In this document: positions 1 through 33,829 of the stretch, piece by piece | Numbering within the stretch: the first letter of the stretch is position 1 | Layout: each line of letters starts with the position of its first letter | Origin: Streptomyces roseochromogenus subsp. oscitans DS 12.976 | GTDB taxonomy: Bacteria; Actinomycetota; Actinomycetes; Streptomycetales; Streptomycetaceae | NCBI RefSeq assembly: GCF_000497445.1 | Contig: NZ_CM002285.1 | Location: 4,914,560 to 4,948,388, forward strand | Length of the DNA stretch: 33,829 nt | Direction: 5' to 3' | Translations under genes and position numbers: made by a program | The notes under the pieces: generated by a model | Databases searched by the model: none | What the model was told of the DNA's origin: nothing | The model's input: the letters and a program-made list of their open reading frames with translations, nothing else

Positions 1-126
1 CCGCCCCCCGAGGACGACATCCCCGAGGACGACGACCCGGACCTGGACGAGTCGGCCCTCTCCGGCCACGAACTGATCGTGCGGGAGCTGGGCGCGACGG
101 TGGTGGAGGAGTTCTCGAACGAGTAA
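1..126 (+). CDS. dnaX: DNA polymerase III gamma/tau subunit, C-terminal end (partial)
   Basis: The window opens inside a reading frame with 41 codons left before TAA. The visible tail is strongly acidic (PPPEDDIPEDDDPDLDE) and then reads SALSGHELIVRELGATVVEEF followed by SNE, which I recognise as the end of Streptomyces DnaX. DnaX is the clamp-loader subunit of the replicative polymerase. In Streptomyces it lies directly upstream of purD, as here, which supports the call. The ATPase and subunit-binding domains lie outside the window, so the identification rests on the tail and on gene order only. Confidence 0.75.
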   Translation, partial: PPPEDDIPEDDDPDLDESALSGHELIVRELGATVVEEFSNE

Positions 127-150
127 ACGAGTAAATGAACAGCCGATCGG

Positions 151-225
151 GCCGTGGGTACGCGTGGCCGACCGAGACGCTGCAACGTGAAGCCGCCCCT
201 AGCCGTGGGCGCCTGCGGCCGACCG
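151..225. repeat. Two imperfect copies of a 24-bp GC-rich unit
   Basis: Positions 151-174 and 202-225 share GCCGTGGG at the left end and GGCCGACCG at the right end, with five mismatches between. They lie in the 286-bp dnaX-purD gap. Their role is unknown; GC-rich intergenic repeats of this look are common in Streptomyces. Confidence 0.4.
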
Positions 226-302
226 GGCCGGGGCGCGCGTGAGCGGCTGGACTGAGTCCGGGGCGGCGCATGTGCGGTCGACCAACGGCGAGAGCTGGGG
301 GT

Positions 303-321
303 CTGGGGGCGGAGTCCCCAG
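303..321. repeat. Short GC-rich inverted repeat upstream of purD
   Basis: CTGGGG (303-308) and CCCCAG (316-321) form a perfect 6-bp stem around GCGGAGT. The surrounding GGGTCTGGGGGCGGAG wording resembles a dispersed intergenic repeat I have seen often in Streptomyces. It could also end dnaX transcription, although no T-run follows. Confidence 0.4.
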
Positions 322-399
322 GGACGGTCACATCAGCGCTCGGTGCCCTTGGAGGAAAGCCCAATAAGCCCGGCCCCCAACCTTCGGCAACCTTGCCAT

Positions 400-412
400 T
401 AGGCTGACCCCC
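400..412 (+). promoter_or_regulatory. Candidate leaderless promoter of purD (-10 TAGGCT)
   Basis: TAGGCT (400-405) fits the actinobacterial TANNNT -10 element and is separated by exactly 7 nt from the GTG at 413, with no ribosome binding site between. Transcription would then begin at or next to the start codon. No convincing -35 is visible. The same hexamer and spacing recur at 15374 before 15387, and a TACACT version precedes purF. Confidence 0.55.
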
Positions 413-1681
413 GTGAAGGTCCTCGTCATCGGCAGCGGCGCCCGCGAACACGCCCTGTGCCGCTCCCTGTCCCTCGACCCCGACGTCACCGCGCTGCACT
501 GCGCCCCCGGCAATGCCGGCATCGCCGAGGTCGCCGAGCTGCACCCGGTCGACGCGCTCGACGGCGAGGCGGTGGCCGAGCTGGCCGCAGGCCTCGGCGC
601 CGGCCTGGTCGTCGTAGGCCCGGAAGCCCCGCTGGTCGCCGGTGTGGCCGACGCCGTCCGTGCCGCGGGCATCCCGGTGTTCGGCCCGTCGCGGGAGGCC
701 GCGCGGCTGGAGGGCTCCAAGGCCTTCGCCAAGGACGTCATGGCGGCGGCCGGGGTGCCGACCGCCCGCTCCTACGTGTGCACGACGGCAGAGGAGGTCG
801 CCGAGGCCCTCGACGCCTTCGGCGCCCCCTTCGTCGTCAAGGACGACGGCCTCGCCGCCGGCAAGGGTGTCGTAGTCACCGATGACCTGGAAGCCGCCAA
901 GGCGCACGCCGCCGGCTGTGACCGGGTGGTCATCGAGGAGTTCCTGGACGGCCCCGAGGTGTCCCTCTTCGCGATCACCGACGGGGAGACGGTCGTACCG
1001 CTCCAGCCCGCCCAGGACTTCAAGCGCGCCCTGGACGGCGACGAGGGCCCGAACACCGGCGGCATGGGCGCCTACTCGCCGCTGCCGTGGGCCGAGCCGA
1101 AGCTGGTCGAGGAGGTACTGGAGACGGTCCTGCAGCCGACCGTCGACGAGCTGCACCGGCGCGGCGCCCCCTTCTCCGGTCTGCTCTACGCCGGTCTGGC
1201 GATCACCAGCCGCGGTGTCCGGGTGATCGAGTTCAACGCTCGCTTCGGCGACCCGGAGACCCAGGTCGTACTGGCCCGGCTGAAGACCCCACTGGCCGGT
1301 GTCCTGCTCGCCGCAGCGAACGGCACTCTCGCCGATCTGCCGCCCCTGCGCTGGAGCGAGGACGCGGCCGTCACCGTGGTCGTCGCCTCGCACAACTACC
1401 CCGGCACCCCCCGCACCGGTGACCCCATCACCGGTCTGGACGAGGTGGCCGCCGAGGACGCCCCGCACGCGTACGTCCTGCACGCGGGGACGAAGCGGGA
1501 CGGCGACGCGGTCGTCAGCGCGGGCGGGCGGGTGCTGTCCGTCACGGCCACCGGCGAGGACCTGACCGAGGCGCGCGAGCGGGCGTACCGGGCGGTGGGC
1601 CGGATCCGGCTGGACGGCTCCCAGCACCGCACCGACATCGCCGCGAAGGCAGCGCAGGCCGCGCAGGCGGCAACCGCCTGA
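413..1681 (+). CDS. purD: Phosphoribosylamine-glycine ligase (GAR synthetase)
   Basis: PurD catalyses the second step of purine synthesis: phosphoribosylamine + glycine + ATP give glycinamide ribonucleotide. The 422-residue product has the normal length. It begins [15 protein letters not shown], the family's N-terminal nucleotide-fold signature. [11 protein letters not shown] and [17 protein letters not shown] follow, then the ATP-grasp core with [15 protein letters not shown], the [14 protein letters not shown] block, and the metal-binding stretch [14 protein letters not shown]. The GTG at 413 starts exactly at this conserved N-terminus. There is no ribosome binding site, but a -10 lies 7 nt upstream, so translation is probably leaderless. 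A strong hairpin at 1707 ends the unit, so purD appears monocistronic and apart from the other pur genes nearby. Confidence 0.97.
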
Positions 1682-1706
1682 CCCGACCTCTCCTGATCCA
1701 GTGATC

Positions 1707-1743
1707 CAGGCCCCGGACCTCCGAATCCGGGGCCTGATCTTTG
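1707..1743 (+). terminator. Intrinsic-type terminator after purD
   Basis: An 11-bp perfect inverted repeat pairs 1707-1717 (CAGGCCCCGGA) with 1726-1736 around an 8-nt loop. ATCTTTG follows, 25 nt past the purD stop. Confidence 0.85.
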
Positions 1744-1802
1744 CTGTCTGTCACCCACCTCTGACCAAAGCCATTCCATCGAGTGAGCAATCAGCCATAC
1801 GG

Positions 1803-1831
1803 CTGACGGGGGCCGGGGCCCCAACTAGGGT
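1803..1831 (+). promoter_or_regulatory. Candidate promoter for the 1954 gene
   Basis: CTGACG (1803-1808), a 17-bp spacer and TAGGGT (1826-1831) match the housekeeping -35/-10 pattern. This would give a leader of about 115 nt to the GTG at 1954. The call rests on motifs only. Confidence 0.45.
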
Positions 1832-1953
1832 GCCGCGCAAGCGTTCCGGCACTTGGCCCACCGGCATTGCGATGTCAGTGGCGGGTGCCACAGTGGGGGA
1901 GTGAGCACCACCAGGACAGCACGGCTTCGGCGGCGAGGGGGTGAGGGCGGGAC

Positions 1954-3888
1954 GTGAGCGGAATCGGAGCAGAGGCGGGCGCGCAGGCCGCGCGCTCCCG
2001 GGCGCTTGCCGTACTGCGGGTCCGGGGCCGGGCGCTGGCTGTGGCCCTGCTGCCCGCGGCTGCCGCGGTGATCCTGCTGGCCGGGGGTTCCACCGGCCAC
2101 TTCGTCGGCCGGGGCTGGGACACGGCCCGCTGGGCCGTGGGCGTGCTCGCCGTGCTGGTGCTGCTGGCCGCGGCCGGTGTCGCCCTGGTCGTGGCCCGGG
2201 CCCGCCCCGCCGTCGTCCCGACGGTGCCGGTCCCCGAGGAATCCGCCCCGGACCTGTACCGGATGGTGCGCGACCTCGCCGACCGGCTGGACGTGCCGGC
2301 GCCCTCGGCCATAGCGCTCACCCCGGACTGCGACAGCTGGCTGGAGGACCGCACGCATGCGGCCCATGGCCCGCCCCAGCGCCCCGAGCCCGGCGAGGAC
2401 GAGATAGCAGGCCCCGGCCGCCGCCGCGTCCCCGTCGCGCCGGTGCTCGTCATCGGCTCCCCGTTCCTGTGGTGGATGCGGGTCGGGGAGCTGCGCGCGG
2501 TCCTCGCCCCGGTCATCGCCGGTACGGGCCCTTCGGCGCACCCGGACATAGCCGCCGCCCGGCGCTTCGTACGGGGCCTGGACGCGGCGGTCGCGGTCGC
2601 CTCGGCACCGGGCCGCTCTGCGCTGACCCGCGGCGGGTGCGCGGCCCTCGGCTGGGTGGTCCGGCTGCTGCTGCGCGGCTGCCGGGAGCACGCGACGCAG
2701 ATGGAGCGCGGGGTCGCCGCGGCGGCGGCCGAGCGGGCCCAGGCCGTGGACTACGGCCTCAGGATCGTCGCCCAGGAGCAGGTCGGCCTCGCCTACGCCG
2801 GCTGGGACCGGCTGCTGACCAGGGTCGCGCTGCCCGCCTGGCGCATGGGCCGCTGGCCCGCCCGGCTGGACGCGGGCGTGGTGGCGGCGCTCACCGAGCT
2901 GTCCCGGCGCGACCGCCTGGCCGAGGGCTTCACCTCACGGCTCGGCGAGCGCCCTGCCTGTGACCTGCTGGAGGAGCCCGGCGCGGTGGACGAAGCCGCC
3001 TCGCTGCTCGCAGCGCGCCTCTTCCACGGCGGCCCCGCGGAGTCCGGCCCGGACTGGGCGCCGGTGGACTGGCAGGCGTATCCGGAAGAGGTCGTGGACC
3101 GCACCTGGCGCGCCGGCGCGGCCCGCCTGCACCGCGTCCTGGACTCCCTCGGCGTCCGCCCCTCCCTCGACCCGTCGGCCCCCGAACCGGGCGGCCCCAC
3201 CCTGGCCCGAGTCCTGGACCACCTCACCGAGCCCGAGACAGAAGCAGCAGAGGCAGCAGCACCGAAAGCCCCGCAGGACCACCGGCAAGCCGCCGACGGC
3301 GAGGACACCCCACAGGGGCCGCCCGCACGCGGCGACGAAAGGGGTACGGGTGGGCCGGGTGGGAACGCAATCCCGGGTGGGAACGCAATCCCCGCCGAAG
3401 GCGAAGCCGAGGCGGACGCCTCCCGCGCCGAAGCGCCGCAGGCAATACGCGAGGCCGAGGCGGAACCGGCCGAAGACGACCCCGGCACCGAGCGCAGCGC
3501 CGCCCTCGCCGCGGGCCTGAGCGCCGAGCTGGCCCGTGAGGAGGCCAGTGCGCCGAGGGCCGGTGCGACGGCCGCCGGCCAGAGCCCCGAGACCGCCCTG
3601 TGGGACGACGGAGGACTCCCGCTCTTCCCGCTGCAGCCCCCTCGCACCGCCCGCGACCTGCTCACCGAGCACGTCACGGCGATGGTGTGCTGTGCGGCCG
3701 TGGACACGGCAGGGGCGGTCCCCGCCCTGGACTGGCTGGACGGCCCCTCCCTGCTGCTCGACGGTGAGCGCGCCGCCGACCTCACGCCCAAGGTGCTCAG
3801 CCTGATCGAGGAGGGAGATCCGGGCCCGCTGCGGGACTGGCTGGCCGCCTCCGGGATACGTCCCGAGAAGCCGGTACGGCTCGTCTAA
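1954..3888 (+). CDS. Membrane protein with a degenerate M48 metallopeptidase-like region
   Basis: This 644-residue protein starts at GTG 1954 behind AGGG six nt upstream. Two hydrophobic segments (about residues 26-46 and 61-82) are followed by a region laid out like M48 (HtpX-type) peptidases. It has DLYRMVRDLADRLDVPAP, then VLVIGSPFLWWMRVGELRAVLAPVIAG, then a further hydrophobic helix and a QERG/AER-like downstream helix. M48 enzymes read LRAVLAHELGH at the second point; here the HExxH zinc motif is replaced by APVIAG, so proteolysis is unlikely. Residues about 420-560 form a low-complexity Glu/Ala/Pro linker containing a duplicated GGNAIP. The last 95 residues (LWDDGGLPLFPLQPP onward) look folded, but I do not recognise them. 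Function unknown. The M48 relationship is an inference from motif order. Confidence 0.75.
   Translation: MSGIGAEAGAQAARSRALAVLRVRGRALAVALLPAAAAVILLAGGSTGHFVGRGWDTARWAVGVLAVLVLLAAAGVALVVARARPAVVPTVPVPEESAPDLYRMVRDLADRLDVPAPSAIALTPDCDSWLEDRTHAAHGPPQRPEPGEDEIAGPGRRRVPVAPVLVIGSPFLWWMRVGELRAVLAPVIAGTGPSAHPDIAAARRFVRGLDAAVAVASAPGRSALTRGGCAALGWVVRLLLRGCREHATQMERGVAAAAAERAQAVDYGLRIVAQEQVGLAYAGWDRLLTRVALPAWRMGRWPARLDAGVVAALTELSRRDRLAEGFTSRLGERPACDLLEEPGAVDEAASLLAARLFHGGPAESGPDWAPVDWQAYPEEVVDRTWRAGAARLHRVLDSLGVRPSLDPSAPEPGGPTLARVLDHLTEPETEAAEAAAPKAPQDHRQAADGEDTPQGPPARGDERGTGGPGGNAIPGGNAIPAEGEAEADASRAEAPQAIREAEAEPAEDDPGTERSAALAAGLSAELAREEASAPRAGATAAGQSPETALWDDGGLPLFPLQPPRTARDLLTEHVTAMVCCAAVDTAGAVPALDWLDGPSLLLDGERAADLTPKVLSLIEEGDPGPLRDWLAASGIRPEKPVRLV
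3357..3392. repeat. Perfect 18-bp tandem duplication inside the coding region
   Basis: GGGTGGGAACGCAATCCC occurs at 3357-3374 and again at 3375-3392 without a mismatch. It encodes GGNAIP twice (about residues 469-480) in the low-complexity linker. Perfect identity suggests recent slippage. Confidence 0.9.
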
Positions 3889-3890
3889 CG

Positions 3891-3942
3891 GGAGCTCGGT
3901 CTTCCACTTCAGGTCAATTCGCAACGACTAGTGACCGAGCCC
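3891..3942 (+). terminator. Inverted repeat after the 1954 gene
   Basis: GCTCGGTC (3894-3901) pairs with GACCGAGC (3933-3940), extendable by two G-C pairs past a bulged A, with a 31-nt loop. It begins 3 nt after the stop codon. It may be a weak terminator or an operator; there is no T-run. Confidence 0.4.
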
Positions 3943-4011
3943 GTGCGTTATGTGATGTGCTGGGAGCGACCACGCACCTGGCAAAGGCGTGCGACATACG
4001 ACAGTACTGCC

Positions 4012-4073
4012 GAGCACTGCGAGCACCGCGTGTACCACTGAGCACAGCGAGCACTACCGAGCACCGTGAGCAC
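4012..4073. repeat. Six GAGCAC boxes at 9-10 bp spacing upstream of the 4117 gene
   Basis: GAGCAC starts at 4012, 4021, 4040, 4049, 4059 and 4068. The intervals are 9, 19, 9, 10 and 9 bp, close to one or two helical turns, and the boxes end about 43 bp before the start codon at 4117. This could be a direct-repeat binding array or a decayed minisatellite. Confidence 0.55.
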
Positions 4074-4116
4074 CACCGAGACAGGACGACACGGGGGCTG
4101 AGGGAGGGGAGCGACC

Positions 4117-5613
4117 ATGGCCTCGGACCACATTCGCCGCTGGGAGTCCGGAGCGCTCGCACACGCCGTCACCGACCCCTTCGGCCAGGGCCCGGTGCCC
4201 TGGCTGCGCGGCAGTGAGACGTACTTCGACGACACCGGTCATGTCGTGCCCTGGTACGTCGACCCGAGCCCGCAGCGGCTCGCCGACGACAGGCGCCGGG
4301 TGCCCGCGCAGCGTTCGGGCGGCACCGGACCACGCTCGGCGGACGACGTGCACCGCCAGATCAAGGGCTTCACCTCCACCGGCGCGGTCGCGCCGGGCCA
4401 GGCGATCGACTTCCACATCACGGTCGACCCGCCCCAGGAGTTCAGCGTCGACATCTACCGCATCGGCCACTACGGCGGCGACGGCGCCGCCCAGATCACC
4501 ACCAGTCCGCGCCTGTCCGGCATCGTCCAGCCCCCGCCGCTCGCCGCCGACCGTACGGTCTCCTGCCACCACTGGTGGCTGTCCTGGCGGTTGCAGGTGC
4601 CCCCGCACTGGCGCATCGGCGCCTATGTGGCCGTCCTCACCACGGCCGACGGCTACCGCTCCCATGTGCCGTTCACGGTCCGCGACGACCACCCCGCCGA
4701 CCTGCTCCTGCTGCTGCCGGACATCACCTGGCAGGCGTACAACCTGTATCCGGAGGACGGCCGTACCGGCGCCAGCCTCTATCACGCCTGGGACGAGAAG
4801 GGCCGGCTGCTCGGCGAGGCCGACGCGGCCACCACGGTCTCCTTCGACCGCCCCTACGCGGGCGCGGGCCTGCCCCTGCATGTCGGCCACGCCTACGACT
4901 TCATCCGCTGGGCCGAGCGCTACGGCTACGACCTCGCCTATGCCGACGCCCGCGATCTGCACGCCGGCCGGGTCGATCCGGGCCGCTACCGGGGCCTGGT
5001 CTTCCCCGGCCACGACGAGTACTGGTCGGTGCCGATGCGCCGGGCCGTCGAGGACGCCCGCGACCGCGGCACCTCGCTGGTCTTCCTCTCCGCCAACACC
5101 ATGTACTGGCAGGTGGATCTGGGCCCGTCCCCGTCCGGCGTCCCGGACCGGCTGCTGACCTGCCGCAAGCGCAAGGGCCCGGGAAAGCCGGTGCTGTGGC
5201 GCGAGATCGACCGGCCCGAGCAACAGCTGGTCGGCATCCAGTACGCCGGCCGGGTACCCGAACCGCACCCGCTGATCGTCCGCAACGGCGGCCACTGGCT
5301 GTGGGAGGCGACCGGCGCGCACGAGGGCGACGCGATCGCGGGCCTGGTCGCCGGCGAGGCCGACCGGTACTTCCCGCGCACCGCGCTGCCCGCGCACGAG
5401 GAGCGCATCCTGCTCGCCCACTCCCCCTACACCGACACCGAGGGCGCCCTCCGCCACCAGGAGACCTCGCTCTATCGCGCCCCCTCCGGTGCCTGGGTCT
5501 TCGCCTCCGGCACCTTCGCCTGGTCCCCGGCCCTGGACCGCCCAGGCCATGTGGACCCCCGCATCCAGCGCGCCACGGCGAACCTGCTGGACCGCATCTG
5601 CAAACGCGACTGA
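4117..5613 (+). CDS. N,N-dimethylformamidase large-subunit-like protein
   Basis: This 498-residue cytoplasmic protein (no signal peptide or membrane helix) has an ATG at 4117 and a purine-rich GGGAGGGGAG ribosome site just upstream. It matches the large-subunit domain of N,N-dimethylformamidase. An N-terminal beta-rich part (about 75-195, with VAPGQAIDFHITVDPP and YRIGHYGGDG) precedes DITWQAYNLY (202-211), the block RYRGLVFPGHDEYWS with His299-Asp300-Glu301, and GNGGHW-type and FASGTFAWSPAL segments near the end. In the characterised amide hydrolase a mononuclear iron is held by Tyr and Glu residues, and the HDE triplet belongs to that site, so metal binding is plausible. No small subunit gene lies nearby, and the substrate is unknown. 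Dimethylformamide itself need not be the substrate. It stands alone between two purine genes. Confidence 0.8.
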   Translation: MASDHIRRWESGALAHAVTDPFGQGPVPWLRGSETYFDDTGHVVPWYVDPSPQRLADDRRRVPAQRSGGTGPRSADDVHRQIKGFTSTGAVAPGQAIDFHITVDPPQEFSVDIYRIGHYGGDGAAQITTSPRLSGIVQPPPLAADRTVSCHHWWLSWRLQVPPHWRIGAYVAVLTTADGYRSHVPFTVRDDHPADLLLLLPDITWQAYNLYPEDGRTGASLYHAWDEKGRLLGEADAATTVSFDRPYAGAGLPLHVGHAYDFIRWAERYGYDLAYADARDLHAGRVDPGRYRGLVFPGHDEYWSVPMRRAVEDARDRGTSLVFLSANTMYWQVDLGPSPSGVPDRLLTCRKRKGPGKPVLWREIDRPEQQLVGIQYAGRVPEPHPLIVRNGGHWLWEATGAHEGDAIAGLVAGEADRYFPRTALPAHEERILLAHSPYTDTEGALRHQETSLYRAPSGAWVFASGTFAWSPALDRPGHVDPRIQRATANLLDRICKRD

Positions 5614-5796
5614 GCCCCGAGCAGACCGCGAGCAATCCCCGCACGGCCCGCTCGCCCTCCCCCCGCACGGCCGCCCGCCCGATCCCTGAACGGCCCACGG
5701 CCGATGCCTGCGCCGCCCGCGACCTACCCCCCGGCCGCAGTGGACCACCGCATACGGGAGAATCGAGGCACTTGGACAGAACCACGGGGAGGAACC

Positions 5797-6696
5797 GTGT
5801 CCGGATTCGTAGAAAAGCCCGAGCCGATCCAGGTTCCGGGCCTGGTGCACCTGCACACCGGAAAGGTGCGCGAGCTGTACCAGAACGAGGCGGGCGACCT
5901 CGTGATGGTCGCCAGCGACCGTATGTCCGCCTACGACTGGGTGCTGCCCACGGAGATCCCCGACAAGGGCCGCGTCCTCACCCAGCTCTCCCTCTGGTGG
6001 TTCGACCAGCTGCGGGATCTGGTCCCGAACCACGTCATCAGCACCGAGGTCCCGGAGGGCGCCCCCGCCGACTGGGCGGGCCGCACGCTGATCTGCAGGT
6101 CCCTGAAGATGGTCCCGGTCGAGTGCGTGGCGCGCGGCTATCTCACCGGCTCGGGCCTGCTGGAGTACAACGAGTCCCGGACGGTCTGCGGCCTCGCCCT
6201 ACCCGAAGGCCTCGTCGACGGCTCGGAACTCCCCGCCCCGATCTTCACCCCGGCCACCAAGGCCGAGGTCGGCGAGCACGACGAGAACGTCTCCTACGAG
6301 GAGGTCGCCCGCCAGGTGGGCGCCGAGACCGCCGCCCAGCTGCGCCAGGCCACCCTCGCCGTGTACGCGCGCGCCCGGGGCATCGCCCGGGACCGGGGGA
6401 TCATCCTGGCCGACACCAAGTTCGAGTTCGGCTTCGACGGGGACACGCTCGTCCTCGCCGACGAGGTCCTCACCCCGGACTCCTCCCGTTTCTGGCCGGC
6501 CGACCTGTGGGAGCCGGGCCGCGCCCAGCCGTCGTACGACAAGCAGTTCGTCCGGAACTGGCTGACCTCCGCCGAGTCCGGCTGGGACAGGAAGAGCGAG
6601 CAGCCCCCGCCGGCGCTGCCGGACGAGGTCGTCGAGCAGACCCGGCAGAAGTACGTGGAGGCGTACGAGCGTCTGACGGGTCTGAGCTGGGCGTAA
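5797..6696 (+). CDS. purC: Phosphoribosylaminoimidazole-succinocarboxamide synthase (SAICAR synthetase)
   Basis: PurC joins CAIR and aspartate with ATP to make SAICAR. I place the start at GTG 5797, which follows a strong GGGGAGGA ribosome site and gives a 299-residue protein beginning VSGFVEKPEPIQVPGLVHLHTGKVREL. An in-frame ATG at 5704 would add 31 residues of non-conserved Pro/Ala-rich sequence without a ribosome site. Family blocks are present: MVASDRMSAYDWVLPTEIPDKG, CVARGYLTGSGLLEY, FTPATKAEVGEHDENVS and ILADTKFEFGFD. No clear promoter could be picked out in 5614-5796. A perfect hairpin terminator follows at once, so it is a single-gene unit. Confidence 0.96.
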   Translation: MSGFVEKPEPIQVPGLVHLHTGKVRELYQNEAGDLVMVASDRMSAYDWVLPTEIPDKGRVLTQLSLWWFDQLRDLVPNHVISTEVPEGAPADWAGRTLICRSLKMVPVECVARGYLTGSGLLEYNESRTVCGLALPEGLVDGSELPAPIFTPATKAEVGEHDENVSYEEVARQVGAETAAQLRQATLAVYARARGIARDRGIILADTKFEFGFDGDTLVLADEVLTPDSSRFWPADLWEPGRAQPSYDKQFVRNWLTSAESGWDRKSEQPPPALPDEVVEQTRQKYVEAYERLTGLSWA

Positions 6697-6701
6697 CGCA
6701 A

Positions 6702-6727
6702 AAGGCCCCCGGGGAACCGGGGGCCTT
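6702..6727. terminator. Bidirectional terminator between purC and tRNA-Gly
   Basis: An 11-bp perfect stem (6702-6712 with 6717-6727, AAGGCCCCCGG) is closed by a GGAA tetraloop. It lies between convergent purC and tRNA-Gly and would serve both. Confidence 0.9.
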
Positions 6728-6729
6728 AC

Positions 6730-6805
6730 TGGAGCGGACGACGAGGCTCGAACTCGCGACCTCAACCTTGGCAAGGTTGCGCTCTACCAACTGAGCTACG
6801 TCCGC
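6730..6805 (-). tRNA. tRNA-Gly (GCC anticodon), CCA encoded
   Basis: Read on the minus strand it folds as a standard cloverleaf. The acceptor GCGGACG pairs with CGTCCGC, the D-arm is GCTC...GAGC, the anticodon stem is CAACC/GGTTG around a loop with GCC, and the T-loop is TTCGAGC. It ends TCCA, so CCA is genomically encoded. It decodes GGC and GGU. It is identical over all 76 nt to the copy at 10684-10759. Confidence 0.97.
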
Positions 6806-6827
6806 ATTGCGCCGTGGCGCGAGAGCA

Positions 6828-6833
6828 ACTATA
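6828..6833 (-). promoter_or_regulatory. Candidate -10 of tRNA-Gly inside the end of the regulator gene
   Basis: On the minus strand TATAGT occupies 6833-6828. It overlaps the TAG stop codon of the response-regulator gene and lies about 23 nt before the tRNA 5' end. It is a near-consensus -10, but no good -35 is seen. The tRNA could also be reached by read-through from the operon upstream. Confidence 0.5.
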
Positions 6834-7443
6834 CCCAACCTCGCTCGCGAGCGAGACGCACCGCCGCATGACGGTTCTCGGCGCCGAGCTTCGTGACGGC
6901 TGACGACAGGTAGTTCCGCACGGTCCCCGGCGACAGCGCGGCCCGTTCGGCGATCTCCGTGACCGGCGCCCCGTCGCCCGCCAGCTCCAGCACCTCGGCC
7001 TCCCGCGCGGTCAGCGGGGAGTCCCCGGCGGAGATCGCGTCGGCGGCCAACTCCGGGTCGACGTAACGGTTTCCGGCGTGCACGGTACGGATGATCTCGG
7101 CGAGCCGCTGGGCGCTGACGGTCTTCGGGACGAACCCGCGCACACCGGCTGCGAGCGCCCGTTTCAGATGGCCGGGCCGCCCGTGACCGGTGACGATCAG
7201 CACCTGGCAGCCGGGCAGTTCGGCGCGCAGGGTTGTGGCGACCTTCACACCGTCGGCCCCGGGCATCTGGAGATCCAGTACGGCCACATCGGGTTCATGG
7301 GCCCGCGCCATCGCCAGCGCCTCGGGCCCGCTGGCCGCCTCGGCGACGACGAGGAGATCGTCCTCCAGTGAGAGCAGCGCGGCCAGCGCGCCCCGGATCA
7401 GATGCTCGTCGTCGGCGAGCAACAGCCGTACCGGAGTGCTCAT
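6829..7443 (-). CDS. NarL/LuxR-family two-component response regulator
   Basis: This 204-residue protein has an N-terminal receiver domain (residues 5-120): acidic pocket Asp11/Asp12, phospho-acceptor Asp57 in VLDLQMPG, Thr85 and Lys107. A LuxR-type helix-turn-helix (about 140-200) contains LTAREAEVLELAGDGAPVTEIAE and LSPGTVRNYLSSAVTKL. Its ATG overlaps the stop of the kinase gene by 4 nt (ATGA), so the pair is translationally coupled. It resembles DesR-type regulators linked to ABC exporters. It probably controls its own operon, possibly through the palindromes at 10602-10628, though that link is inferred from position only. Confidence 0.95.
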   Translation of the reverse strand: MSTPVRLLLADDEHLIRGALAALLSLEDDLLVVAEAASGPEALAMARAHEPDVAVLDLQMPGADGVKVATTLRAELPGCQVLIVTGHGRPGHLKRALAAGVRGFVPKTVSAQRLAEIIRTVHAGNRYVDPELAADAISAGDSPLTAREAEVLELAGDGAPVTEIAERAALSPGTVRNYLSSAVTKLGAENRHAAVRLARERGWV

Positions 7444-8684
7444 GATGTGACTTCACTCACTTTCTCCCTCAGCGGCACCTCGGCCACCAGCCGGAACCGG
7501 TCACCGGCGACGGCTCCCGCCTCCAGCGTCCCGGCCACGACGGCCAGCCGCTCCCGCAGCCCGGCGAGCCCGGAACCCCCACCCCCGTCGGGCGTTCCGG
7601 ACACGCCGTCGTTCTCCACCGTCAGCACCACGCGCCCCTCAAGCACCCTCAGACACAGCGCGCAGCGTCCGGCGTCCCCGTGCCGCAGCACATTGGTGGT
7701 GGCCTCGCGCACCACCCAGCCGAGCGCGGACTGCACGTCGGCGGGCAGCCCCGCGGTCTCCGCGCTGACCTCGCACGCGATCCCGGCGGCCGTCAACACG
7801 CCCTGTGCGCCGGTGAGTTCGGCCCCGAGGTCGGCCTCCCGGTAGCCGCGTACGACGGCCCGCACCTCGCGCTGGGAGTCCTGTGCGATGCGCTGCACCT
7901 CGATCATCTGCTCCACGGCCTCCGGCCGCCCGCGCCGGGCCAGTTGCACCGCCAGCTCGCTCTTGAGCGAGATCACGGACAGGTTCCGGCCCAGCACGTC
8001 GTGCAGATCCCGGCCGAACCGCAGCCGCTCCTCGGCGACGGCGAGCCGGGCCTCCACCTCACGGGCCCGCTCCGCCTCCCACAGCACGGAGAGCGTCCAG
8101 GCGCCGCAGCGGCCCGCGAGCAGCGCGAAGACCGCCTGGAAGACGGCCATCGCCGCGGTCGCCACCAGGCCGGGGGCGTCGTGATCGGCGAGCCCGACGG
8201 CCGCCGTGAGCAGCACCGTGAACCCCGCCGACCGGCGCAGGAACACCCCGACCGGCGCCGTGAGCCCGTACAGCAGCCCGAACGGCAGCACGACGCCGCC
8301 GATCGTGAACCGGACCGCCATCGGAGTGGCCGCGTCCGTCGCGGCGAGCGCCACGATCAGCCCCAGCGCGAGCCCCAGCAGGACGGCCGGTGCGCGATGC
8401 GTGCCGGCCGGCAGCTCGGCGCGTCCGAGGTAGTGGTCGAGCACGGTCCTGGTGCGACGGTTCGCGAGGACACCCTGAAGGATCCCGACGAGGACGAGGA
8501 CGGCGCCCAGGACCAGCGCCACGGGCCGGTGGGCGATCCCGCCGGCCAGCGGCAGCAGCAGCCAGCAGCCCAGGATGAACCAGATCGAGCAGTGCCAGGT
8601 GAGGACGCTGGTCAGCTCGACCCGCTCGGCCTTGCTGCGCTCCCCCCAGTGCCGCTGCTGCCACCGCCGTATCCGGCCCACCAT
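7440..8684 (-). CDS. DesK-like sensor histidine kinase
   Basis: A 414-residue membrane kinase. Residues about 28-196 hold five or six hydrophobic helices with little extracytoplasmic sequence, so it is probably an intramembrane-sensing type. A short coiled region (200-222) leads to the HisKA_3 dimerisation helix with phospho-acceptor His228 in RDLHDVLGRNLSVISLK. The HATPase domain has Glu327/Asn331 in REATTNVLRH, NDG (358-360) and the glycine-rich GSGLAGLRERL. The start is ATG 8684 after GGGGGAA, 24 nt from the upstream permease stop. It phosphorylates the regulator encoded next to it. The stimulus is unknown; the ABC exporter in the same operon suggests membrane-active compounds. Confidence 0.95.
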   Translation of the reverse strand: MVGRIRRWQQRHWGERSKAERVELTSVLTWHCSIWFILGCWLLLPLAGGIAHRPVALVLGAVLVLVGILQGVLANRRTRTVLDHYLGRAELPAGTHRAPAVLLGLALGLIVALAATDAATPMAVRFTIGGVVLPFGLLYGLTAPVGVFLRRSAGFTVLLTAAVGLADHDAPGLVATAAMAVFQAVFALLAGRCGAWTLSVLWEAERAREVEARLAVAEERLRFGRDLHDVLGRNLSVISLKSELAVQLARRGRPEAVEQMIEVQRIAQDSQREVRAVVRGYREADLGAELTGAQGVLTAAGIACEVSAETAGLPADVQSALGWVVREATTNVLRHGDAGRCALCLRVLEGRVVLTVENDGVSGTPDGGGGSGLAGLRERLAVVAGTLEAGAVAGDRFRLVAEVPLREKVSEVTS

Positions 8685-8708
8685 GTGTTCCCCCGTACCT
8701 CACGTACC

Positions 8709-9542
8709 TCAGCGCCGAGGCTCCCAGCGGAACCACCGTCGTACAGCAAACACGGCCAGGATCGTCCAGGCCAACGCGGTCGCCAGGGCGCCCAGTGCCT
8801 CGTACCCGCTCAACTGGCCGGTCCAGCCGCCGCGGACGAGCCGGATCGCCGGGGACAGCGGGAGCAGTTCGCAGACGGCGGCCAGCTTGTCCGGCATGAC
8901 CTCCGTGGGGAACGTGATCCCGGAGCCGAGCATCGACAGGAACATCAGCGGCAGCGCGGTCACCTGGGCGCTCTCCACGGTCCGGGTGAAGGACGCGGTG
9001 AGCGCGGCGAGCGCGGCACTGACCAGGTAACCGGCCACCAGCCCGGGCAGGATCAGATACGGCGCCCTGGGCGCGCCGAGGTGCAGCAGGGCCGCGCACC
9101 CGACGCACAGCACCAGCGCCTGGGCCAGTCCGATGACGAGCGCGGGCAGCGCGGTGCCGGTGAGGATCTCCGCGTCGGACAGCTCACCGGTGCGCAGCCG
9201 CTTGAGGACGAGTTCCTCGCGGCGGGCGACGAAGGCGTTGACCAGCGAGGTGTACACGGCGAAGAGGAAGGAGAACCCGATCGCGGCCGTCAGCAGGGTG
9301 GTGCCGAGCGTCAGCCCCTGCTTCTTCAGATCCAGCTGGTCCATGGCCGGCCGCACGCTGAACGGCAGCAGGAGCGGCACGGCCAGCGCGGTGAGGACGA
9401 CTCCGCGGTTGCGGCCGAGCAGGGTGAGTTCGGCCCGCCCCAGCGCCCACAGCCGCCGGCCCGCCGACGTCCCCCCGCCGCGCTCAGCCCCCCGAACCCC
9501 GCTCACCGCACGGCTCTGCGCCCCCGCTCCGGCCCCGCTCAT
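8709..9542 (-). CDS. ABC-2 type transporter permease
   Basis: A 277-residue polytopic protein with about six membrane spans after a 35-residue Gly/Ala/Arg-rich cytoplasmic tail. It has the usual ABC-2 layout: an early hydrophobic segment near 48-64, paired helices at 77-100 and 130-185, a TASFTRTVESAQ loop, the long helix with PLMFLSMLGSGITFP, and a last helix near 250-268. The start overlaps the ATPase stop by 4 nt, indicating coupled translation and a shared complex. Substrate not predictable. Confidence 0.92.
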   Translation of the reverse strand: MSGAGAGAQSRAVSGVRGAERGGGTSAGRRLWALGRAELTLLGRNRGVVLTALAVPLLLPFSVRPAMDQLDLKKQGLTLGTTLLTAAIGFSFLFAVYTSLVNAFVARREELVLKRLRTGELSDAEILTGTALPALVIGLAQALVLCVGCAALLHLGAPRAPYLILPGLVAGYLVSAALAALTASFTRTVESAQVTALPLMFLSMLGSGITFPTEVMPDKLAAVCELLPLSPAIRLVRGGWTGQLSGYEALGALATALAWTILAVFAVRRWFRWEPRR

Positions 9543-10558
9543 GCCACCACCCCCGGTGCCTGTGCCTGTTCGCGTGCGATTCCCAGGAACGCCTCCTCCA
9601 GGGAGGCGGAGCGCACGTCCAGGCCGCGCAGTTCGACTCCGGTCCGCTCGGCCCAGGTCAGTACGCCGGTCGCGGTCCGCTGCAGCTGGTTCGTCCGCAG
9701 TCGTACGACTCTGCCGTCGCTCTCGTGGCCGCAGGCACCGAGGTCGGCCAGCGGCGGAAGGTCGCCGAGGAAGTAGCCGTCGGGCAGTTCGAAGGACATC
9801 CGGGACGGCCGGCCCGCGGTGACCTCGGCCGGGGTCCCGGAGGCGGCGATGCGGCCCTCGTGCAGGATGGCGAGCCGGTCGGCGAGACCCTCGGCCTCCT
9901 CGAGACAGTGCGTGGTGAGCAGCACGGTCGTGCCCGCGTCGCGCAGGGCGCGCACCAACTCCCAGGTGTCCCGGCGGCCTTCCGCGTCGAGCCCGGTCGT
10001 CGGCTCGTCGAGGAAGAGCACCTCGGGGTCGCCGAGCAGCGCGAGCGCCAGATCGAGCCGGCGCCGCTCGCCGCCGGACAGCTGCTTGACCCGCACCTCG
10101 TGCCGGTCCGCGAGCCCGACCAGCTCCAGTACGTCCGCCGTCTTACGGCTCGTTCGCCTCCGGGGCGCTCCAGCCGGTGTCGCGGCGCGCCCCTTCGGCT
10201 CACTCGCGACGGGCCGGGCCGCGCTGGTGCATCCGGCCCACATCCGGGCGGTCTCGGCGACGGTCAGCTCGGCCGGGAAGCCGCCCTCCTGGAGCATCAC
10301 TCCGGTGCGGGGCCGTACGGCGGCCCGCTCGCGGTAGGGGTCGTGGCCGAGGATCCGGATCCGGCCCCCGGCGGGTGCGGCGAGGCCTTCCAGCAGTTCG
10401 ACCGTCGACGTCTTGCCCGCTCCGTTCGTGCCGAGCAGGGCGAAGATCTCCCCGCGGGCCACCGAGAAGCTGATTCCGCGTACGGCCTCGAACCCGCCCC
10501 CGTAGACACGCCTGAGATCGGTGACCTCAATCACGTCTTCGTGTTCGTCGTAGTGCAT
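9539..10558 (-). CDS. ABC transporter ATP-binding protein
   Basis: First gene of the four-gene minus-strand operon; 339 residues. Walker A is GTNGAGKTS (43-51), Q-loop Gln90, signature LSGGE (160-164), Walker B LFLDE (181-185), and the switch histidine is His217 in TTHCLEEAE. The C-terminal 80 residues are the regulatory extension typical of DrrA/CcmA-like exporters. Residues about 111-141 (TSAARPVASEPKG and onward) form an Arg/Ala/Pro-rich insertion between the Q-loop helix and the signature region, where relatives are normally continuous. Its DNA (10140-10215) contains the 7-bp inverted repeat GGGGCGC...GCGCCCC. It energises the permease encoded next. Confidence 0.95.
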   Translation of the reverse strand: MHYDEHEDVIEVTDLRRVYGGGFEAVRGISFSVARGEIFALLGTNGAGKTSTVELLEGLAAPAGGRIRILGHDPYRERAAVRPRTGVMLQEGGFPAELTVAETARMWAGCTSAARPVASEPKGRAATPAGAPRRRTSRKTADVLELVGLADRHEVRVKQLSGGERRRLDLALALLGDPEVLFLDEPTTGLDAEGRRDTWELVRALRDAGTTVLLTTHCLEEAEGLADRLAILHEGRIAASGTPAEVTAGRPSRMSFELPDGYFLGDLPPLADLGACGHESDGRVVRLRTNQLQRTATGVLTWAERTGVELRGLDVRSASLEEAFLGIAREQAQAPGVVA

Positions 10559-10601
10559 GAACCAAGCGTCCCGGCGGCCGGAGCGGGTCGGCAGTGCGCG
10601 A

Positions 10602-10628
10602 TGTCATCGCTCGGCATGACAAATGTCA
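10602..10628. promoter_or_regulatory. Candidate operator upstream of the ABC/two-component operon
   Basis: TGTCAT (10602-10607) and ATGACA (10616-10621) form an inverted repeat with an 8-bp centre. The second half also starts a perfect palindrome TGACA-AA-TGTCA (10617-10628). The site lies 44-70 bp upstream of the ATG at 10558, where a NarL-type regulator would be expected to bind. Binding by the operon's own regulator is inference. Confidence 0.5.
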
Positions 10629-10653
10629 GAGAAGGGGAGGGCACACGAAAAGA

Positions 10654-10682
10654 CCCCGGTCCACTGGACCGGGGCCTTTTTC
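10654..10682. terminator. Terminator of the second tRNA-Gly
   Basis: CCCCGGTCC (10654-10662) pairs with GGACCGGGG (10666-10674) around ACT. TCTTTTC follows on the minus strand and CCTTTTTT on the plus strand. It ends tRNA-Gly transcription before the operon promoter region. Confidence 0.88.
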
Positions 10683-10683
10683 A

Positions 10684-10759
10684 TGGAGCGGACGACGAGG
10701 CTCGAACTCGCGACCTCAACCTTGGCAAGGTTGCGCTCTACCAACTGAGCTACGTCCGC
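10684..10759 (-). tRNA. tRNA-Gly (GCC anticodon), second identical copy, CCA encoded
   Basis: All 76 nt are identical to 6730-6805, including the encoded CCA, while the flanks differ. A -10-like TAGGCT lies on the minus strand at 10804-10799, about 40 nt before the 5' end. It could also be co-transcribed with the tRNA-Gly-like gene at 10839. Confidence 0.97.
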
Positions 10760-10838
10760 ACTGCTCCCGACCGGCTCCCACCGATCGGTGCGAGCACCAG
10801 CCTACCTGATCCACAACAGTGGTTCTGACCGGTGCCAG

Positions 10839-10910
10839 AGCGGGTGACAGGAATTGCACACTGCGCCTTCCCCCTGGAAGGGGGTTGTTCTGCTACTAAA
10901 CTACACCCGC
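10839..10910 (-). tRNA. Atypical tRNA-Gly (UCC anticodon): special-purpose tRNA or decaying copy
   Basis: On the minus strand the acceptor arm GCGGGTG/CACCCGC (7 bp) and D-stem GTTT/GAAC are intact. The anticodon loop is CTTCCAG (UCC), with four C-G pairs and an A/A at 27-43. The T-arm is abnormal. The loop reads TGCAATT instead of TTCRANN, and only G53-C61 pairs in the normal register (a one-base shift gives 4 bp). Position 18 in the D-loop is A and position 55 is G, so the usual G18-psi55 contact is missing, while G19 and C56 are kept. CCA is not encoded. A promoter-like TTGGAC-N19-TAGAGT lies upstream. Non-ribosomal glycine tRNAs of Staphylococcus also have TGCA-type T-loops. A pseudogene remains possible. 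Confidence 0.7.
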
Positions 10911-10948
10911 GTGTTTCCGCAGGTCATCTGCCCTGCGGCTCGTCACAG

Positions 10949-10979
10949 ACTCTAGCCCATGGACGGGGCTGAAGTCCAA
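10949..10979 (-). promoter_or_regulatory. Candidate promoter of the atypical tRNA-Gly
   Basis: On the minus strand TTGGAC (10979-10974), a 19-bp spacer and TAGAGT (10954-10949) precede the tRNA-like gene by about 39 nt. A 7-bp inverted repeat, CCGCAGG/CCTGCGG (10917-10923 and 10932-10938), sits between promoter and tRNA. Confidence 0.5.
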
Positions 10980-10991
10980 GTCGCATGGGGC

Positions 10992-11138
10992 GGGGGCGAA
11001 TCGTGGCGTCTCGCCCCCTGGGGATGTTCCGCTGGCCAAGTGCCCGAGCGGCGCCCGGGCTTGCGTCCCCGCGTGCGCAGACGCGTCCTGTCTCCCGAGG
11101 GGTACTGAGGCAGTTGGCCATGCCCCGCAGCCGGGCAT
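10992..11138. other. Gene-free, hairpin-rich stretch between tRNA-Gly(UCC)-like and lsr2
   Basis: The 437-bp gap 10911-11347 has no credible gene. It contains GGGGGCGA/TCGCCCCC (10992-10999 with 11011-11018), TGGCCAA/TTGGCCA 74 nt apart (11033-11039 with 11114-11120) enclosing TGCCCGAGCGGC, and ATGCCC/GGGCAT (11120-11125 with 11133-11138). The nested arrangement suggests a structured RNA on one strand or decayed tRNA-like sequence. No known RNA family was recognised. Confidence 0.35.
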
Positions 11139-11301
11139 CGCGGCCAGGCCGGTCTGGTGCGGTCACCGGCGTTCATCACCAGGTCCACCGGCTCAAGGCT
11201 GGGCTTGTGCCTCCGCGACTCGCGTACCAGCGGGTCCAGAGTGGCGCGAAGGGCCGTCTGCTGTCTGGAGATTCGCCGACTCGGCCGCAGCCGGGTGAAC
11301 G

Positions 11302-11332
11302 GCTCCCAGGGTCGCTGACGGACCCCGGGAGC
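11302..11332 (-). terminator. Terminator of the Lsr2-family gene
   Basis: GCTCCC-A-GGGTC (11302-11313) pairs with GACCC-C-GGGAGC (11321-11332) with one A/C mismatch and a 7-nt loop. It begins 16 nt after the lsr2 stop codon on the minus strand. Confidence 0.75.
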
Positions 11333-11347
11333 TGCCCCTTCGCGGGC

Positions 11348-11665
11348 TTACCGCGCGGCGCTGAAGGCCTCGTAGACCTTCTTGGGGATGCGGCCGCGGG
11401 CCGGGACGTCCATCTTGTTGGCCTGCGCCCAGGCGCGGACGGCCGCCGGGTCGGGGGCGACCTCGGTCTGCTTGTACGCCTTGCCGGACCGCGACCGCTT
11501 GCGGCCGGCCTCGACGTAGGGCGCGAGCGCCTTGCGCAGTTTCTTGGCGTTGGTTTCGTTCAGGTCGATCTCGTACGACTTGCCGTCGAGTCCGAAGGCG
11601 ATCGTTTCCGCCGCTTCCGAGCCGTCGATGTCGTCAAAGAGAGTGACCACGACCTTTTGCGCCAC
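11348..11665 (-). CDS. lsrL: Lsr2-family nucleoid-associated protein (LsrL-type paralogue)
   Basis: A 105-residue protein from GTG 11665 (the sequence is CAC on the plus strand, so not ATG), with GAAGGGA about 10 nt upstream. Residues 1-55 form the Lsr2 oligomerisation domain (MAQKVVVTLFDDIDGSEA, TIAFGLDGKSYEIDL). Residues 70-105 form the DNA-binding domain ending in RGR (90-92, in VPARGRIPKKV), the AT-hook-like core that enters the minor groove of AT-rich DNA. Lsr2 proteins bridge and silence AT-rich, often acquired, DNA. Streptomyces encodes two; the one beside purSQL is, as I recall, LsrL, the less studied paralogue. The paralogue assignment rests on gene order. Its own upstream region is unusually AT-rich. 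Confidence 0.93.
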   Translation of the reverse strand: MAQKVVVTLFDDIDGSEAAETIAFGLDGKSYEIDLNETNAKKLRKALAPYVEAGRKRSRSGKAYKQTEVAPDPAAVRAWAQANKMDVPARGRIPKKVYEAFSAAR

Positions 11666-11986
11666 GAATATCGGTCCCTTCGTGCGGCACGTCGATACAG
11701 CTCACGGCGATGACGTGCCGAGTATCAGCTATTGCCAATTCATTTGTACAGTGCCCGGCAATGCAAAGTGAAGCCCGACTAAATCCGCCCGCGTGTCCGA
11801 ACACAATAGGTGGACGGGGCGGACCGTCGAACTTTCCCAGAACTTTTCATGGCGCTACGGCTTCGACACCTGATCGTGATGCGCCTCACGTAGTTTCCTC
11901 CAACTCTACTCGCGTAGAAATTTTGTGCGGGTAGTCTGAAACCCACCTGCAGGAACCTGCTCAGCACCACACCACCGGGAGTGCCC
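11666..11986. promoter_or_regulatory. AT-rich divergent promoter region of lsr2 and purSQL
   Basis: This 321-bp gap is visibly more AT-rich than its surroundings, for example 11725-11785 and 11911-11940. Toward purS, TAGTCT (11932-11937) is a plausible -10 and would give a leader of about 45 nt; the -35 is unclear. CTAC-TCGC-GTAG (11906-11917) is a small palindrome just upstream. Toward lsr2, a GATACT-like -10 can be seen on the minus strand, but weakly. No gene is seen within it. Confidence 0.45.
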
Positions 11987-12259
11987 GTGGCACGCGTCGT
12001 AGTCGACGTCATGCTCAAGCCGGAGATCCTCGACCCCCAGGGCCAGGCGGTCCAGCGTGCGCTGCCGCGCCTGGGTTTCGACGGGATCTCCGACGTACGT
12101 CAGGGAAAGCGTTTCGAACTTCAAGTTGACGGGCCGGTCGACGAGGCCGCGCTCGCCCGCATCCACGACCTTGCGGAATCCTTCCTCGCCAACACCGTGA
12201 TCGAGGACTTCACCGTCAGGGTGGAAGAGGTGGCGGAAGTCGCGGAGGCGGCCAAGTGA
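11987..12259 (+). CDS. purS: Phosphoribosylformylglycinamidine synthase subunit PurS
   Basis: PurS is the small scaffold subunit that joins PurQ and PurL in FGAM synthase and helps pass ammonia between them. The 90-residue product begins [19 protein letters not shown] and contains [21 protein letters not shown], both typical. I choose GTG 11987 because GGGAG (11977-11981) sits 5 nt upstream; the in-frame GTG at 11981 overlaps that ribosome site. Its TGA overlaps the purQ start by 4 nt. Confidence 0.95.
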
Positions 12260-12936
12260 CCGCACGTATTGGCGTCGTCACTTTCCCGGGCAGCCTCGAC
12301 GACCGGGACACCCAGCGCGCGATCCGTCTCGCCGGTGCCGAACCGGTCGCCCTGTGGCACAAGGACAAGGACCTCCACCAGGTCGACGCGGTCGTCCTGC
12401 CCGGCGGTTTCTCCTACGGCGACTATCTGCGCGCCGGTGCCATCTCCCGTTTCTCGCCGGTGATGGAGACCGTCATCGAGCAGGCGAAGGCCGGCCTTCC
12501 GGTGCTCGGTATCTGCAACGGCTTCCAGGTCCTCACCGAGGCCCATCTCCTCCCGGGCGCGATGCTCGGCAACGACCACCTTCACTTCATCTGCCGCGAC
12601 CAGAAGCTGCGGGTGGAGAACGCGGAGACCGCCTGGACCGGTGACTACCGTGCCGGCCAGGAGATCCACATCCCGCTGAAGAACATGGACGGCCGGTACG
12701 TCGCCGACGCTTACATGCTCGACAAGCTGGAGGCGGAGGGGCGGGTCGTCTTCAGGTACCTGGACTTCAATCCGAACGGCTCGCTCCGCGACATCGCCGG
12801 CATCACCAACGAGGCCGGCAATGTCGTAGGCCTGATGCCGCACCCGGAGCACGCCGTCGAGCCGCTCATCGGCACCGGCCGTACCGACGGCCTCCCCTTC
12901 TTCACCTCGATCCTCAAGAAGCTGGTCAACGCATGA
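12256..12936 (+). CDS. purQ: Phosphoribosylformylglycinamidine synthase subunit PurQ (glutaminase)
   Basis: PurQ hydrolyses glutamine to supply ammonia for FGAR to FGAM conversion. The 226-residue product is a class I glutamine amidotransferase. The nucleophile is Cys87 in LGICNGFQ, and His196/Glu198 in [10 protein letters not shown] complete the triad. The oxyanion strand [14 protein letters not shown] is intact. The start is GTG 12256 overlapping the purS stop (GTGA), and the end overlaps the purL start (ATGA). PurS, PurQ and PurL therefore form a tightly coupled operon making one enzyme complex. Confidence 0.97.
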
Positions 12937-15191
12937 GCCGGACGCCTCTGGACACGGTCGAGCACGCGGCCGCGACCCCCGACGTCGAGCTGCCCTGGGC
13001 CGAACTCGGTCTGAAGAAGGACGAGTACGAACGGGTGGTGGAGATCCTCGGCCGCCGCCCGACCGGCGCCGAGCTCGCCATGTACTCGGTCATGTGGTCC
13101 GAGCACTGCTCGTACAAGTCCTCCAAGGTCCATCTGCGCCAGTTCGGCGAGAAGGCGCCGCAGAGCGACGCGCTGCTGGTGGGCATCGGTGAGAACGCGG
13201 GTGTCGTCGACGTCGGCCAGGGTTACGCCGTGACCTTCAAGGTCGAGTCGCACAACCACCCCTCCTACGTCGAGCCCTACCAGGGTGCGGCCACGGGCGT
13301 GGGCGGCATCGTCCGCGACATCATCGCGATGGGCGCCCGCCCGGTCGCGGTGGTCGACCCCCTGCGCTTCGGCGCCGCCGACCACCCGGACACCAAGCGC
13401 GTCCTGCCGGGCGTGGTCGCCGGCATCGGTGGCTACGGCAACTGCCTGGGCCTGCCCAACATCGGCGGCGAGGTCGTCTTCGACTCCTGCTACCAGGGAA
13501 ACCCGCTGGTCAACGCCGGTGCCATCGGCGTGATGCGGCACGAGGACATCCACCTCGCCAAGGCTTCCGGCACGGGCAACAAGGTCATCCTGTACGGCGC
13601 CCGGACCGGCGGCGACGGCATCGGCGGCGCCTCGATCCTCGCCTCGGAGACCTTCGACGACGCGAAGCCCTCCAAGCGCCCGGCCGTCCAGGTCGGCGAC
13701 CCCTTCCAGGAGAAGCTCCTCATCGAGTGCACCCTGGAGGCCTTCCGGGAGAAGCTGGTCGTCGGCATCCAGGACCTGGGTGCGGCGGGCCTGTCCTGCG
13801 CCACGTCCGAGCTGGCCTCGAACGGCTCCGGCGGCATGCGCGTCACCCTGGACGACGTCCCTCTGCGTGACTCGACTCTCTCCCCCGAGGAGATCCTCAT
13901 GAGCGAGTCGCAGGAACGCATGTGCGCGGTGGTCGAGCCGGAGAAGGTCGACCGCTTCCTGGAGATCTGCGCCAAGTGGGACGTCATCGCCACGGTCATC
14001 GGCGAGGTCACCGACGGCGACCGCCTGGAGATCTACTGGCACGGCGGCAAGATCGTCGACGTCGACCCGCGCACGGTGGCCCATGAGGGCCCGGTCTACG
14101 AGCGTCCCTACGCCCGCCCGGACTGGCAGGACACCCTCCAGGCCGACGATGCGAACAAGCTGGAGCGCCCGGCCACCTCGGAGGATCTGCGGGACCAGGT
14201 CCTGAAGCTGGTGGCCTCCCCCAACCAGGCCTCCAAGAAGTGGATCACCCAGCAGTACGACCACTTCGTGCAGGGCAACACGGTGCTGGCCCAGCCCGAG
14301 GACTCGGGCATGATCCGCATCGATGAGTCGAGTGGCCTCGGCGTCGCCATCGCCACGGACGGCAACGGCCGGTACGCCAAGCTGGACCCGTACGCGGGCG
14401 CCCAGCTGGCGCTGGCGGAGGCCTACCGGAACGTGGCGACGACGGGTGCCAAGCCGCTCGCGGTGTCGGACTGCCTGAACTTCGGCTCGCCCGAAGACCC
14501 GGCGGTGATGTGGCAGTTCGTGGAGGCGGTACGTGGTCTGGCGGACGCCTGCCAGCAGCTGGGCACGCCGGTGACCGGCGGCAACGTGTCTCTGTACAAC
14601 CAGACGGGCGAGGCGGCGATCCACCCGACGCCGGTGGTCGCGGTCCTGGGCGTCATCGACGACGTGGCCCGCCGCACACCGGTCGCCTTCCAGGAGGAGG
14701 GGCAGCTGATCTACCTCCTCGGCGACACCCGCGAGGAGTTCGGCGGCTCGGCCTGGTCCCAGGTGGTCCACGACCACCTCGGCGGCCTGCCTCCGCGGGT
14801 CGACCTGGAGCGCGAGCGGCTACTGGCCGAGATCCTGATCTCCGCCTCCCGCGACGGCATGATCGACTCCGCGCACGACCTGTCCGACGGCGGCCTGGTC
14901 CAGGCGGTCGTGGAGTCCGCGCTGCTCGGCGGCAAGGGCGCCCGGCTGGTCGTACCGGACGGGCTGGACGCGTTCACCTTCCTGTTCTCCGAGTCGGCCG
15001 GCCGCGCGATCGTCGCCGTGCCGCGCTCGGAGGAGGTCCGCTTCAACGACATGTGCGGTGCGCGGGGCCTGCCGGTCACCCGCATCGGTGTCGTCGACGG
15101 TGACGCGGTGGAGATCCAGGGCGAGTTCGCGCTCACGCTGGAGGAATTGCGGAAGGCCCACGAGGAGACCATCCCGGCGCTGCTGGCGTAG
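12933..15191 (+). CDS. purL: Phosphoribosylformylglycinamidine synthase subunit PurL (synthetase)
   Basis: The 752-residue small-type PurL performs the ATP-dependent amidation of FGAR and needs PurS and PurQ. It has the PurM-like double-domain layout: [12 protein letters not shown] (His58 region), the phosphate-binding [34 protein letters not shown], then [16 protein letters not shown], a second-half ATP-binding block [19 protein letters not shown], and the C-terminal [10 protein letters not shown]. Length and motifs are normal. ATG 12933 overlaps the purQ stop by 4 nt. A strong hairpin 16 nt after the stop ends the operon. Confidence 0.97.
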
Positions 15192-15206
15192 TCCCTACGG
15201 CGCCGA

Positions 15207-15241
15207 CGGCCCCGCCTGTTTCGACAGACGGGGCCGTTTCC
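15207..15241 (+). terminator. Terminator of purSQL
   Basis: ACGGCCCCG (15207-15215) pairs with CGGGGCCGT (15230-15238), with an inner CTG/CAG pair and a TTTCGA loop. TTTCC follows. Confidence 0.88.
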
Positions 15242-15242
15242 T

Positions 15243-15353
15243 GTGCCGGTCGCCGGTCCGCCGGGTTCTCAGACGGGCGTGCTGATGGAGCGGGCCTTCG
15301 TGGCCTCACAGCGCGCCGCCGGGGACATGTCGGCCTGGTGGAAAAGGGCCTGA
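15243..15353 (+). other. Possible 36-codon small frame or gene remnant
   Basis: Between the purL terminator and the next promoter a frame reads VPVAGPPGSQTGVLMERAFV and goes on to ASQRAAGDMSAWWKRA before TGA, with codon use like its neighbours (about 31 of 36 codons end in G or C). No ribosome site is visible. It may be chance, a small peptide, or the tail of a lost gene. Confidence 0.2.
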
Positions 15354-15373
15354 GGGGCTACGCGGTCAGGGCA

Positions 15374-15386
15374 TAGGCTCACCGCC
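15374..15386 (+). promoter_or_regulatory. Candidate leaderless promoter of the 15387 gene
   Basis: TAGGCT (15374-15379) lies exactly 7 nt before ATG 15387 and there is no ribosome site. This is the same hexamer and spacing as purD. Confidence 0.55.
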
Positions 15387-16184
15387 ATGCCCCCTGCCCA
15401 GAAGCGCGCCCGCAGCTACGACCCCGCCAAGACCCGCGCCGCGGTCCTCGCCCAGTTCGGCAATGTCCGGGAGGCCGTTCGCGGCCTCACCCCCGAGCAA
15501 CTCGCCCTGCCCACGCGGCTCGGCGAGTGGACCGTACGCGACCTCGTGGCGCACATCGGCATGGCGCTCACCGCGATCCACCGGGCGCTCGCCCTGCCCG
15601 AGCCGCCGAAGGCGGACGCCGTCCTGCTCGACTGGCCGTTCGCCACCGCGACCAACGCCGCCGCCATCGACGAGTTCACCCGGAACCTCGCCGCCGAACA
15701 CCCCGACGCCGAGGCCTATCTCGCGGAGGTCGAGCAGTCCCTGCGCGCCCACCTCGAAGAGCACCCCGGCACCCGGATTCTCCAGACGAGTGCCGGCGCG
15801 ATGTCCCTGGACGACTATCTGGTCACCCGAGCCGTCGAACTCGTCGTCCACACCGACGACCTCAACGCCGCCGTACCCGGCCTTCAGGTGCCGTACGACC
15901 GCCAGGCTCTGGCCGCCGCCACCCGGCTGCTCGCCGACGCCCTCGCCGCGAAGGCGCCCGGCGGCTCCACCGAGGTGCGCATGCCGCCGTACGCCGTCGT
16001 GCAGTGCATCGAGGGGCCCCGGCACACCCGCGGCACCCCGCCCAACGTCGTCGAGACCGACCCGCTGACCTGGATCCGGCTCGCCACAGGGCGCGTGAGC
16101 TGGAAAGAAGCTGTCGAGGAGGCCAAGGTGAGCGCCAGTGGGGAGCGGGCGGACATCGGGGGGCTGCTGCCGCTGATGTCGTAG
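15387..16184 (+). CDS. Mycothiol-dependent maleylpyruvate isomerase / SCP2-type family protein
   Basis: A 265-residue protein. The N-terminal part (about 15-165) is the DinB-like MDMPI domain: LGEWTVRDLVAHIGMALTAI supplies His56, and AVELVVHTDDL supplies Glu151 and His155. This is the H...E...H metal site used by mycothiol-dependent enzymes. The C-terminal 90 residues (MPPYAVVQCIEGPRHTRGTP, WIRLATGRVSW) look like the sterol-carrier-like SCP2 fold often joined to it. Actinobacteria use mycothiol as their low-molecular-weight thiol. The substrate is unknown. Translation is probably leaderless from ATG 15387. The stop codon falls inside the 14-bp repeat array that follows. Confidence 0.85.
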   Translation: MPPAQKRARSYDPAKTRAAVLAQFGNVREAVRGLTPEQLALPTRLGEWTVRDLVAHIGMALTAIHRALALPEPPKADAVLLDWPFATATNAAAIDEFTRNLAAEHPDAEAYLAEVEQSLRAHLEEHPGTRILQTSAGAMSLDDYLVTRAVELVVHTDDLNAAVPGLQVPYDRQALAAATRLLADALAAKAPGGSTEVRMPPYAVVQCIEGPRHTRGTPPNVVETDPLTWIRLATGRVSWKEAVEEAKVSASGERADIGGLLPLMS

Positions 16185-16260
16185 CGAACCAGTCGTAGCG
16201 AACCAGTCGTAGCGAACCAGCCGTGGCGAATCGTCCTGGCGAACCGGTAGCGGAACCAGC
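16181..16260. repeat. 14-bp tandem repeat spanning a stop codon
   Basis: GTAGCGAACCAGTC occurs at 16181-16194 and 16195-16208, with one change at 16209-16222 and degraded copies at 16223-16236 and about 16237-16260. The TAG stop of the preceding gene (16182-16184) lies in the first unit, and the array runs to within 26 bp of the next start codon. Confidence 0.85.
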
Positions 16261-16285
16261 TGTACCGCCGGGCCGTCGAACCGGC

Positions 16286-16738
16286 ATGAACCGGCACAAG
16301 CAGCGCATGATCCTGACGGTGGCCGCCACGCTCGTCCCGCTCACGGTGGCCTGTGGCACCGGAAAGGCGGACAGTGGATCGGTGAGCGTCCCACAGCCCT
16401 TGACCGGCGTCGACTGGCGGGTCGACAGCCTCACCGTCGCCGGTACGACCCGGCACGCGCCCGCCGCGGCCCACCTCCGCATCGGCGAGGACGGCACCGC
16501 GGCCGGGAACCTCGGCTGCAACCAGTTCAGCGCCCGGGCCACGGTCCACGGCGACCACATCACCTTCGGTGCCCTGCGCACGACCAGGATGGCCTGCGCC
16601 CCGGACCGGATGGCCTTCGAGCGCGCCCTCTCCCGCGCCCTGACCACCGGCACGCTCGTCGCCAAGGCCGACGACGGGAAGCTGACGCTCACCGATGGCG
16701 CCGGCGACCGCATCCAGCTCAGCCGCAACGCCGAATGA
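16286..16738 (+). CDS. META-domain lipoprotein (HslJ-like)
   Basis: A 150-residue exported lipoprotein. From ATG 16286 it has a basic start (MNRHKQR), a hydrophobic core and the lipobox LTVAC with Cys23 as the lipidation site. The remainder is one META/HslJ domain: LTGVDWRVDSL, LRIGEDGTAAGNLGCNQFSA, ITFGALRTTRMACAPD, and a last strand KLTLTDGAGDRIQL. In E. coli HslJ is linked to heat and novobiocin response; the biochemical role is unclear. An in-frame GTG at 16223 lies in the tandem repeat and would bury the signal peptide, so I reject it. No strong ribosome site is seen before 16286. Confidence 0.85.
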   Translation: MNRHKQRMILTVAATLVPLTVACGTGKADSGSVSVPQPLTGVDWRVDSLTVAGTTRHAPAAAHLRIGEDGTAAGNLGCNQFSARATVHGDHITFGALRTTRMACAPDRMAFERALSRALTTGTLVAKADDGKLTLTDGAGDRIQLSRNAE

Positions 16739-16754
16739 TCATGTGCGGCTCGCC

Positions 16755-16792
16755 CGGGTGATCACGTGCCCGCGCACCCGGATGATCACCCG
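16755..16792 (+). terminator. Inverted repeat after the META lipoprotein gene
   Basis: CGGGTGATCA (16755-16764) pairs perfectly with TGATCACCCG (16783-16792) around an 18-nt loop, 17 nt after the stop. No T-run follows. A third TGATCA lies at 16735-16740 across the stop codon. It could be a terminator or a protein-binding site. Confidence 0.55.
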
Positions 16793-16972
16793 CCGTACGC
16801 CCGAATGGTGTGCGACGCCTCACTCAGGAACTCCGTGAACCGGCCCGCGACCGCCGCACCGGGGCTCCGCGTGCCTGCCACAGAACCCAAAACACCTCGG
16901 CTGACCAGTGCAAACGAGGAAACCGACAAAGAGATCGGCACGAGGCGATCCGTCAGGAGCGCGTATCCCCAA

Positions 16973-17009
16973 TTCGGACCAGTGGTCGACCTCGCCTACA
17001 CTCGGTGGC
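16973..17009 (+). promoter_or_regulatory. Candidate leaderless promoter of purF
   Basis: TTCGGA (16973-16978), an 18-bp spacer and TACACT (16997-17002) are followed by exactly 7 nt and GTG 17010. No ribosome site is present. This is the same -10 to start geometry as purD and the 15387 gene. Confidence 0.6.
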
Positions 17010-18539
17010 GTGCCACGTGGTGACGGTCGACTCAATCACGATCTGCTTCCCGGCGAGAAGGGCCCCCAGGACGCTTGCGGCGTCTTCGGCGTCTGGGCTC
17101 CGGGTGAAGAGGTCGCAAAGCTCACGTACTTCGGGCTCTACGCCCTCCAGCACCGGGGTCAGGAATCCGCGGGAATCGCGGTCAGCAACGGCTCCCAGAT
17201 CCTCGTCTTCAAGGACATGGGCCTGGTCTCCCAGGTCTTCGACGAGACCTCGCTCGGTTCGCTCCAGGGTCATATCGCGGTCGGACACGCCCGCTACTCG
17301 ACCACCGGCGCCTCCGTGTGGGAAAACGCCCAGCCGACGTTCCGTGCCACCGCGCACGGCTCGATCGCCCTCGGCCACAACGGCAACCTGGTCAACACGG
17401 CTCAGCTCGCCGAGATGGTCGCCGACCTGCCGAACGACAACAACAGCCGTTCCAGCCGGGTCGCGGCCACCAACGACACCGACCTGCTGACGGCCCTGCT
17501 GGCCGCCCAGGTCGACGCGGACGGCAAGCCGCTGACCATCGAGGAGGCCGCCCACGCGGTGCTCCCGAAGGTGCGCGGCGCCTTCTCCCTCGTCTTCATG
17601 GACGAACACACCCTCTACGCCGCCCGTGACCCGCAGGGCATCCGCCCGCTGGTGCTCGGCCGCCTGGAGCGCGGCTGGGTGGTCGCCTCCGAGACCGCTG
17701 CCCTGGACATCACCGGCGCGAGCTTCGTGCGCGAGATCGAGCCGGGCGAGTTCATCGCCGTCGACGAGAACGGCCTGCGCAGCTCCCGATTCGCAGAAGC
17801 GAAGCCCAAGGGCTGTGTCTTCGAGTATGTGTACCTGGCCCGTCCGGACACCGACATCGCCGGCCGGAACGTGTACCTCTCCCGTGTGGAGATGGGCCGT
17901 CGGCTCGCCAAGGAGGCCCCGGTCGAGGCCGACCTGGTCATAGCCACCCCGGAGTCCGGCACCCCGGCCGCCATCGGCTACGCGGAGGCCTCCGGCATCC
18001 CCTTCGGCGCGGGCCTGGTGAAGAACGCCTACGTCGGCCGGACCTTCATCCAGCCCTCGCAGACCATCCGTCAGCTCGGCATCCGCCTGAAGCTGAACCC
18101 GCTGAAGGAAGTCATCAAGGGCAAGCGCCTGGTCGTCGTCGACGACTCGATCGTGCGCGGCAACACCCAGCGGGCCCTGGTGCGGATGCTGCGCGAGGCC
18201 GGTGCGGCGGAAGTCCACATCCGGATCTCCTCTCCCCCGGTGAAGTGGCCCTGCTTCTTCGGCATCGACTTCGCCACGCGCGCGGAGCTGATCGCCAACG
18301 GGATGAGCATCGAGGAGATCGGCACCAGCCTCGGCGCCGACTCGCTCGCCTACATCTCCCTCGACGGCATGATCGAGGCGACCACCATCGCCAAGCCGAA
18401 CCTGTGCCGCGCCTGCTTCGACGGCGAGTACCCGATGGAGCTGCCGGACCCCGAGCTGCTCGGCAAGCAGCTGCTGGAGACCGAGCTGGCCGCCGGTCCC
18501 GCCGCCACGGCCGCAGCCGACGCGATCCGTCGCCCGTAA
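17010..18539 (+). CDS. purF: Amidophosphoribosyltransferase
   Basis: PurF makes phosphoribosylamine from PRPP and glutamine, the first and controlling step of purine synthesis. From GTG 17010 the 509-residue product reads MPRGDGRLNHDLLPGEKGPQ and continues to DACGVFGV, so Cys23 would be exposed as the N-terminal nucleophile after removal of a short propeptide. The phosphoribosyltransferase motif VVVDDSIVRGNT has Asp378/Asp379. Four cysteines, Cys269 (KGCVFEYVY), Cys415 (KWPCFFG), Cys466 and Cys469 (LCRACF), match the [4Fe-4S] ligands of the Bacillus-type enzyme, so it is probably an oxygen-sensitive iron-sulfur form. A longer frame opening at 16908 is rejected because the added residues are not conserved-looking and the promoter lies inside it. 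purM follows after 34 nt, probably co-transcribed. Confidence 0.96.
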   Translation: MPRGDGRLNHDLLPGEKGPQDACGVFGVWAPGEEVAKLTYFGLYALQHRGQESAGIAVSNGSQILVFKDMGLVSQVFDETSLGSLQGHIAVGHARYSTTGASVWENAQPTFRATAHGSIALGHNGNLVNTAQLAEMVADLPNDNNSRSSRVAATNDTDLLTALLAAQVDADGKPLTIEEAAHAVLPKVRGAFSLVFMDEHTLYAARDPQGIRPLVLGRLERGWVVASETAALDITGASFVREIEPGEFIAVDENGLRSSRFAEAKPKGCVFEYVYLARPDTDIAGRNVYLSRVEMGRRLAKEAPVEADLVIATPESGTPAAIGYAEASGIPFGAGLVKNAYVGRTFIQPSQTIRQLGIRLKLNPLKEVIKGKRLVVVDDSIVRGNTQRALVRMLREAGAAEVHIRISSPPVKWPCFFGIDFATRAELIANGMSIEEIGTSLGADSLAYISLDGMIEATTIAKPNLCRACFDGEYPMELPDPELLGKQLLETELAAGPAATAAADAIRRP

Positions 18540-18573
18540 GCCTCGTAGAAACCAACCCGAAAGATCCCAGGCA

Positions 18574-19674
18574 ATGTCTGCTGTGTCTGATCAGTCGTCT
18601 CCGGCGACGGGCCGTTCCACCGGTGCTTCCTACGCGGCTGCCGGTGTCGACATCGAGGCGGGCGACCGCGCCGTAGAGCTGATGAAGGAGTGGGTGAAGA
18701 AGACCCAGCGCCCCGAGGTACTCGGCGGCCTCGGCGGCTTCGCCGGACTCTTCGACGCCTCCGCCCTCAAGCGCTACGAGCGCCCTCTGCTCGCCTCCGC
18801 CACGGACGGTGTCGGCACCAAGGTCGACATCGCCCGCCGTATGGGCGTCTACGACACCATCGGTCACGACCTGGTCGCCATGGTCATGGACGACATCGTG
18901 GTGTGTGGTGCCGAGCCCCTGTTCATGACGGACTACATCTGTGTCGGCAAGGTCCACCCCGAGCGCGTCGCGGCCATCGTGAAGGGCATCGCGGAGGGCT
19001 GTGTGCTCGCCGGGTGTGCTCTGGTGGGCGGCGAGACGGCCGAGCACCCCGGTCTGCTGGGCGCGGACGACTTCGACGTCGCCGGTGCCGGTACGGGCGT
19101 CGTGGAGGCCGACCGGCTGCTCGGCGCGGATCGCATCCGTAAGGGTGACGCGGTGATCGCCATGGCGTCCTCCGGGCTTCACTCGAACGGGTACTCCCTG
19201 GTCCGGCACGTCCTGCTGGACCGCGCCGGCCTCGCCCTGGAGGCGGAGGTCGCCGAGCTGGGCCGCAGCCTCGGTGAGGAACTGCTGGAGCCCACCAAGA
19301 TCTACTCGCTGGACTGTCTGGCGCTGACCCGCACCACCGAGGTGCACGCGTTCTCGCACATTACCGGCGGCGGCCTCGCGGCCAACCTGGCCCGGGTGAT
19401 CCCGGACGCGCTGCACGCCACGGTCGACCGCTCCACCTGGACCCCGGGCGCGATCTTCGACCTGGTCGGCCGGACCGGGAGCGTCGAGCGCCTGGAGCTG
19501 GAGAAGACCCTCAACATGGGCGTCGGCATGATGGCGATCGTCCCCGCGGAGTCCACCGAGGTGGCGCTCGCGACCCTGGCCGACCGGGGTGTCGAGGCAT
19601 GGGTGGCCGGCGAGATCACGGACCGGGGCACGAAGGAGACCGGCGCCGAGCTGGTCGGGACGTATTCAAACTAA
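18574..19674 (+). CDS. purM: Phosphoribosylformylglycinamidine cyclo-ligase (AIR synthetase)
   Basis: PurM closes the imidazole ring: FGAM + ATP give AIR. The 366-residue product contains YAAAGVDIEAGDRAVELMK, LLASATDGVGTKVDIA, the metal/ATP segment LVAMVMDDIVVCGAEPLFMT and GGETAEHPG, then ITGGGLAANLARVIPD. Length is normal, with about 20 extra Ser/Thr-rich residues at the N-terminus. ATG 18574 has only a weak AGG upstream; GTG 18583 is an alternative start. It follows purF closely and is ended by two hairpins. Confidence 0.95.
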   Translation: MSAVSDQSSPATGRSTGASYAAAGVDIEAGDRAVELMKEWVKKTQRPEVLGGLGGFAGLFDASALKRYERPLLASATDGVGTKVDIARRMGVYDTIGHDLVAMVMDDIVVCGAEPLFMTDYICVGKVHPERVAAIVKGIAEGCVLAGCALVGGETAEHPGLLGADDFDVAGAGTGVVEADRLLGADRIRKGDAVIAMASSGLHSNGYSLVRHVLLDRAGLALEAEVAELGRSLGEELLEPTKIYSLDCLALTRTTEVHAFSHITGGGLAANLARVIPDALHATVDRSTWTPGAIFDLVGRTGSVERLELEKTLNMGVGMMAIVPAESTEVALATLADRGVEAWVAGEITDRGTKETGAELVGTYSN

Positions 19675-19675
19675 A

Positions 19676-19698
19676 GGCGCCTTCAACCTGAAGGCGCC
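19676..19698 (+). terminator. Hairpin directly after purM
   Basis: GGCGCCTTCA (19676-19685) pairs perfectly with TGAAGGCGCC (19689-19698) around ACC, one base after the purM stop codon. There is no T-run. Confidence 0.75.
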
Positions 19699-19727
19699 GC
19701 CGCCTGACCGTGCGGACAGCACAGAAA

Positions 19728-19754
19728 CCGGTCGGTGGCTCTGCCACCGACCGG
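19728..19754. terminator. Terminator between convergent purM and the DUF3073 gene
   Basis: An 11-bp perfect stem (CCGGTCGGTGG, 19728-19738 with 19744-19754) has a CTCTG loop. On the minus strand TTTCTGT follows, so it mainly ends the DUF3073 gene. Confidence 0.85.
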
Positions 19755-19770
19755 CCTGGTCACTGCAAGG

Positions 19771-20028
19771 TCAAGCGCCGCGACGGTGCTGTTGGTGAGG
19801 ATCCTTGTCGTCCTCTTCCTCGTCGTCGTCCTCGTAGAGGTCGGCGTAACGAGAGTAGAGATCGTCCTCGTCGTTCTCATCGTCCTCGAACGGCTCGCCG
19901 TTCGGCGGCTGGCTCGAAGTCGATGCGCCCAGTTCACTGGCCAGACGTGACAGGTCAGTCCCACCGCTGTTGTACTTCAGCTGGCGGGCGACCTTTGTCT
20001 GCTTGGCCTTGGCCCGGCCGCGCCCCAT
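19771..20028 (-). CDS. DUF3073 family small protein
   Basis: An 85-residue protein from ATG 20028, preceded by GAGGGGG. It begins MGRGRAKAKQTKVARQLKYN, the conserved basic block of DUF3073. The second half is extremely acidic, with about 20 Asp/Glu in residues 49-77 (EDDENDEDDLYSRYADLYED and on), and the end is His/Gln-rich. The charge split suggests RNA or protein binding by the basic half, but no function is established. A longer frame to 20187 lacks a ribosome site and family similarity. It is convergent with purM and separate from vdh, which lies upstream on the same strand. Confidence 0.88.
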   Translation of the reverse strand: MGRGRAKAKQTKVARQLKYNSGGTDLSRLASELGASTSSQPPNGEPFEDDENDEDDLYSRYADLYEDDDEEEDDKDPHQQHRRGA

Positions 20029-20220
20029 GGCTCGACCCCCTCGGTGACAGGGGCTCAACGGCCCCAGAGTCTGACACGCGTTCATGATCCGGAACGGACT
20101 CTCCGTGGAGAGGCCGGTCCGTAGGGCTTCCACGGTACCTGAGCCCGCGCCCATACGGTACGTCGCCCGCACCACGCGCGTGTGCACAGGACCTTCGAGG
20201 CGCCCTGTCCTCGCTGGTCA

Positions 20221-20237
20221 GTGGCGATTTTAACCAC
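20221..20237. promoter_or_regulatory. Short palindrome upstream of the DUF3073 gene
   Basis: GTGG-N9-CCAC (20221-20237) has an AT-rich centre. It lies in the 291-bp gap 20029-20319, which otherwise holds only the vdh terminator and the DUF3073 5' region (TACCGT-like -10s near 20150 on the minus strand). Possible operator; low support. Confidence 0.3.
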
Positions 20238-20250
20238 TTATCGGGGAACG

Positions 20251-20297
20251 ACCCGCCGGTTGAAGTGAGAGTTCTCTCTAAGTTCCCGCCGACGGGT
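20251..20297 (-). terminator. Extended hairpin after vdh
   Basis: ACCCGCCGG (20251-20259) pairs with CCGACGGGT (20289-20297) with one mismatch. It encloses a second hairpin, GAGAG-TT-CTCTC (20267-20278). The structure starts 23 nt past the vdh stop on the minus strand. Confidence 0.65.
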
Positions 20298-20319
20298 ACC
20301 GCTCATGTGTGCGATCGGT

Positions 20320-21435
20320 TCAGTGTGCGGTGCGTCCCGCGCGGGCCTCGGCCATCCGCTGCTCGGCGATCCGGTCGGCCGCGGCGGCCGGCGGAATCCC
20401 GTCTTCCTTCGCACGTGCGAATATGGCCAGCGTGGTGTCGAAGATCTTCGCCGCCTTTGCCTTGCACCGGTCGAAGTCGAACCCGTGCAGTTCGTCGGCC
20501 ACCTGGATGACCCCGCCGGCGTTCACCACGTAGTCCGGCGCGTACAGGATGCCGCGATCGGCGAGGTCCTTCTCCACACCCGGGTGCGCGAGCTGGTTGT
20601 TGGCCGCGCCGCACACCACCTTGGCTGTGAGCACCGGCACGCTGTCGTCGTTCAGGGCGCCGCCGAGCGCGCAGGGGGCGTAGATGTCGAGACCGCCGAC
20701 ATGGGCGCCCCGGATCAGCGCCTCCGTGTCGGCGACCGCCGTCACGCCCGCCGGGTACTGCTCGAGGATCCGCTGGACCGCGTCCGCGCGCACGTCCGTG
20801 ATCACGACCTCGGCGCCCTCGTCGCGCAGATGCTTCACCAGGTGGTGGCCGACCTTGCCGACGCCCGCGATGCCGACCTTGCGGCCGCGCAGCGAGGGGT
20901 CGCCCCACAGGTGCTGGGCGGAGGCGCGCATGCCCTGGTAGACGCCGAAGGCGGTGAGCACGGAGGAGTCGCCGGCGCCGCCGTTCTCGGGGGAGCGGCC
21001 GGTGGTCCAGCGGCACTCGCGGGCCACGACGTCCATGTCGGCGACGTAGGTGCCGACGTCGCACGCGGTGACGTAGCGCCCGCCGAGCGAGGCGACCATC
21101 CGGCCGTAGGCGAGCAGCAGTTCCTCGGTCTTGTCGCGCTCCGGGTCGCCGATGATCACGGCCTTGCCGCCGCCATGGTCCAGACCGGCCATGGCGTTCT
21201 TGTACGACATTCCGCGCGCGAGGTTGAGGGCGTCGGCGACGGCCTCGGCCTCGGTGGCGTACGGGTAGAAGCGCGTGCCGCCGAGGGCCGGGCCCAGGGC
21301 GGTGGAGTGGATGGCGATCACGGCCTTGAGGCCGCTGGCGCGATCCTGGCAGAGCACGACCTGCTCGTGTCCTCCCTGGTCCGAGTGGAACAGGGTGTGC
21401 AGGACATCAGCAGGTGCGCCGGTTACGTCGGTCAC
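20320..21435 (-). CDS. vdh: Valine (branched-chain amino acid) dehydrogenase
   Basis: Vdh oxidatively deaminates valine, leucine and isoleucine with NAD, supplying 2-oxo acids for branched fatty acids and polyketide precursors in Streptomyces. The 371-residue product starts at GTG 21435, eight nt after AGGAG, and reads [20 protein letters not shown]. The Glu/Leu/Phe/Val dehydrogenase family residues are present: Lys79 in [16 protein letters not shown] and Lys91, with [13 protein letters not shown] after them. The NAD-binding fold has GxGxxG at Gly191-Gly193-Gly196 ([11 protein letters not shown]). The longer frame to 21753 is non-conserved and rejected. It is divergent from the 21661 gene across a 225-bp region with tandem repeats. 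Confidence 0.95.
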
Positions 21436-21507
21436 TGTGGTGACTCCTGTGTAAATAGCGGCGAGTGGGGACGGGACCCCGTACGGGTGGCGGGGCGCCG
21501 TGCCCTG

Positions 21508-21513
21508 AGCGTA
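21508..21513 (-). promoter_or_regulatory. Candidate -10 of vdh
   Basis: On the minus strand TACGCT occupies 21513-21508 and would give a leader of about 65 nt before GTG 21435. No convincing -35 is seen. Confidence 0.4.
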
Positions 21514-21593
21514 GAGCCTCGGCCCGACCACCATCCGTGCAGTGTTCAGGATCACTCTCGCGGGCCGTTCGTGCACGCATGTCCGTGGGACGA

Positions 21594-21627
21594 TTTGCAG
21601 TGGTTTTGCAGTGGTTCTCGCAGCGGT
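21594..21627. repeat. 11-bp tandem repeat in the vdh / 21661 divergent region
   Basis: TTTGCAGTGGT is repeated exactly at 21594-21604 and 21605-21615 and followed by the related TCTCGCAGCGGT (21616-21627). The period of one helical turn and the position between divergent genes suggest an operator array. Confidence 0.6.
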
Positions 21628-21660
21628 TTTCGAGCCAGGCCCGGTGGGGAGGGAGCAGGC

Positions 21661-22503
21661 GTGCCGAAGGTGTCCTCCGTGGTCGTCCCCTATGCCGCGT
21701 ATCTGCGCGTGTACGAGCCGCTGGGCGCCTTCCCGGAGCCGGAGCGCAGCCACTGGGCGCGTTACGCCCGCCGCCCCGACCGCCCCTCCTACCAGGACGA
21801 ACTGCGGCGCTCACTGGCCGACTTGCTGCCCACCCCGCCGGTCGCGGTGCCGGTGCACGAGAGCGGCGACGCCTTCGTGCTGGAGGTCGACGGCGTGGTC
21901 TGTGTGTGCCCCTGGCGGACCCGGCTGCGCGGCTGGCAGGCGCTGGACGAGCTGGCGGAGGAGCTGCCGGCGGCGGTCCTGGACGCGGTGCTGCCCCCGG
22001 TCGTACGCCGTCAGGCCGCCCAGGACTACGAGCGCTGGCTCGCCCGCAACCCCGACGCCCGCCCGTGGATCCGTACGGCGACCTGGCAGGTGCCGCTGAA
22101 CTGGTTCGTGCTGGTCTCCGACGAGGAGCGGCGGTACGAGAAGGGCACCGCCGACGTGCCGCCGCTGCTGCGCTACCGCACGCCCATGGTGCAGGCCCGG
22201 CGGCGGGTGGCGCGGGCGCTGCGCACGCTGAAGGACAGTGTCGAGGAGGGTCCGCTGATCGACGGCCTGGTGGACGTCGGCCGCTGGCTGGAGGAGTTCC
22301 ACCCGCGCTCGCTGGTGGAACTGGACTACGGCGGTCTGGTGCATGTGCTGCCGGCCGGCGAGTTGGAGGGCGACCACTCGGCGGCGGAGGTGGCCGACGG
22401 CATCGAGGCGCTGCGCCGGGGCGACGGGGCGGCGGCCGGGGAGACCTATGTGCGGCTCGTGGAGCGCTGGCGGGCGGTAAGGGACCGGCGTTCCGCGAAC
22501 TGA
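21661..22503 (+). CDS. Conserved protein of unknown function
   Basis: A 280-residue soluble protein from GTG 21661, with a strong GGGAGGGAG ribosome site. I recognise it as the gene conserved between vdh and bldC in Streptomyces but know no function. It opens [20 protein letters not shown], has an aromatic-rich segment with a [14 protein letters not shown] block, then [20 protein letters not shown] and a helical part with [25 protein letters not shown] (in pieces), ending in an Ala/Gly/Glu-rich helix. No signal peptide, membrane helix or catalytic motif is visible. Codon use is normal for the region. Confidence 0.85.
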
Positions 22504-22523
22504 CGTTCCCTGAACGGCGGAAA

Positions 22524-22557
22524 GTGACGTACGTCACGGCTCGAACGGTGTCGAACG
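22524..22557. promoter_or_regulatory. 14-bp palindrome (Crp-like) followed by 10-bp direct repeats
   Basis: GTGACGTACGTCAC (22524-22537) is a perfect palindrome that fits the GTG-N6-GNCAC pattern described for Streptomyces Crp. TCGAACG follows at 22541-22547 and 22551-22557, exactly 10 bp apart. It opens the 538-bp gap 22504-23041 before bldC. Confidence 0.45.
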
Positions 22558-22681
22558 ACGTACGGTCTACGACACTTGACCCCGTGAAGGGACGTTGGTC
22601 CCGATCTGGACTTTTGTCTCAAGGGTGATGGACGGCACTTACGCGGCCCTTGCGTCTCTTGCCGCCCCTCATGCCAAAATA

Positions 22682-22723
22682 GGACAAGGAGTCCGGGGAG
22701 GGCTCCTTCCGTCCAACTATGAT
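22682..22723 (+). promoter_or_regulatory. Hairpin and TATGAT -10 candidate in the bldC upstream region
   Basis: GGAC-AAGGAG (22682-22691) pairs with CTCCTT-CC-GTCC (22703-22714), leaving two bulged Cs. TATGAT (22718-22723) right after it is a near-consensus -10, though no TTG-type -35 is at the right distance. A start near 22730 would make a bldC leader of about 310 nt. GGGAC-GTTG-GTCCC (22589-22602) is another small hairpin upstream. Confidence 0.35.
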
Positions 22724-22767
22724 CCATCGTGGGCGGAATCTCGGTATTGCACGCTTTGGGGGGTCTC

Positions 22768-22908
22768 GTGACTCCTGATCGTCCTGTGACTGATCGTCAC
22801 AGTGGCGTGACTGTCCGCTATGGCATGGTCCATCGGCTTCCGTCGCTGATGAACACCTGGGAGGGCAATTCCATCGGTTTGGCCGACGCGGCTGGACAGA
22901 TGGTGTAG
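22768..22908 (+). other. Possible 46-codon leader peptide upstream of bldC
   Basis: GTG 22768, behind a G-run (GGGGGG, 4 nt spacing), opens a frame to TAG 22908 reading VTPDRPVTDRHSGVTVRYGM and ending LADAAGQMV. Only about 63% of third positions are G or C, far below neighbouring genes, so coding is doubtful. A 7-bp perfect inverted repeat CTGTGAC/GTCACAG (22784-22802) lies in it, and GTGACT/TGATCGTC is duplicated (22768-22783 and 22786-22798). A structured leader RNA is the alternative. Confidence 0.25.
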
Positions 22909-23003
22909 TTGTAGTGCCGAGGACAAGCCGTTCGTCCTATAACCGACTCGACTCGCGTCCACCATTTCGGGCAACGCGGGTCAAGGTGCAGAATTTAGAG
23001 GAA

Positions 23004-23025
23004 AGAACCGAGAAGGTTCGGTTCT
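23004..23025 (+). promoter_or_regulatory. Stem-loop just upstream of the bldC ribosome site
   Basis: AGAACCGA (23004-23011) pairs perfectly with TCGGTTCT (23018-23025) around GAAGGT. GAGGAGG, the ribosome site, begins 4 nt later (23029-23035) and ATG is at 23042. The position suits translational or RNA-stability control. A TATAAC -10-like hexamer lies at 22938-22943. Confidence 0.55.
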
Positions 23026-23041
23026 CCCGAGGAGGCCGCTC

Positions 23042-23248
23042 ATGACCGCTCGCACCCCTGATGCCGAGCCGCTGCTGACCCCGGCTGAGGTCGCCACGAT
23101 GTTCCGCGTCGACCCGAAGACGGTCACGCGGTGGGCGAAGGCCGGCAAGCTCACTTCCATCCGTACGCTCGGCGGGCACCGCCGCTACCGCGAGGCTGAG
23201 GTCCGCGCTCTGCTCGCGGGTATCCCGCAGCAGCGCAGCGAGGCCTGA
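23042..23248 (+). CDS. bldC: Developmental transcription regulator BldC
   Basis: The 68-residue product matches my memory of Streptomyces BldC: MTARTPDAEPLLTPAEVATM and on through TRWAKAGKLTSIRTLGGHRRYRE. It is a stand-alone MerR-like winged helix-turn-helix (about residues 11-60) without an effector domain. BldC binds cooperatively to direct repeats and delays the switch from vegetative growth to sporulation. It has a perfect GAGGAGG ribosome site 6 nt before ATG 23042, suggesting high expression. The gene sits alone, with a long upstream region and a very strong terminator about 150 nt downstream. Confidence 0.97.
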   Translation: MTARTPDAEPLLTPAEVATMFRVDPKTVTRWAKAGKLTSIRTLGGHRRYREAEVRALLAGIPQQRSEA

Positions 23249-23394
23249 ACAACTCCATAACCGGGCAAAACGGCTGGTCCCCCAATCTGCCGAGGCGCCC
23301 GGAACCCTAGCTCCAAGCGACGCGGGACCTGCCCCAACAGGGCCCACGCCCAAGCCGAAGAGAACGTTGTAGGCAGCGACACAGGGTGCGTCGT

Positions 23395-23435
23395 AGATCG
23401 CGCTGGACTCCGCCGGGTCCAGCGCGATCTTTTTT
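23395..23435 (+). terminator. Very strong intrinsic terminator downstream of bldC
   Basis: A 14-bp perfect stem (AGATCGCGCTGGAC, 23395-23408, with 23417-23430) and 8-nt loop run into six T residues. The 146 nt between the bldC stop and this hairpin contain no gene and would form a long 3' UTR or a 3'-derived small RNA. Confidence 0.95.
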
Positions 23436-23708
23436 GTGCGCTGGTCGGGGTGGGGGTGGGCCTCTGTGAGCGGCCTTGTCGGAGTCTGGGCGGGGCTGCT
23501 GGAACCGCTGTGCGTGACCACCGAGGGGGGTGCAATTGCACATATTAAATTGACCAGTTGTAGGGCGGGGGTAAGTTCCACCCTTTCAAAAACTCATGCG
23601 GTGACTCCCGTCACACGTCGCGCTGGTTGTTGCCGGCGGCATGTGTGCGCTAGAGGAGCGGCCTGTTCCAGCGTGCCACGTGGGGTGGGCTGTTGGGGCC
23701 GACGTTGG
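23436..23708. other. Gene-free stretch with a palindrome and an orphan promoter-like element
   Basis: No gene is seen. GTGCAATTGCAC (23530-23541) is a perfect 12-bp palindrome in an AT-rich patch. TTGACC (23550-23555), a 16-bp spacer and TAAGTT (23572-23577) look like a plus-strand promoter, but no plus-strand gene follows for 4 kb. Confidence 0.4.
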
Positions 23709-23900
23709 TCACGCGCTGCGGGGACTTTCGTCCTCGACGTCGTCCTCGCCCGCCTCCCGGACTCGCGGGCCGGCGTCCATCGCCAGCCGCAGCAGGTGAT
23801 GGCAGATCGGGCAGTGGCGGGTCAGATGCCGGTAGGACGAGGCGGCCGACAGATGGGCCCGGAGCAGCGCCCGCGTCTCATGCCTGACCGATGCCGCCAT
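23709..23900 (-). CDS. Small CxxC-containing protein (DUF6274-like)
   Basis: A 63-residue protein from ATG 23900, five nt after GGAGGTG. It reads MAASVRHETRALLRAHLSAA, then SSYRHLTRHCPICHHLLRLAM, and ends in an acidic tail. HCPICHH could bind zinc together with nearby histidines, or act as a thiol pair. I believe this is the Streptomyces family called DUF6274, but that is recall. No function is known. It stands alone, facing bldC. Confidence 0.75.
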   Translation of the reverse strand: MAASVRHETRALLRAHLSAASSYRHLTRHCPICHHLLRLAMDAGPRVREAGEDDVEDESPRSA

Positions 23901-24002
23901 ACCCCACCTCCGCGGACCGCCCAGGGGAACGGGCCCTGGTCCTTGGGTACCGACGGAATGTGACGCCGTCAAGACGACGGACACCCTGCAGTGGAACGGA
24001 AG

Positions 24003-24025
24003 AAGGGCCCCACGAGGGGGCCCTT
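24003..24025. terminator. Hairpin next to the tRNA-Asp remnant
   Basis: AAGGGCCCC (24003-24011) pairs with GGGGCCCTT (24017-24025) around ACGAG. It holds the same place relative to the partial tRNA copy that 24129-24161 holds relative to the intact tRNA-Asp. Confidence 0.75.
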
Positions 24026-24110
24026 CGCTGATGCGGTCCTGGCGGGATTTGCTGTGTCTGTTTGCGGCTCCGCCGCGGGCGCGGCCTTCGTCTTGACGGG
24101 GTGGTCGAGT
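24026..24110 (-). pseudogene. Partial tRNA-Asp copy (3' half with an insertion)
   Basis: 24028-24051 matches 24163-24186 of the intact tRNA-Asp region with one mismatch in 24, covering the 3' flank, acceptor 3' strand and start of the T-arm. An insertion of roughly 25-30 nt then interrupts the T-loop, and GCGGCCTTCGTCTTGACGGG continues the match into the anticodon arm, ending near 24110. The 5' half is missing. It is not a working tRNA. Confidence 0.7.
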
Positions 24111-24128
24111 CGGTTGTGTAGGCATGTT

Positions 24129-24161
24129 GAAGGCCCCCATCCGGGCGGGATGAGGGCCTTC
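24129..24161 (-). terminator. Terminator of tRNA-Asp
   Basis: GAAGGCCC (24129-24136) pairs with GGGCCTTC (24154-24161), enclosing CATCC/GGATG (24138-24142 with 24148-24152). TTCAACA follows on the minus strand. Confidence 0.85.
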
Positions 24162-24168
24162 ACTGATG

Positions 24169-24243
24169 CGGTCCTGACGGGATTTGAACCCGCGGCCTCC
24201 ACCTTGACAGGGTGGCGAGCACTCCAAACTGCTCCACAGGACC
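24169..24243 (-). tRNA. tRNA-Asp (GTC anticodon)
   Basis: On the minus strand the acceptor GGTCCTG pairs with CAGGACC, the anticodon stem CCACC/GGTGG holds loop CTGTCAA (GUC), and the T-loop is TTCAAAT. The discriminator is G; CCA is not encoded. The body matches the copy at 31095-31169. Confidence 0.97.
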
Positions 24244-24286
24244 AGGTTTCGCGGCGCTTGGCTGGTGCGTTGCGCTGCGAGAAGAG

Positions 24287-24317
24287 ACTGTACAGGAGGT
24301 GGGGCCGCCTGGTCGAA
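24287..24317 (-). promoter_or_regulatory. Candidate promoter of tRNA-Asp
   Basis: On the minus strand TTCGAC (24317-24312), a 19-bp spacer and TACAGT (24292-24287) precede the tRNA by about 44 nt, just after the hrpA stop codon. Confidence 0.5.
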
Positions 24318-24339
24318 CTCACCCCCTGTGCACACGCGA

Positions 24340-27300
24340 TTACGGTACGGCCGCGTCGATCGCCTTCACGATCCGCTTGTCGGAGACGGGGTACGCCGTG
24401 CCCAGGGCATGGGCGAAATAGCTGACCCGGAGTTCCTCGATCATCCACCGGATGTCCAGGACCTGCCGCGGCACCGGGCGGCCCTGGGGGAGCTGCTCCA
24501 GGAGCCAGGCGTACTCGTCCTGCATCTCGTGGACCTTCTCCATGCGCGTCGTGTCCCGCTGGACGTTCGTCGGCATCTGCTGCAGGCGCCGGTCGGCGGC
24601 GACCATGTACCGCATCAGGTCGGGCAGGCGGCGTATGCCCGCCCACGTGACGAATCCCGGCTTCACGAGGGCGTCCAGCTGCTTGCGGACGTCCGTCAGG
24701 TTCGCGAGCAGCGTCGGGCTGCTCACGGCCTTCAGGCGGCGCTCGCAGGCCTGCCAGGCCGCGAGGACCTGCTGCACCTGGCCGACCGTGCGGACCGTCG
24801 TGCCGACGATCTCCGCGCGCACCTTGTCGTAGAGCTTCCGGTGCGACTCCTCGTCCCACGCCGGCCCGCCGAAGTCTGCGATCAGCTTGTCCGCCGCCGC
24901 CATCGCGCAGTCGTCGAACAGGGCCTGGACGGAGCCGTGGGGGTTGGCGGACAGGGCCAGCTTCTGGGCGTTGGTCAGCTTCTCGGACGCGAACTTCGCC
25001 GGGTTCACCGGGATGTTCCGCAGGATGAGCCGCCGGGTGCCCTGCCACATCGCCTCGGCCTGCTCCGCCTCCGTGTCGAAGAGGCGGACCGAGACCGTGT
25101 CGCCGTCGTCCACCAGCGCCGGGTACGCCTTCACGGGCTGGCCGGCGCGGCGGGTCTCGAAGACCCGGGTGAGCGTGCCGATCGTCCAGTCGGTGAGGCC
25201 CTTGCGCTCCAGGGACTCGCCGCCCTCGCGGGAGGCCGTAGCCGCGGCCGCCTGGGACAGGGCCTGCCTCGCCTTCGGCTTCAGCTTGAGCTTCAGCGCC
25301 TCCAGGTCCTTGTCCTCGGCCAGCTTCCGGCGTCGCTCGTCGACGATCCGGAAGGTGATCTTGAGGTGGTCGGGGACCTTCGCCCAGTCGAAGTCCTCCG
25401 CCTCGAACGGGACGCCCACCATCCGCTTCAGCTCCCGCGCCATCGTCACGGTCAGCGGCTCCTGGAGGGGCTCCGCCCGCTCCAGGAAGGCCTTCGCGTA
25501 GTTCGGCGCGGGCACGTAGTTGCGGCGGATCGGTTTGGGCAGGGTGCGGATCAGCTCCGTCACGACCTCCTCGCGCAGGCCCGGGATCTGCCAGTCGAAG
25601 CCCTCGTCCGTGACCTGGTTGAGGACCTGGAGCGGGACGTGGACCGTCACACCGTCCGCGTCCGCGCCCGGCTCGAACTGGTACGTCACCCGGAACGTGA
25701 GCTGCCCCTGCCGCCAGGAGTCCGGATAGTCGGCCTTCGTGACCGCCTCCGCCGACTCCCGGATGAGCATCTCCCGCTCGAAGTCCAGGAAGTCGGGCTG
25801 CTCGTGCCGCTTCCGCTTCCACCAGGAGTCGAAGTGGGCGCCGGAGACGACATGGTCCGGCACCCGCTGGTCGTAGAAGTCGAAGAGCGTCTCGTCGTCG
25901 ACCACGATGTCCCGGCGCCGCGCCCGGTGCTCCAACTCCTCCACTTCGCTGAGGAGTCTGCGGTTGTCGGCGTAGAACTTGTGGTGCGTGCGCCAGTCGC
26001 CCTCGACGAGCGCGTTGCGGATGAACAGCTCGCGGCTCGTCTCCGGGTCGATGCGGCCGTAGTTCACCTTGCGCTGGGCGACGATCGGGACGCCGTACAG
26101 CGTGACCTTCTCGTACGCCATCACCGCCGCCTGGTCCTTCTCCCAGTGCGGTTCGCTGTACGTCCGTTTCAGGAGGTGCTCGGCGAGCGGCTCGACCCAG
26201 TCGGGCTCGATCTTGGCGTTGACCCGCGCCCACAGCCGGCTCGTCTCCACCAGCTCCGCCGACATCACGAACTTCGGCTGCTTCTTGAACAGAGCCGAGC
26301 CCGGGAAGATCGCGAACTTGGCGCTGCGGGCGCCCAGGTACTCGTTCTTGTTGCCGTCCCGTACGTCCTTCATCCCGATGTGGGAGAGCAGGCCGGCCAG
26401 GAGCGAGACATGGACGCGGTCGCCGGCCGCGTCCTCCTCGTTGAGGTGGATGCCCATCTGCTTGGCGACCGTGCGCAGCTGGGTGTAGATGTCCTGCCAT
26501 TCGCGGATGCGCAGGAAGTTCAGGTACTCCTGCTTGCACATCCGCCGGAACGAGCTGGAGCCCCGCTCCTTCTGCTGCTCGCGGATGTAGCCCCAGAGGT
26601 TCAGATAGGCGAGGAAGTCGCTGGTCTCGTCCTTGAAGCGGGCGTGCTGCTGGTCGGCCTGGGTCTGCTTGTCGGCCGGGCGCTCGCGCGGGTCCTGGAT
26701 GGACAGCGCGGCGGCGATGACCATGACCTCGCGGACACAGCCGTTCTTGTCGGCCTCCAGCACCATCCGGGCCAGGCGCGGGTCGACGGGCAGCTGGGCC
26801 AGCTTGCGGCCGGTGTCGGTGAGCCGCTTGCGGACGTCCTTCTCGGCCGGGTTGAGCGCGCCCAGCTCCTGCAGCAGCTGCACGCCGTCGCGGATGTTGC
26901 GGTGGTCCGGCGGGTCGATGAAGGGGAACTTCTCGATGTCGCCGAGGCCGGCGGCGGTCATCTGCAGGATGACGGAGGCGAGGTTCGTCCGGAGGATCTC
27001 CGCGTCCGTGAACTCCGGGCGGCCGAGGAAGTCGTCCTCGGAGTACAGCCGGATACAGATGCCGTCGCTCGTCCGGCCGCAGCGGCCCTTGCGCTGATTG
27101 GCGCTGGCCTGGGAGATCGGCTCGATGGGCAGCCGCTGGACCTTGGTGCGGTGGCTGTAGCGGCTGATCCGGGCGAAGCCGGGGTCGATGACGTACTTGA
27201 TCCCGGGCACGGTGAGGGATGTCTCGGCGACGTTGGTGGCCAGAACGATCCTGCGCCCGGTGTGCGGCTGGAAGACCCGGTGCTGCTCGGCGTGCGACAG

Positions 27301-28284
27301 CCGGGCGTACAGCGGAAGGATCTCTGTGAAGCGGTACTGCTTCTTGGTGAGGGCATCCGCCGTGTCCCGGATCTCCCGCTCACCGGACAGGAAGACGAGG
27401 ATGTCGCCCTGGCCCTCGGCCTGGAGTTCCTCGACCGCATCGCAGATCGCGGTGATCTGGTCCCGGTCGGCGTCGTCGCTCTCCTCCTCGAGGAGGGGCC
27501 GGTAGCGGACCTCCACGGGATATGTCCGCCCGCTGACCTCGATGATCGGGGCGTCGCCGAAGTGCCGCGAGAAACGCTCGGGATCGATGGTCGCGGAGGT
27601 GATGACGACCTTGAGGTCAGGCCGCTTCGGCAGCAGCTGTGCGAGATAGCCGAGCAGGAAGTCGATGTTGAGGGACCGCTCGTGAGCCTCGTCGATGATG
27701 ATCGTGTCGTAGCCGCGCAGTTCGCGGTCGGTCTGGATCTCGGCGAGCAGGATGCCGTCCGTCATCAGCTTGATGAAGGTGGCGTCCGGGTTCACCTGGT
27801 CCGTGAAGCGGACCTTCCAGCCGACGGCCTCACCGAGGGGCGTGCGCAGCTCCTCCGCGACCCGCTCGGCGACGGTACGGGCGGCGATACGGCGGGGCTG
27901 GGTGTGCCCGATCATGCCACGCACGCCGCGCCCCAGCTCCATACAGATCTTGGGGATCTGCGTGGTCTTGCCGGACCCTGTCTCACCGGCGACGATGACG
28001 ACCTGGTGATCGCGGATGGCCTCCGCGATCACGTCCTTCTTCTGACTGACGGGCAACTGCTCGGGGTACGAGACGGCGGGCACACGGGCACGCCGTTCAC
28101 CGATCCGTGCCTCGGCCTTGCCGACCTCCGCCTCGATCTCGGCGAGGACGGCGGCGCGGGCCTCCGGCTTACGGATCTTGCGCGCGCCCTCGAGCCGCCG
28201 GCCGAGCCGATGCGCGTCGCGCAGCGACAACTCGGTCAGACGGGGAGCGAGGGTGCCGAGAACGGGGGCGGGATGCGTAGACAT
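24340..28284 (-). CDS. hrpA: ATP-dependent RNA helicase HrpA (DEAH box)
   Basis: A 1314-residue DEAH-box helicase, the usual HrpA length. Motif I is GETGSGKTT (100-108), Ia TQPRR (128-132), II DEAH (198-201), III SAT (230-232), V TNVAETSLT (350-358) and VI QRKGRCGR (397-404). The HA2 and OB-like domains follow (about 450-700), then the long HrpA-specific C-terminal region (DUF3418-type) through the end. HrpA unwinds RNA; in E. coli it acts in fimbrial mRNA processing and rescue of stalled ribosomes. ATG 28284 has no strong ribosome site, but MSTHPAPVLGTLAPRLTELS is what I expect of Streptomyces HrpA. The opposite strand carries a very long open frame, a by-product of extreme third-position GC. 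Confidence 0.96.
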   Translation of the reverse strand: MSTHPAPVLGTLAPRLTELSLRDAHRLGRRLEGARKIRKPEARAAVLAEIEAEVGKAEARIGERRARVPAVSYPEQLPVSQKKDVIAEAIRDHQVVIVAGETGSGKTTQIPKICMELGRGVRGMIGHTQPRRIAARTVAERVAEELRTPLGEAVGWKVRFTDQVNPDATFIKLMTDGILLAEIQTDRELRGYDTIIIDEAHERSLNIDFLLGYLAQLLPKRPDLKVVITSATIDPERFSRHFGDAPIIEVSGRTYPVEVRYRPLLEEESDDADRDQITAICDAVEELQAEGQGDILVFLSGEREIRDTADALTKKQYRFTEILPLYARLSHAEQHRVFQPHTGRRIVLATNVAETSLTVPGIKYVIDPGFARISRYSHRTKVQRLPIEPISQASANQRKGRCGRTSDGICIRLYSEDDFLGRPEFTDAEILRTNLASVILQMTAAGLGDIEKFPFIDPPDHRNIRDGVQLLQELGALNPAEKDVRKRLTDTGRKLAQLPVDPRLARMVLEADKNGCVREVMVIAAALSIQDPRERPADKQTQADQQHARFKDETSDFLAYLNLWGYIREQQKERGSSSFRRMCKQEYLNFLRIREWQDIYTQLRTVAKQMGIHLNEEDAAGDRVHVSLLAGLLSHIGMKDVRDGNKNEYLGARSAKFAIFPGSALFKKQPKFVMSAELVETSRLWARVNAKIEPDWVEPLAEHLLKRTYSEPHWEKDQAAVMAYEKVTLYGVPIVAQRKVNYGRIDPETSRELFIRNALVEGDWRTHHKFYADNRRLLSEVEELEHRARRRDIVVDDETLFDFYDQRVPDHVVSGAHFDSWWKRKRHEQPDFLDFEREMLIRESAEAVTKADYPDSWRQGQLTFRVTYQFEPGADADGVTVHVPLQVLNQVTDEGFDWQIPGLREEVVTELIRTLPKPIRRNYVPAPNYAKAFLERAEPLQEPLTVTMARELKRMVGVPFEAEDFDWAKVPDHLKITFRIVDERRRKLAEDKDLEALKLKLKPKARQALSQAAAATASREGGESLERKGLTDWTIGTLTRVFETRRAGQPVKAYPALVDDGDTVSVRLFDTEAEQAEAMWQGTRRLILRNIPVNPAKFASEKLTNAQKLALSANPHGSVQALFDDCAMAAADKLIADFGGPAWDEESHRKLYDKVRAEIVGTTVRTVGQVQQVLAAWQACERRLKAVSSPTLLANLTDVRKQLDALVKPGFVTWAGIRRLPDLMRYMVAADRRLQQMPTNVQRDTTRMEKVHEMQDEYAWLLEQLPQGRPVPRQVLDIRWMIEELRVSYFAHALGTAYPVSDKRIVKAIDAAVP

Positions 28285-28341
28285 ACGCGATCCAGGATCT
28301 CACCCCGTCCGAAAAACACGCGAACGATTTGACCGCGCTGC

Positions 28342-28665
28342 TCAGGGAGTGCGCTGAGTCGGCGGCGTGGCGGTCGGCGGGGTCGAGGCCGGCGCGGCGC
28401 CCGGCCGGCCCAGCGCGATCGACTTCGCCGTGCTGGAGACGGCCTTGATGCCCAGGTAGGCGGTGGTCATGCTGCTCACGGCAGTGAACGCGGCGGTCAG
28501 GATGCCGACGGTCACGGACGTGTCCCCGTGGAGCCGCCACACCCCGAAGATCGCGACGGCGGCTATCGCCAGATTGCTGATGACCACCGCGAGCAGCCCG
28601 TACCGCGCCCGCACCTTCTCCAGCGCACTGTCCGCCGTCATGGCGACGGCCTGGTCCTGGCTCAT
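28342..28665 (-). CDS. Small membrane protein of unknown function
   Basis: A 107-residue protein with two predicted membrane helices (about 23-43, YGLLAVVISNLAIAAVAIFG; about 50-75, SVTVGILTAAFTAVSSMTTAYLG in part) and a Pro/Thr/Ala-rich C-terminal tail. ATG 28665 follows purine-rich sequence with GGGGAG directly before the start, closer than usual. TATGAT lies 30 nt upstream. It lies upstream of hrpA on the same strand with a 57-bp gap. I do not recognise the family. Confidence 0.7.
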   Translation of the reverse strand: MSQDQAVAMTADSALEKVRARYGLLAVVISNLAIAAVAIFGVWRLHGDTSVTVGILTAAFTAVSSMTTAYLGIKAVSSTAKSIALGRPGAAPASTPPTATPPTQRTP

Positions 28666-28694
28666 CTCCCCGTTTCCCCGTTCCCTTGTTCCTG

Positions 28695-28700
28695 ATCATA
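28695..28700 (-). promoter_or_regulatory. Candidate -10 of the small membrane protein gene
   Basis: TATGAT is read on the minus strand at 28700-28695, about 30 nt before ATG 28665; GGTTGC lies 17 bp further upstream. TGATCA occurs at 28693-28698, over this -10, and again at 28725-28730. Confidence 0.4.
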
Positions 28701-28749
28701 GGGGCCGTGGCGCGTACGCAACCCTGATCAAGGATTTACCTGTTCCTCG

Positions 28750-28778
28750 TTGTGCGTGGTCGGTGGTGTGGCTAGCGT
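28750..28778 (+). promoter_or_regulatory. Candidate promoter of the S53-lectin gene
   Basis: TTGTGC (28750-28755), a 17-bp spacer and TAGCGT (28773-28778) give a leader of about 100 nt before TTG 28886. Confidence 0.55.
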
Positions 28779-28885
28779 TCCCCCGCCCCCCATCTGCGGA
28801 TCTTGCATCGGCATTGATCGGCAGCATCCGACTGTCATGGGCAGACCACTCGGTCCCCCATCGCCACCACCAGAAGGGCATTTCC

Positions 28886-30844
28886 TTGCGCTCAAGGAGA
28901 CGTCGGGCGGCATCCACCGCCGCCCTGCTGTCCACCACGGCACTCATATCGACCGGATGGCTCACGGCCACCGCGTCCGCCGCACCGTCGGCCACCGGGG
29001 CACCCCACGTCAAACACCTCTGCGCCCATGCCACCACGCCGGGCCACATGGCGTGCCTCGCCGAGGCTCGCACCGACGTCGTCCAGCATCTGACCGTCAG
29101 CCCGAACACCACCCCGTCCGGCTACGGCCCCTCGGACCTGCAGAGCGCCTACAACCTGCCATCCTCCAGCGCCGGTTCGGGCCGCACCGTCGCGATCGTC
29201 GACGCCATGGACGATCCCAATGCCGAGACCGACCTCGCCGCCTACCGGTCCCAGTACGGCCTCCCCGCCTGCACCACGGCCAACGGCTGCTTCAAGAAGG
29301 TGAACCAGACCGGCGGCACCACCTACCCGAGCGCGGACTCCGGCTGGGCCGGCGAGATCTCCCTCGACCTCGACATGGTGAGCGCCGCCTGCCCGCAGTG
29401 CCACATCCTGCTCGTCGAGGCCTCCTCCACGGGCATGGCCGACATCGGCACGGCCGAGAACAAGGCCGTCGCCCTCGGTGCGAAGTACGTCTCCAACTCC
29501 TTCGGCGGCACCGAGGACCCGACCGAGACCACCGCCGACGTCCAGTACTTCAACCACCCCGGCGTCGCCATCACCGTCAGCGCGGGAGACAGTGGCTACG
29601 GCGTCCAGTACCCGGCCTCCTCCCCCTACGTCACCTCGGTCGGCGGCACCTCCCTCAGCCGCGCGGGCAACACCCGCGGCTGGAGCGAGTCGGTCTGGTC
29701 CAACGACAGCACCGACGGCACCGGATCCGGCTGCTCCGCCGACGAGGCCAAGCCCACCTGGCAGTCCGACACCGGCTGCGGCAAGCGCACCGTCGCCGAC
29801 GTCTCCGCGGTCGCCGACCCGGCCACCGGCGTCGCCGTCTACGACACCTACGGCGCCTCCGGCTGGAACGTCTACGGCGGCACCAGCGCCTCCTCGCCCC
29901 TCATCGCGGCCACCTACGCCCTCGCCGGCACCCCGACCGCGAACAGCTACCCGTCCTCGTACCTCTACGGCCACAGGCCGGCGCTGAACGACGTCACCTC
30001 GGGCAGCAACGGCACCTGCTCGACGAGCTACCTGTGCACGGCCGGCACCGGCTATGACGGCCCGACCGGCCTCGGCACCCCCAATGGCATCACTGCCTTC
30101 GCCGGCGGCGCCAACACGGTCAACTCGCTGCAGCCCGGTCAGAAGCTCACCTCCGGCCACCGCCTGAGCAGCGCGAACATCACGCTGACGATGGGCAGCG
30201 ACGGCAACCTGGTCGCCTACCTCAAGACGAACGGAACGAGCAGCAGCGGCCCGGCGATCTGGTCCAGCGGCACCTCCGGCCACTCCGGCGCCTATGCCTT
30301 CATGCAGACCGACGGCAACTTCGTCGTCTACTCGAGCACCGGCAGTGCGCTCTGGTCCACCCACACCTCCGGCCACAGCGGCGCCTACTTCCTGGTGCAG
30401 GACGACGGCAACATGGTGGTCTACGGCTCCGGCGGCGGGCCCGGCACCGGCGGTTCACTGTGGTCGGACGGCACCTACGCGCGGTCGGCGAAGATCGGCT
30501 CGGGCCAGAAGCTCCAGGGCGGCTGGTGGGCCCAGACCCAGTACACCCGCCTGGTGATGCAGCCGGACGGCAACTTCGTGATCTACCGCAAGCACGACGG
30601 CAAGGCGATCTGGTCCACCGGCACGTCCGGCCACTCCGGCGCCTATGCCTTCATGCAGACCGACGGCAATCTCGTCGTGTACTCGAGCACCGGCAGCGCG
30701 CTCTGGTCCACCCACACCAGCGGCCACACCGGCGCGTACGCCCTGCTGCAGAGCGACGGCAACTTCGTCGTCTACACAAGCACCGGCGGACCGGGCAAGG
30801 GCGGCGCCCTGTGGGCCAGCAACTCCCGGTCGTACGTGCCCTGA
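28886..30844 (+). CDS. Secreted S53 (sedolisin-like) peptidase fused to two bulb-type lectin domains
   Basis: 652 residues from TTG 28886, chosen because GAAGGG lies 7 nt upstream and the product then starts with a signal peptide (MRSRRRRAAS, hydrophobic core, cut near ATASA). The catalytic part (about 75-405) begins GYGPSDLQSAYNLP. Glu157 and Asp161 (GEISLD), oxyanion Asp235 (SAGDSG) and Ser334 (GGTSASSP) are the S53 set. NDVTSGSNG and GYDGPTGLGTP fit its calcium site. The large pro-domain usual in S53 enzymes is absent; only about 45 residues lie between signal and catalytic domain. Residues about 413-528 and 529-645 are two mannose-lectin domains with five QxDGNxVxY-type sites and one where Gln is Gly. 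Probable role: degrading glycosylated or mannan-bearing substrates outside the cell. Confidence 0.85.
   Translation: MRSRRRRAASTAALLSTTALISTGWLTATASAAPSATGAPHVKHLCAHATTPGHMACLAEARTDVVQHLTVSPNTTPSGYGPSDLQSAYNLPSSSAGSGRTVAIVDAMDDPNAETDLAAYRSQYGLPACTTANGCFKKVNQTGGTTYPSADSGWAGEISLDLDMVSAACPQCHILLVEASSTGMADIGTAENKAVALGAKYVSNSFGGTEDPTETTADVQYFNHPGVAITVSAGDSGYGVQYPASSPYVTSVGGTSLSRAGNTRGWSESVWSNDSTDGTGSGCSADEAKPTWQSDTGCGKRTVADVSAVADPATGVAVYDTYGASGWNVYGGTSASSPLIAATYALAGTPTANSYPSSYLYGHRPALNDVTSGSNGTCSTSYLCTAGTGYDGPTGLGTPNGITAFAGGANTVNSLQPGQKLTSGHRLSSANITLTMGSDGNLVAYLKTNGTSSSGPAIWSSGTSGHSGAYAFMQTDGNFVVYSSTGSALWSTHTSGHSGAYFLVQDDGNMVVYGSGGGPGTGGSLWSDGTYARSAKIGSGQKLQGGWWAQTQYTRLVMQPDGNFVIYRKHDGKAIWSTGTSGHSGAYAFMQTDGNLVVYSSTGSALWSTHTSGHTGAYALLQSDGNFVVYTSTGGPGKGGALWASNSRSYVP
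30253..30727. repeat. 124-bp near-identical repeat in the two lectin domains
   Basis: 30253-30376 and 30604-30727, 351 bp apart, match with about eight mismatches by eye. They encode the same lectin segment (AIWSSGTSGHSGAYAFMQTD and AIWSTGTSGHSGAYAFMQTD). The third-position agreement exceeds what protein constraint needs and points to recent duplication or gene conversion. Confidence 0.85.
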
Positions 30845-30870
30845 GCCGTACGTTCTCTTGGAAAATGACG

Positions 30871-30896
30871 ATGACCTGGGGAAAACCCCAGGTCAT
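30871..30896 (+). terminator. Terminator of the S53-lectin gene
   Basis: ATGACCTGGGG (30871-30881) pairs perfectly with CCCCAGGTCAT (30886-30896) around AAAA, 27 nt after the stop. Confidence 0.88.
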
Positions 30897-30943
30897 TGCC
30901 GTATGTGGAGGGCGTACCCGCCGTTGGCGCAGGCGACACGAAA

Positions 30944-30976
30944 GAGCCCCCCTCCAGTTGCACCGGAGAGGGGCTC
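30944..30976 (-). terminator. Terminator of the Glu-Asp-Phe tRNA array
   Basis: GAGCCCC-C-CTCC (30944-30955) pairs with GGAG-A-GGGGCTC (30965-30976) with one mismatch. TTTCGTG follows on the minus strand, 21 nt past tRNA-Phe. Confidence 0.88.
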
Positions 30977-30996
30977 AAGCCCTGTAAGGGCGGCTG

Positions 30997-31070
30997 TGGC
31001 TGGGGCCGGGGTCGAACCGGCGACCTTCCGCTTTTCAGGCGGACGCTCGTACCAACTGAGCTACCCAGCC
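30997..31070 (-). tRNA. tRNA-Phe (GAA anticodon)
   Basis: On the minus strand the acceptor GGCTGGG pairs with CCCAGCC, the D-arm is GCTC...GAGC, the anticodon stem TCCGC/GCGGA holds CTGAAAA (GAA), and the T-loop is TTCGACC. Discriminator A; CCA not encoded. Last gene of the array. Confidence 0.97.
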
Positions 31071-31072
31071 AC

Positions 31073-31092
31073 GGTGTTTCACGTGAAACACC
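31073..31092. promoter_or_regulatory. parS: parS site (ParB-binding centromere-like box)
   Basis: GTTTCACGTGAAAC, here extended to a 20-bp perfect palindrome, equals the Streptomyces ParB consensus box. ParB loads on such boxes around oriC to organise and segregate the chromosome. It fills almost the whole spacer between tRNA-Asp (31095) and tRNA-Phe (31070), so it lies inside a transcribed tRNA precursor. Confidence 0.92.
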
Positions 31093-31094
31093 AG

Positions 31095-31169
31095 CGGTCC
31101 TGACGGGATTTGAACCCGCGGCCTCCACCTTGACAGGGTGGCGAGCACTCCAAACTGCTCCACAGGACC
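31095..31169 (-). tRNA. tRNA-Asp (GTC anticodon), second copy
   Basis: The body has the same sequence as 24169-24243 (GUC anticodon, discriminator G, CCA not encoded). It is the middle gene of the Glu-Asp-Phe array. Confidence 0.97.
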
Positions 31170-31205
31170 AAGCGTGCGTGCAACAGTGTCGCACACGGTA
31201 TTGCG

Positions 31206-31278
31206 TGCCCCCAACGGGATTCGAACCCGTGCTACCGCCTTGAAAGGGCGGCGTCCTAGGCCGCTAGACGATGAGGGC
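31206..31278 (-). tRNA. tRNA-Glu (TTC anticodon)
   Basis: On the minus strand the acceptor GCCCTCA pairs with TGGGGGC (one G-U), the anticodon stem CCGCC/GGCGG holds CTTTCAA (UUC), and the T-loop is TTCGAAT. Discriminator A; CCA not encoded. First gene of the array. Confidence 0.97.
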
Positions 31279-31322
31279 TATCGGCCCGCCTGGGCGCTTC
31301 TCAGCGCGTCGGGGACGTGAGA

Positions 31323-31352
31323 AGCATATGGGATGGCGGGGAGTATCGCCAA
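31323..31352 (-). promoter_or_regulatory. Promoter of the tRNA-Glu-Asp-Phe array
   Basis: On the minus strand TTGGCG (31352-31347), an 18-bp spacer and TATGCT (31328-31323) precede the tRNA-Glu 5' end by about 45 nt. The -35 starts only 7 nt past the stop codon of the metallophosphoesterase gene. Confidence 0.65.
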
Positions 31353-31358
31353 AACGGT

Positions 31359-32999
31359 TTACGGCGACGAGGTGGAAGAGGCGGGGGAAGGGGTTGCCGG
31401 GGTGGGGGTGGCGCTCGGTTTGCCGTGGTGGGTCCGCTGGTGGAGGGCGTCGTCGGCCAGGTGGCGGCTGACCTCGGCCGTCGTCTCGCCCAGGCCGCCC
31501 AGTTTGATCGCGTCCCAGGCCTGCAGCCGCCGGCTGTCGCGGTCGAAGTAGAGGATCGAGGCCTCGATGGGGGCCGGGTAGGTGTGCTCCACCGCACGCA
31601 GCCCGCTGCCGCCCGTGGAGCCCTCCATGCGCAGCCTCGTGCCGTAGGGCAGCTTCTCGTCCCCCTCGTGGTGCAGATGGCCGCACAGCACGAGCGGCAC
31701 CTCGCCGTCCGTCTCGCGGGCCGCGGCCGGCTCGTGGGCGACGGCGACGTCGACCGGGGTGTGCCGGGCCTTCTGGTCGCGCAGGGCGCTGGCCAGCCGG
31801 TCGCCCGCCAGCTGCTCGGCCGCGTCGCCGCCGGGCACCACCGAGCGGTCGGGGGTGAACTGCGGGTCGCCGATGCCCGCGAAACGCAGTCCGGCGACCG
31901 TCTGGGCGCGGCCGTCGTCCAGGACGTGCACGTTCTTCATCCGCTCCAGATAGCGCTGGGTGGTCAGCGAGTCGTGGTTCCCGCGCACCCAGACGTACGG
32001 CACCCCCAGGTCCCGGATCGGGTCCAGGAAGCCGTTCTCCGCCGCGATGCCATGGTCCATCGTGTCGCCGGAGTCCACGATCACGTTCACCTTGTACTGC
32101 TCCACCAGCGAGGCGATGATCTTCCAGCTCGCCGGGTTGAGGTGGATGTCCGACACGTGCAGGACCCGGATGGTGGAGGGATCCGGCTCGTAGGCCGGGA
32201 GCGTGGAGGTGACGTCGTAGAGCTTCGTCACGTTCGTCACCAGGCGGGCCAGCTCCTTCTGGTAGACGTCGAAGTCGGAGACGATGCTGCGCGCGTTGCC
32301 GACCACCTGCGGTGCCGAGATGAGCAGGCCGGAGAACTTCGGCTCGAGTATCGACTTCGGGTTCCAGGTGGCGGCCGCACTCGCCCCGGACGCGGCCAGC
32401 AGGGTCAGGGCGAGGCCGCCGGCGGTGAGGGCCCGGCGGGGGCTGCGGTAGACGGCGAGACCGAGGGCCGTGGCGCCGGCGACCACGGCGACACAGGAGC
32501 GCACGGCCAGGTCCAGCGTGTCGTGCTCGACGTCCTTGACGACCTCGTCCTGCAGTCCGGAGATCCGCTCGGGGTGGTCGACCAGCGCCTGGGAGCGCAG
32601 TGGGTCGAGCTGGTCCACGTTCACGTCCAGGCGGACGGGCGCCACATGGCTGTCCAGGGTGAGCGCGCCCAGCGGCGAGATATTGATCTTCGTGCCGCCG
32701 GTGAGGGACGGGCGCAGCGCCATCGTCGTGTTCATGGGGCCGACCGGGGCCCGTACGTTCCCCACGATCAGCAGCCCCAGCCACGCGCCGACGAGGACGA
32801 CGGCGGTGAGACCGAGGGCACGGAGCCAGGGGCGTGGGCGGGCGGTGACGTCCGGTGCGGCGGGTTCTGGGACGGCGGGTTTCGAGACGGTGGGTTTCGG
32901 GTCGGCGTGTTTCGGAGCGGGGTGCGGGCGGGCGCCGTGGGCGGCGTGGCGCAGGCGGTGCGTCATCGTGCGGAGGGCTGCGACGGGAACGCGGACCAT
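31359..32999 (-). CDS. Membrane-anchored metallophosphoesterase
   Basis: A calcineurin-like phosphoesterase of 546 residues if ATG 32999 is used; ATG 32966 (535 residues) is equally possible and neither has a clear ribosome site. A basic Ala/Pro/His-rich N-terminus with a KPx repeat leads to three hydrophobic segments: WLRALGLTAVVLVGAWLGLL, CVAVVAGATALGLAV and ALTAGGLALTLLAASGAS. The C-terminal domain has the metal-binding motifs in order: HVSDIHLN, DSGDTMDHG, VRGNHDS, VAHEP and LCGHLHHEG. The tail is Pro/Ser/Thr-rich. Substrate unknown. It is divergent from the small metallopeptidase gene, 82 bp away. Confidence 0.88.
   Translation of the reverse strand: MVRVPVAALRTMTHRLRHAAHGARPHPAPKHADPKPTVSKPAVPEPAAPDVTARPRPWLRALGLTAVVLVGAWLGLLIVGNVRAPVGPMNTTMALRPSLTGGTKINISPLGALTLDSHVAPVRLDVNVDQLDPLRSQALVDHPERISGLQDEVVKDVEHDTLDLAVRSCVAVVAGATALGLAVYRSPRRALTAGGLALTLLAASGASAAATWNPKSILEPKFSGLLISAPQVVGNARSIVSDFDVYQKELARLVTNVTKLYDVTSTLPAYEPDPSTIRVLHVSDIHLNPASWKIIASLVEQYKVNVIVDSGDTMDHGIAAENGFLDPIRDLGVPYVWVRGNHDSLTTQRYLERMKNVHVLDDGRAQTVAGLRFAGIGDPQFTPDRSVVPGGDAAEQLAGDRLASALRDQKARHTPVDVAVAHEPAAARETDGEVPLVLCGHLHHEGDEKLPYGTRLRMEGSTGGSGLRAVEHTYPAPIEASILYFDRDSRRLQAWDAIKLGGLGETTAEVSRHLADDALHQRTHHGKPSATPTPATPSPASSTSSP
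32859..32918. repeat. Four 15-bp units in the phosphoesterase N-terminus
   Basis: Units at 32859, 32874, 32889 and 32904 share GG-GGGTTTCG-like sequence. On the minus strand they encode the five-residue steps PKHAD, PKPTV, SKPAV and PEPAA, a flexible Lys-Pro linker before the first membrane helix. Confidence 0.75.
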
Positions 33000-33081
33000 T
33001 GGTGCCGTATGCCCAAGTCCGCTCGCGGATATGCGGTGCCGCACCGCTCTCGTACGGGCCCCCGTACCCGACAATGACCGT

Positions 33082-33432
33082 GTGCTGGAGATGACGCGCG
33101 AGGAGTTCGAGGAGCTGGTCGCCGAGGCGCTCGACCGGATCCCGCCGGAGCTGACGCGGCTCATGGACAACGTGGCGGTGTTCGTGGAGGACGAACCGCC
33201 CGTCGACGACCCCGAGCTGCTCGGCCTGTACGAGGGCACACCGCTGACCGACCGCGGCGAGTGGTACGCGGGTGTGCTGCCGGACCGGATCACCGTCTAC
33301 CGCGGGCCGACGCTGAGGATGTGCGACAGCCGCGCGGACGTCGTCGCCGAGACCGAGGTGACCGTGGTCCACGAGATCGCCCACCACTTCGGCATCGACG
33401 ACGCCCGGCTCCACACCCTTGGGTACGGGTGA
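33082..33432 (+). CDS. Small zinc metallopeptidase (zincin-like, Pfam Zincin_1 type)
   Basis: A 116-residue protein from GTG 33082: MLEMTREEFEELVAEALDRI, then NVAVFVEDEPP, GLYEGTPLTDRGEWYAG, and VTVVHEIAHHFGIDD near the C-terminus. The HExxH site is His97-Glu98-His101, followed by a conserved Asp, typical of this short actinobacterial and proteobacterial family (formerly DUF1025). No signal peptide, so it is cytoplasmic. The substrate is unknown. There is no ribosome site before 33082; GACAAT lies 6 nt upstream, so it may be leaderless. ATG 33091 is an alternative start. Confidence 0.9.
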   Translation: MLEMTREEFEELVAEALDRIPPELTRLMDNVAVFVEDEPPVDDPELLGLYEGTPLTDRGEWYAGVLPDRITVYRGPTLRMCDSRADVVAETEVTVVHEIAHHFGIDDARLHTLGYG

Positions 33433-33455
33433 GTGCGGCAGGGGTGAATGACGAA

Positions 33456-33483
33456 GTACGTACTACGGCCGAGGGGGTCGTAG
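33456..33483. repeat. Palindrome and small inverted repeat after the metallopeptidase gene
   Basis: GTACGTAC (33456-33463) overlaps CTACG (33463-33467), which pairs with CGTAG (33479-33483) around a GC-rich 11-nt loop. It could be a weak terminator or an operator for the next gene. Nothing else stands out in 33433-33593. Confidence 0.35.
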
Positions 33484-33593
33484 ACGTGCGTCGGCTTGTG
33501 GGTGGGCGTCGATGCGGACGGGGCGCGTGTCTTCTTGCGGGCGGCGGGAGTTGGGGAGGTTGACTCCGTTCCTTGCCTCCGGAGGTGGTCGCC

Positions 33594-33829
33594 GTGCGCC
33601 CCTTGTCCGTACCCGTCCGGCTCACCGTCTCGGTGCTGGCCCTCGCCGCTGCCGCCGGCTGTGTGAACGTGGGTGACGACGCGGTCCCGGCCAGGCCCTC
33701 GCACGCGGCCGGCCGGCACGGTGGCGAGGCGCCCGACGGCGGCCCGGTGGACGGTGCCGGCGGCTTCGGCGGGCACAACGGCAGGGCCGGCGAGGACAAC
33801 AAGCACGAGCACGGCGGCAAGGCGAAGCC
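33594..33829 (+). CDS. Lipoprotein of unknown function (partial, runs off the window)
   Basis: It starts at GTG 33594, about 8 nt after GGAGG. The first 22 residues form a lipoprotein signal (MRPLSVPVRLTVSVLALAAA then AGC) with Cys23 as the likely lipid anchor. The visible rest, about 55 residues, is Gly/His/Asp-rich and low in complexity (GGEAPDGGPVDGAGGFGGHN). No domain is recognisable before the window ends. Confidence 0.75.
   Translation, partial: MRPLSVPVRLTVSVLALAAAAGCVNVGDDAVPARPSHAAGRHGGEAPDGGPVDGAGGFGGHNGRAGEDNKHEHGGKAK

Follow-up and report, generated by a model that had tools for sequence, protein, structure and literature searches.

Non-proteinogenic tRNA-Gly species of staphylococci have a UCC anticodon and a T-loop of the UGCA type. 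In Staphylococcus aureus, for which they were described by Giannouli et al. (2009; cited in PMC4052509 and PMC4810233), three of the five tRNA-Gly are reported to carry weak EF-Tu elements; the non-proteinogenic ones have the weak EF-Tu pairs A49-U65 and A51-U63 and have lost the GG at positions 18-19 (PMC4052509). In Streptomyces coelicolor, FemX is reported to add one glycine, as a side chain, to the stem peptide; its absence from the precursors would be lethal (PMC4790382). Since the FemX glycine is essential there, the demand for Gly-tRNA would be large. A search of titles and abstract starts in a set of open-licence papers found none on a non-canonical tRNA-Gly of Streptomyces, and Streptomyces is absent from the consulted main text of a review of natural non-canonical tRNAs (PMC7609411). 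The window analyzed here is a stretch of 33,829 nucleotides from Streptomyces roseochromogenus subsp. oscitans DS 12.976, in which an earlier note had read a tRNA-Gly(UCC) with a non-canonical T-loop (hereafter the odd tRNA).

Structure and setting of the odd tRNA

The presence of such a gene was confirmed by RF00005, with the gene on the minus strand (Table 1). Its score was 45.6 bits (E 8.9e-07; cut-off 29) compared to 62-70 bits for the other six tRNAs of the window, and ARAGORN left it unreported. The acceptor stem, D-stem, and UCC anticodon with U33 are intact, and A18, G55, and the T-loop had been read correctly. However, the statement that the T-stem barely pairs was wrong, as the register used was off by one. 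Infernal aligned GCAG, a bulged U, and G with CCUGU, giving the pairs G49-U65, C50-G64, A51-U63, and G52-C62, then the bulged U, then G53-C61. In the 35 distinct family-wide sequences, 99.4% of the T-stem cells pair in this bulged register compared to 40.0% without the bulge. The bulged base is U in 34 of the 36 family sequences and C in the other two. Minimum-free-energy folding of the bare sequences yielded the bulged cloverleaf for one relative, L182, but another structure for the window copy and the two other relatives folded.

Table 1. Features at the odd tRNA locus, in window coordinates
Feature	Position	Strand	Details	Basis
Non-canonical tRNA-Gly(UCC)	10839..10910	-	A18, T-stem bulged U, T-loop UGCAAUU, U73; CCA not encoded	RF00005, conservation, compensatory changes
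Promoter-like TTGGAC-N19-TAGAGT	10949..10979	-	putative	read from sequence
Standard tRNA-Gly(GCC)	10687..10759	-	downstream of odd tRNA, same strand	
Terminator-like inverted repeat + U-run	10648..10681	-	3' of tRNA-Gly(GCC)	by eye

Some features were fixed across the family and others were not. First, the cloverleaf with its UCC anticodon, U33, U73, G1-C72, and C2-G71 was found in all 36 aligned odd sequences, and U33, U34, C35, C36, and A37 were unchanged in every one. Second, all 35 distinct sequences have A51-U63, and the pair at 49-65 is G-U in 30 of the 35 and A-U in the other five. Third, positions 18 and 55 changed jointly: 31 of the 36 sequences combine A18 with G55, and the remaining five combine G18 with U55. 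A single switch suffices on the tree, so this is one event and not repeated covariation. A regular expression run over the fetched loci recovered 58 distinct odd tRNAs, 53 with A18/G55 and 5 with G18/U55. The claim that the standard elbow contact is lost holds in part: A18 and G55 do replace G18 and U55, but G19, C56, U54, and A58 are still present. The unbulged 5-bp T-stem, U55, and G18 that together mark a canonical elongator are not what the odd tRNA shows.

The same genome has standard tRNA-Gly for GCC, CCC, and UCC, with G51-C63 and UUCG-type T-loops (UCC, L280; CCC, L002; GCC, window 6733-6805). The normal tRNA-Gly(UCC), for which the earlier note had proposed to look, lies at G000:C1:6458336-6458406. 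The odd gene is therefore unneeded for decoding.

The promoter-like sequence said to precede the odd tRNA was also found. A TAGAGT box lies within the 80 nt before the gene in 42 of 51 distinct genus loci and in 21 of 32 named loci; with the looser pattern TA[GAC][ACT][GA]T, the counts are 51 of 51 and 31 of 32, respectively. In all 51 distinct genus loci, the last odd copy is followed after 40-97 nt by a tRNA-Gly(GCC) gene. Among the named loci, the script missed this gene in 3 of 32, each of which has a tRNA match at that place. The odd tRNA and tRNA-Gly(GCC) are probably co-transcribed. Two or three tandem copies of the odd tRNA occur in 6 of the 51 distinct loci, and L191 has four. In the window at 5704-15191, two tRNA-Gly(GCC) genes and the odd tRNA-Gly lie amid purC, purS, purQ, and purL. 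The purine pathway consumes glycine, and the location of the odd tRNA-Gly among purine genes is probably a coincidence.

Conservation and distribution in the family

Of 392 same-genus genomes, 391 gave a BLASTN match to the 72-base query, all with a best E of 6.5e-14 or lower; in the own genome, the runner-up was tRNA-Gly(CCC), with an E of 1.7e-4. No purQ match at E 1e-60 was found in the sole miss, G157, or in G417 of the wider family, so these two apparent absences are treated as assembly gaps. The odd T-arm was confirmed by reading in 53 of 53 genomes out of the 391, namely, 30 best loci and 23 weak matches, the latter from 24 genomes picked for a weak match or, in the case of G157, none. 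The odd tRNA is present in 30 of 31 purQ loci labelled Streptomyces. The exception, NRRL B-24484, has two tRNA-Gly(GCC) genes in its place, as does Kitasatospora purpeofusca.

The odd tRNA is conserved along its full length, and to the same degree as the normal tRNA beside it. In 45 single-copy loci, a set skewed by fetching toward close and very weak matches, the mean pairwise identity was 0.928 for the odd tRNA and 0.928 for the neighbouring tRNA-Gly(GCC), compared to 0.569 for the spacer, 0.668 and 0.454 for upstream bases 1-60 and 61-120, and 0.495 for the 60 bases past the GCC tRNA. The respective values in the 28 named loci were 0.939, 0.930, 0.653, 0.691, 0.492, and 0.500. The odd tRNA evolves at the pace of a normal tRNA, as would be expected of a working gene rather than a relic. 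The free drift and broken pairs expected of a pseudogene were not found among the relatives. Over the 36 family sequences (35 distinct), 99.3% of the cells pair; four unpaired cells are at the outermost anticodon-stem pair, including the A-A of the window copy, and one is in the T-stem. Two-sided changes occurred at 8 of 21 pairs and in 46 cells compared to 12.0 cells in shuffles, with the cell count reached in 0 of 500 shuffles and the pair count in 1 of 500. The number of further pair types showed no excess (13 observed, 13.7 in shuffles). The compensatory changes lie in the acceptor, D, and anticodon stems, whereas three of the five T-stem pairs are invariant, so that the T-stem speaks neither for nor against compensation. 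Conservation with compensation across Streptomyces, which the earlier note had named as support for function, was the pattern found. These sequence comparisons show a strongly constrained cloverleaf, an odd T-arm that hardly varies, and a stable linkage to tRNA-Gly(GCC). The gene looks like an additional tRNA-Gly(UCC) that is functional and vertically inherited in the Streptomyces family.

In 121 family genomes, a covariance model set the odd tRNAs, at 86 bits or more, apart from other tRNAs, which stayed below 73 bits. The odd tRNA is present in 90 of these genomes, and the 31 without it are 27 genomes of genus g14, 3 of g11, and G417. Outside the genus, nothing in 394 class-wide genomes (40 of them same-genus) scored above 73.9 bits, in a scan that covered matches at E 1e-14 or better, left 247 genomes without a match, and would let a very diverged form escape. 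Genus g14 is probably Kitasatospora, since PurQ of its genome G453 is nearest to that of a strain labelled Streptomyces sp. NRRL B-24484 (96%) and then to that of Kitasatospora purpeofusca (95%). Among nine purQ-side loci, all eight from g11 and g14 have two tRNA-Gly(GCC) genes and no odd tRNA; the comparison genome G406 has the odd tRNA. At the loci near purQ in g14 and g11 (L173-L174, L176-L181), the slot of the odd tRNA is taken by an extra tRNA-Gly(GCC) very similar to its neighbour, as if it had arisen from gene conversion or duplication. In a midpoint-rooted FemX tree of 42 rows with unsettled bootstrap, g11 and g14 group together (98/89) and adjoin g3 (91/85), which has the odd tRNA, so one loss suffices. 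A g3-like odd tRNA sequence was also found at the Streptacidiphilus pinicola locus (L208). As a separate observation, G453 has a low-scoring tRNA-like gene (L266 128-281; 42.8 bits; tRNA-Glu CUC according to ARAGORN) directly before a called tRNA-Ala.

The order of the structural changes can be tentatively read from the genera that combine them differently. Genera g2 and g5 have the T-stem bulge with normal G18 and U55, and genus g10 has A18 and G55 with the bulge displaced by one pair. The simplest order would be the bulge first and the joint 18/55 swap later; alternatively, positions 18 and 55 may have reverted in g2 and g5.

Possible roles

The shape of the odd tRNA suggests a glycine donor that serves a recipient outside the ribosome, with the cell wall as the likeliest candidate. 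The earlier note's proposal of a dedicated cell-wall glycine donor is the best single reading, and it is held here with somewhat less than even confidence: the odd tRNA would be charged with glycine, made poor for EF-Tu, and used by FemX. G1-C72, C2-G71, U73, C35, and C36 are identity elements of glycyl-tRNA synthetase, and since all are kept, this enzyme would be expected to charge the odd tRNA. Binding by EF-Tu would be weakened by three features, namely, the bulge in the T-stem, A51-U63 where standard tRNA-Gly have G51-C63, and the A18/G55 elbow, so that the charged tRNA would escape translation. It could then supply FemX with the one glycine that this enzyme adds to the peptidoglycan bridge in Streptomyces. 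Both A51-U63 and the missing G18 match features of EF-Tu avoidance reported for S. aureus (PMC4052509).

The own genome encodes a single full-length FemAB-family protein, FemX (384 aa), with a short partial match elsewhere, and the femX gene is ∼150 kb from the odd tRNA. Among PDB entries, this protein matches 6snr best (E 9.4e-31), which is FemX of S. aureus (PMC12945691), and it fell below the cut-off of every NCBIfam Fem equivalog. A FemX match was found in 39 of 40 family genomes tested, which fits the donor proposal. However, the 15 tested genomes of g14 (12) and g11 (3) lack the odd tRNA and all have FemX, and G412, a fragmented assembly, has the odd tRNA and no FemX match. This means that presence does not pair the two. 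A strict dependence of FemX on the odd tRNA is ruled out, as FemX persists in genera that no longer have the tRNA; once the g14/g11 (Kitasatospora) lineage had lost it, its role would have passed to ordinary tRNA-Gly.

Further features count against a glycine donor for FemX. First, the invariant anticodon loop exceeds what glycyl-tRNA synthetase by itself should need and fits decoding or another reader of the anticodon. Second, the strong EF-Tu pair G49-U65 is kept in 30 of 35 sequences and, unlike in S. aureus, G19 is retained. The distance of the gene from femX and the bare-sequence folds other than a cloverleaf point the same way. The invariant anticodon loop and the kept G49-U65 favor a working elongator with an unusual elbow that reads GGA/GGG at a low level or in particular conditions, its odd T-arm being tolerated or tuning EF-Tu/ribosome kinetics. 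The linkage to a normal tRNA-Gly(GCC) and the bulged tRNAs of g2 and g5 with their normal G18 and U55 agree with this. However, a standard tRNA-Gly(UCC) is also in the genome, and a bulge with A18/G55 held through most of the family is hard to square with a tolerated defect, which makes an elongator unlikely.

The donor could also serve another aminoacyl-tRNA-dependent enzyme. VanK-type enzymes, other Fem homologues, and natural-product transferases occur sporadically, whereas the odd tRNA is nearly family-wide, and the own genome holds just the one full-length FemAB protein and the short partial match. For these reasons, such a recipient is quite unlikely, even though Gly-tRNA is used by several Streptomyces enzymes, for example, DhpK and Orf11 (PMC12945691), and a second full-length Fem homologue is present in a number of family genomes. 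Improbable too is a regulatory tRNA-like RNA, acting as a sensor of glycine charging or as a source of tRNA fragments, in which the sequence and not the glycine matters; a pseudo-tRNA with regulatory and cell-wall effects has been described in Bacillus cereus (PMC3399842), but the stems of the odd tRNA vary by compensation, so the structure is kept and not the stem sequence. Retention as a site of mobile-element integration is very improbable, given the 40-97 nt spacing to tRNA-Gly(GCC) in all 51 loci, the full-length conservation, and a search for a phage, plasmid, or virus origin that gave no match, the viral contigs being scanned with one exact 22-base pattern. This reading draws on the fact that tRNA genes are common integration sites. 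Finally, the low covariance score and the ARAGORN miss would suit a decaying or chance tRNA-like sequence, but decay, which the earlier note had offered as its alternative, is ruled out together with chance by the presence in 391 of 392 genomes, constraint like that of a normal tRNA, and compensatory changes.

A second element and comparison with known systems

A second tRNA-Gly-like element lies on the minus strand of the own genome at G000:C1:3677999-3678068 (L312 8000-8069; 37.3 bits). Its T-arm, GCAGG UGCAAGG CCUGC, is nearly fixed. BLASTN at E 0.01 or better detected it in 66 of 121 same-genus genomes, four of them with partial matches only (G035, G066, G104, G115); there are up to 6 scattered matches per genome. 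The covariance model at E 1e-8 found it in 4 of 80 chosen genomes (G000, G058, G095, G396 of genus g6), a set in which other genera and genomes that BLASTN had missed were overrepresented. Its copies are followed by an inverted repeat typical of terminators, as seen by eye. Among 20 anticodon loops, CTTCCTG was found in 9, CTTCCCG in 5, TCTCCAA in 3, CCAGCCG in 2, and CCTGCCG in 1; CC is kept in 20 of 20, offset by one in three. No common neighbour emerged from 39 loci with 83 reading frames, the largest shared family, which we take to be TsaD-like, occurring in 8 of the 39. From its sequence, the element looks like an accessory, multi-copy, non-decoding glycine tRNA-like RNA.

Taken together, and well short of a firm conclusion, these results may mean that the family evolved, independently of staphylococci, a bridge glycine-donor tRNA that avoids EF-Tu through a bulge followed by an A18/G55 swap, with some Streptomyces carrying a second, multi-copy, non-decoding tRNA-like RNA with a UGCAA loop. 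The near-universality of the odd tRNA in Streptomyces, which are tractable and for the most part harmless bacteria, makes a non-canonical tRNA testable, and Kitasatospora is a natural knockout. The odd tRNA also shows that a tRNA of ordinary length can keep a bulged T-stem over a long time and use an alternative 18-55 elbow, and standard tools can overlook such genes, as ARAGORN did here.

The odd tRNA resembles the non-proteinogenic tRNA-Gly described for S. aureus in being extra beside the standard isoacceptors, in its altered position 18, in A51-U63, and in having a FemX-type protein in the same cell; in some species (5 of 35 sequences here), A49-U65 is shared as well. It differs in keeping G19, mostly G49-U65, and in the bulged U of its T-stem. 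The staphylococcal change of GG at 18-19 to UU or CU is not seen, positions 18-19 being AG in 31 of 36 sequences and GG in 5 of 36. Streptomyces also belongs to another phylum, its use of the odd tRNA by FemX is only proposed, and FemX-bearing sister genera are without the odd tRNA. Likewise, a single-base T-stem bulge is described for selC* tRNA-Cys (unpaired A at 51a) and a minor 8/4 tRNA-Sec (PMC7609411). However, those tRNAs carry different amino acids and their acceptor-T arm is 8/4, whereas the odd tRNA is 7/5 with a bulged pyrimidine and probably carries glycine. The Bacillus cereus pseudo-tRNA (tRNAOther; PMC3399842) is similar in being a tRNA-like gene outside translation with cell-wall phenotypes. 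It is described as having a Trp anticodon, being poorly charged, and flanking a genomic island, in contrast to the glycine features and core locus of the odd tRNA.
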